In this document: piece by piece, positions 1 to 64,000 of the stretch
Numbering within the stretch: position 1 is the stretch's first letter
Layout of the letters: each line of letters begins with the position of its first letter
NCBI RefSeq assembly: GCF_900104725.1
Contig: NZ_LT629758.1
Location: forward strand, 1,364,001-1,428,000
DNA from: Actinoplanes derwentensis
GTDB taxonomy: Bacteria; Actinomycetota; Actinomycetes; Mycobacteriales; Micromonosporaceae
DNA: 64,000 nucleotides
Reading direction: 5' to 3'
Notes under the pieces: generated by a model
What the model saw: the letters and a program-made list of their open reading frames with translations, nothing else
The model's database searches: none
What the model was told of the DNA's origin: nothing
Made by a program: the position numbers and the translations under genes

Positions 1-2
1 GT

Positions 3-815
3 GGCGGGGACACACTCAACTACAAGAACGGGTCGGCATACACGCTCGCGCAGGTGTTCACCCTGGCCTGGCCGTACGGCGCACCGGACGTCAACTCCGG
101 CTACGAGTTCACCGACCACGACGCCGGGCCGCCCGGCAACGGCACGGTCAGCGCCTGCTACGCCGACGGCTGGAAATGCCAGCACGCGTGGCGGCAGATC
201 GGCAACATGGTCGGATTCCGCAACACCGTCGCCGGTACGGCCGTCACGAACTGGTGGAGCAACGGAGCCGACCAGATCGCCTTCGGGCGCGGCAGCAAGG
301 GCTACGTCGCGATCAACCACGAGGGCAGTTCGCTGACTCGGACCTTCCAGACGTCACTGCCCGCCGGAACCTACTGCGACGTGCAGCACGGCGACCCGAC
401 CGCGTCCGGCGGCTGCACCGGCACCAGCTACACGGTCAACGCCTCCGGTCAGTTCACCGCCACCATCGGAGCGGGCGACGCGGTCGCGATCTACGTCGGC
501 GCCAGCGGAGGGACCACCACACCGGTGACCGGCACCGGCTTCAACGTGACCGCCACGACGACACTCGGGCAGAACATCTTCGTCACCGGCAACCAGGCAG
601 CGCTCGGCAACTGGGCACCGGCCAGTGCTGTCGCGCTGTCATCGGCCACCTATCCGGTGTGGAAGGGGACCGTCTCACTGCCCGCCGGAACCGTGTTCGA
701 GTACAAGTACCTCCGCAAGAACAGCGACGGCACCGTGACCTGGGAATCCGGCGCCAACCGGACCGCCACCGTCCCGGCCGGCGGCCAGCTCACCCTCACC
801 GACACCTGGCGCTAG
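3..815 (+). CDS. Alpha-amylase C-terminal part with CBM20 starch-binding domain (5' partial)
   Basis: The frame is open from the first bases, so the catalytic N-terminus lies outside the window. The first 160 or so visible residues match the end of a GH13 alpha-amylase: the stretch [16 protein letters not shown], a Cys-containing loop and the all-beta C domain. The last 95 residues are a CBM20 starch-binding domain with the usual [22 protein letters not shown] and [11 protein letters not shown] segments, ending TDTWR. Such enzymes are secreted and cut alpha-1,4 bonds in starch, with CBM20 binding granules. The reading frame and family are clear. The true start and signal peptide cannot be seen. 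Confidence 0.93.
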
Positions 816-847
816 GCGGCTAGGGCTGGCGCTGCGCGGCTGGGCGG

Positions 848-1666
848 CTAGGCGGCAGCCAGAAACCGGCGGCGGGCCCGCGAATACGCCACCCGCAGCA
901 GATAGGCAGTCACCTCGTCCGGCGTGGGCCGGCGGTCCGGGTCCTTGTGCAGCAGCGCCAGCAGCAGCGCAGTCAGCGGCCCGGACCGCCGCGTCCGGTC
1001 GGGCGGGTCGGCGAGCAGCGCCCGCAACACCGCCCCGCCGTCGCCCCGGGTGAACGGTGGCCGGCCCTCAGCCGTGAAATACAGCGTCGCCCCGAACGAC
1101 CACAGGTCGCCGGCAACCCCCGACTCCTGTGCCAGCAGGCGTTCCGGGGCGATGTAATCGGGCGACCCGAACCGCGGATCCGGGGCGTCGGCACCGATCG
1201 CGGCCAGCCCGAAATCACCGAGCACCACCCGGCCGTCCGCGGCGATCAGCACGTTGTCCGGCTTCACATCCCGGTGCACCACCCCGGCGGCGTGGGCGGC
1301 CCGCAGCGCGGCCAGCACCTCCAGCCCGAGCCGGGCGGTTTCCGCCGGTGACGACGGCCCGTCCGCCCGAACCACCTGATGCAGCGACCGAGACGGCACG
1401 TACTCCATCACGATCCACGAACGCCCACCGGCGACGAGCACGTCATACACCTTGATCAGCCCCGGATGGTTGAGCCGAGCGCCGGCCCGAGCCTCCCGCG
1501 CCGCACGGGTCTCCCGATCCGCACAGGTCTCCTGATCCGTCACCGGCAGTTCCTTGACCGCGACCGTACGCCCGAGCAGCATGTCCTCGGCCCGCCAGAC
1601 CCGGCCCATGCCACCCGCGCCTATCAGCTCGGCCAGCCGGTACCGCCCAGTCAGATACTCGGCCAT
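848..1666 (-). CDS. Soluble Ser/Thr protein kinase (PknB-like kinase domain only)
   Basis: A 272-residue Hanks-type kinase that phosphorylates Ser/Thr in the cytoplasm. All key motifs are present: glycine loop GAGGMG at about 16-21, ATP lysine K38 in VAVKEL, HRDVKPDN at 131-138, DFG at 151-153 and APE at 173-175. It stops soon after the kinase fold. There is no membrane helix, PASTA or other sensor domain, so it is not a standard PknB receptor. The ATG at 1666 was chosen because the kinase fold begins at once after it. A GTG at 1696 would add ten residues. The gene stands alone between converging neighbours, and its substrates are unknown. Confidence 0.9.
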   Translation of the reverse strand: MAEYLTGRYRLAELIGAGGMGRVWRAEDMLLGRTVAVKELPVTDQETCADRETRAAREARAGARLNHPGLIKVYDVLVAGGRSWIVMEYVPSRSLHQVVRADGPSSPAETARLGLEVLAALRAAHAAGVVHRDVKPDNVLIAADGRVVLGDFGLAAIGADAPDPRFGSPDYIAPERLLAQESGVAGDLWSFGATLYFTAEGRPPFTRGDGGAVLRALLADPPDRTRRSGPLTALLLALLHKDPDRRPTPDEVTAYLLRVAYSRARRRFLAAA

Positions 1667-1870
1667 CTCCGCACCCCGATCCTCCGTGGTCGTCACCGGA
1701 GATTCGGAGCCAAGGCGCGGTCGGATGGCCGCGAATCAAATCATTTTCACTTCCGCACCGAGAGAGTTCACCGAGGCGACCGCGCCCGCCGCCCGTTCCA
1801 ACTCGCGAACTGGTTTCCGCTCCGCTGGCCCGCTGGCCCGCTGGCCCGGCGGCACGATCCGGGTCGTTGC

Positions 1871-2716
1871 TCACCCGGCCAGGAGGCGGATCGGCTGCGG
1901 GCGTAGGCGGTCGAGTGCCCTCTCCGTTGCGGTGTCCGCGGCCAAGTGGACGACCAGCCGCTGGTCGTCACCGGCAGGTAGGTCCAGCACCTCGTAGAGC
2001 AGCCGCAACTCGCCCGCCGAAGGATGTGACAGCCGGAGAGAACCGTTGGGATCTGCCAGACCGGGGACCGTTTCGACCCGTCGGGTGAAGACCTCACCCG
2101 CTGTCAGGGCCAGCTCGTCGGCCAGCGCCGCGATGTGTGGATCGGCCCGGAACGACCCCTGCTTCAGTGCTGCCACCTCCTCATCGGCGACCCGCTCCCA
2201 GTCGGGATAGGCCTTGCGGGCCCGCTCGTCGGTGAGAACGAACCGGGTCAGATTCGGCCGGGCCGGCTCCAGCAACCCGATCGGTCCCATCAACCTCTCG
2301 TAGGCCGCGGTGTAGGCCAAGACGTCGCCCAGCCTGTTCAACAGCACCGCCGGTGCGGGATCCAACTGCTCGACGACCGCCCGGACCGTCGGCCGCACCG
2401 TGTGCGCGGGACGCCGGGCGCCCAGGCAGCTGAACCCCGGATCCGCGGCCTTGGTCAGTCGTAACAGGTGGGCGCGCTCATCCGCCGACAGCCGTAGCGC
2501 ATCCGCGAGCGCGGCCAGAATCTGCGGGGACGGCCGCCGATCACGACCCTGCTCCAGCCGGGTCACATACTCCACACTCACCCGGGCGAGTGCCGCGACC
2601 TCGGATCTCAGCAGACCCGTGGCGCGCCGGCGTGGGGCGACTGGCAGCCCGACCTCAGCCGGGGTGATCGCCGCACGGCGGGTCCGCAGGAAGAGTCCGA
2701 GTTCGTTGTCGCTCAC
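1871..2716 (-). CDS. XRE-family regulator with MmyB-like ligand-binding domain
   Basis: A 281-residue DNA-binding protein. Residues about 5-70 form the XRE helix-turn-helix (LRSEVAALARVSVEYVTRLEQGRD). Residues about 95-275 match the MmyB-like ligand-binding domain seen in many actinobacterial regulators of this size (LDPAPAVLLNRLGDVLAYTAA, SAGELRLLYEVLDLPAGDDQ). The GTG start at 2716 gives the usual MSDNELGLFLRTRR N-terminus. It is divergent from an LLM oxidoreductase starting at 2817. Regulators of this type often control such a neighbouring redox gene, but here that is inference. Confidence 0.9.
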   Translation of the reverse strand: MSDNELGLFLRTRRAAITPAEVGLPVAPRRRATGLLRSEVAALARVSVEYVTRLEQGRDRRPSPQILAALADALRLSADERAHLLRLTKAADPGFSCLGARRPAHTVRPTVRAVVEQLDPAPAVLLNRLGDVLAYTAAYERLMGPIGLLEPARPNLTRFVLTDERARKAYPDWERVADEEVAALKQGSFRADPHIAALADELALTAGEVFTRRVETVPGLADPNGSLRLSHPSAGELRLLYEVLDLPAGDDQRLVVHLAADTATERALDRLRPQPIRLLAG

Positions 2717-2816
2717 CCTCCGAACGTAGCAACGCGACCGCCCGCGAAGGTGTCCCTGTTGGTACCACTAAAACCCCGGCCTCCTACACCACCGTTTCCC
2801 GGAGCAGGATTTAGCC

Positions 2817-3767
2817 ATGACCACGAGAACAGTCTTCGGATTCGGGGCGCACAGTGGGATCGGCGAGGCATCCGAGCTTCTGCGCCTCGCCCACCTCGCC
2901 GACCGGGCCGGGCTCGATGTCCTCTCGCTGTCGGACCATCCCTACCTCGGTGCCCGGCTGGACGCCTATGCCGCGATCGCGTTCGTCCTCGGCCGTACCG
3001 AGCGGCTCACGACCCTCGTCAACGTCACCAATGTGCCCACTCGCCCCGCCCCGATGCTGGCGCGGACGGTGACGTCACTGTCCGCGCTCTCCGGCGGCCG
3101 TGTCGTGCTCGGCATGGGTGCCGGCGGCCGATGGGACCGCATCGCCGACATGGGTGTGCCACGGCTGTCACCCGGCGACGCCGTGGACGCGTTCGAGGAG
3201 GCGATCGTCCTGATCCGCGAGCTGTCCGGCGGCGGCCCACCGGTCACCCACCACGGCAGGCACTATCGGGTGGACGGCATCGAGCCCGCGCCGGTGCCCG
3301 CCCCCGACGTGTGGACCGGCTCGGTCGGCCCGCGATCACTGGCCGCGACGGGCCGGGTCGCCGACGGCTGGATTCCCGGCCATGCCGCCGACTGGCTCAG
3401 CGAGCGATACCGAGAGTCACGGCCGGTCATCGACGAGGCAGCGGTCGCGGTGGGCCGTGACCCGGCGGAGATCCGCGACGTGTTCAACGTTCCCGCCCGC
3501 ATCACCGACCAGCCTCTGAGCGCGCCACGAGACCGCGAGGGGCGATGGCTCGGAGGGTCACCGGCACAGTGGATCGAGGAACTGACCACCGCGGTCATCG
3601 ACCATGGTGCGGCCGGGTTCATCCTGTTCGCTCCGGACGGCGGCACACCCGACAGCACCACGCTCAGCCGGTGGGCGTCGGAGGTCGTCCCGGAAGTGCG
3701 GGAGGCGACAGCCGCACATCGCGGCCCCACGATTCCGTCGACTACGCCCGCTCCCGGCCATGACTGA
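2817..3767 (+). CDS. LLM-class flavin/F420-dependent oxidoreductase
   Basis: A 316-residue luciferase-like TIM-barrel protein. The N-terminal part (LRLAHLADRAGLDVLSLSDHPYLG), the ARTVTSLSALSGGRVVLGMGAGG segment and WTGSVGPRSLAATGRVADGWIPG are typical of F420- or FMN-dependent LLM oxidoreductases. The ATG at 2817 follows a GGAG about 12 nt upstream. It is divergent from the XRE regulator, with 100 bp between them. The substrate cannot be read from the sequence. The last 20 or so residues are low-complexity (TIPSTTPAPGHD) and run into a repeat-rich spacer, so the C-terminus may be an altered tail. Confidence 0.88.
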   Translation: MTTRTVFGFGAHSGIGEASELLRLAHLADRAGLDVLSLSDHPYLGARLDAYAAIAFVLGRTERLTTLVNVTNVPTRPAPMLARTVTSLSALSGGRVVLGMGAGGRWDRIADMGVPRLSPGDAVDAFEEAIVLIRELSGGGPPVTHHGRHYRVDGIEPAPVPAPDVWTGSVGPRSLAATGRVADGWIPGHAADWLSERYRESRPVIDEAAVAVGRDPAEIRDVFNVPARITDQPLSAPRDREGRWLGGSPAQWIEELTTAVIDHGAAGFILFAPDGGTPDSTTLSRWASEVVPEVREATAAHRGPTIPSTTPAPGHD

Positions 3768-3931
3768 CCCGGCTACTTCCTCGGCCGGCGAGTCACAGCT
3801 GAACTGGTCGTTTCCTCGACCGGAACGGTCATGGCCGACCCGGCTGCTTCCTCGGCCGGCGAGTCATGGAAGACCCGGCCGGTTCCTCGACGGGGGGAGC
3901 ATGACTGACCCGGCCGGTTCCTCCGCTGGCG
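3765..3931. repeat. Imperfect short repeats between LLM and LysR genes
   Basis: Four diverged copies of a unit reading roughly GACCCGGCTGCTTCCTCGGC begin at about 3765, 3836, 3871 and 3906, with a weaker trace near 3801-3823. The first two copies share the tail CGGCCGGCGAGTCA. The first copy overlaps the stop codon of the LLM gene. No gene or terminator explains them, and they look like old local duplications. Confidence 0.6.
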
Positions 3932-3956
3932 CCGGCGGGTCCGGTTCGTCTGACGG

Positions 3957-4042
3957 GTGGATCCGGTTGCCGGGAGTCCGGAGCAGGTTCATCCGACGGG
4001 CGGATCCGGTTGTCCGGGGACGGTCCGGAGCAGGTTCAGCAG
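3957..4042. repeat. Tandem duplication spanning the 3' end of the LysR gene
   Basis: On the plus strand the block GGATCCGGTTG..GAGTCCGGAGCAGGTTCA (from about 3959) is repeated as GGATCCGGTTG..ACGGTCCGGAGCAGGTTCA (from about 4003). Read on the minus strand, the second of these encodes the last LysR residues and the first is a non-coding copy just beyond the stop. Unit length is about 43 bp with a few differences, which fits a slippage or unequal-exchange duplication of the gene end. Confidence 0.7.
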
Positions 4043-4915
4043 CAGGGTCAATGGTGGCCAGCCGGTCCGGCCGGCCCGCACGACGGCATAGGTCCGCAGG
4101 ACCGGGGAGGGATCTTTCAACGGCAGCAGCCGTACGCCGGGCCGGGTCTCCTGGTCGGCGGGGAGCAGCCCGACCCCGAGACCGGCCACGATCAGGTCCT
4201 GCAGCAGCGCCAGGCTGTCCGCCCGGTGCGTGATCAGCGGATCGAAACCGGCCATCGACGCGATCGTCCGCACCACCTGCTCGTCGGCGGCGCCGCGCGA
4301 GTTCACGATCCAGTCGTGATCGCGGTAACGCGCGAACACCTCCGGGGCTGCTACGTCCGTCCACGGATCGGCGGCCGGCACTCCCAAGGCCCAATCGGCG
4401 GACCACAGCGACCGTACGTCGACAGTCCGGTCCAGCGGGGCCGGGGCCAGGTTGAAGTCGTAGGTCAGGGCCAGGTCGATGCCGTCCGCGGCGAGCAGCG
4501 ACAGGGCCTCGGCCGGCTCGTGTTCGTGAATGTGGACTCGGACACCCGGATGGTCGACGGCCAGCCGGGCCACGATCGGCATCAGGGATCGCCGGATCAC
4601 CGTCCCGAAGCCGGCGACTCGCAGCGTCCCGGCGGGTTCCGCCGACGGATCCAGATCGAGGCGCGCCGCCTCCAGCGCGGCCAGGATCGTCACCGCGTGC
4701 CCGGCCAGCCGGCGCCCGGCTGGGGTCAGCCGCACCCGACGGCCCTCCGGTTCGATCAGTGGTGTGCCAGCCTCCCGTGCCAGCGCCGCGATCTGTTGCG
4801 ACACGGTCGACGTGGTGGTGTGCGTCTCCTCGGCGACCGCCCGCATCGACCCCAGACGCGACAGCAGCAGCAGAGTCTCCAGACGGCGTGCGTCCATGCT
4901 TTGATTGTCAAGCAA
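3989..4915 (-). CDS. LysR-family transcriptional regulator
   Basis: A 308-residue LTTR. The winged HTH lies at residues 7-65 ([18 protein letters not shown] then [17 protein letters not shown]), followed by a periplasmic-binding-like effector domain ([30 protein letters not shown]). The first ATG is at 4915; ATG 4897 (MDARRLETL) is equally plausible. It is divergent from an EamA exporter, the common arrangement in which an LTTR controls the adjacent transporter. The final codons ([16 protein letters not shown]) are duplicated just after the stop codon; see the repeat entry. Confidence 0.9.
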
Positions 4916-4980
4916 TCATGAACGGTATGTCCAGCATCATCACGTGGACACGAACAGTTGCCGGGGTTTCTACTGGCGGC

Positions 4981-5841
4981 ATGTCGTTGACCGCCGCACC
5001 CCGCCGCACCACCGCCCGGACCGGAGCAGCTCTCGCCGTCGCCGCCATGACCTGCGTGCAACTCGGCCTCGCCGTCTCGGTCGGTCTCGCGGATCAGATC
5101 GGCGCCTTCGGTACCGCCTGGCTCCGGCTGGCCTGGGCGGGCATCATCCTGTTCCTGCTGGTCCGGCCACGGCTGCCCGAGTTCAGCCGGGCCAACCTGC
5201 AGGCAGTCGTCGCCCTCGGGGTGGTCACCGGGGCGATGACCATGCTCTTCATGTCCGCGGTGGCCCGCCTTCCGCTGGGCACGGCGAGCGCCCTGGAGTT
5301 CCTGGGCCCGCTCGGGGTGGCGGTGTTCCGGGGCCGCACCCTGCGGTGGCCGCTGCTGGCCGCAGTCGGTGTGCTGCTGCTGACCTCACCGTGGCACGGC
5401 GGCACGGACCTGGTCGGTGTCGCCTTCGCCCTCGGCGCGGCCCTCTGCTGGGCCGCGTACATCCTGCTCACCCAGCGGGTCGGCGACGAGAGCACCGGCA
5501 TCCGCGGCCTGGCGATCTCGATGCCGGTGGCCGGTCTGACCGCGACGGCGGGCCTGGCCCTGTTCGGTGGCCCGCAGGCCTTCACTCTGATGACTCCGGA
5601 GATCCTGGTCTTCGGGCTGTTGCTGGCCGTGCTGCTGCCGGTGATCCCGTTCGTGCTGGAGTTCCTGGCACTGCGCCGCCTGACGACCGCTGCCTTCGGC
5701 ACATTGATGAGCCTGGAACCCGCTATCGCCGTCGTGATCGGCTTCCTGCTGCTGCACCAGGTTCCCGGCTGGGCGGCACTGGCCGGTATCGCCCTGGTCG
5801 TCACCGCGGGAATCGGCGCCGAACGCTCCGGCGCCCGATGA
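4981..5841 (+). CDS. EamA/RhtA-like DMT-family exporter
   Basis: A 286-residue inner-membrane protein with about ten hydrophobic helices and two EamA repeats ([57 protein letters not shown]). The pattern is that of the RhtA group, which exports threonine, homoserine and similar metabolites. The ATG at 4981 was chosen because the protein then begins in the usual place before helix 1. In-frame ATGs at 4918 and 4927 would add an unlikely hydrophilic leader. It is divergent from the LysR gene at 4915, its probable regulator (inference). Confidence 0.9.
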
Positions 5842-5956
5842 GTCGGTAGCCGGGTGGCGCGGCGCCCGGTGATCCGGTGCTCCGGTAAATCGGTGGCGGG
5901 AGCCGGGCCGGGGCTGTTTGAATGGGCGCGATCATCGAGCAGAAAGGAGGACCGCG

Positions 5957-6004
5957 ATGTTCCGCACGTACACCGCGCTCTCCTCCGTCCCGGTTCTCGG
6001 CTGA
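5957..6004 (+). CDS. 15-codon leader mini-ORF upstream of GNAT gene
   Basis: ATG at 5957 is preceded by AAAGGAGG with ideal spacing, the best ribosome binding site in this area. The frame reads MFRTYTALSSVPVLG and stops at TGA 6002-6004. The acetyltransferase gene starts at a weak TTG 47 nt later. The layout suggests a translated leader that couples to or tunes the downstream gene. No clear attenuator hairpin is seen between them, so mechanism and function are inference. Confidence 0.5.
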   Translation: MFRTYTALSSVPVLG

Positions 6005-6051
6005 CCCAGCCGTCCGGGCGTGGAGTGGGCGCATCTCTACCGGAGAACGCC

Positions 6052-6939
6052 TTGACACCCTTGACCATCCGTCCCGCCGTCATGCCCGACGACCTGGACA
6101 CCTTCAACTCCTTCTCGTACGTCCTGAACGCCGAGATCGCGAAAGACCTCGCCGCGGGGCGCCGCCGGCCCGAGTGGCTGTGGCTCGCCCTGCGCGGTGA
6201 CCAGGTGACCGCCCGGGCCGCCTGGTGGTCGCGTCCCGGTGACGAACACCCCCTCGTCATGGACATCCTCGACGTCGCCGACGGGCACTTCGCCGACGGC
6301 GTGAGCCTCGTCCGGGCGGCTCTGCCCACACCGGCCCCGGAGTTCACCCGCTTCGTCGCCCCGGACTGGCAGCGTTCCGGTGATGACACCTGGATGCGGG
6401 TCCTGGAGGAGTGCGGGGCGAAACTGTTCGTCGAGCGCCTGCGCCTGCACTGGGAACCCGGCACCCCGATCGCCGAGCCGTCCGGGCGGCTCGCCTTCCG
6501 TGCGCCCCGTGACGCGGACGAGCTGATCGAGATGATGACACTCGTGCTCGACGGCAGCCTCGACGCGCACAGTCGCGACGACCTGACCCGGATGAGCCCC
6601 CGGGAGTGCGCCGAGGAGCAGTACCGTTCGGAACTCGAGCGCTACTCCACTCCACGGGACTGGTGGCGGGTCGCCGAACTGCCCGGTGGTGAGCCGGTCG
6701 GGTTCGTCATTCCGGCGCACAACGGCTACAACCCGATCATCGCCTACATCGCGGTGCTGCCCGGTCATCGTGGCCGCGGGCTCGTCGACGACATCCTGGC
6801 CGAGGGCGTCCGGGTGCTGGCCGGTCAGGGCGTGCCCCGGATCCGGGCGGCCACCGACGTCGGCAACGTGCCGATGGCCGCGGCCTTCGCTCGTGCCGGC
6901 TTCCGCACGTTCGAGCGCCAGGTCGACCTGACCTGGTGA
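6052..6939 (+). CDS. GNAT-family N-acetyltransferase
   Basis: A 295-residue acetyltransferase. The C-terminal third has the GNAT acetyl-CoA core: strand YIAVLPGHRGRGLVDDILAEG (P-loop-like RGRG), then ATDVGNVPMAAAFARAGF near the end. The N-terminal half is a degenerate second GNAT lobe, as in about 300-residue double-GNAT proteins. The start is taken as TTG 6052, giving MTPLTIRPAVMPDD, with GGAG 7 nt upstream. The open frame extends further upstream but no better start is seen there. The substrate is unknown. It sits just behind the mini-ORF at 5957. Confidence 0.87.
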   Translation: MTPLTIRPAVMPDDLDTFNSFSYVLNAEIAKDLAAGRRRPEWLWLALRGDQVTARAAWWSRPGDEHPLVMDILDVADGHFADGVSLVRAALPTPAPEFTRFVAPDWQRSGDDTWMRVLEECGAKLFVERLRLHWEPGTPIAEPSGRLAFRAPRDADELIEMMTLVLDGSLDAHSRDDLTRMSPRECAEEQYRSELERYSTPRDWWRVAELPGGEPVGFVIPAHNGYNPIIAYIAVLPGHRGRGLVDDILAEGVRVLAGQGVPRIRAATDVGNVPMAAAFARAGFRTFERQVDLTW

Positions 6940-7075
6940 TCCTCTTCGGTCGGTGACCGGCTCGGTAAAGTCGGTCACCGACTCGACAAAGGGCGGGTCA
7001 CCGACTCGATATATGGGTCGATGCCGGTGATCGACCGGTGTTAAGGTTCCCCCGCTGAAACACAGGGGGGACGTC

Positions 7076-7807
7076 GTGCCGAAACTGAACCAGATCATCG
7101 CCGTGGAGAAGGGCGTCAAGAGCAAGTCCTTTGCGGACTTGAGTGAAGCCCACCACGCCGTGCAGAAGACCGGTCCACTGGCCGGCATCTCCCGGACGTA
7201 CCAGCCGAAGGACGAGGAAGGCGAGCAGCTGCCCGCCGAGTCGACCCGGGTGCAGATCAAGGCCGAGGAGATCCTGCGTGACGTCGCCGGCACCCTCACC
7301 CGCCTGTTCGACGTGACCGCCACCAAGGACTGGACCAACGGCGTGGCCCGTGCCGACGTCGTGGTCGACGGCCGGACGATCGCCGCCCAGGTGCCGGTGA
7401 CCTACCTGCTGTTCCTCGAGAAGCAGCTGGTCGACCTGCACACCTTCGTGAAGAAGCTGCCCGTGCTCGACGCCGCCGAGTCCTGGGTTCGCGACGACTC
7501 CACGGACAGCTGGCGGACCGAGCCGGTGCGCACCAACCGCACCAAGAAGGTGCCGCGCAACCACGTCAAGGCCGAGGCCACCGAGAAGCACCCGGCCCAG
7601 GTCGAGGTGTACTACGAGGACATCACCGTCGGCTATTGGACGACGGTGAAGTTCTCCGGTGCCCTGCCGGCCAAGCGGGTCAACGAGATCCTCGATCGGG
7701 TGCTCGCCCTGCAGACCGCGGTCAAGTTCGCCCGCGAGGAAGCCAACAACACCGAAGTCACCGACCAGCGTGTGGGCGCGGCGTTCTTCGGTTACCTGTT
7801 CGGCTGA
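7076..7807 (+). CDS. Conserved actinobacterial protein of unknown function (DUF7873-like)
   Basis: A 243-residue soluble protein with no signal peptide or membrane helix. It starts at GTG 7076, behind an AGGGGGGA ribosome binding site. It is charged and regular, with N-terminus MPKLNQIIAVEKGVKSKSF, a central QVPVTYLLFLEKQLVDLHTF and C-terminus VGAAFFGYLFG. I recognise it as a strongly conserved actinobacterial family, probably DUF7873 (recalled, not searched), without an assigned function. It lies directly upstream of two tRNA-mimic RNAs on the same strand, with only a pair of hairpins between. A functional link to those RNAs is an untested inference. Confidence 0.85.
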   Translation: MPKLNQIIAVEKGVKSKSFADLSEAHHAVQKTGPLAGISRTYQPKDEEGEQLPAESTRVQIKAEEILRDVAGTLTRLFDVTATKDWTNGVARADVVVDGRTIAAQVPVTYLLFLEKQLVDLHTFVKKLPVLDAAESWVRDDSTDSWRTEPVRTNRTKKVPRNHVKAEATEKHPAQVEVYYEDITVGYWTTVKFSGALPAKRVNEILDRVLALQTAVKFAREEANNTEVTDQRVGAAFFGYLFG

Positions 7808-7820
7808 CCCGCCCATGAGT

Positions 7821-7859
7821 TCCCCCGTGGGAGCGCGGGGGTGCGCCGGGATTCCGGCG
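7821..7859 (+). terminator. Paired hairpins after the DUF7873-like gene
   Basis: Two stems follow the stop codon at 7807: CCCCCG with CGGGGG (about 7822-7841) and CGCCGG-GATT-CCGGCG (7844-7859). There is no T run. They probably end or process the upstream transcript and mark the 5' edge of the first structured RNA. Confidence 0.5.
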
Positions 7860-7860
7860 T

Positions 7861-8004
7861 GAAGCTGACGACTGAAGTTGAAGCTGAATTCCATCGGTGA
7901 CAGTGCGGGTTCGAGTCCCGCCCTCCGCATTTCGTGCGGAGGTAGCCCAACTGGAAGAGGCAGTCGATGATCAAACTCAGACTATCGCTCCAAAGTCAGC
8001 ATTC
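7861..8004 (+). ncRNA. Y RNA-like tRNA mimic 1 (YrlA type, permuted tRNA fold)
   Basis: The parts of a tRNA are present but in permuted order. First comes a T arm, GCGGG-TTCGAGT-CCCGC (7905-7921). The acceptor 3' strand CCTCCGC (7922-7928) is then joined by the 7-nt loop ATTTCGT to the acceptor 5' strand GCGGAGG (7936-7942). A D arm, TAGCCCAACTGGAAGAGGC, follows (7943-7961). In place of an anticodon arm, the two ends pair: 7893-7901 with 7963-7971 (one mismatch), CTGA with TCAG, and an outer stem GAAGCTGAC (7861-7869) with GTCAGC-A-TTC (7995-8004). This is the published architecture of bacterial Y RNAs, which normally partner the Ro60/Rsr protein. Structure was read by eye, and ends are approximate. 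Confidence 0.78.
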
Positions 8005-8013
8005 TCCACTGAT

Positions 8014-8147
8014 CACCAGGTCGACCGAGTGAGGACGAAGACATCGGATGCCGGTTCAAGTCCGGCTCGCCGCGCTTCGAGCGGCGATAGTTTAAAGGCA
8101 AAACCCGATGTCATGATGACTGATCCACACTCTTAAACGTGCTGGTG
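8014..8147 (+). ncRNA. Y RNA-like tRNA mimic 2 (YrlA type, permuted tRNA fold)
   Basis: This has the same plan as the RNA just upstream, with different sequence. The T arm is GCCGG-TTCAAGT-CCGGC (8050-8066). The acceptor strands TCGCCGC (8067-8073) and GCGGCGA (8081-8087) are joined by the 7-nt loop GCTTCGA, then TA and a D arm GTTT-AAAGGCA-AAAC (8090-8104). The ends form a long stem: GACATCG (8040-8046) with CGATGTC (8106-8112), GAGTG-A-GGA (8027-8035) with TCC-A-CACTC (8124-8132), and CACCAG (8014-8019) with CTGGTG (8142-8147). Compensating sequence differences from RNA 1 support a conserved fold. Both acceptor loops contain TTCG at the same place. The Ro-binding site cannot be assigned with confidence. 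Confidence 0.8.
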
Positions 8148-8169
8148 TGTGCAATTCAGTGGCAACCAG

Positions 8170-8200
8170 AAGCCCGGGGATCGGCCATTTCCCCGGGCTT
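8170..8200. terminator. Strong hairpin terminator after the RNA pair
   Basis: AAGCCCGGGG (8170-8179) pairs perfectly with CCCCGGGCTT (8191-8200) around an 11-nt loop. Because the arms are symmetric it can serve both the plus-strand RNAs and the convergent reductase gene ending at 8215. Confidence 0.75.
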
Positions 8201-8214
8201 CGCCATGCCCACGC

Positions 8215-9195
8215 CTACTTGTGGTTGACGCCGTGCATCAGGGCGAGGATCGCCCGGTTCAAGGGGACCGGTACGCCGTGCTGTTCGCCGAGGCGGACCA
8301 CCGCGCCGGTGATCAGTTCGTGTTCGGTGGCGCGGCCGGCCAGCCGGTCGTACAGCATCGAGGTGCCGTCGTCGCCGCCGAACTCGTCGTAGATCTCCAA
8401 GGTGTGATCGACGTCGGCCTCGGTCAGGGCGGCACCGGCCGCCCGGCCGACCGCGATCGCCTCACCCAGCAGGGCGCGGGTCAGCTCCCGGACCGCCGGA
8501 TCGTGCTGGATCACCGACATGCGTTTCAGGGTCAGCGAGGTCACCGGGTTCGCGCCGACGTTGGTCAGCAGCTTGCGCCAGGCGGCCGTCGGGAAGTCGG
8601 CGACCCGTTCGACGTGCAGCCACGAACCGTCGAACAGGGCCGCGAACCCGTCCTTCATGTCGCCCCGGACCACACCGGTGCTCGCCCGGCCGGTGGTGGG
8701 CGCCGTCTCGGTGAAGCCGGGCCGGGCGGTCGCCACCGCCGCGCCGGGGGTGCCGGGCACCGTGATCCGGGCGCCCAGCCGGTGCAGGACGTGGCCGGGG
8801 CCCAGGGACTCGGCCGCCACGTAGACCAGCGCGGGCAGCACCCGGGTGCCACGGGGGACCAGTGGCTCGATGCGCTCGGCGTGATCCACGCCGTTCTGCA
8901 GCACCACGACCGTGGTGTGCGGGCCGACGAGGGGGCCGAACCAGGCGGCCGCGCCCGCCGCGTCCTGGGCCTTGGTCGCCAGCAGCACCCAGTCGACCTC
9001 GGACGCCTCGGACGGGTCGGCCAGCACCGGCACGTCGATCTCGCGCACGCTGTCGGCGCGTTCGACCACCAGCCGCTGCAGCCGCCGTCGCGCGCACACC
9101 ACGACGTCGTGTCCCGCGTCCACCGCAGCCGCCGCGACCACCGTACCGACCGAGCCGGCTCCGATCACCGCGACGCGGGTTCGTCTTGCCGACAT
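8215..9195 (-). CDS. Ketopantoate reductase-family protein (PanE/ApbA-like)
   Basis: A 326-residue NAD(P)H-dependent reductase. Residues about 4-30 are the Rossmann start VAVIGAGSVGTVVAAAAVDAG, followed by LLATKAQD, VVVLQNGVDHAERI and the C-terminal helical domain (AWRKLLTNVGANPVTSLT). PanE makes pantoate for coenzyme A, but many paralogues in actinobacteria have other 2-keto substrates, so panE is not assigned. ATG 9195 has GGGAGG 8 nt upstream and places the Rossmann motif correctly. The longer open frame is ignored. Confidence 0.88.
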   Translation of the reverse strand: MSARRTRVAVIGAGSVGTVVAAAAVDAGHDVVVCARRRLQRLVVERADSVREIDVPVLADPSEASEVDWVLLATKAQDAAGAAAWFGPLVGPHTTVVVLQNGVDHAERIEPLVPRGTRVLPALVYVAAESLGPGHVLHRLGARITVPGTPGAAVATARPGFTETAPTTGRASTGVVRGDMKDGFAALFDGSWLHVERVADFPTAAWRKLLTNVGANPVTSLTLKRMSVIQHDPAVRELTRALLGEAIAVGRAAGAALTEADVDHTLEIYDEFGGDDGTSMLYDRLAGRATEHELITGAVVRLGEQHGVPVPLNRAILALMHGVNHK

Positions 9196-9512
9196 GAACC
9201 AGCCTCCCGAGGCAACTGAGAAGGTTTTCTCACTTCCCAGTCTGCGGGAGTTCGTTTTCCGGCCCGTTACGTCGCGGGGAAACCCGGGTGTCACCCACCC
9301 CCGCCCGGCGCGGCGTGTGTGGCGCTATCGGAGGACGTGTCCGGCGCTCTAGGCGGGAGCGGTATCGTCGTGCGGGTGCCTTGCTCGACGCACGGCGTCC
9401 CTGAACCTTTCATCACACGGCGGGGCCCGGGCGGCCCGTCATCGGTTCGGGGACCCGGCATCGGGTTCGGCACCGGGTTCACAGAGGTTCGTTGAGGTGC
9501 GGTGGAGGATTG
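9196..9512. other. 317-bp spacer without a gene
   Basis: This lies between the divergent reductase and hypothetical genes. It is GC-rich with short imperfect repeats (CCCGGCATCGGGTTCGG, GCACCGGGTTC) near 9450-9480. It must hold two promoters, but no clear -35/-10 pair or operator is recognised. Confidence 0.5.
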
Positions 9513-10037
9513 ATGGACACCTACGAGACTGATCCCATCGGGGCGGCTCCGGCGGTGGCGCGGCTGCTGCTGGAGCTTCGCGGTCGGGCGAACGTCGACG
9601 TGAAGCCGGTCGGCCGCAGTCTCCAGGTCCGCCCCAAGGGCGGCAAGCGGCTCGCCGTCAACATCCACCCCGGTGGTGTCGACGTTGCCGTGGACCCGGA
9701 GAGTGCGACCGCCTTCCTGGCGGAGGTCGAGGGCTCCTACCTGAAGGATCCGGAGGACCCGGCCGGTCTCGTCTCGCTCGACGCCGACTGGATCGACATC
9801 AACTACGACGCGCTGCTCGACGCCGCGGTCAAGGCCGTCGAGGTGCAGGCGGCTCCCAAGGTGGCCGCCGCGCCCCGGGCGCGAGCCACCGCCACCGGGA
9901 CGGGAACGACCACCACCCGCAAGGCCGCGGCCCCGGCGAAGGTCAAGCCGGCCCCGCGCCCGGAGCCCAAGATCTGCTCGTCCTGCCGTCAGTACGAGTT
10001 GCTGGCCAGCGGCGAGTGCCCGTCCGGGTACTGCTGA
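9513..10037 (+). CDS. Hypothetical protein with C-terminal Cys-rich (zinc-ribbon-like) motif
   Basis: A 174-residue protein from ATG 9513, with GGAGG 4 nt upstream. Residues 1-110 form a compact alpha/beta domain (PAVARLLLELRGRANVDVKPV; LAVNIHPGGVDVAVDPESATAFL). Residues about 115-150 are an Ala/Pro/Thr/Lys linker. The C-terminus carries CSSCRQYELLASGECPSGYC, a CxxC plus two more Cys that could bind zinc. I do not recognise the family. It is cytoplasmic by appearance, and the role is unknown. Confidence 0.75.
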   Translation: MDTYETDPIGAAPAVARLLLELRGRANVDVKPVGRSLQVRPKGGKRLAVNIHPGGVDVAVDPESATAFLAEVEGSYLKDPEDPAGLVSLDADWIDINYDALLDAAVKAVEVQAAPKVAAAPRARATATGTGTTTTRKAAAPAKVKPAPRPEPKICSSCRQYELLASGECPSGYC

Positions 10038-10151
10038 GCGGCCGGCCGCGGCCACCGCATTCGGCCCGGCGGCCGCGAGTCGGCGGTGACCCGCCGGCCG
10101 CCTCGCGTGGTGGTGGCGGGACCGTCGACGAACGTACGAAATAATCTCGGT

Positions 10152-10796
10152 ATGTCGGGGTGGGAACCGCGGGACGAACGGCGGCCGCGGCGCGGGGACG
10201 CCCGGTTGCGGCGGGCCGCGCTGCTGGCCGCGGTGGGGGAGTTGCTGGCCGAGCGGGGGCCGGGGTTCTCGCTGGCGGAGGCCGCCGAGCGGGCCGGGAT
10301 CTCGACCGCCACCGCCTACCGGAACTTCTCCGACACGGCGAGCGCGGTCGACGCGTTCTGGGCGGAGATGACCGGCGAGTTGCTGGAGGCCTTCGACCGG
10401 TTGCCGCCCGGAACGGACCCGGTCGCGGACATTCGGGCGGTCTGCCGGGAATGGGTCGAGCGGGCGTCCCGATGGGGTGCCGCAGCGGTTCATGTGCGGT
10501 CGCCGAGAGGTGTGCTGGAGCGGCGTTCGGACTCGTTCGTCGGCGGCCTCTACGCGCGATTGGACCGCCTGGTGGAGGCGGCTGTCGCGGCGGGCGCGGT
10601 ACCGGCGCAGGATGTCCGGTTCGCGGTGCTGATGTGGGTGACGATCTTCGACGAGCGGGTGGTCGTCGACCTGACCGGCACTCTCGGCTGGACTGTGGAC
10701 CAGGCCGCCGACCAGCTGATCGAGGCCCTGCTGCGGATTCTCGGGGCCGCGCCCCGGCCGTGCGGTGAGCTATCGTCGACTACGGAACACCACTGA
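10152..10796 (+). CDS. TetR-family transcriptional regulator
   Basis: A 214-residue TetR protein. The HTH is at about residues 18-64 (LRRAALLAAVGELLAERGPGFSLAEAAERAGISTATAYRNF), followed by an all-helical ligand domain. The ATG at 10152 was preferred over an upstream in-frame start because it gives the normal short N-terminus. It is immediately followed by the leader/attenuator and remnant of an ABC-F gene, so it may once have regulated that resistance gene. The ligand is unknown. Confidence 0.87.
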   Translation: MSGWEPRDERRPRRGDARLRRAALLAAVGELLAERGPGFSLAEAAERAGISTATAYRNFSDTASAVDAFWAEMTGELLEAFDRLPPGTDPVADIRAVCREWVERASRWGAAAVHVRSPRGVLERRSDSFVGGLYARLDRLVEAAVAAGAVPAQDVRFAVLMWVTIFDERVVVDLTGTLGWTVDQAADQLIEALLRILGAAPRPCGELSSTTEHH

Positions 10797-10808
10797 GATC
10801 GGAGAGAC

Positions 10809-10838
10809 ATGGCAGGGGACGACGACATCGCAGGGTGA
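10809..10838 (+). CDS. Nine-residue leader peptide of the ABC-F locus
   Basis: ATG 10809 behind GGAGAG encodes MAGDDDIAG and stops at TGA 10836-10838. It is followed within 13 nt by an intrinsic-terminator hairpin and then the ABC-F start at 10914. Short leaders ahead of an attenuator are the known way antibiotic-resistance ABC-F genes in Gram-positive bacteria sense a stalled ribosome. The coding status is inferred from this layout. Confidence 0.6.
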   Translation: MAGDDDIAG

Positions 10839-10850
10839 AGGCCCCGCCCC

Positions 10851-10875
10851 GGCCGTCCGTGTGACGGCTTTCTTT
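10851..10875 (+). terminator. Attenuator hairpin between leader peptide and ABC-F gene
   Basis: The stem GCCGTC (10852-10857) with GACGGC (10863-10868) is closed by a 5-nt loop and followed by TTTCTTT, a clear intrinsic terminator placed upstream of the ABC-F coding start. A GC-rich tract just before it (10839-10851) could form an alternative pairing. Confidence 0.72.
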
Positions 10876-10913
10876 GTCGTGCCCTGAATTCCCTTTCATT
10901 CCCTGGGGTCTCC

Positions 10914-11748
10914 ATGTCCATTTCTGTCACCGATCTGTCCTTTTCGTGGCCGGATGACACTCCGGTCTTCGATCGCCTGTCGTTCTCCGTGCCGGAGGGC
11001 CGCACCGGGCTGGTGGCCGCCAACGGCGCCGGCAAGTCCACGCTGCTGAAACTGATCGCCGGCGCGCTGAGCCCGTCCGGCGGCACCGTCACCGTCCGTG
11101 GTGTGCTCGGATATCTGCCGCAGCACCTGCCGCTGGTGGCGGACCAGACGGTCGCGCAGGTCCTCGGCGTCGACCGGGTGCTGGCCGCCCTGCACGCCAT
11201 CGAGTCCGGCGACCCGGCCGAGGAGCATTTCACCACGGTCGGTGACGACTGGGACATCGAGGAGCGCACCCGCGCCGAACTCGACCGTCTCGGCCTCGCC
11301 GAGGTCACCCTCGACCGCCGCCTCGGCACTCTCAGCGGCGGCCAGGTGATCGCCCTGGGCCTCGCCGCCGAGCTGCTGAAACGCCCCGGCGTTCGGCTGC
11401 TCGACGAGCCCACCAACAACCTCGACCGCCAGGTCCGCACCGCCGAGCAGGACCTCAAACGGCAGAAGCGGGAGGCCCAGCAGGCCCGTGAACGTGCCGC
11501 CCGCCGGTGGGGAGCGCCTGCGGGCCACCCTGGCGTGCGTCCTGTTCGCCGAGCCGGCCCCGCAGTTGCTGCTGGACGAACCGACGAACAACCTGGACCT
11601 GATCAGCGCCGGTCAGCTGGAGAGCGCCCTGGTCGCCTACCAGGGGGCGTTCGTCGTGGTCAGCCACGACGAGCGTTTCCTGGCGGCGATCGGCATCAGC
11701 CGCCGCCTTCACCTGGGCGAGGGACACCTCACCACTCCGCCGGGGTGA
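10914..11748 (+). pseudogene. Decayed ABC-F ribosome-protection ATPase (internal deletions and frame change)
   Basis: The first part encodes an ABC-F nucleotide-binding domain: Walker A AANGAGKST, signature TLSGGQ and Walker B VRLLDEPTNNLD. Immediately after Walker B the protein jumps to the charged inter-domain linker (TAEQDLKRQKREAQQARERAARR), losing the end of domain 1. At about 11500 the frame changes and the text resumes at GGERLRATLACVL, then LLLDEPTNNLD and VVSHDERFLAAI, the end of domain 2. Intact relatives are about 530-550 residues. Here about 835 bp remain, so roughly half the gene is missing, including most of domain 2. It should not make a working protein. Confidence 0.85.
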
Positions 11749-11923
11749 CTCGTTTTCCCTAATACCGTTATCGGGGGTGCGGGACCCGGCCGGGTCCCGC
11801 ACCGTACCCCTATTTTCGGGGGACCCCGGAACGGATGGTTCTTGGACAGTCGCGTTGACTTCGAATGCCCGGGGATATCGAGTTGAGGCCTTACTGAGAA
11901 CGAACGGCCTCCGGGAGGCTTTC

Positions 11924-13282
11924 ATGTCCCTTGAACTGGATCGACGGCTCGCGCGCGAGGGAACCCGATTCCGGATCTTTCCGCAGCCCCGATTCCTCCG
12001 TAAAGACGACGGATCCGGGCCGCTGTTCCCGGAACCCGAGGTGGTGGTGGTGTCGGTGGACCCGACCGCGATGCGGGCCGGGCCGGGCGACGACCGGATG
12101 TTCGTGGTCGACGCGGTGGGGAAACTGCCCTACAAGGACTTCTTCCGTCCCCCGTGGCGCGGGTCGTCGCGCCCGCCGGTCCAGCCGGGTGCGGACGGTC
12201 ATTTCGATCAGATCGATCCGGCGAGCCGGGAATTCTCCGCGGCCACCATGTACGCGACCGTCCGGCGCGTCCTCGACATCTGGGAGGACTACTTCGGACG
12301 TACGATTCAATGGCATTTCGAGTCCGATTTCGAACGTCTCGAACTGATCCCATTGATCGAATGGGACAACGCCCAGTCGGGGTACGGTTTCCTCGAGTTC
12401 GGCTTCGGCCGGAAACCGAACGGCACCATCGACCACGCCCGGCCGTACTGCGAGAACTTCGACGTCCTCGCCCACGAACTCGGGCACAGCGTCATCTTCG
12501 CCGAGGTCGGTGTGCCGGCCAGCCCGCTCGACGAGGCCGTCGACTACGGCGGCATGCACGAGTCGGCCGGCGACCTGGTCGCGATCGTGGCGTCGCTGCA
12601 TTTCCACTCGCTGGTCGACTACCTGCTGGAGAGCACCAAGGGCAACCTGCTCACCATCAACGGCCTGGACCGGGTGGGTGAGCTGTCGGACAGCTCGGAG
12701 ATCCGGATCGCGTTCAACAACAAGCGGATGTCGGAGGTCGGCGACGAGCCGCACCGGCGGTCGCTGCCGCTGACCGGGGCGATCTTCGACACCATGGTCG
12801 AGGTGTTCCAGCAGGACCTGGTCGCCAAGAAACTGATCAGCGAGGAACTGCGCGAGCGATCCACGAACCTGCCGGGCAGCGCGCTCGACCTGGCCGAGAT
12901 CCAGGCCGGTTTCACCGCCGCTTACCTCGGCAACGAGGCCGCCTTCAAGGAGTCGCTGCTGCTGGCCCGCGACTATCTGGGCCGGCTGCTCGCGGTGACG
13001 TGGAGCAACCTGTCACCGGACTTCCTCACGTACCACGCGATCCTGCGGGCCATGTTGCGCGCCGACCGGGAGCTGAGCGGCGGCGCCAACGCGGCCATCA
13101 TCCGGTCCTGTTTCGCCTGGCGGGAGATCACACCGGTGCCGACGTCGCTGCTGGTACGCAACCACACGGTGGCGTCCTGCGGCCTGGAGAGCGCGGACTT
13201 CGTGGCGGCGCAGCCCGCCGACCAACAGATCCCGGTGCAGCGCCCCGAACGCGCCACGTTCATCTCGCCACGGATGATTTGA
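11924..13282 (+). CDS. HExxH zinc metalloprotease-like protein (gluzincin)
   Basis: A 452-residue protein. HELGH lies at 184-188 in VLAHELGHSVIF, and HESAGD at 212-217 provides a likely third zinc ligand (E213), as in thermolysin-type gluzincins. No signal peptide or membrane segment is seen, so it appears cytosolic, unusual for an M4-like peptidase. ATG 11924 has GGGAGG 6 nt upstream and was preferred over a start at 11777. The sequence outside the active site is unfamiliar. It follows the ABC-F remnant and precedes a MerR regulator. Peptidase activity is inferred from the motif only. Confidence 0.8.
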   Translation: MSLELDRRLAREGTRFRIFPQPRFLRKDDGSGPLFPEPEVVVVSVDPTAMRAGPGDDRMFVVDAVGKLPYKDFFRPPWRGSSRPPVQPGADGHFDQIDPASREFSAATMYATVRRVLDIWEDYFGRTIQWHFESDFERLELIPLIEWDNAQSGYGFLEFGFGRKPNGTIDHARPYCENFDVLAHELGHSVIFAEVGVPASPLDEAVDYGGMHESAGDLVAIVASLHFHSLVDYLLESTKGNLLTINGLDRVGELSDSSEIRIAFNNKRMSEVGDEPHRRSLPLTGAIFDTMVEVFQQDLVAKKLISEELRERSTNLPGSALDLAEIQAGFTAAYLGNEAAFKESLLLARDYLGRLLAVTWSNLSPDFLTYHAILRAMLRADRELSGGANAAIIRSCFAWREITPVPTSLLVRNHTVASCGLESADFVAAQPADQQIPVQRPERATFISPRMI

Positions 13283-13328
13283 CTCTCCCACCAGGGGAGA
13301 CCCGAACGTGGTGGGCGAAGGAGGAACC

Positions 13329-14162
13329 GTGCCGGACGACCTGATCCCGATCGGGCGCTTCTCCCGGATGAGCCGGCTGTCGATCAAAGCCCTGCGCTTC
13401 TATGACGAGCAGGGACTGCTGACCCCCGCCCGGGTGGACCCGGCCTCGGGCTACCGCTTCTACCGGCGGGGCCAGGCCGGGCGCGCCGAGGCGATCCGGG
13501 TGCTGCGCCTGATCGACATGCCGGTCACCGAGATCCGCGACCTGCTCGCCGACGACGACCCGGAGCTGACCGGCAAACGCCTGTCGGCGCACCGGGAGCG
13601 GCTGCGGGACCGGCTCGCCGAGCAGGAGCGGATGCTGCGGTTCCTCGAACGTCTCATCGATCGAGGAGGAAACGTCATGCCCTACCAGGTGACGGTCAAA
13701 GAGGTCGCGGCGAACCCGGTGGCCGGGCTACGGCTCACCGCCAGCCTCGCCACCATCGGCGCGGTGCTCCAGCAGGGATTCGGCACGGTCGCCGGTGCCC
13801 TCGGCGCGGCCGGGGTCGCCCCGGCCGGTCCGCCGTTCGTCGTCTATCACGACGTCATCGACGAGCGGACCGAAGGCGAGGTGGAGATCTGCCTCCCGGT
13901 CCCGGCCGGGACACCTGTCCCGTCCGGTCCGGTCTACTACCGGGAAGTGCCCGGCGGGCCGGTCGCCTCGACCATCCATCGCGGGCCCTACCAGGAGATC
14001 TCCCCGGCCTACCACGTGGTCACCGGCTGGATCGAGGAGCACGGCATCGTGGCCCACGGGGCGCCCCGGGAGATCTATCTGAACGATCCGCAGAGCGCTG
14101 GCAGCCCGGAGGAACTGATCACCGAGTTGCAGTTCCCGATCGACAGGGTGCCGCCGGCGTGA
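13329..14162 (+). CDS. MerR-family regulator with GyrI-like effector domain
   Basis: A 277-residue regulator. The N-terminal MerR HTH (IGRFSRMSRLSIKALRFYDEQGLL, then VDPASGYRFYRR) is followed by the dimer helix (about residues 75-110) and a GyrI-like small-molecule-binding domain (YQVTVKEVAANPVAGLRLTA; IHRGPYQEISPAYHVVTGWI). This is the BmrR-type layout used to sense drugs or lipophilic cations. GTG 13329 follows AAGGAGGAA directly. A GTG at 13308 is less likely. No efflux gene is next to it, so its target is not obvious. Confidence 0.9.
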   Translation: MPDDLIPIGRFSRMSRLSIKALRFYDEQGLLTPARVDPASGYRFYRRGQAGRAEAIRVLRLIDMPVTEIRDLLADDDPELTGKRLSAHRERLRDRLAEQERMLRFLERLIDRGGNVMPYQVTVKEVAANPVAGLRLTASLATIGAVLQQGFGTVAGALGAAGVAPAGPPFVVYHDVIDERTEGEVEICLPVPAGTPVPSGPVYYREVPGGPVASTIHRGPYQEISPAYHVVTGWIEEHGIVAHGAPREIYLNDPQSAGSPEELITELQFPIDRVPPA

Positions 14163-14168
14163 TGCCCG

Positions 14169-14209
14169 CCCGCCCACCGGCATTGGAGCACCGATCGCCG
14201 GTGGGCGGG
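14169..14209 (+). terminator. Terminator of the MerR gene
   Basis: Perfect 13-bp arms CCCGCCCACCGGC (14169-14181) and GCCGGTGGGCGGG (14197-14209) with a 15-nt loop start 7 nt past the stop codon. No T run follows, as is common in high-GC genomes. Confidence 0.7.
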
Positions 14210-14388
14210 TACCGATCACGGATTCCGGTCCCGGTGGTCCGTTCCCGGGCCTGAACGGCCGATGTCGGGCTGATTCGGCACCTCGGGCCGTCCGCCGCGT
14301 GGTCCCCTTTTCCGGTAGTGCGCTCGGCCGGTGAGGTGAACCGCCGTGCCGGTCGCGCTCCTGGATCGACCTCGGAGGGAGTGGCGCG

Positions 14389-14619
14389 ATGAACAGGACG
14401 ATGCGGCTGCTGGTGACCGGAACAGGGCTGATCGCGGGGGCGATGTTCCTGGCCGGACCGGCGCTGGCCACCACGGAGTGTTGCCAGCCGGAGATCCCCG
14501 TCTCGACGCCCGAATCCGGGACGGCGAGCCACAGCCCGAAGCCGGGCGACCCCGAGGAGGAGATCGTCACGAACTTCCACAGTGGCCCCTGGTTCCCCGC
14601 CCCGGTCGGCGTCAACTGA
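14389..14619 (+). CDS. Small secreted protein
   Basis: A 76-residue protein with a clear Sec signal peptide (MNRTMRLLVTG, then a hydrophobic core ending AGPALA). The mature part is about 48 residues and acidic/Pro-rich, with an adjacent Cys pair (TTECCQPEIPV) and the ending FHSGPWFPAPVGVN. The start has GGAGGGAG about 9 nt upstream. I do not recognise the family. Its size and export suggest a secreted peptide or cell-wall protein of unknown role. Confidence 0.72.
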   Translation: MNRTMRLLVTGTGLIAGAMFLAGPALATTECCQPEIPVSTPESGTASHSPKPGDPEEEIVTNFHSGPWFPAPVGVN

Positions 14620-14696
14620 GCACGTCGGCCCAGCTCAGAGTCGTGTGAGAGGCTGGAGGCCCGTTCGCTCCATCAGCCGGCAAGGAAACACCGACC

Positions 14697-15035
14697 GTGA
14701 GCAGGCACCGTGAGAACCTGGGCATCCTGCTTCGCCACGTGCACACCGGCGGCCCGTTGACCAGGGCCGTCCTCGCCGAGCGGATGGGCGTCAACCGCAG
14801 CACCATCCTCGCCCTGACCACCGAGCTGGCCGCCGCGGGCCTGGTCAGCGAGGAGAGCCCGGCCGTCCCGGAAGGTGCGGGCCGCCCGTCGCTGGTGGTG
14901 CGACCGGCGACCGGCCGGGTGTTCGTGCTCGCCTTCGACGTGTCCGTCGACCGGCTCGTCGCGGCCCGGGTCGGGCTCGGCGGCGAGATCCTCGACCGGC
15001 GCGAGGCCGCCCGATTCCCCCGGCCGGCTAGTTGA
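14697..15035 (+). pseudogene. Truncated ROK-family regulator (N-terminal HTH only)
   Basis: It encodes 112 residues. A winged HTH (MSRHRENLGILLRHVHTGG, LAERMGVNRSTILALTTELAAAGLV) and a GRPSLVVRP hinge lead into the first strand of a ROK kinase-like domain (VFVLAFDVSVDRLVAARVGLGGEILD). It then stops at TAG, where intact ROK regulators continue to about 380-400 residues. The rest of the sugar-binding domain is absent downstream. It may be a relic, or a short DNA-binding protein. A LacI-like operator follows 60 bp later. Confidence 0.8.
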
Positions 15036-15094
15036 ACGTCTCGTCGTCTACGGTCCTGGTTCGTCCTTGCCGGGGATGGATCGTTGGCGCTACG

Positions 15095-15116
15095 TTGCCT
15101 GAGGAAAGCGCTTACC
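15095..15116. promoter_or_regulatory. LacI/ROK-type operator copy 1
   Basis: TTGCCTGAGGAAAGCGCTT (15095-15113) contains the near-palindrome GGAAAGCGCTTACC (15103-15116). The first 19 bases recur exactly at 19801-19819, before the GH42 fusion gene. This copy lies 38 bp before the DUF6807 gene. GGAA-GCGC-TTCC-like palindromes are typical LacI-family sites. Confidence 0.65.
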
Positions 15117-15153
15117 CGCAGGCCGGAAAGCCGAACTGAGGAAAGGGTCGAGG

Positions 15154-15942
15154 ATGACCGAACTGCTTGTCGACGGGACCCCGGTCGCCACCTACGTGAC
15201 CACCCCCGATGTCGACATCCGCCTGGCTCCGCGGCCCTATCTGCACCCGATCCGGACTCTGGGCGGCACGGTCGTCACCGACGAGTATCCGGAGGACCAC
15301 CCCTGGCACCTCGGCGTCTCGGTGACGATGCAGGACGTCGCCGGGGTCAACGTCTGGGGTGGGCGCACCTACGTCCGCGACGAGGGCTACATCTGGCGTG
15401 ACGACCACGGGCAGGTGCTCTCCGACGGTCAGGAACCGGTCGACGGCGGCTTCACCGACAGTCTCCGCTGGGTCGACGGCTCGGACCGGACGATCCTGCG
15501 GGAGCAGCGTTCGGTCACCGCCCGGCACGCTGTGCACGGCTGGGAGCTGCTTTTCCGGTACGAACTGGCGGTCCCCGGCCAAGCCGAGGTCACCCTCGGC
15601 AGTCCCGCGACGAACGGGCGCACCGGCGGAGCGGGCTACGGCGGCTTCTTCTGGCGGGCCACGGCCGGCACGGCGGAAGCGTTCGTCCCGTCCGGCGGCG
15701 AGGCCCACGGTTCCACCGATCCGTGGCTGGCGCTGGCGGTGCAGGACTCGTACACGCTGGTCTTCCGGGGTATCGCCGGCGCCGACCGGTGGTTCGCCCG
15801 TACCGGCGACTACAACGGCGTCTGTACCGCCCACGCCTGGGAAGATCTTTTGACGATCAAGCCCGGCGCCCCGTTGACCAGACAGATCAGCGTCCTGATC
15901 GCCGACGGCCGCCTGACCCGCGACGAGATCGAGGCGCTCTGA
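15154..15942 (+). CDS. DUF6807/PmoA-like protein of sugar catabolic regions
   Basis: A 262-residue soluble beta-rich protein. The segments RPYLHPIRTLGGTVVTDEYPEDHPWHLGVSV and AGYGGFFWRAT are hallmarks of the DUF6807 ('PmoA family') proteins often found with sugar oxidoreductases and LacI/ROK regulators in actinobacteria. Its biochemical role is not established; the name refers to annotation practice, not methane oxidation. ATG 15154 has GAAAGGG upstream. The shared operator suggests co-regulation with the beta-galactosidase fusion at 19.9 kb. Confidence 0.82.
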   Translation: MTELLVDGTPVATYVTTPDVDIRLAPRPYLHPIRTLGGTVVTDEYPEDHPWHLGVSVTMQDVAGVNVWGGRTYVRDEGYIWRDDHGQVLSDGQEPVDGGFTDSLRWVDGSDRTILREQRSVTARHAVHGWELLFRYELAVPGQAEVTLGSPATNGRTGGAGYGGFFWRATAGTAEAFVPSGGEAHGSTDPWLALAVQDSYTLVFRGIAGADRWFARTGDYNGVCTAHAWEDLLTIKPGAPLTRQISVLIADGRLTRDEIEAL

Positions 15943-16018
15943 CCGGCCTGCGGTGACCTCACCGCGATACGGCCTGCTCGCGGCGCGATCGCTGGGGTCT
16001 GGCAGTGAGCGGGCCGGG

Positions 16019-17257
16019 TCAGATGTGGGCGTCGGGGGTCTCGGCTTGTCGTTTGTGCTTGAGCGCTGACCTTCGGATCGCGGGGAGCCACGGGCCCAGG
16101 CCCAGCAGGAGCAGCAGGGTCAGGAGCGGGGCTCGCCACCAGCCGGAGATCACCGGTTCCGGGCTGTCGGATGCGGGGGTGATGGCTGATTTCGACCAGG
16201 CCAGGAAAGCGTCGCCGACCGGGACCAGGCCGAACGCGTAGCGCTTGGTGTCGAGGGTGGCCACCGGCAGGCCGGCGAACTCGCCGAAGTTGGCGAGTGC
16301 TTCGGCCAGCGGCTTGTCGCCTTGCGCCTGGGCGGCACCGAGCGCGACGACCGTGGTGGAGAGGCTGATGCCACGGATCAGTGGGCCGGAGTCGACGTCC
16401 GCCTCGCCGGTGCTGCCGTGCGGGTACTCCCGGATCGCCGGGCCCAGCCACAGTGGGCGGTCCAGGAACTTGTCGCGGAAGGTCAGGTACTGCTCGCGGG
16501 CGAACACCTGGTCGATCTCCGGCAGGAACCGCTGGATGATCGCCTGTGAGGTGCCGCGTGAGCCGTCCACCAGCGCTCCGGTCGACGCGTCCACGAAGTG
16601 CGGCAACAGGCCGGTCGCCGGGTCGAGCAGGCTCTGCGAGCGTCGTACCCAGCGGTCGACGGTCGGTGCGAACTGCGACCCGCCGGTCACCGTGTCGGCC
16701 AGCCGTAGCGAGGCGATCGCCACGGTCGAGTCGCACGGCCACGCCTGCCCGGGGTAAGCGGCCAGGAACGGGGTCGGTGACGCGTCGAACGCGGCGGCCA
16801 GGGTCGCCGAATCGGCCAGCAGCCGGGTGCGCTGGCCCGGGTCGTCGCGCAGGGTCAGGAGGCCGGCGCGCAGCCGGTTTGTCCAGCCGGCGTAGAAGAC
16901 ACCGAACGCCGGGACAGCCGCCGGGTCGAACGGCGCCTGCCCGGCCGGTGACTCCAGACGCGACAGTGCCCAGGCGGCCTCGTCGGCGGCGCGTTCCGGT
17001 TCGACGCCGCGGTTGCCGAGGTCCACCCAGGTCAGACCGTAGAGGACGTTGAGGAAGTAATAGCCCTCCGGAAACAGTGACTGTGCGTCGTGGTCGGCGC
17101 CCGACTCCAGTTGTTGTCTCAGGAATGCGAGTTGTAGACGTACGCCAGGCGGCTCTTGATCTTGAACTGTCGCGGTCGCCGGAGCGAGAAGCCGGAACGC
17201 CCCGGCGAGCGCGATCAGCGTCAGGATCGAGGACAGAACCTTGCGGAGTACGGGCAC
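16019..17257 (-). CDS. Membrane-anchored helical-repeat protein of unknown function
   Basis: A 412-residue protein with an N-terminal hydrophobic segment (VLSSILTLIALAGAFRLLAP) and a C-terminal membrane helix near residues 375-392 (APLLTLLLLLGLGPWLPAI) followed by basic residues. The roughly 330-residue part between is probably extracellular. It is alpha-rich with motifs such as EGYYFLNVLYGLTWVDLG and YPGQAWPCDSTVAIASLRLAD. The last resembles (alpha/alpha)6-barrel proteins of the linalool dehydratase-isomerase-like group, but similarity is weak and catalysis is not claimed. It is a single gene, convergent with the DUF6807 gene. Confidence 0.7.
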   Translation of the reverse strand: MPVLRKVLSSILTLIALAGAFRLLAPATATVQDQEPPGVRLQLAFLRQQLESGADHDAQSLFPEGYYFLNVLYGLTWVDLGNRGVEPERAADEAAWALSRLESPAGQAPFDPAAVPAFGVFYAGWTNRLRAGLLTLRDDPGQRTRLLADSATLAAAFDASPTPFLAAYPGQAWPCDSTVAIASLRLADTVTGGSQFAPTVDRWVRRSQSLLDPATGLLPHFVDASTGALVDGSRGTSQAIIQRFLPEIDQVFAREQYLTFRDKFLDRPLWLGPAIREYPHGSTGEADVDSGPLIRGISLSTTVVALGAAQAQGDKPLAEALANFGEFAGLPVATLDTKRYAFGLVPVGDAFLAWSKSAITPASDSPEPVISGWWRAPLLTLLLLLGLGPWLPAIRRSALKHKRQAETPDAHI

Positions 17258-17349
17258 CGGCCCACTTTATCGAGTGCTCCGATTCCGCTCGGTGAACCGG
17301 TCACCGCCCGATAACCGCCCCGGCGGCTTGACTGATTGGCATTCATCAA

Positions 17350-17363
17350 TGTAAACGTTTCAA
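17350..17363. promoter_or_regulatory. Probable LacI-type operator before the acetylesterase gene
   Basis: TGTAAACGTTTCAA is a near-palindrome around AACGTT, like catabolite or LacI-family operators. It lies 22 bp before the start of the rhamnogalacturonan acetylesterase. It differs from the GGAAAGCGCTT sites, so a different regulator is implied. Confidence 0.5.
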
Positions 17364-17385
17364 ATCCCCGATTGGAGTCACGTTG

Positions 17386-18438
17386 ATGAAAAGCTCCCGC
17401 GTCCTGGCCCTCACCGTGGTCGCCGCCGCCGGTCTCCCGGCACCCGCCCATGCCGCCGGTCCCCGATCCGTACCCGGCGTGTGCACCGGCGCCGCACCCG
17501 TCGTCTGTCACTACGACGTCGGCCCCGGTGAATACGACGTCAACGTCGTCCTCGGTTCCCGGGACGCGGCCGGCAGCACCGCCGTCCAGGCCGAGACTCG
17601 TCGCCTGATGCTCGCCGAGACCGCTACCGAGGCCGGCCTGTTCACCCGGCGCGCCTTCAGTGTCGACGTCCGCGAACCCGAGAGCGAACCCACCATCGAG
17701 AACGTCGGCACTCCGGGCCTCACGTTGACGTTCACCGGTGCCGCGCCCCAGGTCCGCAAGATCACCGTCCGGGCCGCCTCGCCACGGGCACCGCAACTCT
17801 TCCTGGCCGGCGATTCGACCGTCTGTGATCAGCCCGCCGATCCCTACGTCGGCTGGGGCCAGGCCATCCCTCAGCACCTGCTGCGTGGCCTGACGGTCGC
17901 CAACCACGCCGACTCGGGGGAGGGCACCGCCTCGTTCCTGGCCGACGCGCGGCTCTGGGCCACCATGCTGCCGCAGGTCCGACAGGGTGACGTGGTGCTG
18001 ATCCAGTTCGGTCACAACGACAAGCAGACGACCGCCGAGGACTACCGCGCCAACCTCACCCGCATGATCACCGAACTGCGCGCCGTCCACGCGAAGCCGG
18101 TCCTGGTCAGCCCGCCGGTCCGCCGCCGCTTCGACAGCACCGGCCGGCTCGACGACGTGGCCCGGCACCTGAACGGCCTCGGGGTCTGGCTGCCCGCCGA
18201 GATGCGGGCGGTGGCGACCGGGCTGAACGTCCCCTACGTCGACCTGACCGCCGACAGTGCCGCCCTGGTCGAGTCGCTGGGGGTGGAGGGGTCCAAGTCG
18301 ATCTATCTCTACAACGAGCTGCGGGACAACACCCACTTCTCCGGGTACGGTGCCGACCGGATCGGCCTGTTGGTCCTGACCCGTCTCGCGGAACTCCGGG
18401 TCCTGCCGCCGCGAGCGTTCCGAGCCGGAGCCATTTGA
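17386..18438 (+). CDS. Secreted rhamnogalacturonan acetylesterase-like SGNH hydrolase (CE12)
   Basis: A 350-residue exported esterase. The signal peptide (MKSSRVLALTVVAAAGLPAPAHAA) is followed by a beta-sandwich region of about 100 residues. The SGNH core has block I LFLAGDSTVCD (catalytic Ser), block III FGHNDKQ and C-terminal DNTHFSGYGA, the DxxH of block V. This matches CE12 enzymes, which remove acetyl groups from rhamnogalacturonan I of pectin. ATG 17386 has GGAG about 10 nt upstream. The gene stands alone behind an operator-like palindrome, which fits induction by plant polysaccharide (inference). Confidence 0.88.
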   Translation: MKSSRVLALTVVAAAGLPAPAHAAGPRSVPGVCTGAAPVVCHYDVGPGEYDVNVVLGSRDAAGSTAVQAETRRLMLAETATEAGLFTRRAFSVDVREPESEPTIENVGTPGLTLTFTGAAPQVRKITVRAASPRAPQLFLAGDSTVCDQPADPYVGWGQAIPQHLLRGLTVANHADSGEGTASFLADARLWATMLPQVRQGDVVLIQFGHNDKQTTAEDYRANLTRMITELRAVHAKPVLVSPPVRRRFDSTGRLDDVARHLNGLGVWLPAEMRAVATGLNVPYVDLTADSAALVESLGVEGSKSIYLYNELRDNTHFSGYGADRIGLLVLTRLAELRVLPPRAFRAGAI

Positions 18439-18459
18439 CCGTCGTTCTACTCTGCGCGG

Positions 18460-18984
18460 GTGGAGAATCCAGGGACCGGTGGCTGGCTGCCCGCTCCGAT
18501 CAGGACCGAGCGGCTCGTCCTCCGGGAATCCGAGGCCCGGGACCGTCCGGCCTTCCTTGAAATGAACACGTCGCCGCAGGTGAACGCCTATCTCGGTGGA
18601 CCGCAGTCGCCGGACGAAGCCGAGCGTCTGCCCGAAACTCCCGGCCGCCGCCCGGGAGTGTTCGTCGTCGACCTCGGCGGGCGGATGATCGGCACGGTCT
18701 TGCTCGAACGGCGGATCATGGGACCGGCGGGCCGGGATCGCCCGGAAGAGGTCGATCTCGGTTATCTCTTCCTGCCGGAGTTCTGGGGTGCCGGGTACGC
18801 CGCGGAGGGCTGCTCGGCGGCCCTCGACTGGTTCGCCGGAGCGTTTCCCGGTGAGCGGGTGGTGCTCTACACCCAGTCCGCCAACGAGCCTTCGATGCGG
18901 CTGGCGGCGAAGCTCGGGTTCACCGAGGAGCGGAGATTCCAGAAGTGGGGCGCGGAACAGTGGATGGGCGTGTGGCAGGCGTGA
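18460..18984 (+). CDS. GNAT acetyltransferase (RimJ/RimL-like)
   Basis: A 174-residue acetyltransferase with the TERLVLRE opening of the RimJ/RimL group, VDLGYLFLPEFWGAGYAAEGC as the acetyl-CoA loop, and ANEPSMRLAAKLGFTEE. GTG 18460 is the first start. The stop codon overlaps the presumed GTG start of the SDR gene (GTGA), so the two are probably co-translated. Substrate unknown; such enzymes acetylate N-termini or small molecules. Confidence 0.87.
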   Translation: MENPGTGGWLPAPIRTERLVLRESEARDRPAFLEMNTSPQVNAYLGGPQSPDEAERLPETPGRRPGVFVVDLGGRMIGTVLLERRIMGPAGRDRPEEVDLGYLFLPEFWGAGYAAEGCSAALDWFAGAFPGERVVLYTQSANEPSMRLAAKLGFTEERRFQKWGAEQWMGVWQA

Positions 18985-19808
18985 CGGACGGCGGGTCGGG
19001 TGACACGGCAGACGGTGTGGTGGACAGCGGGCCCGGCGGCCTGACAGCCGGCGCGGCGGGTGGTGTGGGGCGGCCGGTGGCTCTGGTCACCGGGGTGGGG
19101 CGGACCGTGGGGATCGGCGCCGGCATCGCGACGCGGCTGGCGGCGTCGGGGTGGGACGTCGCGATCACCTACTGGAGTGGCTACGACGAGCGGATGAGCT
19201 GGGGTGTGGAGCCGGGAGCCGCCCATGCCGTCACGGAGTCGTTCGCCGGGCGAGGGCTGGCGATCGAGGCCGACCTCAGCGACGTGGCTGCACCGGCCGC
19301 GATCTTTGACGAGGTGGAACTGCGGCTCGGCCCGGTCAGCGCGCTGGTGATGAGCCACGCCGAGTCGGTCGACTCGGGACTGCTCGACACCACCGTGGAG
19401 AGTTTCGACAGGCACTTCGCGGTGAACGCTCGCGCCTCGTGGCTGCTGATCCGGGAGCACGGGCGGCGGTTCCGGGGTGAGTACGGCAGCGGTCGGATCA
19501 TCGCGTTGACCAGTGATCACACGGTGGGGAACCTGCCGTACGGGGCTAGTAAGGGGGCGCTCGACCGGATCACTATGGCGGCGGCCCGGGAACTCGCCCA
19601 TCTCGGCATCACCGCGAACGTGATCAATCCGGGGCCCGTCGACACCGGCTGGATGTCCGGTGAGATCCGCGACGCGTGTCTGGCGGCCACGCCGCTCGGC
19701 CGGCTCGGCACTCCACGGGACACTGCGAACCTGGTCGAATTCCTCTGCTCCCCACAGGGGCAGTGGATCAACGGGCAGCTGTTGCTCAGTAACGGCGGAT
19801 TTGCCTGA
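18981..19808 (+). CDS. Short-chain dehydrogenase/reductase
   Basis: A 275-residue SDR. The NAD(P) motif is slightly altered (VALVTGVGRTVGIGAGIA). SALVMSHAES replaces the usual NNAG strand, and the active site reads LTSDHTVGNLPYGASKGAL with Ser, Tyr and Lys present but closer together than the classical S-x12-Y. NVINPGPVDTGWM and the SPQGQWINGQLLLSNGG ending are typical. The first 30 or so residues are Gly/Asp-rich filler, so a later start (near 19060) is possible. GTG 18981 is chosen for its overlap with the GNAT stop. Confidence 0.84.
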   Translation: MTDGGSGDTADGVVDSGPGGLTAGAAGGVGRPVALVTGVGRTVGIGAGIATRLAASGWDVAITYWSGYDERMSWGVEPGAAHAVTESFAGRGLAIEADLSDVAAPAAIFDEVELRLGPVSALVMSHAESVDSGLLDTTVESFDRHFAVNARASWLLIREHGRRFRGEYGSGRIIALTSDHTVGNLPYGASKGALDRITMAAARELAHLGITANVINPGPVDTGWMSGEIRDACLAATPLGRLGTPRDTANLVEFLCSPQGQWINGQLLLSNGGFA

Positions 19809-19822
19809 GGAAAGCGCTTGCC
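19801..19822. promoter_or_regulatory. LacI/ROK-type operator copy 2
   Basis: TTGCCTGAGGAAAGCGCTT (19801-19819) is identical to the site at 15095, and GGAAAGCGCTTGCC (19809-19822) is the palindrome. It begins inside the stop region of the SDR gene and lies about 70 bp before the GH42 fusion start. Confidence 0.65.
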
Positions 19823-19891
19823 GGGGTTCCGGGCTGCTGTCTAGGGTGGCTTAATACGTTTCACTGTCTCGGTATGGTGAGGTGTGGATCA

Positions 19892-22600
19892 ATGCATTCC
19901 GATCTTGAGGTCGACGGTCCGCACGGAGTGATTCCGGTGCGCGTCTTCGAACCCGATGGTGCTGCCGGGGCGGTGCTCGTCTGGGCGCACGGTGGCGGGT
20001 TTCGGCACGGGGGACTCGGCATGCCCGAATCGGATCATGTCGGTGCCGAACTCGCCCGGCGAGCGAACGCGATTGTCATTTCCGTCGGCTATCGGCTAGC
20101 CGTAGCTGGGGTACGTTATCCGGTTCCACTCGACGACGTGCACGCCGTCTGGAATTGGGTCGCCGGCCGCGATGACCTGCCGAAACGGAAGGCGATCGGC
20201 GGAGCCAGCGCGGGAGCGGCCTTGGCCCTCGCCACCGCGATCCGAGCCCGCGACACGAGCGCGACGGCTCCGGATCTGGTTCTTCTGGCTTACCCGTTTG
20301 TGCACTTTCCGGTTCCGGATCTCGGGCTGGGGCGGCATCTCGAGGACACCGAGGAACTGGTTCGCAACTATGTGGGCCGGATCAGTGACCTCCCGCCGGA
20401 GGCGATGCCGGGTGCGGCGCGGCTCGACGGACTGCCGCCGGTGCACATCCTGCTGTCCGAACACGACGACCTGCGGCCGTCCGGCGAGATCCTGGAACGG
20501 CAGCTGCGGGAGGTGCACGTCGAGGTCGAGTCCTTCCTGGCCCGGGGCTCGACACACGGCCACCTCAATCGCCCGCTGGACGAACCCGAGGCGGTGGACG
20601 TGTCGCTGGGGTTCTTCGCGAGCGCGTTACGCGTACCGCAGGAAGCCCCTCGGTGGTTGAGACGCGATGGTGAACCGCGCCTCGAATTCGGCGCCGACTA
20701 CAACCCCGAGCAATGGCCGCGCGAAGTGTGGGCCGACGACGTGCGGGCCATGCGCGAGGCGGGCGTCACGATCGTCTCGCTGGGGATCTTCTCGTGGGCG
20801 CGGCTCGAACCGGCCGAAGGGCGTTACGACTTCGGCTGGCTCGACGAGGTCATCGACCTGCTGCACGCCAACGGGATCCTGGTCGACCTGGCCACCCCGA
20901 CCGCGTCGCCGCCACCGTGGCTGACCACGGAGCATCCGGAGATCCTGCCGGTGGACCGGGACGGCCGCACCGTCTGGCCGGGCGCCCGCCAGCACTGGCG
21001 GCCCACGTCACCGGTCTTCCGCGATCATGCGCTGCGCCTGGTCCGCCGGCTCGCGAACCGGTACGCGCACCATCCGGCCCTCGCCGCCTGGCATGTCAGT
21101 AACGAGCTGGGCTGCCACAACGTGCACGACTACTCCGACGACGCGGCGCGCGCCTTCCGGATCTGGTTGCGGGCCCGGTACCGGAACCTGGACTCTCTGA
21201 ACAGCGCGTGGGGCACCGATTTCTGGTCGCAGCGTTACGGAGAGTGGCAGCAGATCCTGCCGCCGCGCCACGCCAACGGGCCGGTCAACCCGACGCAGCA
21301 GCTCGACTTCAAACGGTTCTCGTCGGACGCGCTCAAGGACCACTACCTGGCCGAACGCCGGATTCTGCGGGAGCTGACCCCGCAGATCCCGGTGACCACG
21401 AACTTCATGGTCGCCGGGGACATCAACGACATGAACTATCCGGACTGGGCGGCCGAGGTCGACTTCGTCGCCAACGATCACTACTCGCGGCCCGGCCCGC
21501 AGTCCCGCGACGAACTGTCATTTTCGGCCAACCTGTCCGGCAACCTGATCACCGGGCGGCCCTGGTTCCTGATGGAGCACTCCACCAGCGCGGTCAACTG
21601 GCAGCCGGTCAACGTGCCTAAACTGTCCGGCGAACTGGCCCGCGATTCGCTCACGCACGTCGCCCACGGTGCCGACGGAGTGTGCTTCTTCCAGTGGCGG
21701 CAGTCCCGGGCCGGTGCCGAGAAATACCATTCGGCGATGCTGCCGCACGCCGGAGAGACCAGCGCGATCTTCCGGGCGGTCACCGATCTCGGCGCGCGGT
21801 TGCGGTCACTTTCGGACATAGCCGGGATTGCTCGTACGCCAGCAGAAGTCGCTGTGCTCATCGACTACGAGTCGTGGTGGGTCGCCGAACTCGACTCGCA
21901 CCCCACCGACCGCCTGCGCTACCGTGCCGAGGCCCTGGACTGGTACACCGCCCTGCTGGACCGGGGCATCCGTGCCGACGTCGTCCCGGCCGCCGCCGAT
22001 CTGAGCGGCTATCGCCTGGTCGTGGCCCCGATCCTGCACGTGGTTCCGGCCGCACTTCAAGAGCGCCTTGCGGAGTACGTGTCCGCAGGCGGTCACCTGG
22101 TGACCACCTATTTCTCCGGCATCGTCGACGAGTTCGATCACGCCTGGCCCGGCGCCTATCCGGGCGCGCTGCGTGACCTGCTCGGCATCCGGGTCGAGGA
22201 GTTCGCACCCCTGCTCGACGGTGTCTCGGTACCGCTCACCAACGGCACGTCCGGCACCCTGTGGTCAGAGCGGGTCGAGGTTACCGACCCGGCCGTCAAG
22301 GTGCTCGCCGGCTACCGGGACGGGGGACCGGCCGTCACCCGGCGTGAGGTGGGGGAGGGGTCGGCGGCCTACGTCTCCACCCGGCTGGGCCCGCACGGTC
22401 TGGCCGCGATCCTCGACGACCTGCTGCTCCCGGCCGGCGCTACCAGTGAACTGCCCGCCGAGTTGCGCGGAAAGGTGGAGCTGGCGGTGCGTGGCCCGGC
22501 CCGGTTCCTGATCAACCGCACCGACGAGCCGGTCGACCTGTCCGGCGTCCCGGACGCGCCCGCCACACTCCCGGCTCGTGGGGTCGTGATCGTCCGGTAG
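19892..22600 (+). CDS. Two-domain enzyme: alpha/beta-hydrolase esterase fused to GH42 beta-galactosidase
   Basis: A 902-residue cytoplasmic protein. Residues 1-245 are a hormone-sensitive-lipase-type alpha/beta hydrolase: oxyanion motif HGGG near 33, nucleophile S106 in GGASAGAA, an acid in SEHDDL and a His in STHGH. From about 265 a full GH42 domain follows: FGADYNPEQWP, acid/base E405 in HVSNELGC and nucleophile E562 in FLMEHST, then the trimerisation and beta domains to the end. The enzyme could remove an acyl group and then a beta-galactosyl unit from the same oligosaccharide (inference). ATG 19892 is preferred to 19874. There is no signal peptide, so the substrate is imported. Confidence 0.88.
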   Translation: MHSDLEVDGPHGVIPVRVFEPDGAAGAVLVWAHGGGFRHGGLGMPESDHVGAELARRANAIVISVGYRLAVAGVRYPVPLDDVHAVWNWVAGRDDLPKRKAIGGASAGAALALATAIRARDTSATAPDLVLLAYPFVHFPVPDLGLGRHLEDTEELVRNYVGRISDLPPEAMPGAARLDGLPPVHILLSEHDDLRPSGEILERQLREVHVEVESFLARGSTHGHLNRPLDEPEAVDVSLGFFASALRVPQEAPRWLRRDGEPRLEFGADYNPEQWPREVWADDVRAMREAGVTIVSLGIFSWARLEPAEGRYDFGWLDEVIDLLHANGILVDLATPTASPPPWLTTEHPEILPVDRDGRTVWPGARQHWRPTSPVFRDHALRLVRRLANRYAHHPALAAWHVSNELGCHNVHDYSDDAARAFRIWLRARYRNLDSLNSAWGTDFWSQRYGEWQQILPPRHANGPVNPTQQLDFKRFSSDALKDHYLAERRILRELTPQIPVTTNFMVAGDINDMNYPDWAAEVDFVANDHYSRPGPQSRDELSFSANLSGNLITGRPWFLMEHSTSAVNWQPVNVPKLSGELARDSLTHVAHGADGVCFFQWRQSRAGAEKYHSAMLPHAGETSAIFRAVTDLGARLRSLSDIAGIARTPAEVAVLIDYESWWVAELDSHPTDRLRYRAEALDWYTALLDRGIRADVVPAAADLSGYRLVVAPILHVVPAALQERLAEYVSAGGHLVTTYFSGIVDEFDHAWPGAYPGALRDLLGIRVEEFAPLLDGVSVPLTNGTSGTLWSERVEVTDPAVKVLAGYRDGGPAVTRREVGEGSAAYVSTRLGPHGLAAILDDLLLPAGATSELPAELRGKVELAVRGPARFLINRTDEPVDLSGVPDAPATLPARGVVIVR

Positions 22601-22608
22601 ACGTACCC

Positions 22609-22642
22609 GGCCGGGTCTGTCGTCACCGTCGCAGACCCGGCC
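22609..22642 (+). terminator. Terminator of the esterase-GH42 gene
   Basis: GGCCGGGTCTG (22609-22619) pairs perfectly with CAGACCCGGCC (22632-22642) around a 12-nt loop, just after the stop at 22600. It also lies near the end of the convergent GNAT gene. Confidence 0.72.
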
Positions 22643-22686
22643 CGAATCGCCTCCGGAAGTGACGCGAACGCCGAGAGGGATGCGCT

Positions 22687-23208
22687 CTAGGCTGCCGGGC
22701 GCTCCCGGGTGATCTCGGTGTCGCCGGAGTCGGTGACCCGGCGGGAGGTCTCGGTGAAACCGGCCTTCTCCGCGACGCGGGCCGAGCCGGTGTTGCGGGC
22801 GTCGTGCTTGATCGCCACGCGGGTGATGCCGGGCAGCGTGACGGCGACCCGGGTCAGCGCCTGCACTGCCGTGGTCATGTGGCCCTGCCCGGCGAACGGG
22901 GAGCGCAGCCAGTAGCCGATCTCCATCACGTCCGGGCCCATCCGGGTGTGCAGGCCGATGCTGCCGATCAGGTCGCCGACCGCGGTGAAGATCGCGTACT
23001 GGAAGTCGGTGCCCTTCTCCCAGCTCTGGTCGGCACTGGCGAGGTAGGCGCGGGAGCCCGACAGCTCGTAGTCGTCGGTGGCCCACGGCAGGAACGGTTT
23101 CAGCTCGGGCAGCGACTCGCGGACGGCGGCGGTGAGCTCGTCGGCCCACTCCGGCTCCCAGCGTTTCAGGACCAGAGTGCCGGCGTTGATCATCTCGGGT
23201 GGTTCCAT
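22687..23208 (-). CDS. GNAT acetyltransferase (RimJ/RimL-like)
   Basis: A 173-residue acetyltransferase starting MEPPEMINAGTLVLKRWEPEW. EIGYWLRSPFAGQGHMTTAV is the acetyl-CoA loop, and IKHDARNTGSARVAEKAGF the usual C-terminal motif. The ATG at 23208 fits the family, and MINAGTL at 23193 is an alternative. A longer open frame upstream overlaps the CPBP gene on the other strand and is not coding. It is convergent with the GH42 fusion. Confidence 0.87.
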   Translation of the reverse strand: MEPPEMINAGTLVLKRWEPEWADELTAAVRESLPELKPFLPWATDDYELSGSRAYLASADQSWEKGTDFQYAIFTAVGDLIGSIGLHTRMGPDVMEIGYWLRSPFAGQGHMTTAVQALTRVAVTLPGITRVAIKHDARNTGSARVAEKAGFTETSRRVTDSGDTEITRERPAA

Positions 23209-23310
23209 GCTCGCATTCTGCCCGCTGCACTGCTCTATATCTCTGGGTAGGGACGAGGATCCGGCCGTGGCCAGATCCGCCGGTCGTCGATATTGACGAG
23301 ACTTCAGTAC

Positions 23311-24225
23311 ATGTCGACGACCGGAACCCCGTACCACCGCCTTGCACTGACCCCCACCCACCGCTGGTGGCGGCCCCTCCTCGGCACGTTCTTCATCCTC
23401 GCCACCGGTGTGGTGGCGTTCCTGGTCACCTTTTTCGTCTACGCGGGTGCCGCCGAGCTGACCGGGCAACCGGACGGCGCGGACGGGATGCCCACTTTCG
23501 GTCCGCTCGCGGAACTCGCGCTCGGGTTCGTGTCGCTCGCCGTGCTGCTGCCGGTGGTCCTGCTCGCGGCCCGCCTGACCCAGGCCCGGCCGGCCGGCAC
23601 CCTCTCCTCTGTCGACGGGCGGATCAGATGGCGGTGGCTGATGATCTGCCTGCCGGTCGCGGCGGTCGCCATCATCGTCTTCATGACCGGGGGTACGGCC
23701 CTCGCTGTGCTGACCGGTGAGGAGTCCGGACTCGACGTCCCCTTGGTGGGCTGGGCGCCGTTCCTGACATCGACGGCCGTGTTGTTCCTGGTGGTGCCGT
23801 TCCAGGCGGCGGCCGAGGAGTACCTGTGCCGGGGCTGGCTGCTGCAGGCCGTCGGCACGTGGTTCCGCGGTCCGTGGGTGCCGATCGTCTTTCAGGCTCT
23901 GGTCTTCGCCGCACTGCACGGGTGGGGTACGCCGTTCGGCTTCTTCGACCTGGCCGTTTTCGGAGTGATCGCCGGCTGGGTGACGGTCCGCACCGGCGGT
24001 TTGGAGGCGGCGATCGCTCTGCACGTGATGAACAACCTGCTCAGCAGCATTGTCGCGGGGGCTTTCGGGCAGCTGACGATCGACGAGACGGCGGCGGACA
24101 TGCCGTGGCAGATGGCCGCGGCCGATCTTCCGGTGCTGCTCGGTTTCGCCGCGGTGATCACCTGGCTGTGGCGTCGGCGCCCGGCCCCGATGGACAGTCG
24201 TGAGCTGGTCGGAAGCGTGCATTAG
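23311..24225 (+). CDS. CPBP-family intramembrane metalloprotease
   Basis: A 304-residue membrane protein with about seven to eight hydrophobic helices. CPBP/Abi motif 1 is EEYLCRG (E169, E170, R174), motif 2 is FAALHGWG, and the third motif is ALHVMNN with a conserved His and Asn. This is the bacterial Rce1-like family, which cleaves peptides within the membrane and may act in prenyl-protein processing or bacteriocin immunity. The start ATG 23311 has no strong ribosome binding site. Divergent from the GNAT gene by about 100 bp. Confidence 0.88.
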   Translation: MSTTGTPYHRLALTPTHRWWRPLLGTFFILATGVVAFLVTFFVYAGAAELTGQPDGADGMPTFGPLAELALGFVSLAVLLPVVLLAARLTQARPAGTLSSVDGRIRWRWLMICLPVAAVAIIVFMTGGTALAVLTGEESGLDVPLVGWAPFLTSTAVLFLVVPFQAAAEEYLCRGWLLQAVGTWFRGPWVPIVFQALVFAALHGWGTPFGFFDLAVFGVIAGWVTVRTGGLEAAIALHVMNNLLSSIVAGAFGQLTIDETAADMPWQMAAADLPVLLGFAAVITWLWRRRPAPMDSRELVGSVH

Positions 24226-24235
24226 TAGTCCGTAC

Positions 24236-24249
24236 CTCTCCAAAGAGGA
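24236..24249 (+). terminator. Small hairpin after the CPBP gene
   Basis: CCTCT-CCAA-AGAGG lies 10 nt past the stop codon at 24225 and is followed by an AT-richer stretch. A likely terminator, though short. Confidence 0.45.
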
Positions 24250-24396
24250 ATAACCGGAATATCAACCCGCCAAGAAGATCAAATCGGGCAAATACTGTTA
24301 AGAACGTCACTATTCCCCCTCGTTTTCTTGGCTCTCGGCCCATCGACGTGGTTACCGTCGTCGCCAGTCCCGCGTTGCGGGCACTGTGAGCGGACC

Positions 24397-24555
24397 GCCG
24401 AATCCTGCCGCCGCTCACAGAAACGAAACGGACGGCAGGAGCGGGGGACCCAATCTCTACGGCGCATCGTTCTTGCGCCTCGGGGTGAAGCCGTGTGTGT
24501 GACACGGCCGGGATGGATCGTCCCGAACCCGACAGCTCACCTCGTAGGCGTGGAG
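24397..24555 (+). ncRNA. Cyclic di-AMP riboswitch (ydaO/yuaA class)
   Basis: The leader of the LysM/Rpf-like gene holds the family's conserved blocks in order: AGCGGGGGACCCAAT (about 24439-24453), CGGGGTGAAGCCG, the short hairpin ATCGTCCCGAACCCGACAGC and CTCACCTCGTAGGCG (24536-24550), which ends just before the ribosome binding site GGAGG. Actinobacteria commonly carry this riboswitch ahead of resuscitation-promoting factor and other wall-hydrolase genes, where c-di-AMP turns expression off. The outer boundaries are approximate. Confidence 0.9.
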
Positions 24556-24563
24556 GATCACCC

Positions 24564-25112
24564 ATGTCTCGGATCGGTAGTAGACGAGTGCGCCTTGCCC
24601 TGACCATGGTCACGGCGGGAATCACCGGAGCCGGCATCGTCCTGAGCGGTGCGGCTCCGGCGAGTGCGGCCCGGCAGGTCAACTGGGACGTGGTCGCCAA
24701 GTGCGAGTCCGGCGGCCGCTGGCACATCAACACCGGCAACGGGTACTACGGCGGCCTGCAGTTCAGCCGCAGCACCTGGAAGTCCAACGGCGGCGGCAAG
24801 TACGCCTCGACCGCAGACAAGGCCACCAAGGGCGAACAGATCGCCGTCGCCAACAAGATCCACGCCAAGCGCGGCCTCAGCCCCTGGCCGACGTGCGGCA
24901 AGAAGTCCGGCGTCTACAAGAAGGTGACGGCGAAGAAGCCGGCCGCCGCGAAACCCAGCGGCAAGACCTACGTGATCCGCTCCGGCGACACCCTCGCCTC
25001 GATCGCCACCAAGAAGAAGATCAAGGGCGGCTGGCGTACGCTCTACGCATTGAACAAGAGCATTCTCGACAGCCCCAGCCAGATCCTCCCCGGACAGCGC
25101 ATCAAACTCTGA
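24564..25112 (+). CDS. Secreted Rpf-like transglycosylase with LysM domain
   Basis: A 182-residue exported protein. The signal peptide runs to about residue 36 (SGAAPASAA). The Rpf/transglycosylase-like domain follows: NWDVVAKCESGGRWHINTGNGYYGGLQFS, with catalytic E48, and a Cys pair (C47 and the Cys of WPTCGK). A Lys/Ala linker leads to a C-terminal LysM (TYVIRSGDTLASIA to LPGQRIKL) that binds peptidoglycan. Such resuscitation-promoting factors cleave wall glycan during growth or spore outgrowth. ATG 24564 has GGAGG 8 nt upstream. Control by the preceding c-di-AMP riboswitch is expected. Confidence 0.93.
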   Translation: MSRIGSRRVRLALTMVTAGITGAGIVLSGAAPASAARQVNWDVVAKCESGGRWHINTGNGYYGGLQFSRSTWKSNGGGKYASTADKATKGEQIAVANKIHAKRGLSPWPTCGKKSGVYKKVTAKKPAAAKPSGKTYVIRSGDTLASIATKKKIKGGWRTLYALNKSILDSPSQILPGQRIKL

Positions 25113-25120
25113 CCCCGGAC

Positions 25121-26071
25121 GTGATCGGCACGCTGTCGGCCCGATTCGGCGTCGCTCCCGTTCTCGCCAGCGTGCCGATCACCCTCGGATTGATGAACCA
25201 GAACTGGCGCTGGACGACCAGGTCCGCCGACTACGCCGTCAAGCGCCTGCGTGACGCCACCCCGGCCACGGTCCGCCGCCAGCAACGGGCCCTGCCCACG
25301 CTGGCGGCGCACGGCATCCCGGTCGCGGTACCGTTCGGTCTCACCGAACTGGACGGCCACTGGTACACGATCGCACCCTGGCTGCCCGGCACGCACACAC
25401 CCGGCACCGCGCTGAGCCTGCCCGCGTGTCACGAACTCGGGAGGGTCATCGGGCACACGCACTCGGTGCTGCGGGCGGCGCTGCCCGCCGGGCCGTCCAC
25501 GCTGCCGCCACCGCCCACGGTTGCGGAGACGATCGCCCAGCTCGAACGGCTCGCCGCGGCGACCGGTGACACCGGCTTCGACGATTTCGCCCGCGCCGAG
25601 ATCGACTGGCGGCTCCGGCTGCTGCCGTCGATCGCCCACCTGCGGCCCGATCCGGGAGCCGAGGACCCGATCGGCTGGACCCATGGCGACCTGACCCCAC
25701 TCAACCTGCTCTTCACCGGCTCGGAAGTCAGCGGCATCCTCGACTGGGACCGGCTCGGCGTGCGACCTTACGGGCGTGAGGTCATTCGTACCGCCGCAAT
25801 CGTCTTTGTCTCGTCCGCGGGTTTGGACCTGGACCGGATCGCCGCTTTCAGTGCCGGATATCGCAGCCGGATAGCCGTTCCCGCGGTGGCGATGCGGGAC
25901 GCCGCCCACCGCCGATGGTGGGATCTCGCGACCGACACCTATTTCCTGCGGCGCCACTACGACCAGGGTGACACCGGCTGCGACCACCTGTTCCACAGTT
26001 CGTCCGCGGTGCTGCGCTGGTGGACCGGGCACCGCGACGATGTCGCCGAATCGCTCACCTCAATTCGCTGA
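25121..26071 (+). CDS. Phosphotransferase (APH/choline kinase-like)
   Basis: A 316-residue kinase-like protein of the aminoglycoside phosphotransferase superfamily. ADYAVKRLR carries the ATP lysine. GWTHGDLTPLNLLF is the catalytic HGD loop, and SGILDWDRLGVRPYGREV the metal-binding DWD motif. The nearest groups are homoserine kinase-like and APH enzymes; nothing marks it as a drug-resistance enzyme. GTG 25121 lies 8 bp past the LysM gene stop, so it may be co-transcribed. Its 3' end overlaps the convergent epoxide hydrolase by 17 bp. Confidence 0.83.
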   Translation: MIGTLSARFGVAPVLASVPITLGLMNQNWRWTTRSADYAVKRLRDATPATVRRQQRALPTLAAHGIPVAVPFGLTELDGHWYTIAPWLPGTHTPGTALSLPACHELGRVIGHTHSVLRAALPAGPSTLPPPPTVAETIAQLERLAAATGDTGFDDFARAEIDWRLRLLPSIAHLRPDPGAEDPIGWTHGDLTPLNLLFTGSEVSGILDWDRLGVRPYGREVIRTAAIVFVSSAGLDLDRIAAFSAGYRSRIAVPAVAMRDAAHRRWWDLATDTYFLRRHYDQGDTGCDHLFHSSSAVLRWWTGHRDDVAESLTSIR

Positions 26072-27155
26072 AGAACGCGCACAGGTCGCCGATCAACAGT
26101 TCCGGAACCTCCAGGGCGGGGAAATGGCCGCCGCGATCGTGCTCGGCCCAGAATCGGATGTCCGGATAACGGCGAGCCGCCCAGCGCCGGGACGGCCGCG
26201 GCACCTCACCCCGAAAGACCGAGGCCCCCGCCGGTACGTCCACCGCAGTCGCGTCCCGGCCGTCGATCCAGGCCCCGACCCGGTCGATGCTCTCCGCGTA
26301 GAGCCGGGCCGAGGACGCCGCCGTGCCGGTCAGCCAATACAGTGTCACCTGATCCAGCACCTGGTCACGGGTCAAGCCGTCACCCCAGGACAACAGTTTC
26401 TCGGCCATCCACGCGCACAGTCCGACAGGCGAGTCGAGCAGCGCGTAACCGATGGTCTGCGGCGCCGTCCGGTGCATCTCCGAATAGGCCGACGAATCCC
26501 GCTCCCGCCGGTGCGCCTCATCCCTCGCGGCCTGTTCGGTATCGGTCAGGGCTTCGCCGGGCGCCGGACCGGCCAGCGGCGGGACCAGATGGATGCCGGC
26601 CACCCGCCCCGGATGCTGTGCGGCGAGACAGCTGGAGACGCTCGTGCCCCAGTCACTGCCGGCCGCCCCGAACCGGTGGTAACCGAGACCGGCCATCAGC
26701 TGCGCCCAGGTGTCCGCGATCCGCTCGACACCCCAGCCCGGCCCGGCCGGCTTGTCACTGAATCCGTAACCCGGCAGCGACGGGATCACCACGTCGAAGC
26801 CGGCCTCGGCCAGCGGCCCCGCCAGCCCCACGAGCTCCAGAACCGACCCCGGCCAGCCGTGCGTGAGAACCAGCGGAAAGGCATCCGGCCGCCGGGAACG
26901 GGCGTGCAGCAGGTGGATACCGAACCCGTCCACATCGGCCATGAACTGCCCGGCGGCGTCGAGCCGGTCCTCCGCCGCCCGCCAGTCATAACCGTCCACC
27001 CAGTAGGAACAGAGTTCCCGCACCGTCTCCACCGGAATGCCCTGCCCCCACCCCGGCACCGGCGAGGCCTCCGGCCAGCGGGCACCCTTGATCCTGGCCC
27101 GCAGGTCGGCAAGCTGTGATTCAGGCATCCGCCCCTGGAACGGCTCGATCTTCAT
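26055..27155 (-). CDS. Epoxide hydrolase-family protein (EHN-type)
   Basis: A 366-residue alpha/beta hydrolase with the N-terminal EHN domain (MKIEPFQGRMPESQLADLRAR, GARWPEAS). Then come the oxyanion motif THGWPGSVLE, nucleophile Asp in GSDWGTSV and catalytic His in GGHFPALE near the C-terminus. Lid tyrosines are plausible (TLYWLTG, RLYAESI). Relatives open epoxides to diols, either in detoxification or in metabolite tailoring. ATG 27155 matches the family start; the longer open frame is discarded. Confidence 0.9.
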   Translation of the reverse strand: MKIEPFQGRMPESQLADLRARIKGARWPEASPVPGWGQGIPVETVRELCSYWVDGYDWRAAEDRLDAAGQFMADVDGFGIHLLHARSRRPDAFPLVLTHGWPGSVLELVGLAGPLAEAGFDVVIPSLPGYGFSDKPAGPGWGVERIADTWAQLMAGLGYHRFGAAGSDWGTSVSSCLAAQHPGRVAGIHLVPPLAGPAPGEALTDTEQAARDEAHRRERDSSAYSEMHRTAPQTIGYALLDSPVGLCAWMAEKLLSWGDGLTRDQVLDQVTLYWLTGTAASSARLYAESIDRVGAWIDGRDATAVDVPAGASVFRGEVPRPSRRWAARRYPDIRFWAEHDRGGHFPALEVPELLIGDLCAFFSELR

Positions 27156-27273
27156 CCGCCGATTGTCCGCCGCTTCCACGGGCCGGTACCGGCGGGACGA
27201 GTGAATCCGCTGGCGTATCGGGCCGCTGACCGGAATGCTCACGGCGATGTCCCCCTCGCATCGGAACGGTGAG

Positions 27274-27552
27274 ATGAGATCTCCGATCACGTCGGTCCTG
27301 CTGTACCGCACGCCCGCCTGCTGGCGGATCTCGGTGGGCGCGGCGAACGGCGCAACGATCTGCGGCGGTCTGCCCGGCACGGCACCCGACGCGCCCGCCG
27401 GGGTCGCCCAGCGGGACACGCTCGACCACCTATGCCGGACCTGGGGTTTCACCGGCGAGCTGACCTGGCAGGAGACCAATCCCGGCTGGTGGTCGGCCGA
27501 GCCCGCCGCAGGGTTGCCGGTCTCGCCTTCGCCGGCCGGGCGGCCATGCTGA
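27274..27552 (+). CDS. Small hypothetical protein coupled to the repeat-protein gene
   Basis: A 92-residue frame with third-position GC near 90 percent, the strong coding bias of this genome. It reads MRSPITSVLLYRTPACWRIS, then DTLDHLCRTWGFTGELTWQE and NPGWWSAEPAAG. I do not recognise the family. No signal peptide. Its last codons overlap the start of the HEAT/LRV-like gene (ATG at 27546, stop at 27550-27552), which indicates translational coupling. The ATG 27274 start is the first that keeps coding bias. An in-frame start at 27235 is possible. Confidence 0.65.
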   Translation: MRSPITSVLLYRTPACWRISVGAANGATICGGLPGTAPDAPAGVAQRDTLDHLCRTWGFTGELTWQETNPGWWSAEPAAGLPVSPSPAGRPC

Positions 27553-28994
27553 TCACCGCGGCGCTCCAGGGCCTGGCGGGCAACCCGGAACTACCGGAGA
27601 CACTGGTGCGGCGGCTTGTCGGATGGCAGCGGGGATCCGGTGAGGTGGCCGAGCGCGACGACCTCGGCGCGGCGACCATCGAGGAGATCATCGACACCGG
27701 CGACCACTGGCTCCTGCACTCCCTGGCACTCAACCGGCGGCTGCCGGATCCGGTCCGGTTGCGGCTCGCCCAGCACCGGGACGATGCCGTGCGAGCGGCA
27801 CTCGCGCTGCGGGCCGACGGGCCGCGGGAAGTCTTCTCACTACTGGCCGGTGATCCGGACAGACTCGTCCGGGAGTGGCTGGCCCAGAACAAGCATGTCC
27901 CCGCGGACATCCGGGCCCGGCTCGCCGACGACCCCGATCCGGAGATCCGGGCGACGCTCGCACAGTGGTGGAACGGCGCGCCGGAACCGGTGCGGCGCAA
28001 ACTGCTCACCGATCCGGAGCAGAGCGTCCGAGCCGCCGCCTGCTCCACCTACTTCCGCTTCCTGCCGCACCCGGTGCCACCGGCCGATCTGGTTCCGGCG
28101 CTGCTCGACGACCCGGCCACCCGTGCCGGGTCGGCCCGCCATGCCGTCCTCACCCCGGAGACTCTTGCGCGACTGGCCGGGGATCCGGACCACAAGGTGC
28201 GCCGCGAACTGGCCCGGCACCCGGACCTTCCGGCAGAGACCAGGGATCGCCTGGCCCGGGATTCCAGTGTGGTCGTCCAGGTGGCGGTCTTCGGCCGGGA
28301 GGATCTGCCGGAACACCTGCGGCAGGAGATCCACGAGAACCTCGAACGCCGGACGGCAGTCCCCGTCAACCCGTTCGACCGCGACCGCGACGATGACGCG
28401 TTGATCCGGGCCGTCGAGGACAACGCTGCCATCGATGAGCTGCGGCAGAGCCCGTTGCCGTGGGTGACTGCGAACCCGTTGCCACACGTCACATCCCGGT
28501 ACATCGGGTTCCGGGTGGCCGCCGCGCGCGCCGCCGGTTCCCTTCCTCTGGAGGCCGTGCGAACGATGCTGGCCGACGAAGAACTCGACGTCCGTGCGAC
28601 GGTGGTGTCCCATGCCCCGCATGTGGTCGACGTGGCCACCGCCGAACAGATCGAACGGGAGTGGAGCCGGGAGTTCCGGAAGAACGGGTGGCGGCCCGCT
28701 GACAGCTACCCGTTTCCGCCGGAGTCGCTGCGCCGCTTCGCCACCGACCCGAATCCGGGGGTGCGCGCTCTCGCTGCCGGCGATCCGGACCTGCCGACCG
28801 AACTGCTGACCGGGCTGGCCACCGGCCCCGATCCGGGTGTCCGCCGGGCGGTCGCTGGTCACGCGCGTCTGCCGGTCGCGGTCCTGATCGCCCTTCTTGA
28901 GGACGAGAGCGAGCACGTAGTCCGGGCCGCGGCTTCGTCACCGGCGCTGCCGGTGACGGCGATGGAGGAGATCCTGGACCGCGCCGGTCTGTGA
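27546..28994 (+). CDS. HEAT/leucine-rich-variant repeat protein
   Basis: A 482-residue soluble alpha-repeat protein. Short helical repeats recur with the pattern LP..VR..LA.D.D..VR..LA (for example LARLAGDPDHKVRRELARHP and PDLPTELLTGLATGPDPGVR). Large repeat proteins of this kind are common in Streptomyces and Actinoplanes and usually act as binding scaffolds. No enzymatic motif is seen. ATG 27546 gives MLITAALQGLAGNPELPETLV, a typical family opening, and overlaps the end of the small upstream gene. Partner unknown. Confidence 0.8.
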   Translation: MLITAALQGLAGNPELPETLVRRLVGWQRGSGEVAERDDLGAATIEEIIDTGDHWLLHSLALNRRLPDPVRLRLAQHRDDAVRAALALRADGPREVFSLLAGDPDRLVREWLAQNKHVPADIRARLADDPDPEIRATLAQWWNGAPEPVRRKLLTDPEQSVRAAACSTYFRFLPHPVPPADLVPALLDDPATRAGSARHAVLTPETLARLAGDPDHKVRRELARHPDLPAETRDRLARDSSVVVQVAVFGREDLPEHLRQEIHENLERRTAVPVNPFDRDRDDDALIRAVEDNAAIDELRQSPLPWVTANPLPHVTSRYIGFRVAAARAAGSLPLEAVRTMLADEELDVRATVVSHAPHVVDVATAEQIEREWSREFRKNGWRPADSYPFPPESLRRFATDPNPGVRALAAGDPDLPTELLTGLATGPDPGVRRAVAGHARLPVAVLIALLEDESEHVVRAAASSPALPVTAMEEILDRAGL

Positions 28995-28998
28995 ACAC

Positions 28999-29920
28999 TC
29001 AGTTGTAGGAGGTGGCGGTGACGGCGGCCGTCTCGCAGTCCTCGCACAGGTAGAGGCTGCGGAAGCCGTCGCCGTGTTCGCGGACCAGGCTCGTCACCGT
29101 GGCGACGTGGAACATCAGGCGTTTACAGGACGGGCATGCCGGGTTCGGGTAGAGCCCGATCGGTGGGCCGCCCGCCACCCCGACCACACCGGGCGTGGAG
29201 TGGATGTGGCCGTTGGAAAAGACCAGATCAGGGCCGTACGGCCGGAGCACCACCCGGCCGAGCCCGAACGACGGATCGTCCGTGAAAGAGGAGGAGTCGG
29301 CTGTCACGTCGCGGTAGCGGCCGTCCGGGCCGGCGGTGGCGAACAACGTCCAAGGACCGGTCGACCCGGGTGCCACCAGATGCACGTGGGAGGACGGCCA
29401 GGCGGGCAGACCGGGGATCCCGGCCAGCCGCAACGACAGGTAGTGCCAGACGGCGGGAGCGTCCGCTACCTGCTCGATCGGCAGCCCGACCGGGTGCTCC
29501 GCGCCGGGGAAATCGCCCGTCTCCAGGAAGATCGCACGGCGCTCGGGAGTGAACCGGAGTTGGGCCGGGCCCTCGTCGGGGATCCAGACACAACAGTCCT
29601 CGTAGGTCTCCCGGTCACCGCCCGGTGCGCACGTCCGCCGCGATCGCGGTCAGGGCCGCCGGAGTGCCGATCGCCGCCAGCACGAGCGAGGCCGGGTAGG
29701 ACGGCAGCCGTGCGGTCAGGATCTGCACGCAGCGGTCGGAGGCGCCGCTGAACAGCACGCACAGGTCGTCGAAGACCAGCGGCTCCAGCCGGTCCAGCGC
29801 CGACGCGACGACCTGCTCCTGATGTGGACGGAACAGGTCCGGGCGGGTGCCCGCCAGCCGTGACAGATCGTCGGCACTGGCGGGCAGTTGGTCGATCAGC
29901 GCCGCGACGTCGGGAAGCAT
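28999..29920 (-). pseudogene. Frameshifted hypothetical gene
   Basis: Two adjoining frames on the minus strand together look like one protein. The 5' part (29920-29615) reads MLPDVAALIDQLPASADDLS to AALTAIAADVRTGR, then stop. The 3' part continues in another frame from about 29620 (RETYEDCCVWIPDEGPAQLR, FSNGHIHSTPGVV, PNPACPSCKRLMFHV, LYLCEDCETAAV) to 28999. The 3' frame has a stop upstream and no ATG or GTG before TTG 29433, although good coding bias extends to about 29620. The C-terminal CxxC pairs suggest a zinc site. One indel near 29612-29640, or a sequencing error, would explain it. Confidence 0.68.
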
Positions 29921-29952
29921 GCCGGAAGGCTAGCGGCCGGGTCTGACATTTC

Positions 29953-30924
29953 TCACCCGTACAAGCTGGTCATGGAAGATGCCGTTGATCGCATCATCTC
30001 GCGCAGTGCGGGTGGGGCCAGGACCTCGACGTCGGCGCCGAGCCGCAGGAACTCGGCGTGGGCGTGGCGGACCGACTCGATCGGGAGGGTGACGGTGGTC
30101 CAGCCGTCGGGGTCGGGTGGGCCGACGGTATCGGTCACGTTGCGGGCCATGGCGCGGGTCATCAGGTACGGGATGCGGCTCAGGGCGGCCGGGGCGAACC
30201 GGACGGTGGCCTCGTCGCGGTGCAGGCGGCGTTCGAAGTCGACGGCCCACTCCGCCCAGGTGGCCGCGAGATCGAAATCGGACGGGCGGTCGAAGGTCTC
30301 GTCCAGAACGGTCAGCTCCAGGATGGTCGCCACCCGGTAGGTCCTGACGTCACCGTCGACACCGGCGAGGAAATACCAGACCCCGGCCTTGAGTACGATG
30401 CCCAGCGGCTCGACCGTTCGCTGCACCTCCCGGGGCTCCCGCCAGCGCCGATAGCCCATCCGGACCCGCCGCCGGTTCCAGACCGCCCCGGCCAGCGCGG
30501 CCAGATGCGGGTGGCTCTCGGTCTCCCGGAACCAGCCGGCCGGGTCCAGGTGGAACCGGTCCCGGATCTCGTCGGCGTGCCGGTTCAGCCGGGCCGGCAG
30601 GGCCGCTTTCAACTTCAACTCCGCGGTGGTCAGCACCGCGCCCAGCCCGAGTTCGGCGGCGGCCGACGGCACTCCGGCCAGGAAGATCGAGCCGGCCTCG
30701 CGGGGGGTGAGCCCGGTCAGCCGGGTCCGGTAGCCGTCGACCAGCTGATATCCACCGTTGGCGCCCATTTCGGCGTAGACCGGCACGCCCGCCTCGCCGA
30801 GGGCCTCGATGTCGCGGTAGACGGTCCGGATCGAGACGTCCAGTTCGGTGGCGATCTGCTGCGCGGTGAGCCGGCCCCGGTCCTGGAGCAGCAGGACGAC
30901 CGACAGGAGACGACTGGCACGCAT
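29953..30924 (-). CDS. YafY-type HTH and WYL-domain regulator
   Basis: A 323-residue DeoR-like HTH regulator (LLSVVLLLQDRGRLTAQQIA, then VSIRTVYRDIEALGEAGVPVY) with a WYL domain (VEPLGIVLKAGVWYFLAGVDG, VRTYRVATILELTVLD) and a WCX-like C-terminus. WYL domains sense ligands, possibly nucleotides or nucleic acid. It is divergent from the VOC gene at 30993 with 68 bp between, an arrangement in which this regulator usually controls its glyoxalase-like neighbour (inference). Confidence 0.9.
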   Translation of the reverse strand: MRASRLLSVVLLLQDRGRLTAQQIATELDVSIRTVYRDIEALGEAGVPVYAEMGANGGYQLVDGYRTRLTGLTPREAGSIFLAGVPSAAAELGLGAVLTTAELKLKAALPARLNRHADEIRDRFHLDPAGWFRETESHPHLAALAGAVWNRRRVRMGYRRWREPREVQRTVEPLGIVLKAGVWYFLAGVDGDVRTYRVATILELTVLDETFDRPSDFDLAATWAEWAVDFERRLHRDEATVRFAPAALSRIPYLMTRAMARNVTDTVGPPDPDGWTTVTLPIESVRHAHAEFLRLGADVEVLAPPALREMMRSTASSMTSLYG

Positions 30925-30992
30925 TCTCCGAAGACTGCCACAAGATGTCAGTCATTGCTGACAGTGTTGGTGCTGACGAAAGGGGTACCACC

Positions 30993-31355
30993 ATGGCACT
31001 CGCCACCTACGCCGGCTTCTCGCTGGACTGTGACGACCCGGCGACGCTCGCCGACTTCTACGTGAAGCTGCTCGGGCTGGAGGTCGGCTACACCAGCGAC
31101 GAGTTCGTCTACCTGGGCAGCCCGGGCAGCGGCATCGGTTTCGTGAAGGTGGACAAGTATGTGCCACCGACCTGGCCCGACGCGGGCGTGCCGAAGCAGG
31201 CCCACGTCGAGCTGAGCGTCGAGAACCTGGACTCCGGCGAGGCGGCGATCCTGGCGATCGGTGCCACCAAGCCGGACTTCCAGCCGCAGCCGGATCGCTG
31301 GCGGGTCCTGTTCGACCCGGCCGGCCACCCGTTCTGCATCTCGGTCATGAGCTAG
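30993..31355 (+). CDS. VOC-family (glyoxalase/bleomycin-resistance-like) protein
   Basis: A 120-residue protein with two beta-alpha-beta-beta-beta units (FSLDCDDPATLADFYVKLLG; VELSVENLDSGEAAILAIGA; RVLFDPAGHPFCIS). VOC proteins bind a metal and act on small molecules or sequester drugs. The Asp, His and Glu expected at the metal site are only partly conserved here. ATG 30993 follows AAAGGGG. Its TAG stop shares the palindrome CTAG with the stop of the convergent penicillin acylase gene. Confidence 0.87.
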   Translation: MALATYAGFSLDCDDPATLADFYVKLLGLEVGYTSDEFVYLGSPGSGIGFVKVDKYVPPTWPDAGVPKQAHVELSVENLDSGEAAILAIGATKPDFQPQPDRWRVLFDPAGHPFCISVMS

Positions 31356-34300
31356 TGCTGGTAGACCTCCAGTTCGAACAGTGACAGCCCGTACTGGGTC
31401 GCCCGGGTCACGCTGGTCAGGCGGACGTAACGCGCGGTGCTCGCGGTGAGCGCCACATTGTCCTCGCCGCCGTTGCCTCCGGTGACGGCGGCGACCGGGG
31501 TCCAGGTGGTCCCGTTGGCGGAGGTCTCGATCTTGTAGCCGGACGCGTACGCCGACTCCCAGAACAGCCGCACCCGGCCGACCGTGGTCGAGGCGCCGAG
31601 GTCGACGCGGATCCACTGGCCCTCGGACCAGTCGCTGGCCCACCGGGTCGTCATGCTGCCGTCGATCGCGTTCGCCACCGGATAACCGGACTCCGACGCC
31701 GACGCGGTGACGGTCTTCCCGGACGCCAGGTTGGCGAGGTTGTCACCGCGTCTGGCCGGGAAGGACACCACTTGCTGGTACGTGGGACGGTTCTGCCACG
31801 AGATCAGCGGGTGGGTGATGCCGCCGAGCGGGGACTGCAGGATCGCGTCGGCACACCACGGGTTACCGGCCGCGCAGTGGTCGTCGGCCGGATAGGTGGT
31901 CGCGGCCGGCTCGGCGATCGCGGTGGACAGGCTGGTCAGCAGCGCGCTGCGGCAGGTGCTGACGGTGCCACCGCCGCAGTACTTCGTCGACCAGTTCGGC
32001 ACCGTGTCGCCGAGCACGGCGCGCAGGTCCTTCTCCACCCAGCCCCACCACCCGTACTGGAAGGAACTGCCCTTGTGGCCCTGTGCCGCGTTCGCCGAGT
32101 GCGGCAGCGTCGACACCTGGCCGGTCTGCCCGCCGGACGGCGACTCGTTGATCTGCAACGTGTCGACCAGTGAGGTGTAGAGCCCGGTGCCGAGCCCACC
32201 GGCGAACTGGGCCTGCACCAGTTTCGGCCACCAGGCGTCGAAGATCCGGATGGCGTCGGCGTCCGCGTAGACCTTGCTGCCCGACGCGGTCTCCCTGCGT
32301 AGCGCGCCGCCGGCCAGCCAGGTGCGCAGCTTGGTCAGGGCGGCGGCCTGGGTGGCGTCGGTGACCGCTGTGGTGTCGATCATCCGGAGCAGGGTGGGCA
32401 GCACCTCCTTGCCGCGCAGGTCGGTGAGCCCGGCCTGCTGCACGATCTGGAGCAGGGACGCCCGGTCGTACTTGGTGCCGGCCGCGATCCCCGCCTTCAA
32501 CGGCGCGTCGAGCAGGTCGCCGCGGTGCACCGAGCCGAAGCTGAAGTTGCCGTCGGAGGCCGAGTAACCGGCCGCCTGTTTGTTGTTCCAGCTGACGAAG
32601 TAGTCCTGGTTGACCGCCTGTACGTGTTGACTGGACGGACGTAGACCCGTCCACTCCTGGGCGGCGTCACCCCAGGCCGGCAGGTTCGGGTCGGCGGTGG
32701 CCGGGCGGATCGGCTCGGCTCCGGAGGTGTACATCGCGGTGTCGGTGGAGTTCACGTAGAACCAGTTGAACGCGAACGGGATGTTCGCCGCCGAGGCCAT
32801 GAACGCGGACGGCGTCCCCATCTGGGCCGGTTCGTTGAACATCTGGAAACCGATCGCCGAGTCCGCCTCGTGACCGTAGGTGGACCGCAGACCGGTGAAC
32901 GCCACAGGTGTGCCGCCGACCTTGCCACGCCAGGTGACCAGGCCGTACTTGGTGCGGAGCATGGTCAGCCGGTACGAGCCGGCCGCGGTCGAGTCCGCGG
33001 TCGTCGGCGCCCACGCGTTGGTGCGGCTCAGCGTCTCCATCGCGGTGCACGTGCCGTGATAGAGGTAGGACGTGGACGCCGTGGTCGGGGTGCTGCCGTC
33101 GGCGTTGCAGAGCCGGATGGCGTACGTGTCGGTGATGTCCTGCACCGACGACGTGGCACTCCACGCGTAATCCGGGCCGCGTCCCAGCAGCGTGTAGAGG
33201 TTCAGTCCGCTGAACGCCACACCCCGGCTGCTGATCCCCGGGCCCTGCAACTCCTGCAGCATCAGCAGTTGCGGCGCGAAGTAGCCGGTCTGCGGTCCGA
33301 ACACGGCGACCGGATGCCCGGTGGCCGAGTTCGCGGCGTTCACGATCGCCGCGTTCGACATGCCCCGCTGGGCACTGTCGATCGTCAGCGTGCTCAGTGA
33401 GTCGGCGATCGCGCTGGTCCCGGTCACGCCGGTGGCGGCGGTGCCGGTGCGGTCGTAGATCAGCGGCTCGGGGGTGGCCGTCCCGGCGTCCGGCATGGCC
33501 ACGCCCGAGGCGTTCGGATCACCGCCGCCGTACGGGAAACTCTGCCCCGCGTGCAAGGTCAGCACCGCCTCCGGGTCGTTCTGTGCCCGGAACTGCTGCC
33601 ACACCTGGTCGCCGGCGGTGGTGCCGTACTTGGCGCGGGCCGCGATCCGGACCAGCGCCGACTGCATCTCGGTGCCGCCACCGCCGCCGAACAGGCCACC
33701 GATCACCCCGGCGACCGCGATCAGGTCGGTCGGCACGAAGTCGACCGGCCCGCCCACGTTGGTGACCGAGTCAAGATGTCCGGTCAACACGTACTCGCCG
33801 GGACAGTTGCGGGCCGCCATGCAGTCGTCGATGTACAGGTTGATGCCGGCGAGGTACTGCAGCACGTCGTCGTAGAGCTGGGCACCTCTCGTACCGGAGT
33901 TCCGCAAGGTGGTGAGCTGGTTCTGCAGGTCGGCTTCGGTGTACGGGGAGTTACGCCAGACGCTCTGCTCCAGGTCACGGTTGCCCTCGGCGCCGCCGGC
34001 GAAACCGGTCAGGCTGCCACGGGCGACGTGCCGCATCAGGTCCATCAGGAACAGGCGGTCCTGGGCTCCGGCATAACCGGCGCCGAACATGGTCCCGGCC
34101 CTGGTGGTGCCGGTGATGTGCGGGATGCCGAGCTTCTTGTCGCGCACGATCGTGACGTCGGAGCGGGGGGTTTTGGTGCTTGCTACGTCGGCCGCTGCCA
34201 CACCGTACGACGCGTCGTTGAAGAAGGTGTTGATCTGCTGTGGGGTCAAGCCGGTGTAACTGTAAGTGAGGTTGGCGTAGGGGGCGAGCTGGTTACTGGC

Positions 34301-34510
34301 GTTGCCGGGCATCGTGCCGAACGCCTGGTGCGCCAGGATCGTGGCGAGGTCGGCGTTGCCGTTCTGCCCGGGCGGCAGGATGTCGGAGCACTCGCCGAGG
34401 CAGTAGTCGTTGGTGGCGTACGCCGCCACGGCCGGCTGGGGGTCGGCCGTGGCGAGCGTCGCGGGGATGGCGAGGAGAAGGGCTAAGACCGGAGAAAGAC
34501 GTCGGCGCAT
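31352..34510 (-). CDS. Secreted penicillin acylase-family Ntn hydrolase with C-terminal discoidin (F5/8 C) domain
   Basis: A 1052-residue exported enzyme with a signal peptide of about 28 residues (LALLLAIPATLATADP). The alpha-chain region includes GIPHITGTTRAGTMFGAGYAGAQDRLFLMDLMRH. Self-cleavage to expose the beta-chain nucleophile is expected at GM/SNAAIVN, making S385 the N-terminal catalytic Ser. VFGPQTGYFAPQ follows, as in aculeacin and penicillin acylases. The last 130 residues are an F5/8 type C domain (NLASGKTVTASASE, IDGSMTTRWASDW, WIRVDLGA) that probably binds wall or polysaccharide sugar. Relatives cleave amides such as acyl-homoserine lactones or lipopeptide tails; substrate unknown. 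Confidence 0.9.
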   Translation of the reverse strand: MRRRLSPVLALLLAIPATLATADPQPAVAAYATNDYCLGECSDILPPGQNGNADLATILAHQAFGTMPGNASNQLAPYANLTYSYTGLTPQQINTFFNDASYGVAAADVASTKTPRSDVTIVRDKKLGIPHITGTTRAGTMFGAGYAGAQDRLFLMDLMRHVARGSLTGFAGGAEGNRDLEQSVWRNSPYTEADLQNQLTTLRNSGTRGAQLYDDVLQYLAGINLYIDDCMAARNCPGEYVLTGHLDSVTNVGGPVDFVPTDLIAVAGVIGGLFGGGGGTEMQSALVRIAARAKYGTTAGDQVWQQFRAQNDPEAVLTLHAGQSFPYGGGDPNASGVAMPDAGTATPEPLIYDRTGTAATGVTGTSAIADSLSTLTIDSAQRGMSNAAIVNAANSATGHPVAVFGPQTGYFAPQLLMLQELQGPGISSRGVAFSGLNLYTLLGRGPDYAWSATSSVQDITDTYAIRLCNADGSTPTTASTSYLYHGTCTAMETLSRTNAWAPTTADSTAAGSYRLTMLRTKYGLVTWRGKVGGTPVAFTGLRSTYGHEADSAIGFQMFNEPAQMGTPSAFMASAANIPFAFNWFYVNSTDTAMYTSGAEPIRPATADPNLPAWGDAAQEWTGLRPSSQHVQAVNQDYFVSWNNKQAAGYSASDGNFSFGSVHRGDLLDAPLKAGIAAGTKYDRASLLQIVQQAGLTDLRGKEVLPTLLRMIDTTAVTDATQAAALTKLRTWLAGGALRRETASGSKVYADADAIRIFDAWWPKLVQAQFAGGLGTGLYTSLVDTLQINESPSGGQTGQVSTLPHSANAAQGHKGSSFQYGWWGWVEKDLRAVLGDTVPNWSTKYCGGGTVSTCRSALLTSLSTAIAEPAATTYPADDHCAAGNPWCADAILQSPLGGITHPLISWQNRPTYQQVVSFPARRGDNLANLASGKTVTASASESGYPVANAIDGSMTTRWASDWSEGQWIRVDLGASTTVGRVRLFWESAYASGYKIETSANGTTWTPVAAVTGGNGGEDNVALTASTARYVRLTSVTRATQYGLSLFELEVYQH

Positions 34511-34584
34511 CGGGGTTCCCTTCGGGGTACGCCGGAAAGACGCGAAACTTTCTCAGGATGCTAAGACATCGAAGATTGTGAAGG

Positions 34585-35307
34585 CTAGGTTTCGTTCAGG
34601 AACCTGGCCGCTTCGACGATCGCGTGGTCGGTGAGCATCGGATCATGACGGGGGCCGATGTCCCGCATGAACGCGTGCTCGCCTCCGGTGTAGACGTGCA
34701 GTTCCAGATCGGTCAGACCCTCCGCGTACAGGCGCTGCAGGATCGCCAGCCGGGCGTCCGCCGGAACGTGCGGATCCTGACTACCGAAAACGATCATCAG
34801 GCGGCCCTGGATCTCACCGGCCCGCTGCAGCGAACCCGCGTCCGCGTCCTTACCGAGCGCCCCGTTGTGCAGTCCCGTCGGGTAGAAGCAGACGGTCGCC
34901 TCCACCCGGGAGTCGAACGCGGCCCGGAACGCCAGATGCCCGCCGATGCAGAACCCGGTCACGAAGATCCGGTCCACGTCGTCGCGATCGGACAGATGAT
35001 CCAGAACGGCCAGCCGGTCCGCGTCGAACTCGGCCGCACTGGTCGCCGCCGCCCCGGCCAGGCCCCGCTGCTTACCCGCGTCGTCGAACTCCAGCACCAC
35101 CCCGGAGAGCGGCCCGTGCGGGTAGATCTCCGGCACCGCCACCACGAAACCGGCGCTCGCCAGCCGGCGCGCGGTCCGCAGCGTCGACTCGGTGAGCTGA
35201 AAGATGTCGGTGTAGAGCAGCAGTCCCGGCCAGGTCCCGCTCTTGTCCGGCCGGATCACCACCGTCCGGATGTCGCCGACACGAACCTCGTCCTCAATCA
35301 ACTTCAT
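34585..35307 (-). CDS. Dienelactone hydrolase-family protein
   Basis: A 240-residue alpha/beta hydrolase. FVTGFCIGGHLAFRAA has the Cys nucleophile of dienelactone hydrolases, FGSQDPHVP the Asp, and TGGEHAFMRD the His. These cytosolic enzymes open lactones in aromatic catabolism, though many paralogues have other ester substrates. ATG 35307 gives MKLIEDEVRVGD. A GTG three codons upstream is also possible. Upstream, ACCGA-CCCAAA-TCGGT near 35322-35338 is a candidate operator. Confidence 0.88.
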   Translation of the reverse strand: MKLIEDEVRVGDIRTVVIRPDKSGTWPGLLLYTDIFQLTESTLRTARRLASAGFVVAVPEIYPHGPLSGVVLEFDDAGKQRGLAGAAATSAAEFDADRLAVLDHLSDRDDVDRIFVTGFCIGGHLAFRAAFDSRVEATVCFYPTGLHNGALGKDADAGSLQRAGEIQGRLMIVFGSQDPHVPADARLAILQRLYAEGLTDLELHVYTGGEHAFMRDIGPRHDPMLTDHAIVEAARFLNET

Positions 35308-35390
35308 GATCGACACAATACCGACCCAAATCGGTCAGTCGGTGTTCTGGCCCGTCAGTCGATTGGCGACAGTCGGCTACCGTCCGGGCC

Positions 35391-36080
35391 GTGCCGAGTA
35401 CCTTTCCCACGCATCCCGCCGCGATCCTGCCCCTGAAACTCTGGCGGCCCCGCTGGTTCGACGGGGTGGCCCTGGCCATCGGCGCCGCGTCACCCGACAT
35501 CGCGTACCTGGTCGACGGCAGTCACCTGCCCGTCTGGCCGCTGTCACACCAGTGGCACGGGCTGATCCTGTTCTGCCTGCCGGTGACCCTGCTCGGTTGC
35601 CTCCTGACCCGCCGGGCCGCCCCGGTCGTCGCCGCGCACCTCCCGGCCGGCGGCCCGTTCACCCTCCGGGACTACGGGGCACTGTCCGTTTCCGGTCACC
35701 GCTGGTGGATCACCGTCCTTTCGGCCCTGATCGGCGCGGCCAGTCACGTCCTGCTCGACGACCTGGAACAGGCCGTCCCGTTCCTGGAGATCCCGGCCCA
35801 CCTGGCCGGGCTGGCCGGCATGCTCGCGCTGGCCGCGGTGATCGGCCGGCGCCGCCTGATCCACCGCTGGCACGGCGAGGCACCCACTGTGCCCCGGCAG
35901 CCGGCCCGCTTCTGGTTCACGGCGGTCGCGGTGACATCGCCGCTGGTCGCGGTCATCCCGTTCCTCCCGGCCGCCTTCCTGCCACACACCACTGGGGTAC
36001 GCCTACTGGCAGCCCTCGCCCTGGGCCTCCTGGCCGGGGCGGCCGTGGCCCGGCCCCGCCGGGTACCGGCACTCGATTAG
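35391..36080 (+). CDS. DUF4184-family integral membrane protein
   Basis: A 229-residue membrane protein with about six helices. The N-terminus MPSTFPTHPAAILPLKLW and AIGAASPDIAYLVDG carry the His and Asp residues typical of DUF4184, a family of membrane proteins related to metal-dependent hydrolases of the YdjM/LexA-regulated type. The function is not established. GTG 35391 matches the family start. It may be co-transcribed with the SUKH-like gene that starts 10 bp after its stop. Confidence 0.85.
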   Translation: MPSTFPTHPAAILPLKLWRPRWFDGVALAIGAASPDIAYLVDGSHLPVWPLSHQWHGLILFCLPVTLLGCLLTRRAAPVVAAHLPAGGPFTLRDYGALSVSGHRWWITVLSALIGAASHVLLDDLEQAVPFLEIPAHLAGLAGMLALAAVIGRRRLIHRWHGEAPTVPRQPARFWFTAVAVTSPLVAVIPFLPAAFLPHTTGVRLLAALALGLLAGAAVARPRRVPALD

Positions 36081-36089
36081 TCTGAGTCG

Positions 36090-36659
36090 ATGGCTGAGAT
36101 CACCGGGACGGCACTGGGCGAGGAAGCGGGACGTCGTCTCGCCCGGACACGACAGGACGTCCAGCCCGGCCTGACCGAGTCCGAACTGGATCGGGTCGAG
36201 CAGACGTTCGGCTTCACGTTCGCCGACGACCATCGTGCATTTCTTCACATCGCCCTGCCGGTGGGCGACCGGAAATGGCCGGACTGGCGCGCCGGCGACC
36301 CCGCCGACCTGCGCGCGAAGCTCGACCTGCCGGTCGACGGCGTCCTCTTCGACGTGGAACACAACAGGTACTGGCATCCCGGCTGGGGTTCACGCCCACC
36401 CACAGCCGCAGCGGCCGTCGAGTCCGCCCGCGAGCATCTCGCGACGGTGCCGGTGATGGTCCCGGTCTACGGCCACCGCTTCCTGCCGGCCGGCCGTGGC
36501 ACCTCGGGTCACCCGGTCCTGTCCATCCACCAGACCGACGTCATCATCTACGGCACCGACCTCCTCGACTACCTCCACCAGGAGTTCGGCACCGACCCCA
36601 CCACCACCTCGACGAATCCCCAGGTGACCGTGCCGTTCTGGCGCGACCTGACCGGCTGA
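36090..36659 (+). CDS. SMI1/KNR4 (SUKH)-like protein
   Basis: A 189-residue soluble protein. Its opening (GLTESELDRVEQTFGFTFADDHRAFLHIALPVGD), central WHPGWG motif and GHPVLSIHQTDVIIYGTDL match the SUKH/SMI1-KNR4 fold. SUKH proteins often serve as immunity proteins against polymorphic toxins, but isolated ones like this also occur in actinobacteria without a toxin. No toxin gene is visible nearby, so an immunity role is not claimed. It starts at ATG 36090, 10 bp after the DUF4184 gene. Confidence 0.82.
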   Translation: MAEITGTALGEEAGRRLARTRQDVQPGLTESELDRVEQTFGFTFADDHRAFLHIALPVGDRKWPDWRAGDPADLRAKLDLPVDGVLFDVEHNRYWHPGWGSRPPTAAAAVESAREHLATVPVMVPVYGHRFLPAGRGTSGHPVLSIHQTDVIIYGTDLLDYLHQEFGTDPTTTSTNPQVTVPFWRDLTG

Positions 36660-36727
36660 CCGCGATCTCATGTCGGTGCCCCTCGGGGCGGTAGGTTGTG
36701 GCGGGGCCGCTCGGGTGGGAGACACGT

Positions 36728-39451
36728 GTGAGGTTCGAGGTTCTGGGGCCGGTGCGGGCCTGGCGTGACGGGCACGAGGTTCACCTGGGCAAGCCGCAAC
36801 ACCGGGCGCTGCTCGGGTTGCTGCTGGTGGCGGGCGGTCGGCCGGTGGCGATGGCCGAGCTGATCGACGTGCTGTGGGGTGACGAACCGCCGGGCACCGC
36901 GGTCAACGGCATCCACCGGATCGTCGGGATTCTGCGGCGGGTGCTGGAACCGGAACTCGCACCCCGGGAAGCGGGCCGCTGGCTGGCGCGGTCGGCCGGC
37001 GGCTACCGGATGGTGGTCACCGCCGACGAACTGGACCTGCTGCGGTTCCGGGCGCTGACCGGGCAGGCACCCGACATCGGCGGGTTCGTCGCGGCGCTGC
37101 GACTGTGGCAGGGGCCGGTGCTGGCCGGGTTCGCGTCCCGGATCCGGGAGCATCCGATGGTGGTGGCCCTGGACCGGGAATACCAGCAGGCCGCCAAGAA
37201 CGCCGCCGACCTGGCCCTGACCGCGGGCGCCGCCGACCAGGTGCTCGGGGTGCTGCGACAGGCCGCTGACCGGCATCCACTCGACGAGGCGCTGCAGGCC
37301 CGGGTGATGCTGCTGCTGACCGCGGCCGGGCGGCAGGCCGACGCCCTGGAGATGTACCGGCAGGTCACCCGGCGGCTCGCCGAGGATCTGGGCGTCGACC
37401 CGGGCGCCGAGCTACGGGCCGCGCACCAGCAGGTGCTGCAGCAGGAGACCGATGAGGCGGACCGCCCTGCGCAGTTACCGCGGGATCTCGCGGTGTTCGT
37501 CGGGCGGCAGGACGAACTGGCCGGAGTGTTGGCGTTGTACCGGCCGCCTACCGGCGCCTCGACTCCGGTGGTGATCAGCGCGATCGGTGGGATGGCCGGA
37601 ATCGGCAAGACCACCCTGGCCGTGCACTGGGCCCACCGCGTCGCCCACCAGTTCCCCGACGGGCAGCTCTACCTGAACCTGCGCGGCTTCGACCCGGCCG
37701 AACGCGTGATGGAACCCGGTGACGCGCTGACCCGGATGCTCGACGCGCTGGGCGTACCCGCGACGAAGGTTCCGGCCGGTCGCGAAGCCAAGGCCGCGCT
37801 GTTCCGCAGCCGGATGTGGGGCCGCCGGATGCTGGTCCTGCTCGACAACGCCCGCGACGAACAACAGGTCCGCGACCTGCTGCCGTCTTCACCCGGCTGC
37901 CTGGTGATCGTGACCAGCCGCAACAGCCTCGCCGGACTGGTCGCCGCCGAAGGTGCCGTCGCCGTCACCCTCGACGTGCTGGCCGCCCCGGACGCCCACG
38001 CCTTCCTGACCCGGCGACTCGGCCCGGCCCGGGTGCAGCGCGAATCGGACGCGGTCGATCAGATCATCGCTTTCTGCGCCGGCCTGCCGCTCGCCCTGGC
38101 GATCGTCGCGGCGAAAGCAGCCCTGCGCCCCCAACAGCCACTCGCCGGGGTGGCCGCCGCACTGCACGCGGCACGCGGACTCGACGCGCTCACCTCACCG
38201 GACGTCACGGTCAACGCGCGAGCCGTGTTCTCCTGGTCGTACGCCGCTCTCACCCCCGTCACCGCACGCGTCTTCCGGCTGCTCGCGGTCCATCCCGGCC
38301 CCGACGTGACACCGGAAGCCGCCGCGGCGGCCGCCGATGTCACCCCCGACCGGGCGCAGGCGGCACTCGACGAACTCGCCCACGGCAGCTTGATCACCGA
38401 ACACGCTCCGGGCCGCTATCAATCCCACGACCTACTGCGGGCGTACGCCACCGAACTGCTCGCCGACGACGAGGGAACCGACGCCCGGCAACGTCTGTTC
38501 GACCACTACCTGCATTCGGCGGTGGCGGCCAAACTCGCCGTCATGCCCTACGCGGTGCCGGTGACACTCGACACCCCCGCCGACGGTGCCCGGCCCCTGG
38601 CCCACGCCGAGCCGGACGCCGCGATGGCCTGGCTCCGGGCCGAACACTGGGTGCTGGTCGGTGCCGTCGAAGCCGCGTACCGGCAGGGACTCGACGACCA
38701 CGTGTGGCGGCTGACCTGGTCGATGTCCCCGCTGAACCAGCACGTGGACACCGAGATCCGGATGCTGGAGGTGGCGCTGGCGTCGGCGGAACGGCTCGGT
38801 GACCAGCTGGTGATCGCCCGGATCAGCAACGGCCTGGTCACCATGAGCCTGCGCGCCGACCGGGCGGACCAGGCCGAACGGTACGGGCTGCGCAGCCTGG
38901 AGATCGCGAGGAGCCTCGGCGACGTGGCCACCCAGTTCCGGGTCTACGTCGCCCTCTGCCAGGTCTACCAGGACCGGGAACAGATGGACCGGCTGCTGGA
39001 CGCCGGCCGGCAGGCGGTGGCACTGGCCCTGACGATGGGGGACATCACGGTGGAGTCCATCGCCCGGAGCGAACTGGCCGCGGCCTACGCCCTGGTCGGC
39101 GACTACCCGAAGTCCTCTGCGGAGAGCGCGCGGGTCCTGGCCATCGCCGAGGTCGAAGGAAACTCCGTCAGCTACGCCGCGATCCTCGACACTATCGGCT
39201 ACTGCCATCTGCGGCAGGGCGACCCGGCCACCGCACTCACCTACTTCCAGGACTCGCTGGCCGCCGCCCAGGCCATCGGGCACATCACCGGCGCGGAACC
39301 GCTGGTCCGCAACCACCTCGGCGACGCCCACCTGGCCGCCGGTGACGTGACCGCCGCCCGGGAGACCTGGGAACAGGCGCTGGAGATCGCCGACGAACTG
39401 GACGCGTCGACAGCCCGCAAGATCCGGGCCAAGTTGGTGGCCCTGAGATAG
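36728..39451 (+). CDS. AfsR/SARP-family regulator with BTAD, NB-ARC and TPR domains
   Basis: A 907-residue regulator. Residues 1-95 are the OmpR-like winged HTH of SARPs (MRFEVLGPVRAWRDGHEVHL), and about 95-245 the BTAD helical domain (LTAAGRQADALEMYRQVTRRLAEDLGVDPGAEL). About 285-600 is an NB-ARC ATPase with Walker A GMAGIGKTT, Walker B MLVLLDNARD and GLPLALAIVAA. The rest is TPR repeats. SARPs activate antibiotic clusters; here no biosynthetic cluster adjoins, only two hydrolase genes downstream that could be targets (inference). GTG 36728 gives the canonical family start. Confidence 0.93.
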   Translation: MRFEVLGPVRAWRDGHEVHLGKPQHRALLGLLLVAGGRPVAMAELIDVLWGDEPPGTAVNGIHRIVGILRRVLEPELAPREAGRWLARSAGGYRMVVTADELDLLRFRALTGQAPDIGGFVAALRLWQGPVLAGFASRIREHPMVVALDREYQQAAKNAADLALTAGAADQVLGVLRQAADRHPLDEALQARVMLLLTAAGRQADALEMYRQVTRRLAEDLGVDPGAELRAAHQQVLQQETDEADRPAQLPRDLAVFVGRQDELAGVLALYRPPTGASTPVVISAIGGMAGIGKTTLAVHWAHRVAHQFPDGQLYLNLRGFDPAERVMEPGDALTRMLDALGVPATKVPAGREAKAALFRSRMWGRRMLVLLDNARDEQQVRDLLPSSPGCLVIVTSRNSLAGLVAAEGAVAVTLDVLAAPDAHAFLTRRLGPARVQRESDAVDQIIAFCAGLPLALAIVAAKAALRPQQPLAGVAAALHAARGLDALTSPDVTVNARAVFSWSYAALTPVTARVFRLLAVHPGPDVTPEAAAAAADVTPDRAQAALDELAHGSLITEHAPGRYQSHDLLRAYATELLADDEGTDARQRLFDHYLHSAVAAKLAVMPYAVPVTLDTPADGARPLAHAEPDAAMAWLRAEHWVLVGAVEAAYRQGLDDHVWRLTWSMSPLNQHVDTEIRMLEVALASAERLGDQLVIARISNGLVTMSLRADRADQAERYGLRSLEIARSLGDVATQFRVYVALCQVYQDREQMDRLLDAGRQAVALALTMGDITVESIARSELAAAYALVGDYPKSSAESARVLAIAEVEGNSVSYAAILDTIGYCHLRQGDPATALTYFQDSLAAAQAIGHITGAEPLVRNHLGDAHLAAGDVTAARETWEQALEIADELDASTARKIRAKLVALR

Positions 39452-39487
39452 ACGCCCACTGTTTGTCCACAAGCTTCTTCCAAGCTC

Positions 39488-40285
39488 ATGGGCATGTCCA
39501 CACCAGTCATCTTCATCCACGGTCTGTGGTTGCACGCCTCTTCGTGGCAGCCCTGGATCGACCTGTTCGCCGACCGCGGCTACCACGCCGTCGCACCCGG
39601 CTGGCCCGGTGACGCCGAAACCGTCGCACAGACCCGCGCCAACCCCGACGCCCTCGCCGGCCACGGCATCGACGACGTCGTCGAACACTACGCCCGCATC
39701 ATCGAAGCCCTACCCACCAAACCCATCCTGATCGGCCACTCCTTCGGCGGCATGATCGCCCAGAAACTCCTCGGCCTCGACCTCGCCACCGCCGCCATCG
39801 CCATCGACGCCGCCCAGATCAAAGGCGTCCTCCCACTCCCACTGTCCACCCTGCGCTCCGGCTTCCCGGTCCTGAGCAACCCCGCCAACACCAACCGCGC
39901 GGTGTCCCTGACCAAGGAACAGTTCCGGTACGCCTTCGCCAACACCGTCACCGAACAGGAATCCACCGACCTGTACGACCGCTGGTCCATACCCGCACCC
40001 GGCAAACCCCTGTTCGAAGCCGCCGCCGCCAACTTCAACCCGCACTCCCCGGCGAAGGTCGACACCGCCAACGAATCCCGCGGCCCCCTGCTGCTGATCG
40101 CCGGCGGTAAGGACCACACCGTTCCGGAGGTGGTGGTCCGCTCGACTCTCAAGCAGTACCGCCACTCCCACGCCGTCACCGACATCATCGACTTCCCCGA
40201 CAAAGCCCACTCCCTGACCATCGACTCCGGCTGGCACGAAGTCGCCGAAACCACCCTGACCTGGCTGAAAGGGCAGAACCTCTGA
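39488..40285 (+). CDS. Alpha/beta hydrolase
   Basis: A 265-residue hydrolase. VIFIHGLWLHASSWQPW is the oxyanion region and LIGHSFGGMIAQ the nucleophile elbow (Ser). GGKDHTVPE supplies Asp, and DKAHSLTIDSGWHEVAE His. Relatives are putative esterases or non-haem peroxidase-like hydrolases. ATG 39488 or 39494 both fit. Its stop overlaps the start of the next hydrolase (TGATG at 40283-40287), so the two are translated together. It begins 36 bp after the SARP gene. Confidence 0.88.
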   Translation: MGMSTPVIFIHGLWLHASSWQPWIDLFADRGYHAVAPGWPGDAETVAQTRANPDALAGHGIDDVVEHYARIIEALPTKPILIGHSFGGMIAQKLLGLDLATAAIAIDAAQIKGVLPLPLSTLRSGFPVLSNPANTNRAVSLTKEQFRYAFANTVTEQESTDLYDRWSIPAPGKPLFEAAAANFNPHSPAKVDTANESRGPLLLIAGGKDHTVPEVVVRSTLKQYRHSHAVTDIIDFPDKAHSLTIDSGWHEVAETTLTWLKGQNL

Positions 40286-41286
40286 TGGCGCGGGTACGAA
40301 CATGGGCGCTGGCCGGTGCGGCCGCGGCCCTGATCGCGGGCGCGGCCTTCGTGGTCCCGGCCGTCGCCGGCTCCGGCGACAACGTGCTGTCCGGCTCGGG
40401 CAGCCAGGTGCCGTCCGGGCCCCGCGACCAGGTGCCGGCCGGTTTCACCGAGCAGAAGGTCCAGGTCGGTGAGGTAGGCATCAACTACGTCCGCGGCGGT
40501 GCCGGCCCGACGCTGGTGCTGCTGCACGGGTACCCGGAGACCTGGTACGAGTGGCACGAGATCATGCCCGCTCTGGCCGAGCGGTACACGGTGATCGCCC
40601 CCGACCTGCGCGGCGCCGGCAAGAGTGACGCCCCGGCCACCGGCTACGACAAGAAGACGATGGCCGCTGACATCCACGGCCTGCTCACGAAGCTCGACCT
40701 GACGAGCGGGATCCGTCTGGTCGGGCACGACATCGGCACCATGGTCGCCTACGCGTACGCCGTCGCCCATCCGGCCGAGGTCACGAAGTTGGTGCTCAGT
40801 GAGGCGCCGATCCCGGACGACAGCCTCCACTCGTTCCCGGCGCTGACGGCCGGCGGTCCCGGCGCCTGGCAGTTCGGGTTCTTCTCGCTCACCAACGGAC
40901 TGCCCGAGCAGACCGTTGACGGCCGCGAGGAACAGTGGGTGCAGGGCTTCACCGACCACCTCGAGGTGGTCAAGGACGGTGTCGGCCCCGAGGACGTCAA
41001 GGTCTTCGCCTCCTATCTGCAGGACGACGCCCACCTGAAGGCCAGCTTCGAGTGGTTCCGCGCCTTCCCAGCGGACATCACCGACAACGTCGTCAACAAG
41101 AAGACGCTGCTCCCGATGCCGGTCCTCGCGATCGGCGCCGACCACAGTCTCGGCGCCGCCGTCGAGACACAGGCCCGGCAGTACGCCACGAACGTCACCG
41201 GCGCCCTCATCGCCGGCTCCGGCCACTGGATCTACGAGGAACACCCGGAGGAGATGACCGAACGCCTCCTGACCTTCCTCGGCTAG
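40285..41286 (+). CDS. Exported alpha/beta hydrolase (epoxide hydrolase/dehalogenase-like)
   Basis: A 333-residue protein with an N-terminal signal or anchor (WALAGAAAALIAGAAFVVPAVAG), then the hydrolase fold: LHGYPETWYEWHEIMP, nucleophile Asp in LVGHDIGTMVAYAYA, and GSGHWIYEEHPEEM with the His. HDxG at the elbow marks the epoxide hydrolase/haloalkane dehalogenase branch. It overlaps the upstream hydrolase by one base. An export signal together with a cytosolic partner enzyme suggests different compartments for two related steps. Confidence 0.88.
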   Translation: MARVRTWALAGAAAALIAGAAFVVPAVAGSGDNVLSGSGSQVPSGPRDQVPAGFTEQKVQVGEVGINYVRGGAGPTLVLLHGYPETWYEWHEIMPALAERYTVIAPDLRGAGKSDAPATGYDKKTMAADIHGLLTKLDLTSGIRLVGHDIGTMVAYAYAVAHPAEVTKLVLSEAPIPDDSLHSFPALTAGGPGAWQFGFFSLTNGLPEQTVDGREEQWVQGFTDHLEVVKDGVGPEDVKVFASYLQDDAHLKASFEWFRAFPADITDNVVNKKTLLPMPVLAIGADHSLGAAVETQARQYATNVTGALIAGSGHWIYEEHPEEMTERLLTFLG

Positions 41287-41627
41287 CCACGACGGGACCC
41301 GGCCGGGGTCTCCAGCTCCCCGGCCCCGGTTCTGGTTCTGGCTCTCCAGCTCCAGCTCCGGCCGCGGCTTCGGCTCCGGTTCTCGGGTTCCGGGTTCGGC
41401 CTCGGTTTCGGCTCTTCGGCAGGACCGCCTGATCGGCTCGGGGAACCTCCGCGTGGTCTGACCCACGCGGAGGTGATCGGGGGACACCCGATCCGTCTCG
41501 GTGCTTTTGTGATGTGGGGAGTGGTAGCCGGTAACCGCCGCATTCGGCCCGGCGGTCGCGTTTCGGTCTTGCACCGGGACGCGGCCGCGGGGACGAGGCG
41601 GGGCTTTGCTGGAACGTACAAAAAGGG
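41287..41627. other. 341-bp spacer with low-complexity GGTTCTGG-like tract
   Basis: From 41320 to 41425 the plus strand is a run of GGTTCTGG/GGCTCTCC/GGCTTCGG-type motifs. Read on the minus strand it would encode alternating Glu-Pro-Lys-Pro-like text (EPEPKPRPELELESQNQNR), without a credible start or a normal gene around it. The composition resembles the Pro-rich gene at 53.2 kb. Otherwise no gene is seen. Confidence 0.6.
41445..41474. terminator. Strong hairpin between hydrolase operon and sigma-factor operon
   Basis: ACCTCCGCGTGG (41445-41456) pairs perfectly with CCACGCGGAGGT (41463-41474) around TCTGAC. It stands about 160 bp from each of the two convergent operons and could end transcription from both sides. 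Confidence 0.7.
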
Positions 41628-42548
41628 TCAAGTCTTCTGGGGTTTCAGTCCTATGTCGGAGACGGGGCCCAGGTGGCCCAACTTGTCAGGGTTGACCACT
41701 GAGCGGACGGTTTGGATGACGCCGTCGGCGAGCTCTAGGGACATCACCGCGGACACCCGGTTCTGGGGGTCGTGAAAGACCGCGCCGGGGCGGCCGTTGA
41801 CCCAGGCCAGGCGCATGGTCACGCCGACCTTCTCGAAGCGGCGGAACAGGCCGGCGAACAGACGCGCGACCTGCAGCCGCCCGGCTGGTGGCGTCGTGAC
41901 CGCCTGCGCCTTGCCGCCACTGTCGCCGATCATCACCACGTCGGGGGCCAGCAGGCCGAGCAGCGCCTCGATGTCACCACCGGCTGCCGCGGCGAAGAAG
42001 CGGTCGGCCAACTCGGCGGCCTCCGCCTGCCGCGCCGGGGCGCTGTGCGGCGTGACACCGGAGGCGGTGACCCGCTGACGGGACCGGGCGAAGATCTGGC
42101 GGCAGTTCGCCTCCGACTTGCCGACCAGGCCCGCCACCTCGGGATAGCCGTAACCGAACACCTCACGCAGCATGAACACCGCCCGCTCGACCGGCGACAG
42201 CGACTCCAGCATCACCAGGAACGCCATCGACAGCGAATCGGCCAGCTCCACATGCTCGGCCGGGCCCGGCTCACCGACCGGGACCACGATCGGCTCGGGC
42301 AGCCAGGCTCCCACATAGGTCTCCCGCCGCACCCGGGCCGACCCCAGATGGTTGATGCCGAGCCGGGTCACCGTCGTCGTCAGGTAGGCCTTCACATTCT
42401 CGACCACGGTGCCCGCCCGCCGGGCCTTGACCAGACCGAGCATCGCGTCCTGCACGATGTCCTCGGCATCACCGGCCGAACCGGTCATCCCGTAGGCGAT
42501 GGAGAACAGCAGCGGCCGATAACCGGCCGCCACCGTCTCGTCGGGCAT
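41628..42548 (-). CDS. SigJ-like ECF sigma factor (ECF41 type, with SnoaL-like C-terminus)
   Basis: A 306-residue ECF sigma factor. Region 2 is YRPLLFSIAYGMTGSAGDAEDIVQDAML, and region 4 is LSPVERAVFMLREVFGYGYPEVAGLVGKSEANCRQIFARSR. The extra SnoaL_2-like C-terminal domain is typical of ECF41/SigJ (ADRFFAAAAGGDIEALLGLLAPDVVM; NPDKLGHL ending). In ECF41 factors this tail tunes activity in place of an anti-sigma factor. The gene starts 2 bp after the AhpD-like gene, the conserved partner of ECF41 factors. Confidence 0.92.
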   Translation of the reverse strand: MPDETVAAGYRPLLFSIAYGMTGSAGDAEDIVQDAMLGLVKARRAGTVVENVKAYLTTTVTRLGINHLGSARVRRETYVGAWLPEPIVVPVGEPGPAEHVELADSLSMAFLVMLESLSPVERAVFMLREVFGYGYPEVAGLVGKSEANCRQIFARSRQRVTASGVTPHSAPARQAEAAELADRFFAAAAGGDIEALLGLLAPDVVMIGDSGGKAQAVTTPPAGRLQVARLFAGLFRRFEKVGVTMRLAWVNGRPGAVFHDPQNRVSAVMSLELADGVIQTVRSVVNPDKLGHLGPVSDIGLKPQKT

Positions 42549-42550
42549 CG

Positions 42551-43024
42551 TCACAGTTTCTGGCCCACCTGGTACCACCCCGCCGGCTGCTGCACGATCA
42601 CGTTGAACCGGTTGAACGCGTTGATCACCGCGATCGACGAGATCAGAGCGACGAGCTGATCCTCGGTGAAGTGCTTGGCGGCCCGCTCCCACACCTCGTC
42701 GGGAACGCCACCGGCCCCGTCGGCGAGCCGGGTGCCCTGCTCGGTCAGCTCCAGCGCCGCCCGCTCGGCGTCGGTGAACACCGTGGCCTCCCGCCAGGCC
42801 GCCACCAGGTGCAGACGCTGCCCGGTCTCGCCGGCGTGCAGCGCCTCTTTGGTATGCATGTCGACGCAGAACCCGCACCCGTTGATCTGGCTGGCCCGCA
42901 ACAGCACCAGCTCCCTCGTCGAATCCGGCAGTCCGGCGTCCTTCAGCGCCGCCCCGGCCGCGGAGAGGTGCTTGAAAATCTTAGCGGCGACCGGGTTGTT
43001 GAAGAAGTCGAGACGAGCTTGCAT
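42551..43024 (-). CDS. AhpD-like/carboxymuconolactone decarboxylase-family protein
   Basis: A 157-residue all-helical protein with the redox motif CGFCVDMH (C50, C53, H57) of AhpD-type alkylhydroperoxidase adaptors. Such proteins reduce peroxides or maintain the sulfhydryl state, and genes of this family are the conserved neighbours and usual targets of ECF41 sigma factors. Gene order here (AhpD-like then sigma factor, 2 bp apart) fits one operon that probably controls itself. Substrate unknown. Confidence 0.92.
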   Translation of the reverse strand: MQARLDFFNNPVAAKIFKHLSAAGAALKDAGLPDSTRELVLLRASQINGCGFCVDMHTKEALHAGETGQRLHLVAAWREATVFTDAERAALELTEQGTRLADGAGGVPDEVWERAAKHFTEDQLVALISSIAVINAFNRFNVIVQQPAGWYQVGQKL

Positions 43025-43165
43025 GACGGGCTCCTTAGCCGTTGTCCGTTGCTTGCCCTCTCAGACAGAACAGGCCGCTGGCCTGTGACAGTTGCGACGT
43101 GGGTCACATATCGTCCGGTGCCGCTTGGTCGGCCTTTCACCCGCGACGTCGTGTCGACCTTTTGA

Positions 43166-43468
43166 TCAGCTCTCGGGGAACGCTTCGCCCCACTCGCCTG
43201 CCGGTGACGCGACGGGAGCCTCTCCTGCCAGGGGCCCGACGGGGAGCTCGGCTGCCGGTGGTTCCGCGGAGGCCTCGGCCGGTGGTTCGGCGTGTGAAGG
43301 AGCCTCGATCTGCGGCAACGCCTCGGCGGTAGCGGCATCCAAGGGCGTCTCGGTGGTCTCCTCCGGTGGTTTCGGCGGGTAGAGGATGCGGCCCTGGCCC
43401 TGTGCGACCTTGACGACGGGCTCCCGCGGATCGACGGCAGGGTAGGTGGTGGTCACGAAGCGAGCCAT
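43166..43468 (-). CDS. Small Pro/Glu/Ala-rich hypothetical protein
   Basis: A 100-residue frame reading MARFVTTTYPAVDPREPVVK and AQGQGRILYPPKPPEETTET, followed by an acidic Pro/Ala-rich tail (EAPSHAEPPAEASAEPPAAE). No signal peptide, motif or family is recognised. ATG 43468 is used; a GTG at 43486 would add six residues. No ribosome binding site is visible, so the gene call rests on frame and composition. Confidence 0.45.
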   Translation of the reverse strand: MARFVTTTYPAVDPREPVVKVAQGQGRILYPPKPPEETTETPLDAATAEALPQIEAPSHAEPPAEASAEPPAAELPVGPLAGEAPVASPAGEWGEAFPES

Positions 43469-43619
43469 GGCCGTAGAAGTCGGCACGGCGCGGCGAGACT
43501 TCAGAGATTCGCCGGGAATCGATACGGCCGACCACCGGAGAAGGCCTATCAGCCCATCCTCCTAGGATGGTCTACGGGGTGTGCGGGTCACCGCAGGAAG
43601 TGACAAAACGCTTCGAGCT

Positions 43620-44045
43620 TCACCACGCTGGGTGCGGATCGGAGTTGAAGTCGCCGCGGGTAGCCGGGGTGGGGGACTGTGACGTTCGGTTACGGATCCC
43701 GGGGTGGGGTTGTTTGCCGGCTGTTCGGGGGCGGGGGCGGCCGGCGACTGTCAGGCAGAGGCCGTGGACTCGGTGGTGGCTGGTCCAGCCGTTGACTCGG
43801 CCGTGGTTGTTGCTGATCTGGACTCGGGCCCGGCGGTGATCGACGGCGGAAACCAGGTGCAGGTAGGTGGTGCCGGACACCCGGACGAGGACGATGTCGC
43901 CTACCTCGACACGGGCCGGGTCCACGGGGCCGACAGTCACCGGGTCGCCGCTGTTGACCAAGGGTGTCATGGAGCCGCCGCGGGGTCGGAAGGTCACCGT
44001 TTCGCCGGCGGCTACCCGGGTGGCGACGGCGTCGAGTGCTCCCAT
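43620..44045 (-). CDS. S24/S26 peptidase-like protein, probably inactive
   Basis: A 141-residue protein with the signal-peptidase/LexA-type beta fold: FRPRGGSMTPLVNSGDPVTV (SM with the nucleophile Ser), VEVGDIVLVRV, and NNHGRVNGWTSHHRVHGLCL. In close actinobacterial relatives the strand after TYLHLV carries the general-base Lys; here it reads LHLVSAVDHRR, with Ser at that place. The lack of Lys suggests loss of peptidase activity. The C-terminal 45 residues are low-complexity and may be a read-on tail. Confidence 0.72.
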   Translation of the reverse strand: MGALDAVATRVAAGETVTFRPRGGSMTPLVNSGDPVTVGPVDPARVEVGDIVLVRVSGTTYLHLVSAVDHRRARVQISNNHGRVNGWTSHHRVHGLCLTVAGRPRPRTAGKQPHPGIRNRTSQSPTPATRGDFNSDPHPAW

Positions 44046-44131
44046 TGGTCGAGGTTGTCAGTGGGGTGGATACACAGCAACTGTTTATCGTCAAGCTGTT
44101 CGTTGGGCGGGGGAACACCTAGGTTTGGATC

Positions 44132-44656
44132 ATGACGAACGTCCGGGAGTGGCTGCGTGAGCGTGGCACGGAGAGTGTCACGCATCCGGGTGGGACGCTC
44201 TATGCGCACCTGTGCCGGGTGGAGGAGCGGCTGGCCGGAATCGGTCACGACGCGGGGGTGCAGGCGGCGGGCTTGACGCATGCGGCGTACGGGACGGACG
44301 GATTTGATCTGGCTCTGGTCTTCTGGCAGGACCGGCTGACGTTGTCCGAGTTGATCGGGCCGGATGCTGAGGAGCTGGTCTATCTGTACGGGGCTTGTGA
44401 TCGGAAGAAGAGCTGGCCGGAGCTGGCGGCGACGCATCGGGTGACGGATCGGTTCACCGGTGGGGTGACGCGGCTGGCGGATTGGCAGGTGACGCCGTTC
44501 GTGGATCTGTCGGTGGTGAACGAGCTGGACGTGCTGGAGCATGATGCGGCGTCGCTGGCCGCGCATCGCGACTATTTCACCGAGCTGTTCGCGGCGTGGG
44601 AGCCGGTGATGTCCCCGGCGGTGGCGACCGAGGTGGCGCGGCTGTTCAGGTCGTGA
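44132..44656 (+). CDS. DUF6817-family protein
   Basis: A 174-residue soluble helical protein. The opening REWLRERGTESVTHPGGTLYAHLCRVEERL and QAAGLTHAAYGTDGFD contain spaced His residues and an Asp that could form an HD-like metal site. ELVYLYGACDRKKSWPEL follows. I recognise it as the DUF6817 family, whose function is unassigned. The stop codon lies at the start of a 24-bp tandem duplication. Confidence 0.8.
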   Translation: MTNVREWLRERGTESVTHPGGTLYAHLCRVEERLAGIGHDAGVQAAGLTHAAYGTDGFDLALVFWQDRLTLSELIGPDAEELVYLYGACDRKKSWPELAATHRVTDRFTGGVTRLADWQVTPFVDLSVVNELDVLEHDAASLAAHRDYFTELFAAWEPVMSPAVATEVARLFRS

Positions 44657-44699
44657 CGAGGGGCGCGGCGGACGGCGTGACGAGGGGCGCGGCGGACGC
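44652..44699. repeat. 24-bp tandem duplication at the end of the DUF6817 gene
   Basis: The unit begins CGTGACGAGGGGCGCGGCGG at 44652 and repeats from 44676, identical for 23 bases. The first copy contains the TGA stop of the DUF6817 gene. It also ends the decayed minus-strand gene, where it yields the repeated text APLVTPSAAPLVT. Confidence 0.8.
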
Positions 44700-45376
44700 G
44701 TAGTGGTGGAGCTGGGTTTCGCGTACCGTCGCTGATTGGCTTTGGACCAGGAGGAACAGGGCTGAGCGGGCGTGGAGTTGGGCGATGTCGTCGGTGGCCA
44801 GGCCGCGGCCGGAGCGGGCGGCCACGAGCGCGCGGGTCAACGTACCCAAGGCCCTCGGTGATGTTGATGATGGTGAGACTTTCGTCGAGTGGGCCGTGGG
44901 TGTCGGTGAGGCCGTAGGCGTCGGCGCGCAGGTGGTCGATCTGTGGGCGCCAGGCGGTGGTGAGCCCGAAGTGGTGGGGTTTGGCGTCGCTGCTGTGGGC
45001 GAGGTCGACTTCACGCCAGTCGGTGATGCTCTGAGCTGCCAGCACGTTCTCCAGTGGGACTTCGGCGCGGTCGAGGTGCGGCGCCGGGATGAGTGCGGTG
45101 ATCACGGTTTCGGTGGTGGGGTCGACGGCGGCTACGGCGAGTGACTTGTTGAGTCCCCAGTCGCTGACCCAGCCGATCCGGCCGTCGAAGGTCCATCCTG
45201 AGGTGGTTCGGGTGGCTGAGGTAGTGGTCGGGGTAGCGCCGGACGTCGCTGATACCGGCGCCGACGAGTTCCTGTCCGCACACGATGCTGGTGGCGAGTT
45301 CGGTGCGGGGTGTTCCGATCCGGCTGACGAGTGGGGCGTGCTGGGCCCGGACGGGCCAGGTGTTGAGGCTGGCCAC
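44657..45376 (-). pseudogene. Decayed hypothetical gene (at least two frameshifts)
   Basis: Three minus-strand frames join into one plausible protein. The first begins MASLNTWPVRAQHAPLVSRI at 45376 and runs to YPDHYLSHPN near 45200. The middle (DWGLNKSLAVAAVD, then AEVPLENVLAAQSITDWREV, DAYGLTDTHGPLDESLTI) uses another frame to about 44860. The last (ATDDIAQLHARSALFLLVQS to APLVTT) uses a third. No frame is intact alone. I do not recognise the parent family, and no transposase motif is visible. Confidence 0.65.
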
Positions 45377-45459
45377 CGCGATGATCTCGTGGAGTTTTAG
45401 TCCTATCTTCCCTGTGGTCTTTATGGCCTACGGCACGCGGCGACATGGGGGAGACATCA

Positions 45460-45905
45460 ATGTCCGACCTCCGAAATTCCATCGCGACGGCCGAGTCCGG
45501 CCGTCGCAAGTGGCCCCCTCATGGCCGGAGCCTCCGTGCTCGCGGTCCTGCTCGCGGCGGGGATCGGCTTCGCCGTCACCCGTGGCGGTGAAGCGGCTGC
45601 CGCCACGGGTGCGAGCGGCGATCCGGTGCGCGGCGGTGGTCAAGTTCGCGAAGCCGCTCGCCAGTTTCCTGCAGGCGTCGTCGTTCACCGCGAACGCGCA
45701 GCCGGGTTTCCTGTCACTGAACACGCTCAAGCTCAGTGCCGAGGAACGCACCGACGCGACCAGGATCATCGACATCGGCCCGTTCGCCGACCGGGAGGGT
45801 GTGCAGCGGCTCGACGACTTCGACGCGGTCGGGCAGCGGCTCACCGCCTCCGGCACCACCCGCCTGGACCGGGTGCGGGTCGCCGACGACGAGGTGGTGC
45901 CCCGG
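45460..45905 (+). pseudogene. Decayed membrane-anchored protein fragment
   Basis: ATG 45460 follows GGGGGAG and starts MSDLRNSIATAESGRRKW. At a run of five C (near 45513) the frame shifts, and the text continues as a membrane anchor (MAGASVLAVLLAAGIGFAVT). A further shift near 45630 leads to LASFLQASSFTANAQPGFLS, then ADREGVQRLDDFDAVGQRL. The parent looks like a small anchored or exported protein; the family is not recognised. Confidence 0.6.
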
Positions 45906-46253
45906 TCGAGATCGGTCTGCTCCGCAACGACACCGTCCGGCAGTTCATCCGCGGGCTCGACGAGTACGCCCCGCCGCTTCGGCGCCGCCTTTCATGACGG
46001 CTCCTGGAAGCGGGGCTTCGACCACGCCGAGACCCTCCGGCGGATCACCTGCCCCGTCCTGCTCCTTCAGGCGAACTTCGAGGTCCGCGCCGACGGGGTG
46101 CTCGACGGCGCCATGACCGAGGAGGAGGCCGGGCGATGTCCCTGCTTCGCAACGGCACCTACCACAGGATCGCCGCGAGTCATGTCGTGCACCTGGACAA
46201 GCCGGCCGAGTTCGCGAAGATCCGCACGGACTTTCTTTTCCGACCAGCTGTGA
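45905..46253 (+). pseudogene. C-terminal remnant of an alpha/beta hydrolase
   Basis: Fragments in alternating frames read DTVRQFIRGLDEYAPP, then FGAAFHDGSWKRGFDHAETL and RRITCPVLLLQANFEV (the Asp strand of the fold), and finally MSLLRNGTYHRIAASHVVHL with the catalytic His, ending DKPAEFAKIRTDF. The N-terminal half, with the nucleophile, is absent. At least two frame changes occur within 350 bp. Confidence 0.72.
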
Positions 46254-46313
46254 TGTCCGGGGTCTGCCCGGACACCAACCGCGGGCATCGCTCGTGGAGC
46301 GCAAAGCCAGCGT

Positions 46314-47027
46314 TCAACCGACAAAGGGGAACCCTGGTTGTTCGGGGCCGTGCGGAATGTCGATCCGCTCCTCGCCGGTGCGCAGGGCCCGCAGGATCAC
46401 CCGGCCGACGTACTCGGGCGAATGCGCGACCAGCCCGGCCGGGAGACCGCCCGCGGGGTAGAACTCGGTGTCGGTGACCGATGGCAGCAGCAATGTGACC
46501 TGGATGTTGTCGCCCGACAGTTCCATTCGGCCCACCTGGCTCAGCCAGTTCACTGCCGTCTTGGCGGCCGGATAGATGGCGTTGCCCGCCATCGGCCAGC
46601 CGGTGGCGCCCGAGCTGATGTTGACGATGCGCCCGTGCCCGGCCGCCCGCATGTGCGGCAGTACCGCCCGGATGCCGGTCACGACGCTCACCACGTTGAG
46701 GTTCAGCAGGTCGAGGAACGCCTCCGGGGTCGTTCCGTCAATCGTCGATCCGGCACCCGCGCCGGCGTTGTTGACCAGGCCGTCGACCCGTCCGAACCGG
46801 TCGATCGTGGCCTGTACGAGCGCCGAGACCTGTTCCGGGACGGTGACGTCGGTGGGGACGGCGAGCGCACCGTCGAGTTCCTTGCTCAGTGCCTCGAGCC
46901 GGTCGGCGCGACGCGCGGCCAGGACCGGGTAGGCGCCGGCCTCGTGTAGGAGTCGCGCCGTCGCCGCCCCGATGCCGGACGATGTTCCGGTGACGATGAC
47001 GACCTTGCCGTTCAAGGATTCGTTCAC
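46314..47027 (-). CDS. Short-chain dehydrogenase/reductase (classical)
   Basis: A 237-residue SDR with VVIVTGTSSGIGAATARLL (TGxxxGIG), NNAG in DGLVNNAGAG, and the active site ISSGATGWPMAGNAIYPAAKTAV (S-x12-Y-x3-K intact). The C-terminal VTDTEFYPAGG loop follows. Probably an NADP-dependent oxidoreductase. It is divergent from the LysR gene at 47153, its likely regulator (inference). Confidence 0.9.
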   Translation of the reverse strand: MNESLNGKVVIVTGTSSGIGAATARLLHEAGAYPVLAARRADRLEALSKELDGALAVPTDVTVPEQVSALVQATIDRFGRVDGLVNNAGAGAGSTIDGTTPEAFLDLLNLNVVSVVTGIRAVLPHMRAAGHGRIVNISSGATGWPMAGNAIYPAAKTAVNWLSQVGRMELSGDNIQVTLLLPSVTDTEFYPAGGLPAGLVAHSPEYVGRVILRALRTGEERIDIPHGPEQPGFPFVG

Positions 47028-47152
47028 GTGCTGGCTCCTGGTGTTGTCGAATCTTGATGCGGACCCGCGCCGCTGCGGGACCGACCTCCAGTCAACGACG
47101 GGGACAACCCGGGGGGAAGGACCATCTCCCTCTCGACCGATACCCTGGTGAT

Positions 47153-48046
47153 ATGGATCTTCTGGAGACGCGGCAGCTCCGGTACTTCGAGGCGGTGGCC
47201 GAGGAGCAGCATTTCGGGCGGGCCGCGGAACGGCTGGGTATGGCCCAGCCGCCGCTGTCCCGGGCGATCCGCGACCTGGAACGGCAACTCGGCGTGCAGT
47301 TGCTGGTGCGCACCAGCCGTCGGGTCGCCCTCACCCCGGCCGGCCGGATCCTGCTGGGCGAGGCCCGGATCGCCCTGGATGCGGTAGCCACGGCCGGAAA
47401 CCGGACCCGCCACGCCGGGCGGGACGTGCCCGCGTTGCGGTTGGCGCTCAAGGCCGACCACGATGCCGGCCTGCTCCCGAAGCTCCTTGACGCCTTCGAC
47501 GTCTTGCCGGTGGAGCTGTTGCTGGGTGGATACGGCGAACAGGTACCGGCTCTGCACGACGGACGGGCCGACGTGGCTCTGGTGACGACGCCGTTCGACG
47601 AGCGCGGCCTGGATAGCGAGCCGCTGGTCACCGGGCCGCGTCTGGTGGCCCTGGCTGCGTCGGACCCGCTGGCGGCGAGGACCAGCCTGCGGCTGCCCGA
47701 CCTGGCCGGCCGACTTCTTCCCTGGGGCTCACCGGCCGAGCAGGGCCTGCCGAAGCCACCTTTCGAACATCACGAGCCGTTGGACCACTCGCAGATCTTC
47801 AGTCTGATCGAGGTGGGCAGCACTGTCTGGTTCCTCCCGGTCTGGCTGGCCGACCGCTTCGCCCGGCCCGGCATCGCGTACCGCCCGGTGGGAGGGCTGG
47901 AACCGGCCACCCTGACGGTCGCCTGGCCGGCCCGGTCACGCTCCGCCGCGGTGGCCGCCTTCGTGCGGACCGTTCAGCAGATCGCCCGCGACACCGCGCC
48001 CTACGACAACCGGTTCCCCCTGAGCCACCGAGCTTTAGCGGACTGA
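47153..48046 (+). CDS. LysR-family transcriptional regulator
   Basis: A 297-residue LTTR with a textbook N-terminal HTH (LRYFEAVAEEQHFGRAAERL, then AQPPLSRAIRDLERQLG) and effector domain (ALRLALKADHDAGLLPKLLD; VEVGSTVWFLP-type ending). ATG 47153 is chosen, with the family start MDLLETRQLRYF. Divergent from the SDR gene across 125 bp, the classical LTTR-target layout. Confidence 0.91.
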   Translation: MDLLETRQLRYFEAVAEEQHFGRAAERLGMAQPPLSRAIRDLERQLGVQLLVRTSRRVALTPAGRILLGEARIALDAVATAGNRTRHAGRDVPALRLALKADHDAGLLPKLLDAFDVLPVELLLGGYGEQVPALHDGRADVALVTTPFDERGLDSEPLVTGPRLVALAASDPLAARTSLRLPDLAGRLLPWGSPAEQGLPKPPFEHHEPLDHSQIFSLIEVGSTVWFLPVWLADRFARPGIAYRPVGGLEPATLTVAWPARSRSAAVAAFVRTVQQIARDTAPYDNRFPLSHRALAD

Positions 48047-48148
48047 AATAGCCTTTCGACGGTTACGAATATTTTTGGTGTCCCTCGATGTCGTGAAGTC
48101 ACGGTCGGGGTTGAAGTCTTTGGGTTCGCGGCCGCGTAGTGCCTGCTC

Positions 48149-48484
48149 ATGGCACGTCAGGCGTATTCGGCTGGAGGCAGCCGCAGTCCGCGCGCGCCGA
48201 CCTGATTCCCGGCCGTTTCCTCATCACTCTCGACCGTAACCAGCGCAAACTCGCCGCCGCCGACGCATTGGCCACGCTCGCCGAGCAGCACGGGCTGACC
48301 CTGATCACGCTCTGTTAGGGCCGCCCGGCGTCATCGCCGCCGCCTTGGAGGACGACCCGGCCCTGGAGAAGATCACCGACCTGCTGGTCAGTTTCGTGCC
48401 CGGCGTGCCGGAGCTCGGCGAACACCTGCGACTGCTCACGACCACCGCCCGGGACCTGGCGCCCCGGCTCGGCTGGAGGCCGGC
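48149..48484 (+). pseudogene. Remnant coding fragments upstream of the LLM pseudogene
   Basis: The 438 bp after the LysR gene hold no intact gene. One fragment reads ADLIPGRFLITLDRNQRKLA and LATLAEQHGLTLITLC to a TAG at 48316-48318. A second, in another frame, reads VIAAALEDDPALEKITDLLV and LGEHLRLLTTTARDLAPRLG to a TGA that overlaps the next start (GCATGA). The parent families are not recognised. Confidence 0.5.
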
Positions 48485-48979
48485 ATGACCTTCGACCTCA
48501 ACATCTCGCTGATGACACCCCGGCATTTCCGGCACGCGTGGCGGCTTCCGCACATCGACCCGCTCGCCTAGCTGGACATCGACCACTTCGCCCGCCTCGT
48601 CCGGATCGCCGAGGACGCCAAGATCGACGCGGTGTTCCGCGGGGACGGGCCGGCGCTGCCCGACGGGGCGTTCCCCACCGGGTTCAGCGTCTCCACCCGG
48701 GCGCTGATCGCCGAGGCTCCGCGCACCACGCGTGACCTGGTGCAGCGCGGGGCGGTCGGCGCCGGTCACCGTCTGCTGTCCGGCTCACCCGAGCAGATCG
48801 CCGACGACCTGCGGGCGTGGTACGAGTCGGGAGCGGCCGACGGATTCACCATCATGCCCGCCGACACCGCCGTGGACCTGCCGAACTTTGCCCGGCTCGT
48901 GGTCCCGCTACTGCAGAAACGAGGACTGTTCCCGGACGACTACGCCCATCCCGCGTACCGCAGGCGTCTTGGTCTTTGA
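48485..48979 (+). pseudogene. Internally deleted NtaA/SnaA-type LLM monooxygenase
   Basis: It opens MTFDLNISLMTPRHFRHAWR, a luciferase-like monooxygenase N-terminus, and meets an in-frame TAG at 48569. It continues LDIDHFARLVRIAEDAKIDA, then jumps to the C-terminal end (LLSGSPEQIADDLRAWYESG, ADGFTIMPADTAVDLPNFAR, FPDDYAHPAYRRRLGL). The central TIM-barrel of about 250 residues is missing. Relatives are about 430-450 residues. Clear pseudogene. Confidence 0.82.
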
Positions 48980-48997
48980 TCCTCTTCGGGTTGGGCC

Positions 48998-49339
48998 TCA
49001 GGCCAGCTCGACGGTGACCTCGACGCGGCCCTTGTCGGTGCGCCGGGCCACAGCGTGACCGGTTCTGATCTCGTCGTCCAGGCGCAGCGACAGCGGGCCG
49101 CCGTCGCCGGTGAAGTTGCGCCACCAGTTCTTGGCGTCCGGCATCATCACATCGATCCGGACACCACCGGGCTGCCGGAAATAGGCGACCGGAATGCTGA
49201 ACTCGCGGCCCGACTTACGCCCGGAATAGGTGACCACGGTCATCCGCCGGCGCACCAGTCTCCCCACCCGCGGCGAATCCTGCCAGGCCACGACACATCG
49301 GTTGAATCGATTGACGGCGGTCTTCACTGAGCTGTGCAT
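48998..49339 (-). CDS. Ddn-like deazaflavin (F420)-dependent nitroreductase-family protein
   Basis: A 113-residue split-beta-barrel protein with VVTYSGRKSGREFSIPVAYF and MMPDAKNWWRNFTGDGGPLS, the signature of the Ddn/F420 nitroreductase family. These reduce quinones and nitro compounds with F420H2 and protect against redox stress. ATG 49339 gives a family-like start; ATG 49363 would add eight residues. Single gene. Confidence 0.86.
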   Translation of the reverse strand: MHSSVKTAVNRFNRCVVAWQDSPRVGRLVRRRMTVVTYSGRKSGREFSIPVAYFRQPGGVRIDVMMPDAKNWWRNFTGDGGPLSLRLDDEIRTGHAVARRTDKGRVEVTVELA

Positions 49340-49420
49340 GCCCGAAACGTTAGCCGCCGTCATCGCTGTGTGGCCGTAAGTGACAGCGGATCCGCCCCGG
49401 CGTCTCCACTTGTGGCCCGG

Positions 49421-50668
49421 TCATCTCAGCGTGATCGCCTCGAACATGCCGGTGAACTCCCGTTGCTGCTGGGCGGTGTCGACCTGGACGTAGTAGTGCA
49501 GCTTCTGGTAATCGGCGTCGCTCGGGAACACCACCGGGCTGTCGGCCACCGCCAGCATCTGCTGCCGCGCCGTACCGGACCGGGCCGCGGCGTCGGTGCG
49601 GATCTGCTGCTGGGCGGCCGGGACCGGGCACACGTAATTGATGTACTCGGTCAGCGAGGCCGCGTTGTCCACCTCGTAGAAGAAGTCGATGAGGGCGATG
49701 GCGTCCACCGGATTGGCGGCGGTGACCGGAATGGCGAAACTGTCGGTCCAGATCGTGCCGCCCTCCCGCGGGATCACGAAACGCAGGTTCGTGCCGTCGG
49801 AGAGATTCTTCTGGAAGACGTCACCCGACCAGGCCTGGCAGATCCAGATCTCGCCCTTGCCGAGCGCGTCCAGATAGTCCTGCTCGTAGTAGTTGCGGAC
49901 CAGGCCGATGTCCTTCTGCTCCATCAGCTTGCTGGCCGCTGTCACCCATTCGGCCTCGCCCGAGTTCGCCGGGGTGAGGCCACTGGCGAGCAGCCCGAAG
50001 TTCGCCAGTTCGGTGACGTCCGACATCATGCCGACCTTGCCGCGGAACGCCGGATCCCACAGGTCGGCCAGGCTGGTGATCGGGCGTTTGATCTTGGCCG
50101 GGTCGTAGGCGATCCCGGTGATGCCGGACGCCCACGGGACGCTGAAGACGTTCCCCGGATCGAACGACGACGTGGTGTACGCCGGGGCGACGTTGGCGGC
50201 GAAGTTCGGCAGCCGCGTGTGGTCCAGCGGGGCCAGGAACCCCGACGACCGGAACTGGCCGAACGGGATCCCGTTGGTGATCACCATCAGGTCGTAGCCG
50301 ATCGGATCCTGCGCCGACAACTGCGGCTGCACCTTGGCGAACCAGGGACCCATCTCCTGGATGACCTCCTGGTAATTCACCCGGATTCCGGTCCGCTTGG
50401 TGAACTTCGCCAGTTCCGGCATCGACGGGTCCATGTAGAGCGGCCAGTTCGCGAAGTCGACGTGGCCGTTGCGTTCGAGGCCGTTCCAGAATGACGCCAC
50501 CGAGGTGGAGGCGTCGGTCTCCGGCCGTCCGGTACCGGCCACGCCGCACGCGGTGAGGGTCGCACCGAACGCGGACAGGCCGCCGATCCGCAGTGCGTCC
50601 CGGCGGCCCAGGCGTCGCCGGGTCAGGCCGCGGAACAGGGCGGGGCCGGTGGTGGTGCGGTGAACCAT
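49421..50668 (-). CDS. PotD-like ABC transporter substrate-binding lipoprotein
   Basis: A 415-residue protein. The twin-arginine-like signal (RRRLGRRDALRIGGLSAFG) ends in the lipobox LTAC. The mature protein is a polyamine-type binding protein: VDFANWPLYMD, FTKRTGIRVNYQEVIQEMG, YDLMVITNGIPF, VPWASGITGIAYDP and EIWICQAWSGD. It should deliver spermidine/putrescine or a related compound, but no permease or ATPase gene adjoins it. ATG 50668 has AGAGGAG 5 nt upstream. Confidence 0.9.
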   Translation of the reverse strand: MVHRTTTGPALFRGLTRRRLGRRDALRIGGLSAFGATLTACGVAGTGRPETDASTSVASFWNGLERNGHVDFANWPLYMDPSMPELAKFTKRTGIRVNYQEVIQEMGPWFAKVQPQLSAQDPIGYDLMVITNGIPFGQFRSSGFLAPLDHTRLPNFAANVAPAYTTSSFDPGNVFSVPWASGITGIAYDPAKIKRPITSLADLWDPAFRGKVGMMSDVTELANFGLLASGLTPANSGEAEWVTAASKLMEQKDIGLVRNYYEQDYLDALGKGEIWICQAWSGDVFQKNLSDGTNLRFVIPREGGTIWTDSFAIPVTAANPVDAIALIDFFYEVDNAASLTEYINYVCPVPAAQQQIRTDAAARSGTARQQMLAVADSPVVFPSDADYQKLHYYVQVDTAQQQREFTGMFEAITLR

Positions 50669-50900
50669 CGGACTCCTCTTGGATCGGCAGCGTCTTCGCT
50701 CGGCAGCGTCCTCACGATCAACTGCCATCATGATCAACTTAAGGCCCGTCGCTCTCGAACAGCCTGCCGCCCGCGGTTCTCCGGCGTGGTGGGTTCAGCG
50801 GTTCTTTCGGCGTCGCCGGTTCGGCGGTGATTCGCGTCCAGCCAGGTTTCTGTGACCGGGAACCGGATGGCAACCCCCGCTGCAACCCGGCGGCCCGATC

Positions 50901-52418
50901 ATGGATCCCATGACACTCATCAGCCTGGGTCACCGGCCGACCGCGTGGATCCGGTGGCCGGTCCTCGCTGGGGTGTCCCTGATCCTCGCGCATCTGGGCG
51001 CGGTGCTGTCCGGCGCGCCCCCGGTGGTGACCGAGGCGGTGTTCGTCGCCGGGACCGCGTCAGCCGTCCTGGCGATCTGGCTCGGACTCCGGCAGCACCG
51101 GCCCGTCGCCCGGCTGCCGTGGGTGCTGATCGCCGCCGGTGCCGGGCTGAACTCCGTCGGCGACTTCCTGCTCACACTGTACCCGGCGCTGTTCGGCCCG
51201 CTGCCCGAGATGCAGTGGGTGAACCTGCCCTACCTGCTGCGGTTCCCGCTGATCGCGGCCGGTCTCATCATGCTGATCCGGCGGCGGATCCCGGGCCGTC
51301 CCCTGCCGGCGATCATCGACAGCGCCATCGTGGCGGTATCGGTGTCCCTGGTGAGCTGGGTGTTCGTGATCGATCCGGTCCGGCGGGCGATGTCCGGTGC
51401 CGCCACACCGTTGTTGCTGGTCATCGAGTCGATGGCCTACCCCGTCGGTGACCTGCTCCTACTCGTACTGGGCCTGAGCCTGATGCTCGGCGGCGGCCTG
51501 AACCTGCCGTCTTTGCGGCTCTTCGGCGTCTACCTGCTGGTCTACTGCGGCGCCGACACCTGGTACACGATCCAACTACTGCATGGCCGGTACGACTACG
51601 GCTGGGGCCTGGAGGCGTCCTGGATCGCCGCGGCGGTCCTACTCGGGCTCGCCGGGACACACCCGTCGATGCGGCTGCTCGGCGAACGGGGAGTCACCTC
51701 CGGGGAGACCGTCTCGGTGGGCCGCCTCGCCCTGCTCGCCGGCGCCGCGATGCTCGCCCCGCTGACCCTGGCCGTCCAGCACCTGACCGGCGGCCGTCCG
51801 CACGTGCTGCTCGTCGCCGGCTGCTGCGCGGTGCTGTTCCTGCTGGTAGTGGCCAGACTGGCCGGCCAGGTCCAGGAGCAGCGCCGGGCCGCGATCACCG
51901 ACACTCTGACCGGTTTGCACACCCGCCGCTACCTCAACGAGATCCTCGGCACCGAATGCGCCCGCGCCAACCGGGGCGGCGAACCACTGTCGATGATCCT
52001 GCTGGACGTCGACCACTTCAAACGGGTCAACGACACCTACGGCCACACCGCCGGCGACCGTGTCCTCGCCGAGATCGCGAACCGGCTGCGCGCCTCAGTC
52101 CGCGACGGCGACATCGTGGCCCGCTACGGCGGCGAGGAGTTCGCGGTCCTGCTACCCCGCACCAGCCACACCGCCGCGGTCACCACCGCCGAACGCCTCC
52201 GCGTCGAGATCATGCGCACCGGTGTGGTGATCAGCCCCACCGAGGTGATCACAGTGACCGTGTCCCTGGGCCTGGCCACCGTCCCCACCCAGGCCGAAAC
52301 CCCCGACGACCTGGTAAACCTGGCCGACAAGCTGCTCTACGAGAGCAAGAGCGCCGGCCGCAACCGCCTGACCACAGCCGCCATCCCACCGGCCACCCAC
52401 CCAGTGCCATCAGCCTGA
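50901..52418 (+). CDS. Membrane-bound diguanylate cyclase (GGDEF)
   Basis: A 505-residue protein. Residues 1-325 hold about nine to ten membrane helices of a sensor region. From about 335 a GGDEF domain follows: [34 protein letters not shown], and active-site GGEEF at 410-414. The inhibitory I-site RDGD lies five residues before it, so product inhibition is expected. It makes c-di-GMP, a developmental and motility signal in actinobacteria. No EAL domain. ATG 50901 or 50910 (MTLIS) could be the start. Confidence 0.91.
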
Positions 52419-53667
52419 AGCTGCCGAGGCCAGCCCCGAGCGGCGATCGCGGCCGCAACGCCAGATGTTCAAGGGTTATCGTCCGGCCACGACAACGGGC
52501 TGGTTCACTCGTGCCGGTTGCCGGTTGCCGGTTGCCGGTTGCCGGTTGCCGGTTGCCGGTTGCCGGTTGGTGGGTCGTGTGTCGACATCTGATCTTCGGG
52601 ACGCGGCGGCGTTCATCAGCGGCCCGACGGTGATGTGCCGCGGGGCCTTTCCGGGACTGGCCGCCATGGCGATGATTTAGCTTCTTCACCATCACGGCGA
52701 GATAGATTACGGCGGCTCGGCTCGGAATTGGTGCAACATCAATTGTCCGGACACGACTCCGCGCATGTAGGCTATAAACTTCTCCGATCACCTTTGATGT
52801 AAACATTCTCGGAAACCCTGGCAAAAAATGCGGAGAGTCCAACGATAATTCGAACTTTTGCATCTCGGCCATCGCACGGTGACCACCGCGGACATGGCCG
52901 CCCGGAAATGCGTCGAGTGTTACGGTGACCGGCGCCTGGCCGCCACCATAATCATTCAATAAAAGCCCACCTTGTCCCGATCGAAGCAGCGGCGTCCCCG
53001 CCACAGGCCTGATCTGCGCGGGAACGATCTTTGTTCGCATATCCGCGCCAACCGGTCGCCGGTCGGAAACCGCGGACTGCAGCACCGAGCCCGAAGTCGT
53101 CGCCACCGCCATGGCCACCGGCTGACCAGTGGATGCCGCGCCGCAGGCCAGAGGCTCCGCCCCGACCTCCCGGCTGGCCTCCAGCACCAGCTCAGGTCCC
53201 GGATCTGGTTCCGGCTCCGGCTTGAGATCTGGTTCCGGTCCTGGTTTGGGATCCGGTCCCGGCCTCGGTTTGGGATCCGGTTCCTGCCCAGGCTTCAGTT
53301 CCGGTTCCTGCCCGGGCTTCGGCCCAAGCTTCGGCTTCGGCCAGGACTCCGGTTCCGGCTCCGGCTCCGGCTCCGGTTCGGGGTCTGGATCGGGCTTTAG
53401 TGGCACCGGTGCGTGCGAATTCCGCGGAGGTGCAGGGGCGTTCGGGGTGCGGGGCGTGAGAGAGGCCAGCCACTCTCGGTCCTCGGGAGAAAGGGGCATG
53501 GAGTTGCTTTCACGGATGCGGTGGAGTTTCTCGGTGTGGCGACGTTGAAGGCCCCATGCGCGCCGTATCGCGTGGTCTCGACGGAACTCGTCCCTACTGG
53601 GAGAGTAGTTCTTAGCCTTGGTGCGGTCACGCATTCCGGCGACGCTGAACAACGCTGGCTGGCTCAT
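52249..53667 (-). CDS. Pro/Glu/Lys-rich hypothetical protein with tail read through a repeat
   Basis: The N-terminal 75 residues are basic and look real ([53 protein letters not shown]). About 80 residues of (K/E)P repeats follow ([17 protein letters not shown]), then an unremarkable region to about 52600. Beyond that the frame runs through a 7-bp tandem repeat ([19 protein letters not shown]) and 170 bp antisense to the GGDEF gene before stopping. The original stop was probably lost when the repeat expanded. Start uncertain (53667 or 53634). GC is lower than in the neighbours between 52680 and 53000. Confidence 0.5.
52514..52569. repeat. Eight tandem copies of a 7-bp unit
   Basis: CCGGTTG is repeated eight times without change (52514-52569), about 95 bp after the GGDEF stop. 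Because the unit is not a multiple of three, changes in copy number would shift any frame crossing it, including the minus-strand frame of the Pro-rich protein. Confidence 0.92.
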
Positions 53668-54221
53668 ACATGTAATTTTTCCGCAGTCCAACAGGAAACT
53701 GTAAGAAGAATTTTGTGCCAAACTGTCTAACCCTCTCAACCGGAGAAGTGGCCGCTCCCCAACGAAGTGATCTTGGCGCTTGTCGGATTCAGGTAGCCGC
53801 ATTCCCTGCTGTGCGTTCTCGGGTAAATGCTTTTCACGGCGCTGATCAGGTCGTGTGATCGGCGGGCGGCGCGGGCGGTGTTGGTCGCGCTGGTGGTGTG
53901 GTGCCGTCGATCGCAGTGCCGGTGGGAAGGCGCGGGCGAATTCAGACGGTCGAAGGCGAGCGGATATCGAACGGGCGGCGACAAGCCGGGCCAGGCCAAG
54001 GAGGGCTGGGCCCAAGCGTGCCGGGAGAAGCATGGCCAGGCAGGCAGGCCAGGCAGGCCAGGCAGGCCAAGCAGGCGGGCCCGGGGCAGGCAGGCCAAGC
54101 AGGCGGGCAGTCCAGGCTAGGGCAGACCGGGGCTGGGTGTGACGGTGCGGGGAGTGGGAAGGGTCGGCCGTGGGTGGTGGGGCCCGGGGTGGCCGGTGGC
54201 GGCCGATCACCCCGGGCCGGT
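53668..54221. other. 550-bp spacer with a CAGGC-type repeat tract
   Basis: No credible gene is seen. A small plus-strand frame (from 53827, [20 protein letters not shown]) lacks support. 54034-54108 is a tract of CAGGCAGGCCAGGC-like repeats in which CAGGCAGGCCAAGCAGGCGG occurs twice (about 54060 and 54087). The upstream 100 bp must contain the promoter of the Pro-rich gene; none is clear. Confidence 0.6.
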
Positions 54222-55811
54222 TCAGGTCTGCCGGTTCAGGCGGCGGTAGACCGGCGCCAAGCGTTTGTGCAAGTCCTGGTAGATGTCGTAGATCTCCAGG
54301 TAGCGGGTGTGGTCGGGGCCGGGACTGAAGACGTGATCGTTGCGGGTCAGGGCCGGGATGTCGGCGAACGAGATCCAGCCTGTGCCGACGGCGCCGATCC
54401 AGCCGGCGCCCCGGGCGTTGACGGTCACGGGGCTGGCGTCGCGGCGGATCTCCACGCCTAGGACGTCTGCGAAGATCTGGCACCACGAGTCCGAGCGGGC
54501 CGCGCCGCCGGTGATCACCATCGACGACACCGGGGTGCCCAGAAACTTGTCGACCGCTTTCGCCAGCCAGCGGGTGTTCAGGGCGACACCTTCGAACACC
54601 GCGCGCAGCAGGTCCGAGCGGTTGGTGTCGAGGGAGATGTTCAGGAACGCCGCCCGCAGGTGCGGGTCATCCACGGGAGCGCGTTCCCCGTACAACCAAG
54701 GGGTGTAGAGGACCCCGTTGGCGCCGGCCGGAACCATCGGGATGATCTTGTCGAAGGCGTCGAAGATGGTGCCCTCGTCGCGGCTGACGTGGCCGGCGCT
54801 GACGATCGGGTCGTCGAACTCGACGATCTTGTCGCGGAGCCAGGTCAGGTTGGCGCCCGCGGTGGCCTGCAGCGCGGTCATCAGGTAGCGGTCCGGGATC
54901 GCGCACGGGATGGACGCGATCCCGGTGGTGATGTCGGTCTTCTTGCGCGGCACGTGCGCGGCGATCCACGACGAGGTGCCCAGGTAGAGATGGGTCTCGT
55001 TGTCGGCGGTCGTGCCCGCCCCGATGGCGGCCGCAGTGTTGTCGATGGCCCCGGCGACGACCTGGATGTCGCGGGGGAGACCGAGGTGATCGGCCGCTCG
55101 GGGGGCCAGCGTGCCGATCACCTCGGTGCAGGCCACGATCGGCGGGAACTTGTCGGCGTCGATCCCGCTGGCGGAGACCAACGCGGGGGAGTACCGGATG
55201 GAGGGGGCCTTCCGGTTGTCCGTCACCCACGAGGTCAGGATCGAATCGACGGTCGCCACCGTGCGGCCGGTCAACTTCAGATTGATCCAGTCGAGGACGT
55301 TGAGGAAGGTTTTGGTCTTTTCGTAAACGTCCGGCATCTCGTCACGGATGAACAGCATGTGCGCGGCGGGGTCTTTACCGGTCACCGAGGGCATCCCGCC
55401 GGTGAGCCGCAGCCACTGCGCGATCCGGCGGACCGACAGACCGTCGTACGACGGCCAGCCGCCGAACTGCCGCCGCAGGTGCCCTGCCCCACGCATGTCG
55501 AGCCAGCTGATGCAGTGGGTCAGCGGGTTACCGTCGGCGTCCACCGCGATGGTGCCCTCGCCCTGCGTCGAGGAGCAGATCGTCGTCACCGCCCGCAGGT
55601 GTTCGGGGAACGCCCGGCCGAGGTCGGCGACCACCTCGGCCAGGGCGTCCCACCAGGCGACCGGGTCCTGTTCGGCCCCGCCGCCGGGAATCACGATCAA
55701 CGGCACCGGCCGCTCGGCCCAGCCGGTGACGGTCCCGTCGGCCGCGACCAGCGCGGCCTTCATCCCCGACGTCCCGAGGTCGATCGCCAGGACCTGCGGC
55801 GCGATGGTCAA
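54222..55811 (-). CDS. FGGY-family carbohydrate kinase
   Basis: A 529-residue sugar kinase. [20 protein letters not shown] is the N-terminal phosphate-1 motif. The FGGY domains include [28 protein letters not shown] and [20 protein letters not shown]. Family members phosphorylate xylulose, ribulose, fuculose and similar sugars; the exact sugar is not readable. It starts at TTG 55811, 2 bp after the stop of the aldolase-aminotransferase gene, so it is co-translated and should feed or follow that enzyme. Confidence 0.91.
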
Positions 55812-55813
55812 CG

Positions 55814-58036
55814 TCAGACTCCCTCGACCTGCGCGAACACCTGGTCGAACCGGGACAGGGCGTCGTCGATGACCTCGTCGGTGTCGGCCATCGACGTGTA
55901 CATCCGCGAGCCCGCGAGGGTGATGATGCCGTGCGCGGCGTACGCGGCGCCCATCTGTTCCATCAGGTTCTTGCGGCCCTTGTTCTCCTTGAACAGCTTG
56001 ACCGGGTTGCGCATGTCCAGCAGCATGACGCCGCTGCACTCCAGGTGCACGATCGAGCCCTGGTTGTAGGCGACGTACGGCAGGCCGTACTTGTCGATCA
56101 GCTTCTGCAGGCCGCGGGTCAGCCGGTCACCGGCCTTACCGGCGATCACCGGCGCGTTGGTGCGGGCCATCTCCTGGATCGCGAAATACCCGGCCGCGCA
56201 GGACAGCGGGTTGGCCGACAGAGTGCCGCCGACCTGGATGTGCGCGCCGCTCTTGCCGTCCAGGCCGGAGCCGAACACCGACATCACCCCGGCCTTGCCG
56301 CCGACACCACCGGCCATCGGGTAACCGCCGGAGACCGCCTTGCCGAAGACCGTCAGGTCGGGCGTGACACCGAAGTAGCCCGCCGCACCGCCGAGTCCGG
56401 TCCGGAACCCGGTCACCACCTCGTCGAAGATCAGCATCGCGCCGAACTCGTCGCACAGCTTGCGCACGTTCGCGTTGAAGTCCTTCGGCACCGGGCGGGT
56501 GCCGGACTCCGGGCCGAGCGGCTCGACGATGATCGCCGCAGTGCCGCCGCGGGCCCGGTTCTCGATCAGCTTGCGTTTGAGGGCGCCCAGATCGTGCGGG
56601 AACGCCTCCCGGGTGCGGCCGGTGGCACCGAACGGGATGCCCTTGGCGTTCATCCGGAAGCTGCCGGGCACACGCAGCCCGTAGACGACGGTGTCGGACC
56701 AGCCGTGGTACGCCCCACCGACCTTGATCACCATCTTCTTGCCGGTGTGCGCCCGCGCCGCCCGAACGGCCGCCATCACGGCCTCGGTGCCCGAACCCAG
56801 CGACCGGTACATCTCGATGTGCGGCATGTACTGATTGATGATCTCGGCGAGCTTCAGTTCGTACTCGTGGAACAGGCCGGTGACCGGCCCGGACTCCTTG
56901 ATCACCTCGGCGACGCGCTCGTTGACCGGGGCGTAGTTGCTGCCCAGGATGGTCGGGCCGCCGGCCTGCAGGAAGTCGATGTAGACGTTGCCGTCGCGGT
57001 CGGTCAGATAAGCGCCCTCGGCCTTGTCGACCGCCAGGGGGAACGGGTAGTTGAAGGCCAGGTTGTGCTGGACGCCGCCGGGGATGAACTTCTTCGCCCG
57101 GTCGGTGATCTCCTTGGACGCCGTGCACTTGGTGTCGAAGTAGTTCAGCGTGTCCAGCAGCGCGTCGTGGCGCAGCCCGCGCAACGGCTGCGCGACCAGG
57201 GCCTTGAGGCGGCGCATGGTGTCGTCGACGTCGAGGTACTCGGTGATCGCGTAGCCGAGATCGGCACTGGAGGCAGACTCCGCGGGCACCGCGACGGCGC
57301 CGGAGGAAACCGGCTCCTCCTCGGCAGGCACCCGGATGGGCTCGACGGCCTCGGTGATCTGCGCGGCGATCCGCTTCTCGTCCTTGCGCAGCTTGCTGAA
57401 CGCGATCTCCCGGATCGTGTCCGGAATCGTGTAGACCTTGCCGGCCTCGGACGTCAGCGCCATCAGATAGGCGATCGACACCTTCTCCAGCAGCGCCATG
57501 TTGAACACCGCCCGGTCCGGGTCGGTGCCCAGCGCCACCACACCGTGGTTGGCGATGATGAACGCGTTGTCGCCGCTGGCGACCTTCTTCTGCACGTTCT
57601 TCGCCAGGAAGCCGGTGCCCGACGGCGCGTAGTCGATGATCGCCACCTCTTTGCCGAGGAAGCGGACCTGCTCGTCGGTCAGCGCCGGGATCGGCTTGCG
57701 CAGGAAGGCGAGGGCGGAGGCGAACGGCTGGTGGGTGTGCACGATCGCGTTCACGTCGGGGCGCTCGCGGTAGACGTTGGCGTGCATGCCGCACTCGATC
57801 GACGGGACCAGACCGCCGGCGCCGTCCGGGTCGGGCACGTGTTTGCCGTCGAAGTCGACGATGCAGATGTCGTCGACGCGCATCTTGTCGTAGTCGTAGT
57901 TGCTGGGGGTGACCGCATACAGCTTGTGCCCGGGGATCCGCACCGAGACGTTGCCCTCGGTCGCCTTCAGGTAGCCGCGATCGAGCATGGTCCGGCACAT
58001 GTCGACGACGTGCTGGCGCGAGAGGCGGTATTTCAT
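55814..58036 (-). CDS. Fusion of class II aldolase/epimerase and class III aminotransferase
   Basis: A 740-residue two-domain enzyme. Residues 1-265 are a FucA/AraD-type class II aldolase with EGNVSVRIPGHKLYAVTPS, E81 in SIECGMH, zinc ligands H100 and H102 in VHTHQP, and H164 in IANHGVV. A linker of about 60 residues follows. Residues 330-740 are a glutamate-1-semialdehyde aminomutase-like class III aminotransferase: GGVQHNLAFNYPFPL, SLGSGTEAVMAAVRAARAHT, IFDEVVTGFR and PLP lysine K566 in VFGKAVSGGYPMA. ATG 58036 gives the usual aldolase start. Joined to a sugar kinase and a PucR regulator, it suggests catabolism of an amino sugar or polyol phosphate (inference). Confidence 0.9.
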   Translation of the reverse strand: MKYRLSRQHVVDMCRTMLDRGYLKATEGNVSVRIPGHKLYAVTPSNYDYDKMRVDDICIVDFDGKHVPDPDGAGGLVPSIECGMHANVYRERPDVNAIVHTHQPFASALAFLRKPIPALTDEQVRFLGKEVAIIDYAPSGTGFLAKNVQKKVASGDNAFIIANHGVVALGTDPDRAVFNMALLEKVSIAYLMALTSEAGKVYTIPDTIREIAFSKLRKDEKRIAAQITEAVEPIRVPAEEEPVSSGAVAVPAESASSADLGYAITEYLDVDDTMRRLKALVAQPLRGLRHDALLDTLNYFDTKCTASKEITDRAKKFIPGGVQHNLAFNYPFPLAVDKAEGAYLTDRDGNVYIDFLQAGGPTILGSNYAPVNERVAEVIKESGPVTGLFHEYELKLAEIINQYMPHIEMYRSLGSGTEAVMAAVRAARAHTGKKMVIKVGGAYHGWSDTVVYGLRVPGSFRMNAKGIPFGATGRTREAFPHDLGALKRKLIENRARGGTAAIIVEPLGPESGTRPVPKDFNANVRKLCDEFGAMLIFDEVVTGFRTGLGGAAGYFGVTPDLTVFGKAVSGGYPMAGGVGGKAGVMSVFGSGLDGKSGAHIQVGGTLSANPLSCAAGYFAIQEMARTNAPVIAGKAGDRLTRGLQKLIDKYGLPYVAYNQGSIVHLECSGVMLLDMRNPVKLFKENKGRKNLMEQMGAAYAAHGIITLAGSRMYTSMADTDEVIDDALSRFDQVFAQVEGV

Positions 58037-58135
58037 CAAGCGGATCCGTCCGTGAGTCTCCAGGGGCCTTACCGCCACCATCGTCGTCCTGACCCGGGGA
58101 CGAAGCATCGTCCGCCAATCAGCAAGAATCAGGCC

Positions 58136-59296
58136 GTGACTTATCACCCCGTGATAAAGCCGCCGTGGTTCCATGTCCCCGCCGACCTGGCCGCCGCGAT
58201 GCGCCCCCGACTGCCCGACGCGGTTCGCGACATAGCATCGGCAATCAGCGTTTTTTCCGCGGAAGATGAGAAAGGAGACAAGTTCGAGCGCGACGTCCGT
58301 ACCGCCGTGCAGGTCGCTCTTGATCGTTTCCTGGATCTGCCCGGCACCGACGAACCGGCCCTGCCCCCGCGCATCCGGGAGGTGTTCGTGGCCCTCGGCG
58401 CCGCCGAGGCGCGGGAGAACCGCGGCCCGGAGACCCTGCTCGCGTCACTGCGGATCGCCGGCCGCCTGCTGCTGCGCACCGCCACCGGCGCCCTCGACGA
58501 ACAGCGCGCCGTCAGCGTCGCCGAGGTCGTCGAGTTGTCCGACGCCACCAACACGTTCATCGACGAGCTGGCCGCGGCCTGCACCGACGGCCTGGCCCGC
58601 CAGCTGCGGGAACAGGCCGGTGAGGGCGACCGGCGGCGCCGCCAGGTGGCGGACCTGCTGCTGCGCGGCGGAAGTTCACCGGATGTGGTGCGGGAGGCCG
58701 CCGCCGGGATCGGCTGGCCGTCGATCGGCGTGATCGTGCCGGTGCTGCTCCCCGCCGACCAGGCCCGCGACGCCCGGTTCCGGTTCGGCGCGGACGGGGT
58801 GGTCGCCGAACGTGGCCGCGACGCGGTCCTGCTGCTGCGGGCGGGCCCGCGCGCGGACCGGCCGGCTCTCGCCGAGGCTCTGCACGACCGGGCCGCGGTC
58901 GTCGGCCCGGCGCTGAACTGGACCGAGGTCCCGCAGGCGGTCAGTCTGGCCGAGCGGACCGCCGAACTGGTCGGGCCGGGCCCGGTGCCGGTCTTCGTCG
59001 ATGATCATTTCGCGACATTGGCGCTGCGCGGCGAACCCGGCGCCCTCGCCGTGCTCACCGCCCGCCGCTTGGCACCCCTGACGGGGCTGCGCGACAGTCA
59101 GCGGGAGGCCCTTCTGGTCACCCTTTCCAGCTGGTTGCGGCATTGGGGCTCCCGTACGGCGGTGTCCGGCGAGCTGTTCGTGCACCCCCAGACGGTCAGT
59201 TACCGGCTGAACCGCCTCCGGGAGTTGCTCGGAGACGACCTGGACGACCCCCGGATTCGGTTCGAGCTACAGCTGGTGCTCGCCTACCGGGCCTGA
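58136..59296 (+). CDS. PucR/CdaR-type transcriptional regulator
   Basis: A 386-residue regulator. The N-terminal two-thirds is a helical sensor region with a GGDEF-like fold remnant (WPSIGVIVPVLLPADQARDA). The C-terminus is the PucR_2 HTH (LLVTLSSWLRHWGSRTAVSG, FVHPQTVSYRLNRLRELLGD). GTG 58136 is the first start. It is divergent from the aldolase-aminotransferase gene across 99 bp, so it most likely controls that operon in response to its substrate (inference). Confidence 0.9.
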   Translation: MTYHPVIKPPWFHVPADLAAAMRPRLPDAVRDIASAISVFSAEDEKGDKFERDVRTAVQVALDRFLDLPGTDEPALPPRIREVFVALGAAEARENRGPETLLASLRIAGRLLLRTATGALDEQRAVSVAEVVELSDATNTFIDELAAACTDGLARQLREQAGEGDRRRRQVADLLLRGGSSPDVVREAAAGIGWPSIGVIVPVLLPADQARDARFRFGADGVVAERGRDAVLLLRAGPRADRPALAEALHDRAAVVGPALNWTEVPQAVSLAERTAELVGPGPVPVFVDDHFATLALRGEPGALAVLTARRLAPLTGLRDSQREALLVTLSSWLRHWGSRTAVSGELFVHPQTVSYRLNRLRELLGDDLDDPRIRFELQLVLAYRA

Positions 59297-59379
59297 CCGG
59301 GTCATCCGTACGTTCTCAAGATCGTCCGGATGATGGAGTGGGAGACTCAGCGCAGCCCCTAACGTCGGAGTGGATCGCC

Positions 59380-62300
59380 ATGAACAGTGACGCCACCTCC
59401 GCACCTTCATCGCAGGCATCCGTGCGCCACTGGCGGGACAGCCTGATCAGAATCGCCGGAACCGACCCTCTGCTCGACTTCACACTCGGCACCGGGGGCA
59501 CGGTCCGGATCCTGCGCCCGCACGGCGTGGACGTCCGCACCGCGCTGGACGCCGGGCGTACCCTGCGGCTGCAGCCCGCCGGTGACCCCGGCTTCGACGA
59601 CGAGGCGATCTCCACCGACCTGTCCCGCGCCGACCTGACCGCCACCGTGCGTGACCTGCGGCGTCGCTCCGGCCACGACCTGTATCTGGCGTTCGGGTTC
59701 CGCACCTGGACCGGCGACGACGGGATCCGGCACACCAGCCCGCTGCTGCTGGTCCCGGTCGAACTCGTCCCGGGCGGCCCGCCGGCACTGCGGCACACCG
59801 GCGGCGACCCGATCGCCAACCCGGCACTGGACCTGCCGGACCTGCCCTACCCGGAACTGCTCACCGAGACCGGGGCCGTCGACCAGGTCGTGCTCGCCTG
59901 CTTCCCGGTCGGTGAGGCGACGGTCGGCCGGGATTTGTTCGACAACGAGACCCGGGTCGCGGCCCACCCGGTGATCCGCGGTCTGACCACCGGCACCCCG
60001 GCATTCACCTTCACCGACGAACCGCTGCCCGAATCGGTTCCGCTCGTGCTGGACACCGATTCGGAACAGCGGGCCGCCGTCGCCGCCGCTCTGGCCGGCC
60101 GGTCGTTCGCTCTCGACGGCCCGCCCGGCACCGGCAAGTCACAGACCGTCGCCACCATGATCGGGGCCCTGCTGCACGCCGGGAAACGGGTCCTGTTCGT
60201 CGGCGGGACGACCACCGCCCTGGACAGCGTCCGGCACCGCCTGCACGACGCCGGGCTCGGGCCGTACCTGCTGGACCTGCATTCGCGGCACGCCACCCGC
60301 CGGCAGGTCGCCACGGTACTCGGCCGGGCGCTGGAGACGGTGCCGGCCGCACCCGGCGAGACCGGCACCGACGACCTGCCGCGCCAGCCCCTGGGCCTGT
60401 CACCGCGGCAGGTCGCCGACCTGATCGCCGGCCTGGGTGACGTACCCGCCGCACCGGCCACCGGGTTCGACCCGGCCGCACTGACCCCGGACCGGCTCGC
60501 CGCGATCCGCGCCGACGCCGCCGCCCTGGCCCGCAACTGGCGGCCCGCCGCCGAGGGCCGCGCGTTCGCCTGGCGGGGAGTCACCTCCCGCGGTTCGCTG
60601 GACGCCCGCCTGTACGCGGCCGGGTCCGCCCTCGACGCCCTCTCCGGCGTCGCCATCCCGCACACCCGGCTGACCGATGCCTTCGACATCGGCCGGCTGC
60701 GGCAGGTGCCCGATCTCGCCCGGCTGCTGGCCCAGGCCGCCGAACGACCCGACAACGTGCCCGACCACTGGCTGACCGCCGACACCGGCCTGGACGAGGT
60801 CCGCGCCACCGTGGACCGGCTCGCCGCCGACCTGCGCGACCTCGCCGGGATGCAGGAACAGGCCGGCCGGGCCGCCTCCGCGCCGTGGGCCGGGCTGCCG
60901 ACCACCGACGTCGTCCCGGTGCTGCACACCTCAGCCCTGGACAGTCTGCCCGTCGCGCCGATCCGGATCGGGTCGCTGACCTCGCATCAGGCCGCCTCCC
61001 TGGCCGCCTACTTCGAGCAGGACGCCGAGATGCTGGAGGCCGCCGCCCGGTCGTTGAACGGCCTGGCCGTGATGATGGGCCTGCCGCCGGTCGTGTCGTT
61101 CGCCGACGCCGACTCCACCTTGGCCGTCATCGACCTGGCGCACGCTCCGGAACGGCCGGAACGCTCCTGGCTGTCGATCGACGGGCACACCACCGCGGGC
61201 CGTGCCATGCAGACCCTGTTCGCCACGATCGTCGCGCTCAAGGAGGCCGAAGCGGCGGCCGAGCTGTACTTCACCCCGGCCCTGCCCGGCGCCGACGTCG
61301 AAGGGCTGGCCCACCGGCTCGCCGACGACCGCGGCCTGAAACGGTTCAGCCCCTCCTACCGCGCCGACCGGCGGACCCTCGCCGACGTCACCCACGAGGA
61401 CGTCGACCCGGAGACCGCCCGCGAGAACCTGCACCTGGCACTGGCCTGGAGCCGGGCCGCCGCCGCCCTGGCCGCCGCCGAGTCCCGGCACGCACCCGTC
61501 CTCGGCGCCTACTACTACGGCCGGACCACCGACTTCGACCGGATCAACCGGGCGCTCGCCGTGGCCGCGATGGCGATCCAGCGGGCCCGCACCCCCGACC
61601 TCGGCACTCTCGCCAACCACATCGCCCGCGACGCCGGCCCGGACGACGTGGCGCTCGCCGTCGCGGCCCGGACCCGGACCCGGATGCGGGAGTGGCGGGC
61701 CCGGCTGGCGCCCGAACCGAACCCGGCGGCCCGGCCCGACCTGGTCCGTTTCCCGATCCTCGACGTCGCCGCCTGGCTGCGCGCACATCAGGCGCCGCTG
61801 CGGGCGGCCGCCACCGCGGCCACCATCGCCAGTGAGGCGACCAACCGGGACCTGACCGTCGACGAGGCCTATCAGTTGGTGGACGCTCGTGCCACGATCG
61901 ACGCCGCCTACGAGCGGCTGCAGTCTCGGGCCGCCGACTACGCCGCGGTTCTGGGTCCGCTCTACCGGGGTGAGCACACCGCCATCACCACGGTCAGTGC
62001 CGCCGTGGACTGGGCGTCGCGGATGCGGTCCGGTGCCAGCGGCTTCGACCAGCCGTTGACCCCGGTGCAGGCCGACGCGCTGCAGAGCGTGGTGTCCACC
62101 CCGCAGTTCGGGCAGCTCGTCCGGCAGTGGGACGACGCCCGGATCGAACTGCTCGCCGCATTCGACCCCGGCCGGCAGGCCGACATGCGTGCCGAACTCG
62201 ACGAGTACGCCGGTGCGGGCCTGCTGATCGCCGGGTTACGGGCCGACCCCACCGGGCAGGACGAGTGGTTCGAATACCGCGCCGCCCGTGCCGACCTCGA

Positions 62301-63327
62301 CCTGGACAGCGTCGTCGACTTCTGTGTCACCGAGCGGGTGCCGGCCGCTCAGGTGCCGCGGGTCGTGGAACGCGCGGTCCTGCAGGCCTGGGCCGACCAT
62401 CAGCGCCTTGACGAGACCGGTGTGCCCGGCCGGGCGCATACCGCCGCGGCGTCCCGGATCATCGCCGCCTGCAACGAGCTGCGGCCCCGCGACAACCTGA
62501 TCGAGGCCGCGGTGATCCGCCGGGAGGCGACGAAGACCAAGGACCATCTGCCGGTACGGCTACTGCTCGAACACGCCCGCAACCACAGTCAGGCCCTCAA
62601 GCCCTGCTTCCTGAGCACGCCCGCGGACGTCAGCCGGCACCTGCCGCCCGGTCTGAACTTCGACGTCGTCATCGTCGACGAGGCCGGCCTGATCACCCCC
62701 GGAGCCGCGGCCGCGGTCGTGCACCACGGCACGTCGGTGATCGTCGTCGGTGACCGGGAGCAGTTGCCGCCGGCGACTGCCGGTTCGGTGTCGATCCTGG
62801 ACGTGATGGCCGACTCCCCGGCGTTCCGGGTCCTCGGCCTGCGCCGGCACTACCGCTCCCGGCGCCCGGACCTGATCGCCTTCGCCAACAGCTCGTTCTA
62901 CGAGGGCCGGCTGCTGCCGGTGCACACCGGCGACGGTGTCCCGGGGGTGGAACTGTTCCCGGTCACCGACACCACCACCGGAACCGCCGAACGCATCGCG
63001 TTTCACCTGGCCACCCGCCCGCACCTCACCCTCGGGGTGATCACCCTCTCCGAGGCGCAGGCCGCCGCGATCGAGGACGCGGTGAAACACGACGGCCTCG
63101 ACATCAGGTGCGTCGACCAGGCCCAGGGTGAGGAATGGGATGTCGTCATCGTCGCGGTCGGCCCCGACCTGGGCCCGGCGGACCGGGCCGCGGACCGCCG
63201 GCGGCTCAACGTGGCCATCACCCGGGCCCGTCACCGCAACGAGATCGTCAGTGGGGTGCCGGCCGCCGACCTCGGGACCGGAGCCCGGCACCTGCGCCGC
63301 TACTTGAGCAGCCTGTCAGCCGCGTAA
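59380..63327 (+). CDS. Large SF1 helicase-like ATPase (DUF4011/Upf1-like)
   Basis: A 1315-residue cytosolic protein. The N-terminal 230 residues resemble the DUF4011-type region (RDSLIRIAGTDPLLDFTLG; DLYLAFGFRTW; HTSPLLLVPVELVPG). Walker A GPPGTGKSQTVA lies near residue 247, followed by a long helical insertion of about 800 residues. The other SF1 motifs are VIVDEAGLITPGAAAAVVHH (about 1095), VIVVGDREQLPPAT, GLRRHYRSRRPDLIAFAN, VDQAQGEEWDVVIVAVG and LNVAITRARHR. It probably acts on nucleic acid. There is no nuclease domain. Relatives occur in genome-maintenance and anti-phage contexts; no such partner is here. ATG 59380 has GGAG 8 nt upstream. Confidence 0.87.
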   Translation: MNSDATSAPSSQASVRHWRDSLIRIAGTDPLLDFTLGTGGTVRILRPHGVDVRTALDAGRTLRLQPAGDPGFDDEAISTDLSRADLTATVRDLRRRSGHDLYLAFGFRTWTGDDGIRHTSPLLLVPVELVPGGPPALRHTGGDPIANPALDLPDLPYPELLTETGAVDQVVLACFPVGEATVGRDLFDNETRVAAHPVIRGLTTGTPAFTFTDEPLPESVPLVLDTDSEQRAAVAAALAGRSFALDGPPGTGKSQTVATMIGALLHAGKRVLFVGGTTTALDSVRHRLHDAGLGPYLLDLHSRHATRRQVATVLGRALETVPAAPGETGTDDLPRQPLGLSPRQVADLIAGLGDVPAAPATGFDPAALTPDRLAAIRADAAALARNWRPAAEGRAFAWRGVTSRGSLDARLYAAGSALDALSGVAIPHTRLTDAFDIGRLRQVPDLARLLAQAAERPDNVPDHWLTADTGLDEVRATVDRLAADLRDLAGMQEQAGRAASAPWAGLPTTDVVPVLHTSALDSLPVAPIRIGSLTSHQAASLAAYFEQDAEMLEAAARSLNGLAVMMGLPPVVSFADADSTLAVIDLAHAPERPERSWLSIDGHTTAGRAMQTLFATIVALKEAEAAAELYFTPALPGADVEGLAHRLADDRGLKRFSPSYRADRRTLADVTHEDVDPETARENLHLALAWSRAAAALAAAESRHAPVLGAYYYGRTTDFDRINRALAVAAMAIQRARTPDLGTLANHIARDAGPDDVALAVAARTRTRMREWRARLAPEPNPAARPDLVRFPILDVAAWLRAHQAPLRAAATAATIASEATNRDLTVDEAYQLVDARATIDAAYERLQSRAADYAAVLGPLYRGEHTAITTVSAAVDWASRMRSGASGFDQPLTPVQADALQSVVSTPQFGQLVRQWDDARIELLAAFDPGRQADMRAELDEYAGAGLLIAGLRADPTGQDEWFEYRAARADLDLDSVVDFCVTERVPAAQVPRVVERAVLQAWADHQRLDETGVPGRAHTAAASRIIAACNELRPRDNLIEAAVIRREATKTKDHLPVRLLLEHARNHSQALKPCFLSTPADVSRHLPPGLNFDVVIVDEAGLITPGAAAAVVHHGTSVIVVGDREQLPPATAGSVSILDVMADSPAFRVLGLRRHYRSRRPDLIAFANSSFYEGRLLPVHTGDGVPGVELFPVTDTTTGTAERIAFHLATRPHLTLGVITLSEAQAAAIEDAVKHDGLDIRCVDQAQGEEWDVVIVAVGPDLGPADRAADRRRLNVAITRARHRNEIVSGVPAADLGTGARHLRRYLSSLSAA

Positions 63328-63900
63328 CGCCGACCGGCTCGTCGGGGACAGCCGCAGCCGCTCGACGCGCACGCCGTCCGGTGCGGTGACGTCCACCGGG
63401 TCGCGGGTGATCCAGACCAGGACGTGCTCACCCTCGCGGATCGGCAGTGCGGGGAAGTCGTTCACGGCGTACTCGGTGGTGAAGGCGGCCACCGCGCCGG
63501 GCACCCGATCGGCGAACTCCGGATCGAACCGGTGGTCACGGAACCATGCGGTGACGTACAGCAGGCCGCCCTGGATCGTGTCTCTTGATCTTTGAGGTGG
63601 TGCGGTGATCGCGCGCAGCAGCAGGACGTCGTCGGAGTCGATCATCGTGGCGTTGGCGGCCGGGCCGTGCTCTGCCCACACCGGACCGCTGTAGAAGTCC
63701 TGCAGCCCCTTCCGGCGGGCGGTCATGTCGGCGAAGCCGCGCAGCCAGACGAACCGGTCCGGCCGGTCCAGGTCCCGGAACTGGCCCAGCACCATCATGC
63801 CCAGCTGCTCCTGCGACTCGACGAACTCCCGGTCGAACAACTCGATCAGCTCGTCCCGGCGGCCCGGTCGCAACGTGTACTGCCGCAGCTCCACGATCAC
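63316..63900 (-). CDS. NIPSNAP-family protein
   Basis: A 194-residue dimeric alpha+beta-barrel-like protein opening MIVELRQYTLRPGRRDELIELF, with FRDLDRPDRFVWLRGFADM and FYSGPVWAEHGPAANATMID, as in bacterial NIPSNAP proteins. Function is unknown, and some are linked to small-molecule stress. It starts at GTG 63900, overlapping the stop of the upstream gene (GTGA), and its 3' end overlaps the convergent helicase gene by 12 bp. Confidence 0.9.
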   Translation of the reverse strand: MIVELRQYTLRPGRRDELIELFDREFVESQEQLGMMVLGQFRDLDRPDRFVWLRGFADMTARRKGLQDFYSGPVWAEHGPAANATMIDSDDVLLLRAITAPPQRSRDTIQGGLLYVTAWFRDHRFDPEFADRVPGAVAAFTTEYAVNDFPALPIREGEHVLVWITRDPVDVTAPDGVRVERLRLSPTSRSALRG

Positions 63901-64000
63901 GTCAAGATCCTCTCCAGTACGCCGGCGATGGTCTGCCGGGCCAGACTCGCCCGGAACGCCGCCGTCGCCTCGTCGTAGACATCGGCCAGCACCGGCCGGA
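63897..64000 (-). CDS. C-terminal end of an unknown gene (5' partial)
   Basis: The minus strand from the window edge encodes 33 residues (RPVLADVYDEATAAFRASLA, then RQTIAGVLERILT) and a TGA that overlaps the NIPSNAP start. Helical and amphipathic; too short to name. The overlap implies an operon with the NIPSNAP gene. Confidence 0.6.
   Translation of the reverse strand, partial: RPVLADVYDEATAAFRASLARQTIAGVLERILT

Follow-up and report, generated by a model that had tools for sequence, protein, structure and literature searches.

Two adjacent segments of the Actinoplanes derwentensis chromosome read as tRNA in the wrong order, and the question that they raise is what kind of RNA carries them and with which protein it might work. 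The preliminary description took them for a tandem pair of Y RNAs of the YrlA type lying in DNA without a Ro60 gene. Within the window, the whole stretch of 64,000 nucleotides that was analysed, the tandem permuted tRNA mimics, their constraint in evolution and the absence of Ro60 all stand, whereas membership of the YrlA family and the division into two separate Y RNAs do not. The positions of the features are given in Table 1.

Table 1. Features of the locus (positions are those of the window)
Feature	Position	Strand	Evidence or detail
DUF7873 (PF25283) gene, 243 amino acids	7076..7807	+	Pfam 390 bits, E 6e-117, residues 1-242
Conserved structured RNA, predicted extent	7822..8201	+	blocks in 81 bacterial loci, alignment, viral relatives, 3' hairpin
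5' hairpin, CCCCCGT..GCGGGGG	7822..7841	+	loop region with GAGCG, candidate 5' strand of P1
CTGA-rich conserved block (AAGCTGACGACTGA)	7862..7875	+	81 bacterial loci
Unit 1 T arm (GCGGG TTCGAGT CCCGC)	7905..7921	+	sequence, arm scan, covariation
Unit 1 acceptor stem	7922..7942	+	strands 7922-7928/7936-7942, 7-nt loop ATTTCGT 7929-7935
Unit 1 D arm, tRNA-Leu type	7943..7962	+	nearest tRNA isotype Leu
Conserved core, TCAGACTATCGCTCCAAAGTCAGCA	7977..8001	+	TCAGACT..CGCTCCA..GTCAGCA in 81 loci; pattern search
5' strands of three unit 2 helices	8005..8035	+	8005-8010, 8014-8019, 8027-8035
GTCGACCG block	8020-8027	+	conserved, 81 loci
Unit 2, whole	8042..8110	+	arm scan, covariation
Unit 2 anticodon-type stem	8042-8046/8106-8110	+	
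Unit 2 T arm	8050-8066	+	
Unit 2 acceptor	8067-8087	+	strands 8067-8073/8081-8087, loop GCTTCGA 8074-8080
Unit 2 D arm	8088-8104	+	
3' strands of three unit 2 helices	8124..8163	+	covariation
CTTAAACG block	8132-8139	+	conserved, 81 loci
3' hairpin, 12 bp, loop TCGGCCATT, without U tract	8169..8201	+	

Both segments are circularly permuted tRNA folds. Each runs from T arm through acceptor stem to D arm, the 3' half ahead of the 5' half, and the acceptor stem of each is capped, as had been described, by a seven-nucleotide loop containing TTCG; in unit 1 this loop is the site where the 3' end of a tRNA would meet its 5' end. The long stem said to occupy the position of the anticodon arm is clear for unit 2 (8005-8046 with 8106-8163) but short and irregular for unit 1. 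The minimum free energy of positions 7840-8170 lies 3.4 standard deviations under the mean of 100 shuffled sequences, none of which was as low. Folded alone, unit 2 (8005-8150) has a z-score of -3.0, with none of 200 shuffles as low, and unit 1 (7886-7985) an unremarkable one of -1.65, with 13 of 200 as low. ARAGORN reported neither a tRNA nor a tmRNA in the window, which is expected if the order within the units is swapped. When 186 units from this locus and its relatives (152 of them distinct) were given to the program as circles, 145 were called as tRNA, compared with none as linear sequences and none as shuffled circles; the test is not independent of the scan for T, acceptor and D arms that had supplied the units. 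When their halves were rearranged about a dummy anticodon loop, 184 of the 186 were called and none of 558 shuffled sequences, the former being a generous figure because the anticodon stem was taken as the best among several offsets.

That the two units keep the same fold with different sequences, with covariation between the paired positions, is borne out by the alignment of relatives (34 sequences of the 46 extracted for unit 1; 38 of the 57 listed for unit 2). For unit 1, 99.8% of 510 cells are paired and double changes occur in 9 of 15 pairs, including all seven pairs of the acceptor stem; the three pairs of the D stem never vary and so are silent on covariation. In the unit 2 domain standard pairs make up 99.1% of 1518 cells, with double changes in 29 of 40 pairs, and the three helices that carry unit 2 have 98-100% of cells paired and double changes in 14 of 19 pairs. 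None of 500 shuffles reached the pairing measures of either unit. Sliding the partners gave pairing of 40-58% for unit 1 and 38-47% for unit 2, a comparison that favours the structure strings because they were derived from folds of the same family; the double changes are stronger evidence than these controls. The predicted fold of unit 1, unremarkable when considered alone, is settled by its relatives. RNAalifold, run on 60 bacterial sequences (81 less near-duplicates), recovered unit 2 complete together with three more helices around it, and unit 1 as parts of the T and acceptor stems only, since the length of its loop varies.

Rather than two separate Y RNAs, the units form two domains within a single conserved RNA, about 380 nucleotides long, as seen from the conserved blocks, the 60-sequence alignment and the viral relatives. 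The interval first assigned, 7861-8147, does hold both units but is too short for the conserved RNA, which extends from about 7822 to about 8201. Its predicted start is 14 nucleotides past the stop codon of the DUF7873 gene, and no sigma-70-like promoter or U-tract terminator was matched within 6900-8300. A terminal hairpin of 12-13 bp with a GG-containing loop, mostly of the YGGNYAY type, is present in 23 of the 26 bacterial loci examined. The same order of blocks can be read in many viral relatives, where by eye the CTGA-rich block has a counterpart of the type CAAACTCAAACT and the loops of the 3' hairpin are of the type GGATAT. A further helix, P1, pairs a 5-mer ahead of the CTGA-rich block with CGCTC of the middle block (7986-7990), and compensatory changes are found in viral relatives. 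In 23 viral loci 110 of 115 P1 positions are paired, through 16 distinct pairs of 5-mers; 2000 reshufflings between loci gave 73 paired positions on average and 90 at most, in a control that is biased in favour of the helix because the positions were chosen by eye. The 5' strand of P1 is ambiguous in A. derwentensis, as GAGCG at 7831-7835 overlaps the 5' hairpin and RNAalifold prefers 7856-7859.

Unit 1 is precisely absent, with its flanks intact, from five of the 23 relatives displayed (L032, L038, L054, L072 and L088), and two viral loci (L106 and L108) have by eye a plain hairpin in its place. At another locus (L111) a complete tRNA-Thr gene (ARAGORN, 6868-6940) lies within the acceptor loop of unit 1. 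Judged from these relatives unit 1 is an insert on a scaffold, and two acceptors are not obligatory, since some relatives lack it.

These properties bear on whether the units could be permuted tRNA genes proper, with the core removed, the halves joined at the anticodon and the loop cut to give ordinary tRNAs, as in red and green algae and Thermofilum pendens. The placing of the 3' half upstream of the 5' half, with an intervening sequence at the acceptor, matches such genes, which have been described from algae and archaea (PMC3978253), and the near-complete calling of the un-permuted units as tRNA is in keeping with this. A 2023 study of permuted RNAs deals, in its accessible text, with tmRNA, rRNA, SRP RNA, ribozyme, intron and tRNA cases, and that text has no bacterial tRNA-like pair (PMC10085705). 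However, the anticodon ends are here built into a conserved scaffold, in bacterial and phage hosts, the units are separated and surrounded by a core too conserved for an intron, unit 1 is dispensable, and U33 was not seen by eye after the 5' strand of the anticodon stem in the A. derwentensis locus, the one locus inspected for it. To our knowledge bacteria do not have a splicing endonuclease of the archaeal or eukaryal kind. Conventional permuted tRNA genes are thus a very improbable explanation.

Work on bacterial Y RNAs has reportedly been published by Chen et al. in 2014. The YrlA RNAs, as described in the available part of one account, are 90-150 nucleotides long; their basal stem is for Rsr, while PNPase binds to their tRNA-like domain, which DusA and TruB modify (PMC8394870). 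The present RNA has in common with YrlA (RF02553) the permuted T-acceptor-D module set on a stem at the anticodon position, and the YrlA model does match both units weakly, with 28.4 and 22.1 bits (E of 7e-4 and 0.046 for 801 bases searched). These scores are far under the gathering score of 69, so that YrlA-type membership is not upheld, and no Rfam family reached threshold at the RNA, either in the window or in 12 relatives. It also differs from YrlA in having two modules in some 380 nucleotides, a conserved core and a 3' hairpin of its own, DUF7873 in place of Ro60 and, in many relatives, NCCA in the acceptor loop; nor, on its predicted ends, is it closed as a whole by a stem of its own 5' and 3' ends, although unit 2 by itself has a long closing stem. 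Elsewhere in the window a c-di-AMP riboswitch (RF00379) was matched at 24386-24565 on the + strand with 65.5 bits.

The claim that the 64 kb hold no Ro60 gene can be extended, as no match to TROVE at E <= 0.001 was found even in the whole 10.65 Mb genome. Nor was there one in 14 of 20 other genomes with DUF7873. The remaining six have a partial match of 50-68 bits (Pfam cut-off 23), covering only 61-75 of 442 positions within TROVE 277-351; being above the cut-off, it may represent a Ro-like protein in those six. In Deinobacterium chartae, a control genome, TROVE and DUF7873 are both present. A divergent Y RNA system could be envisaged, with the RNA as a relative of YrlA, DUF7873 in place of Ro60/Rsr, and PNPase or another nuclease tethered or gated by the tRNA-like domains. 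The common module, the weak matches, the published YrlA-Rsr-PNPase machine (PMC8394870) and the co-occurrence of TROVE with DUF7873 in D. chartae and, in part, in the six genomes point this way, but the low scores, the greater length and second tRNA domain, the conserved core and the lack of TROVE here and in most of the other genomes make it decidedly unlikely.

The protein encoded directly upstream offers a better candidate. It belongs to DUF7873, matching the full domain with 390 bits where the Pfam cut-off is 27 bits; Pfam labels the family as being of unknown function, and it is not named in any paper found in the literature searched. With 7491 of 8000 scored candidates at E <= 0.001, the family comprises thousands of sequences. 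An AlphaFold model built from 25 sequences is confident (mean pLDDT 89.3, pTM 0.73), and the predicted fold has no convincing structural match in the PDB and gives no hint of RNA binding.

Linkage between this gene and the RNA is close. Among 35 other genomes of the genus, the pattern of the RNA core was found in exactly the 14 that have a full DUF7873 and in none of the 21 without (20 lacking it and one, G020, with a fragment of 36 positions), and the reversed pattern was found in none of 67 genomes. In bacterial genome contigs a search with the protein listed 592 pattern stretches, of which 562 encode a relative, so that such loci number at least 562. In a scan of the closest 80 of these, 55 showed two or more units and 24 a single one; the remaining locus (L072), in which the scan saw none, retains unit 2 with a longer linker. 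The surroundings vary: 79 of 80 bacterial loci have none of the five flanking genes of the window in common with it, and other neighbour families are each found in at most 18 of 81 loci, a count that sets aside four clusters resembling frames that overlap DUF7873. The core pattern, searched as DNA in IMG/VR, occurs at seven places, two of them on contigs already known through the protein; DUF7873 lies upstream in six, and for the seventh only 183 bases of flank were available. Taken together, these comparisons support DUF7873 and the RNA travelling together as a conserved module, and DUF7873 is the likely protein partner. The fallback offered in the preliminary description, permuted tRNA-like RNAs with an unknown protein, is thereby supported.

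A fixed cassette of a protein gene and a structured RNA in variable surroundings is also what a type III-like toxin-antitoxin pair would look like, with DUF7873 as an RNase-like toxin and the RNA as its antitoxin. Since the RNA follows the gene, contains complete tRNA folds and is no repeat array, and DUF7873 has no family match to a known RNase, this too is highly improbable.

The module is patchily distributed, DUF7873 being found in 17 of 60 genomes of relatives (the genome itself and one fragment counted) and in 6 of 246 in a sample of the phylum (the genome itself counted). The nearest named DUF7873 protein is that of Actinoplanes couchii, which fits the earlier attribution to an Actinoplanes-like genome. 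Streptomyces lavendulae is a further bacterium with the pair of gene and RNA. The protein is also encoded by phages, in 73 records at E <= 1e-5 and 83 at E 0.1, from phages named after Gordonia, Arthrobacter, Rhodococcus, Rhizobium, Vibrio, Klebsiella, Serratia, Pseudanabaena and Microcoleus. Permuted units lie behind it, partly as judged by eye, in 15 of 16 IMG/VR loci and 12 of 14 phage records, the pair of gene and RNA being found in phages of Actinobacteria, Rhizobium, Vibrio, Klebsiella and cyanobacteria. Recognisable units were not seen in L113, where the match to DUF7873 covers only 96 residues, in a Microcoleus phage (L124) or in the Prevotella (Lak) phage L125, whose weak match to DUF7873 was confirmed by Pfam at 98 bits. 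Downstream of the gene in L125 (3679-4500) no RNA was recognisable; in L124 (3740-4000) the gene is followed by what is by eye a tRNA-like element in the normal order and not a permuted pair. In a tree of 38 proteins, the actinobacterial and actinophage proteins and some from IMG/VR fall in one group of 25 (97/91), within which the order is not resolved, the bootstrap not having settled. The RNA fold, its two tRNA domains, the linkage to DUF7873 and the spread through Actinobacteria and diverse large phages are established by this comparison of sequences.

In five of the 14 phage records DUF7873 lies inside a tRNA cluster (Arthrobacter phage Mimi, Gordonia phage Phendrix, Rhodococcus phage NiceHouse and two Rhizobium phages; L114, L115, L117, L120 and L122), and in these five the unannotated gap behind the gene contains the RNA. 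A tmRNA lies within about 2.5 kb of the phage copy in two loci, Phendrix (L115, 2072-2600, 89 bits) and a jumbo phage contig from IMG/VR (L105, 9032-9436, 112 bits); the Phendrix match is absent from the annotation shown. In NiceHouse (L122, 4374-5246) a gene for a Band-7-like membrane protein is found one tRNA downstream of the RNA. Large ornate RNAs associated with phages are known as GOLLD and ROOL, and a title in the reference list of PMC9569102 links GOLLD to mycobacterial tRNA arrays. The present RNA is smaller than these and is linked to DUF7873, and at the gathering threshold Rfam matched neither family in the window or in any of 12 relatives.

Such an accessory distribution, together with the presence in large phages, several adjoining tRNA clusters, would suit a decoy or antidote, an RNA whose likeness to tRNA lets it bind or use up the enzymes by which tRNAs are attacked or modified, serving phage counter-defence or bacterial protection, with DUF7873 as chaperone or effector. 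The varying identity of unit 2 would be expected of a mimic under changing pressure, and for YrlA competitive inhibition of an anticodon nuclease has been proposed in the accessible text of one report (PMC7790460). Against this, the non-tRNA core is strongly conserved, although needless for a decoy, and none of three DUF7873 proteins had a family match in PADLOC. The anticodon loop, which is the target of many tRNA-cutting toxins, is moreover absent. On balance a decoy is unlikely.

What the acceptor ends are used for can be approached through the sequence that follows the acceptor strand. In a survey of 142 distinct units, with one in 64 expected by chance, NCCA was present in 25 of 51 distinct bacterial copies of unit 1 and 3 of 54 of unit 2, in 6 of 7 units of phages with Gram-negative hosts and in 9 of 30 other viral units. 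Neither unit of the A. derwentensis locus encodes it, the loops containing TTCG. By a loose criterion, applied to part of the annotated tRNAs, CCA ends all 11 tRNA genes looked at in a Rhizobium phage (L117, the sole phage of a Gram-negative host checked), whose unit has NCCA, and 2 of 23 in three actinophages. Some acceptor loops are stable four-nucleotide caps (ACGG, TCGT), which need not be cut.

As regards identity, among 222 tRNAs collected from the loci analysed the D-arm starts GCCCAA and GGCGGAA occur in six tRNAs each, all of them tRNA-Leu, and tRNA-Leu is the nearest tRNA to unit 1 in 18 of the 19 examples listed, that of L114 being nearer to a tRNA-Thr. Unit 2 has no constant tRNA identity, and of 15 distinct unit 1 examples from the other viruses 5 have not kept A73. 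Bacterial LeuRS does not need the anticodon, and this, with the Leu-like D arm, makes unit 1 the best candidate for charging. About a dozen tRNA genes are also densely arrayed in the A. derwentensis genome at about 4661804-4662770 (G000:C1, L152), two of them being tRNA-Leu genes with a short variable loop and a D arm matching that of unit 1.

The account that we prefer, and to which we would give an even chance of being right, is that the locus encodes a two-component ribonucleoprotein, DUF7873 with an RNA of about 380 nucleotides that displays two circularly permuted tRNA bodies, which are handled by tRNA enzymes. DUF7873 would bind the conserved non-tRNA core, the 3' hairpin or both, as the genomic linkage suggests. 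With the anticodon ends buried in the core, the acceptor and T halves would face outward; by the route proposed for permuted tRNAs, the acceptor loop may be cut by RNase P on its 5' side and trimmed on its 3' side by tRNase Z or exonucleases to leave an end of discriminator and CCA, after which the RNA would work as pieces, as in the two-piece permuted tmRNA. Both cutting of the loop and charging of the end are suggested by NCCA and by the Leu type of unit 1. The target of the particle might then be the ribosome or a tRNA enzyme, or the particle might itself serve as an acceptor; its most plausible use would be to keep translation going in stress or phage takeover; a translation-related task is suggested by the company of tRNA clusters and by the tmRNA in two viral loci. 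Telling against this account are the rarity of NCCA in bacterial unit 2 and the lack of an encoded CCA in both local units, the short caps, the loss of unit 1 or of its A73 in some relatives, the changing identity of unit 2, a DUF7873 fold that does not suggest RNA binding and the three remote loci in which no permuted units could be recognised. A bolder form would have the system independent of both SmpB and Ro60, with both bodies cut by RNase P and tRNase Z to real CCA ends and at least the Leu-like one aminoacylated, so that the ribosome, or an aminoacyl-transfer enzyme, would meet two tRNA-like heads on one particle; this is possible but doubtful.

A further parallel is two-piece tmRNA with SmpB, where the 3' end of the acceptor is likewise encoded first, followed by a linker and the 5' end, and a small protein is linked. 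Many units of the relatives encode NCCA at the acceptor loop, as permuted genes for tRNA and tmRNA may also do. The present RNA differs from tmRNA in its complete D arm, its two tRNA domains and its protein, and no tmRNA with a tag reading frame was found in the window by ARAGORN or by Rfam at the gathering threshold. The well-known bacterial ribonucleoproteins that mimic tRNA are tmRNA-SmpB and YrlA-Ro. The locus looks like a third beside them, with binding, processing and role that we infer, and it would be set apart by presenting two tRNA bodies at once, by its own protein family and by being common to chromosomes and to phages of very different hosts. That the RNA had been overlooked is probably because tRNA finders read DNA as a line. 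Band-7 proteins are said to have been paired with a tRNA-like RNA by Burroughs and Aravind in 2016, and the novelty would be lower if that RNA were the one linked to DUF7873. The RNA partner is new information for the DUF7873 family, for which it provides a first testable role, and it fills the unannotated gap behind the gene in phage genomes; with it, the processing of permuted tRNA becomes testable in bacteria.
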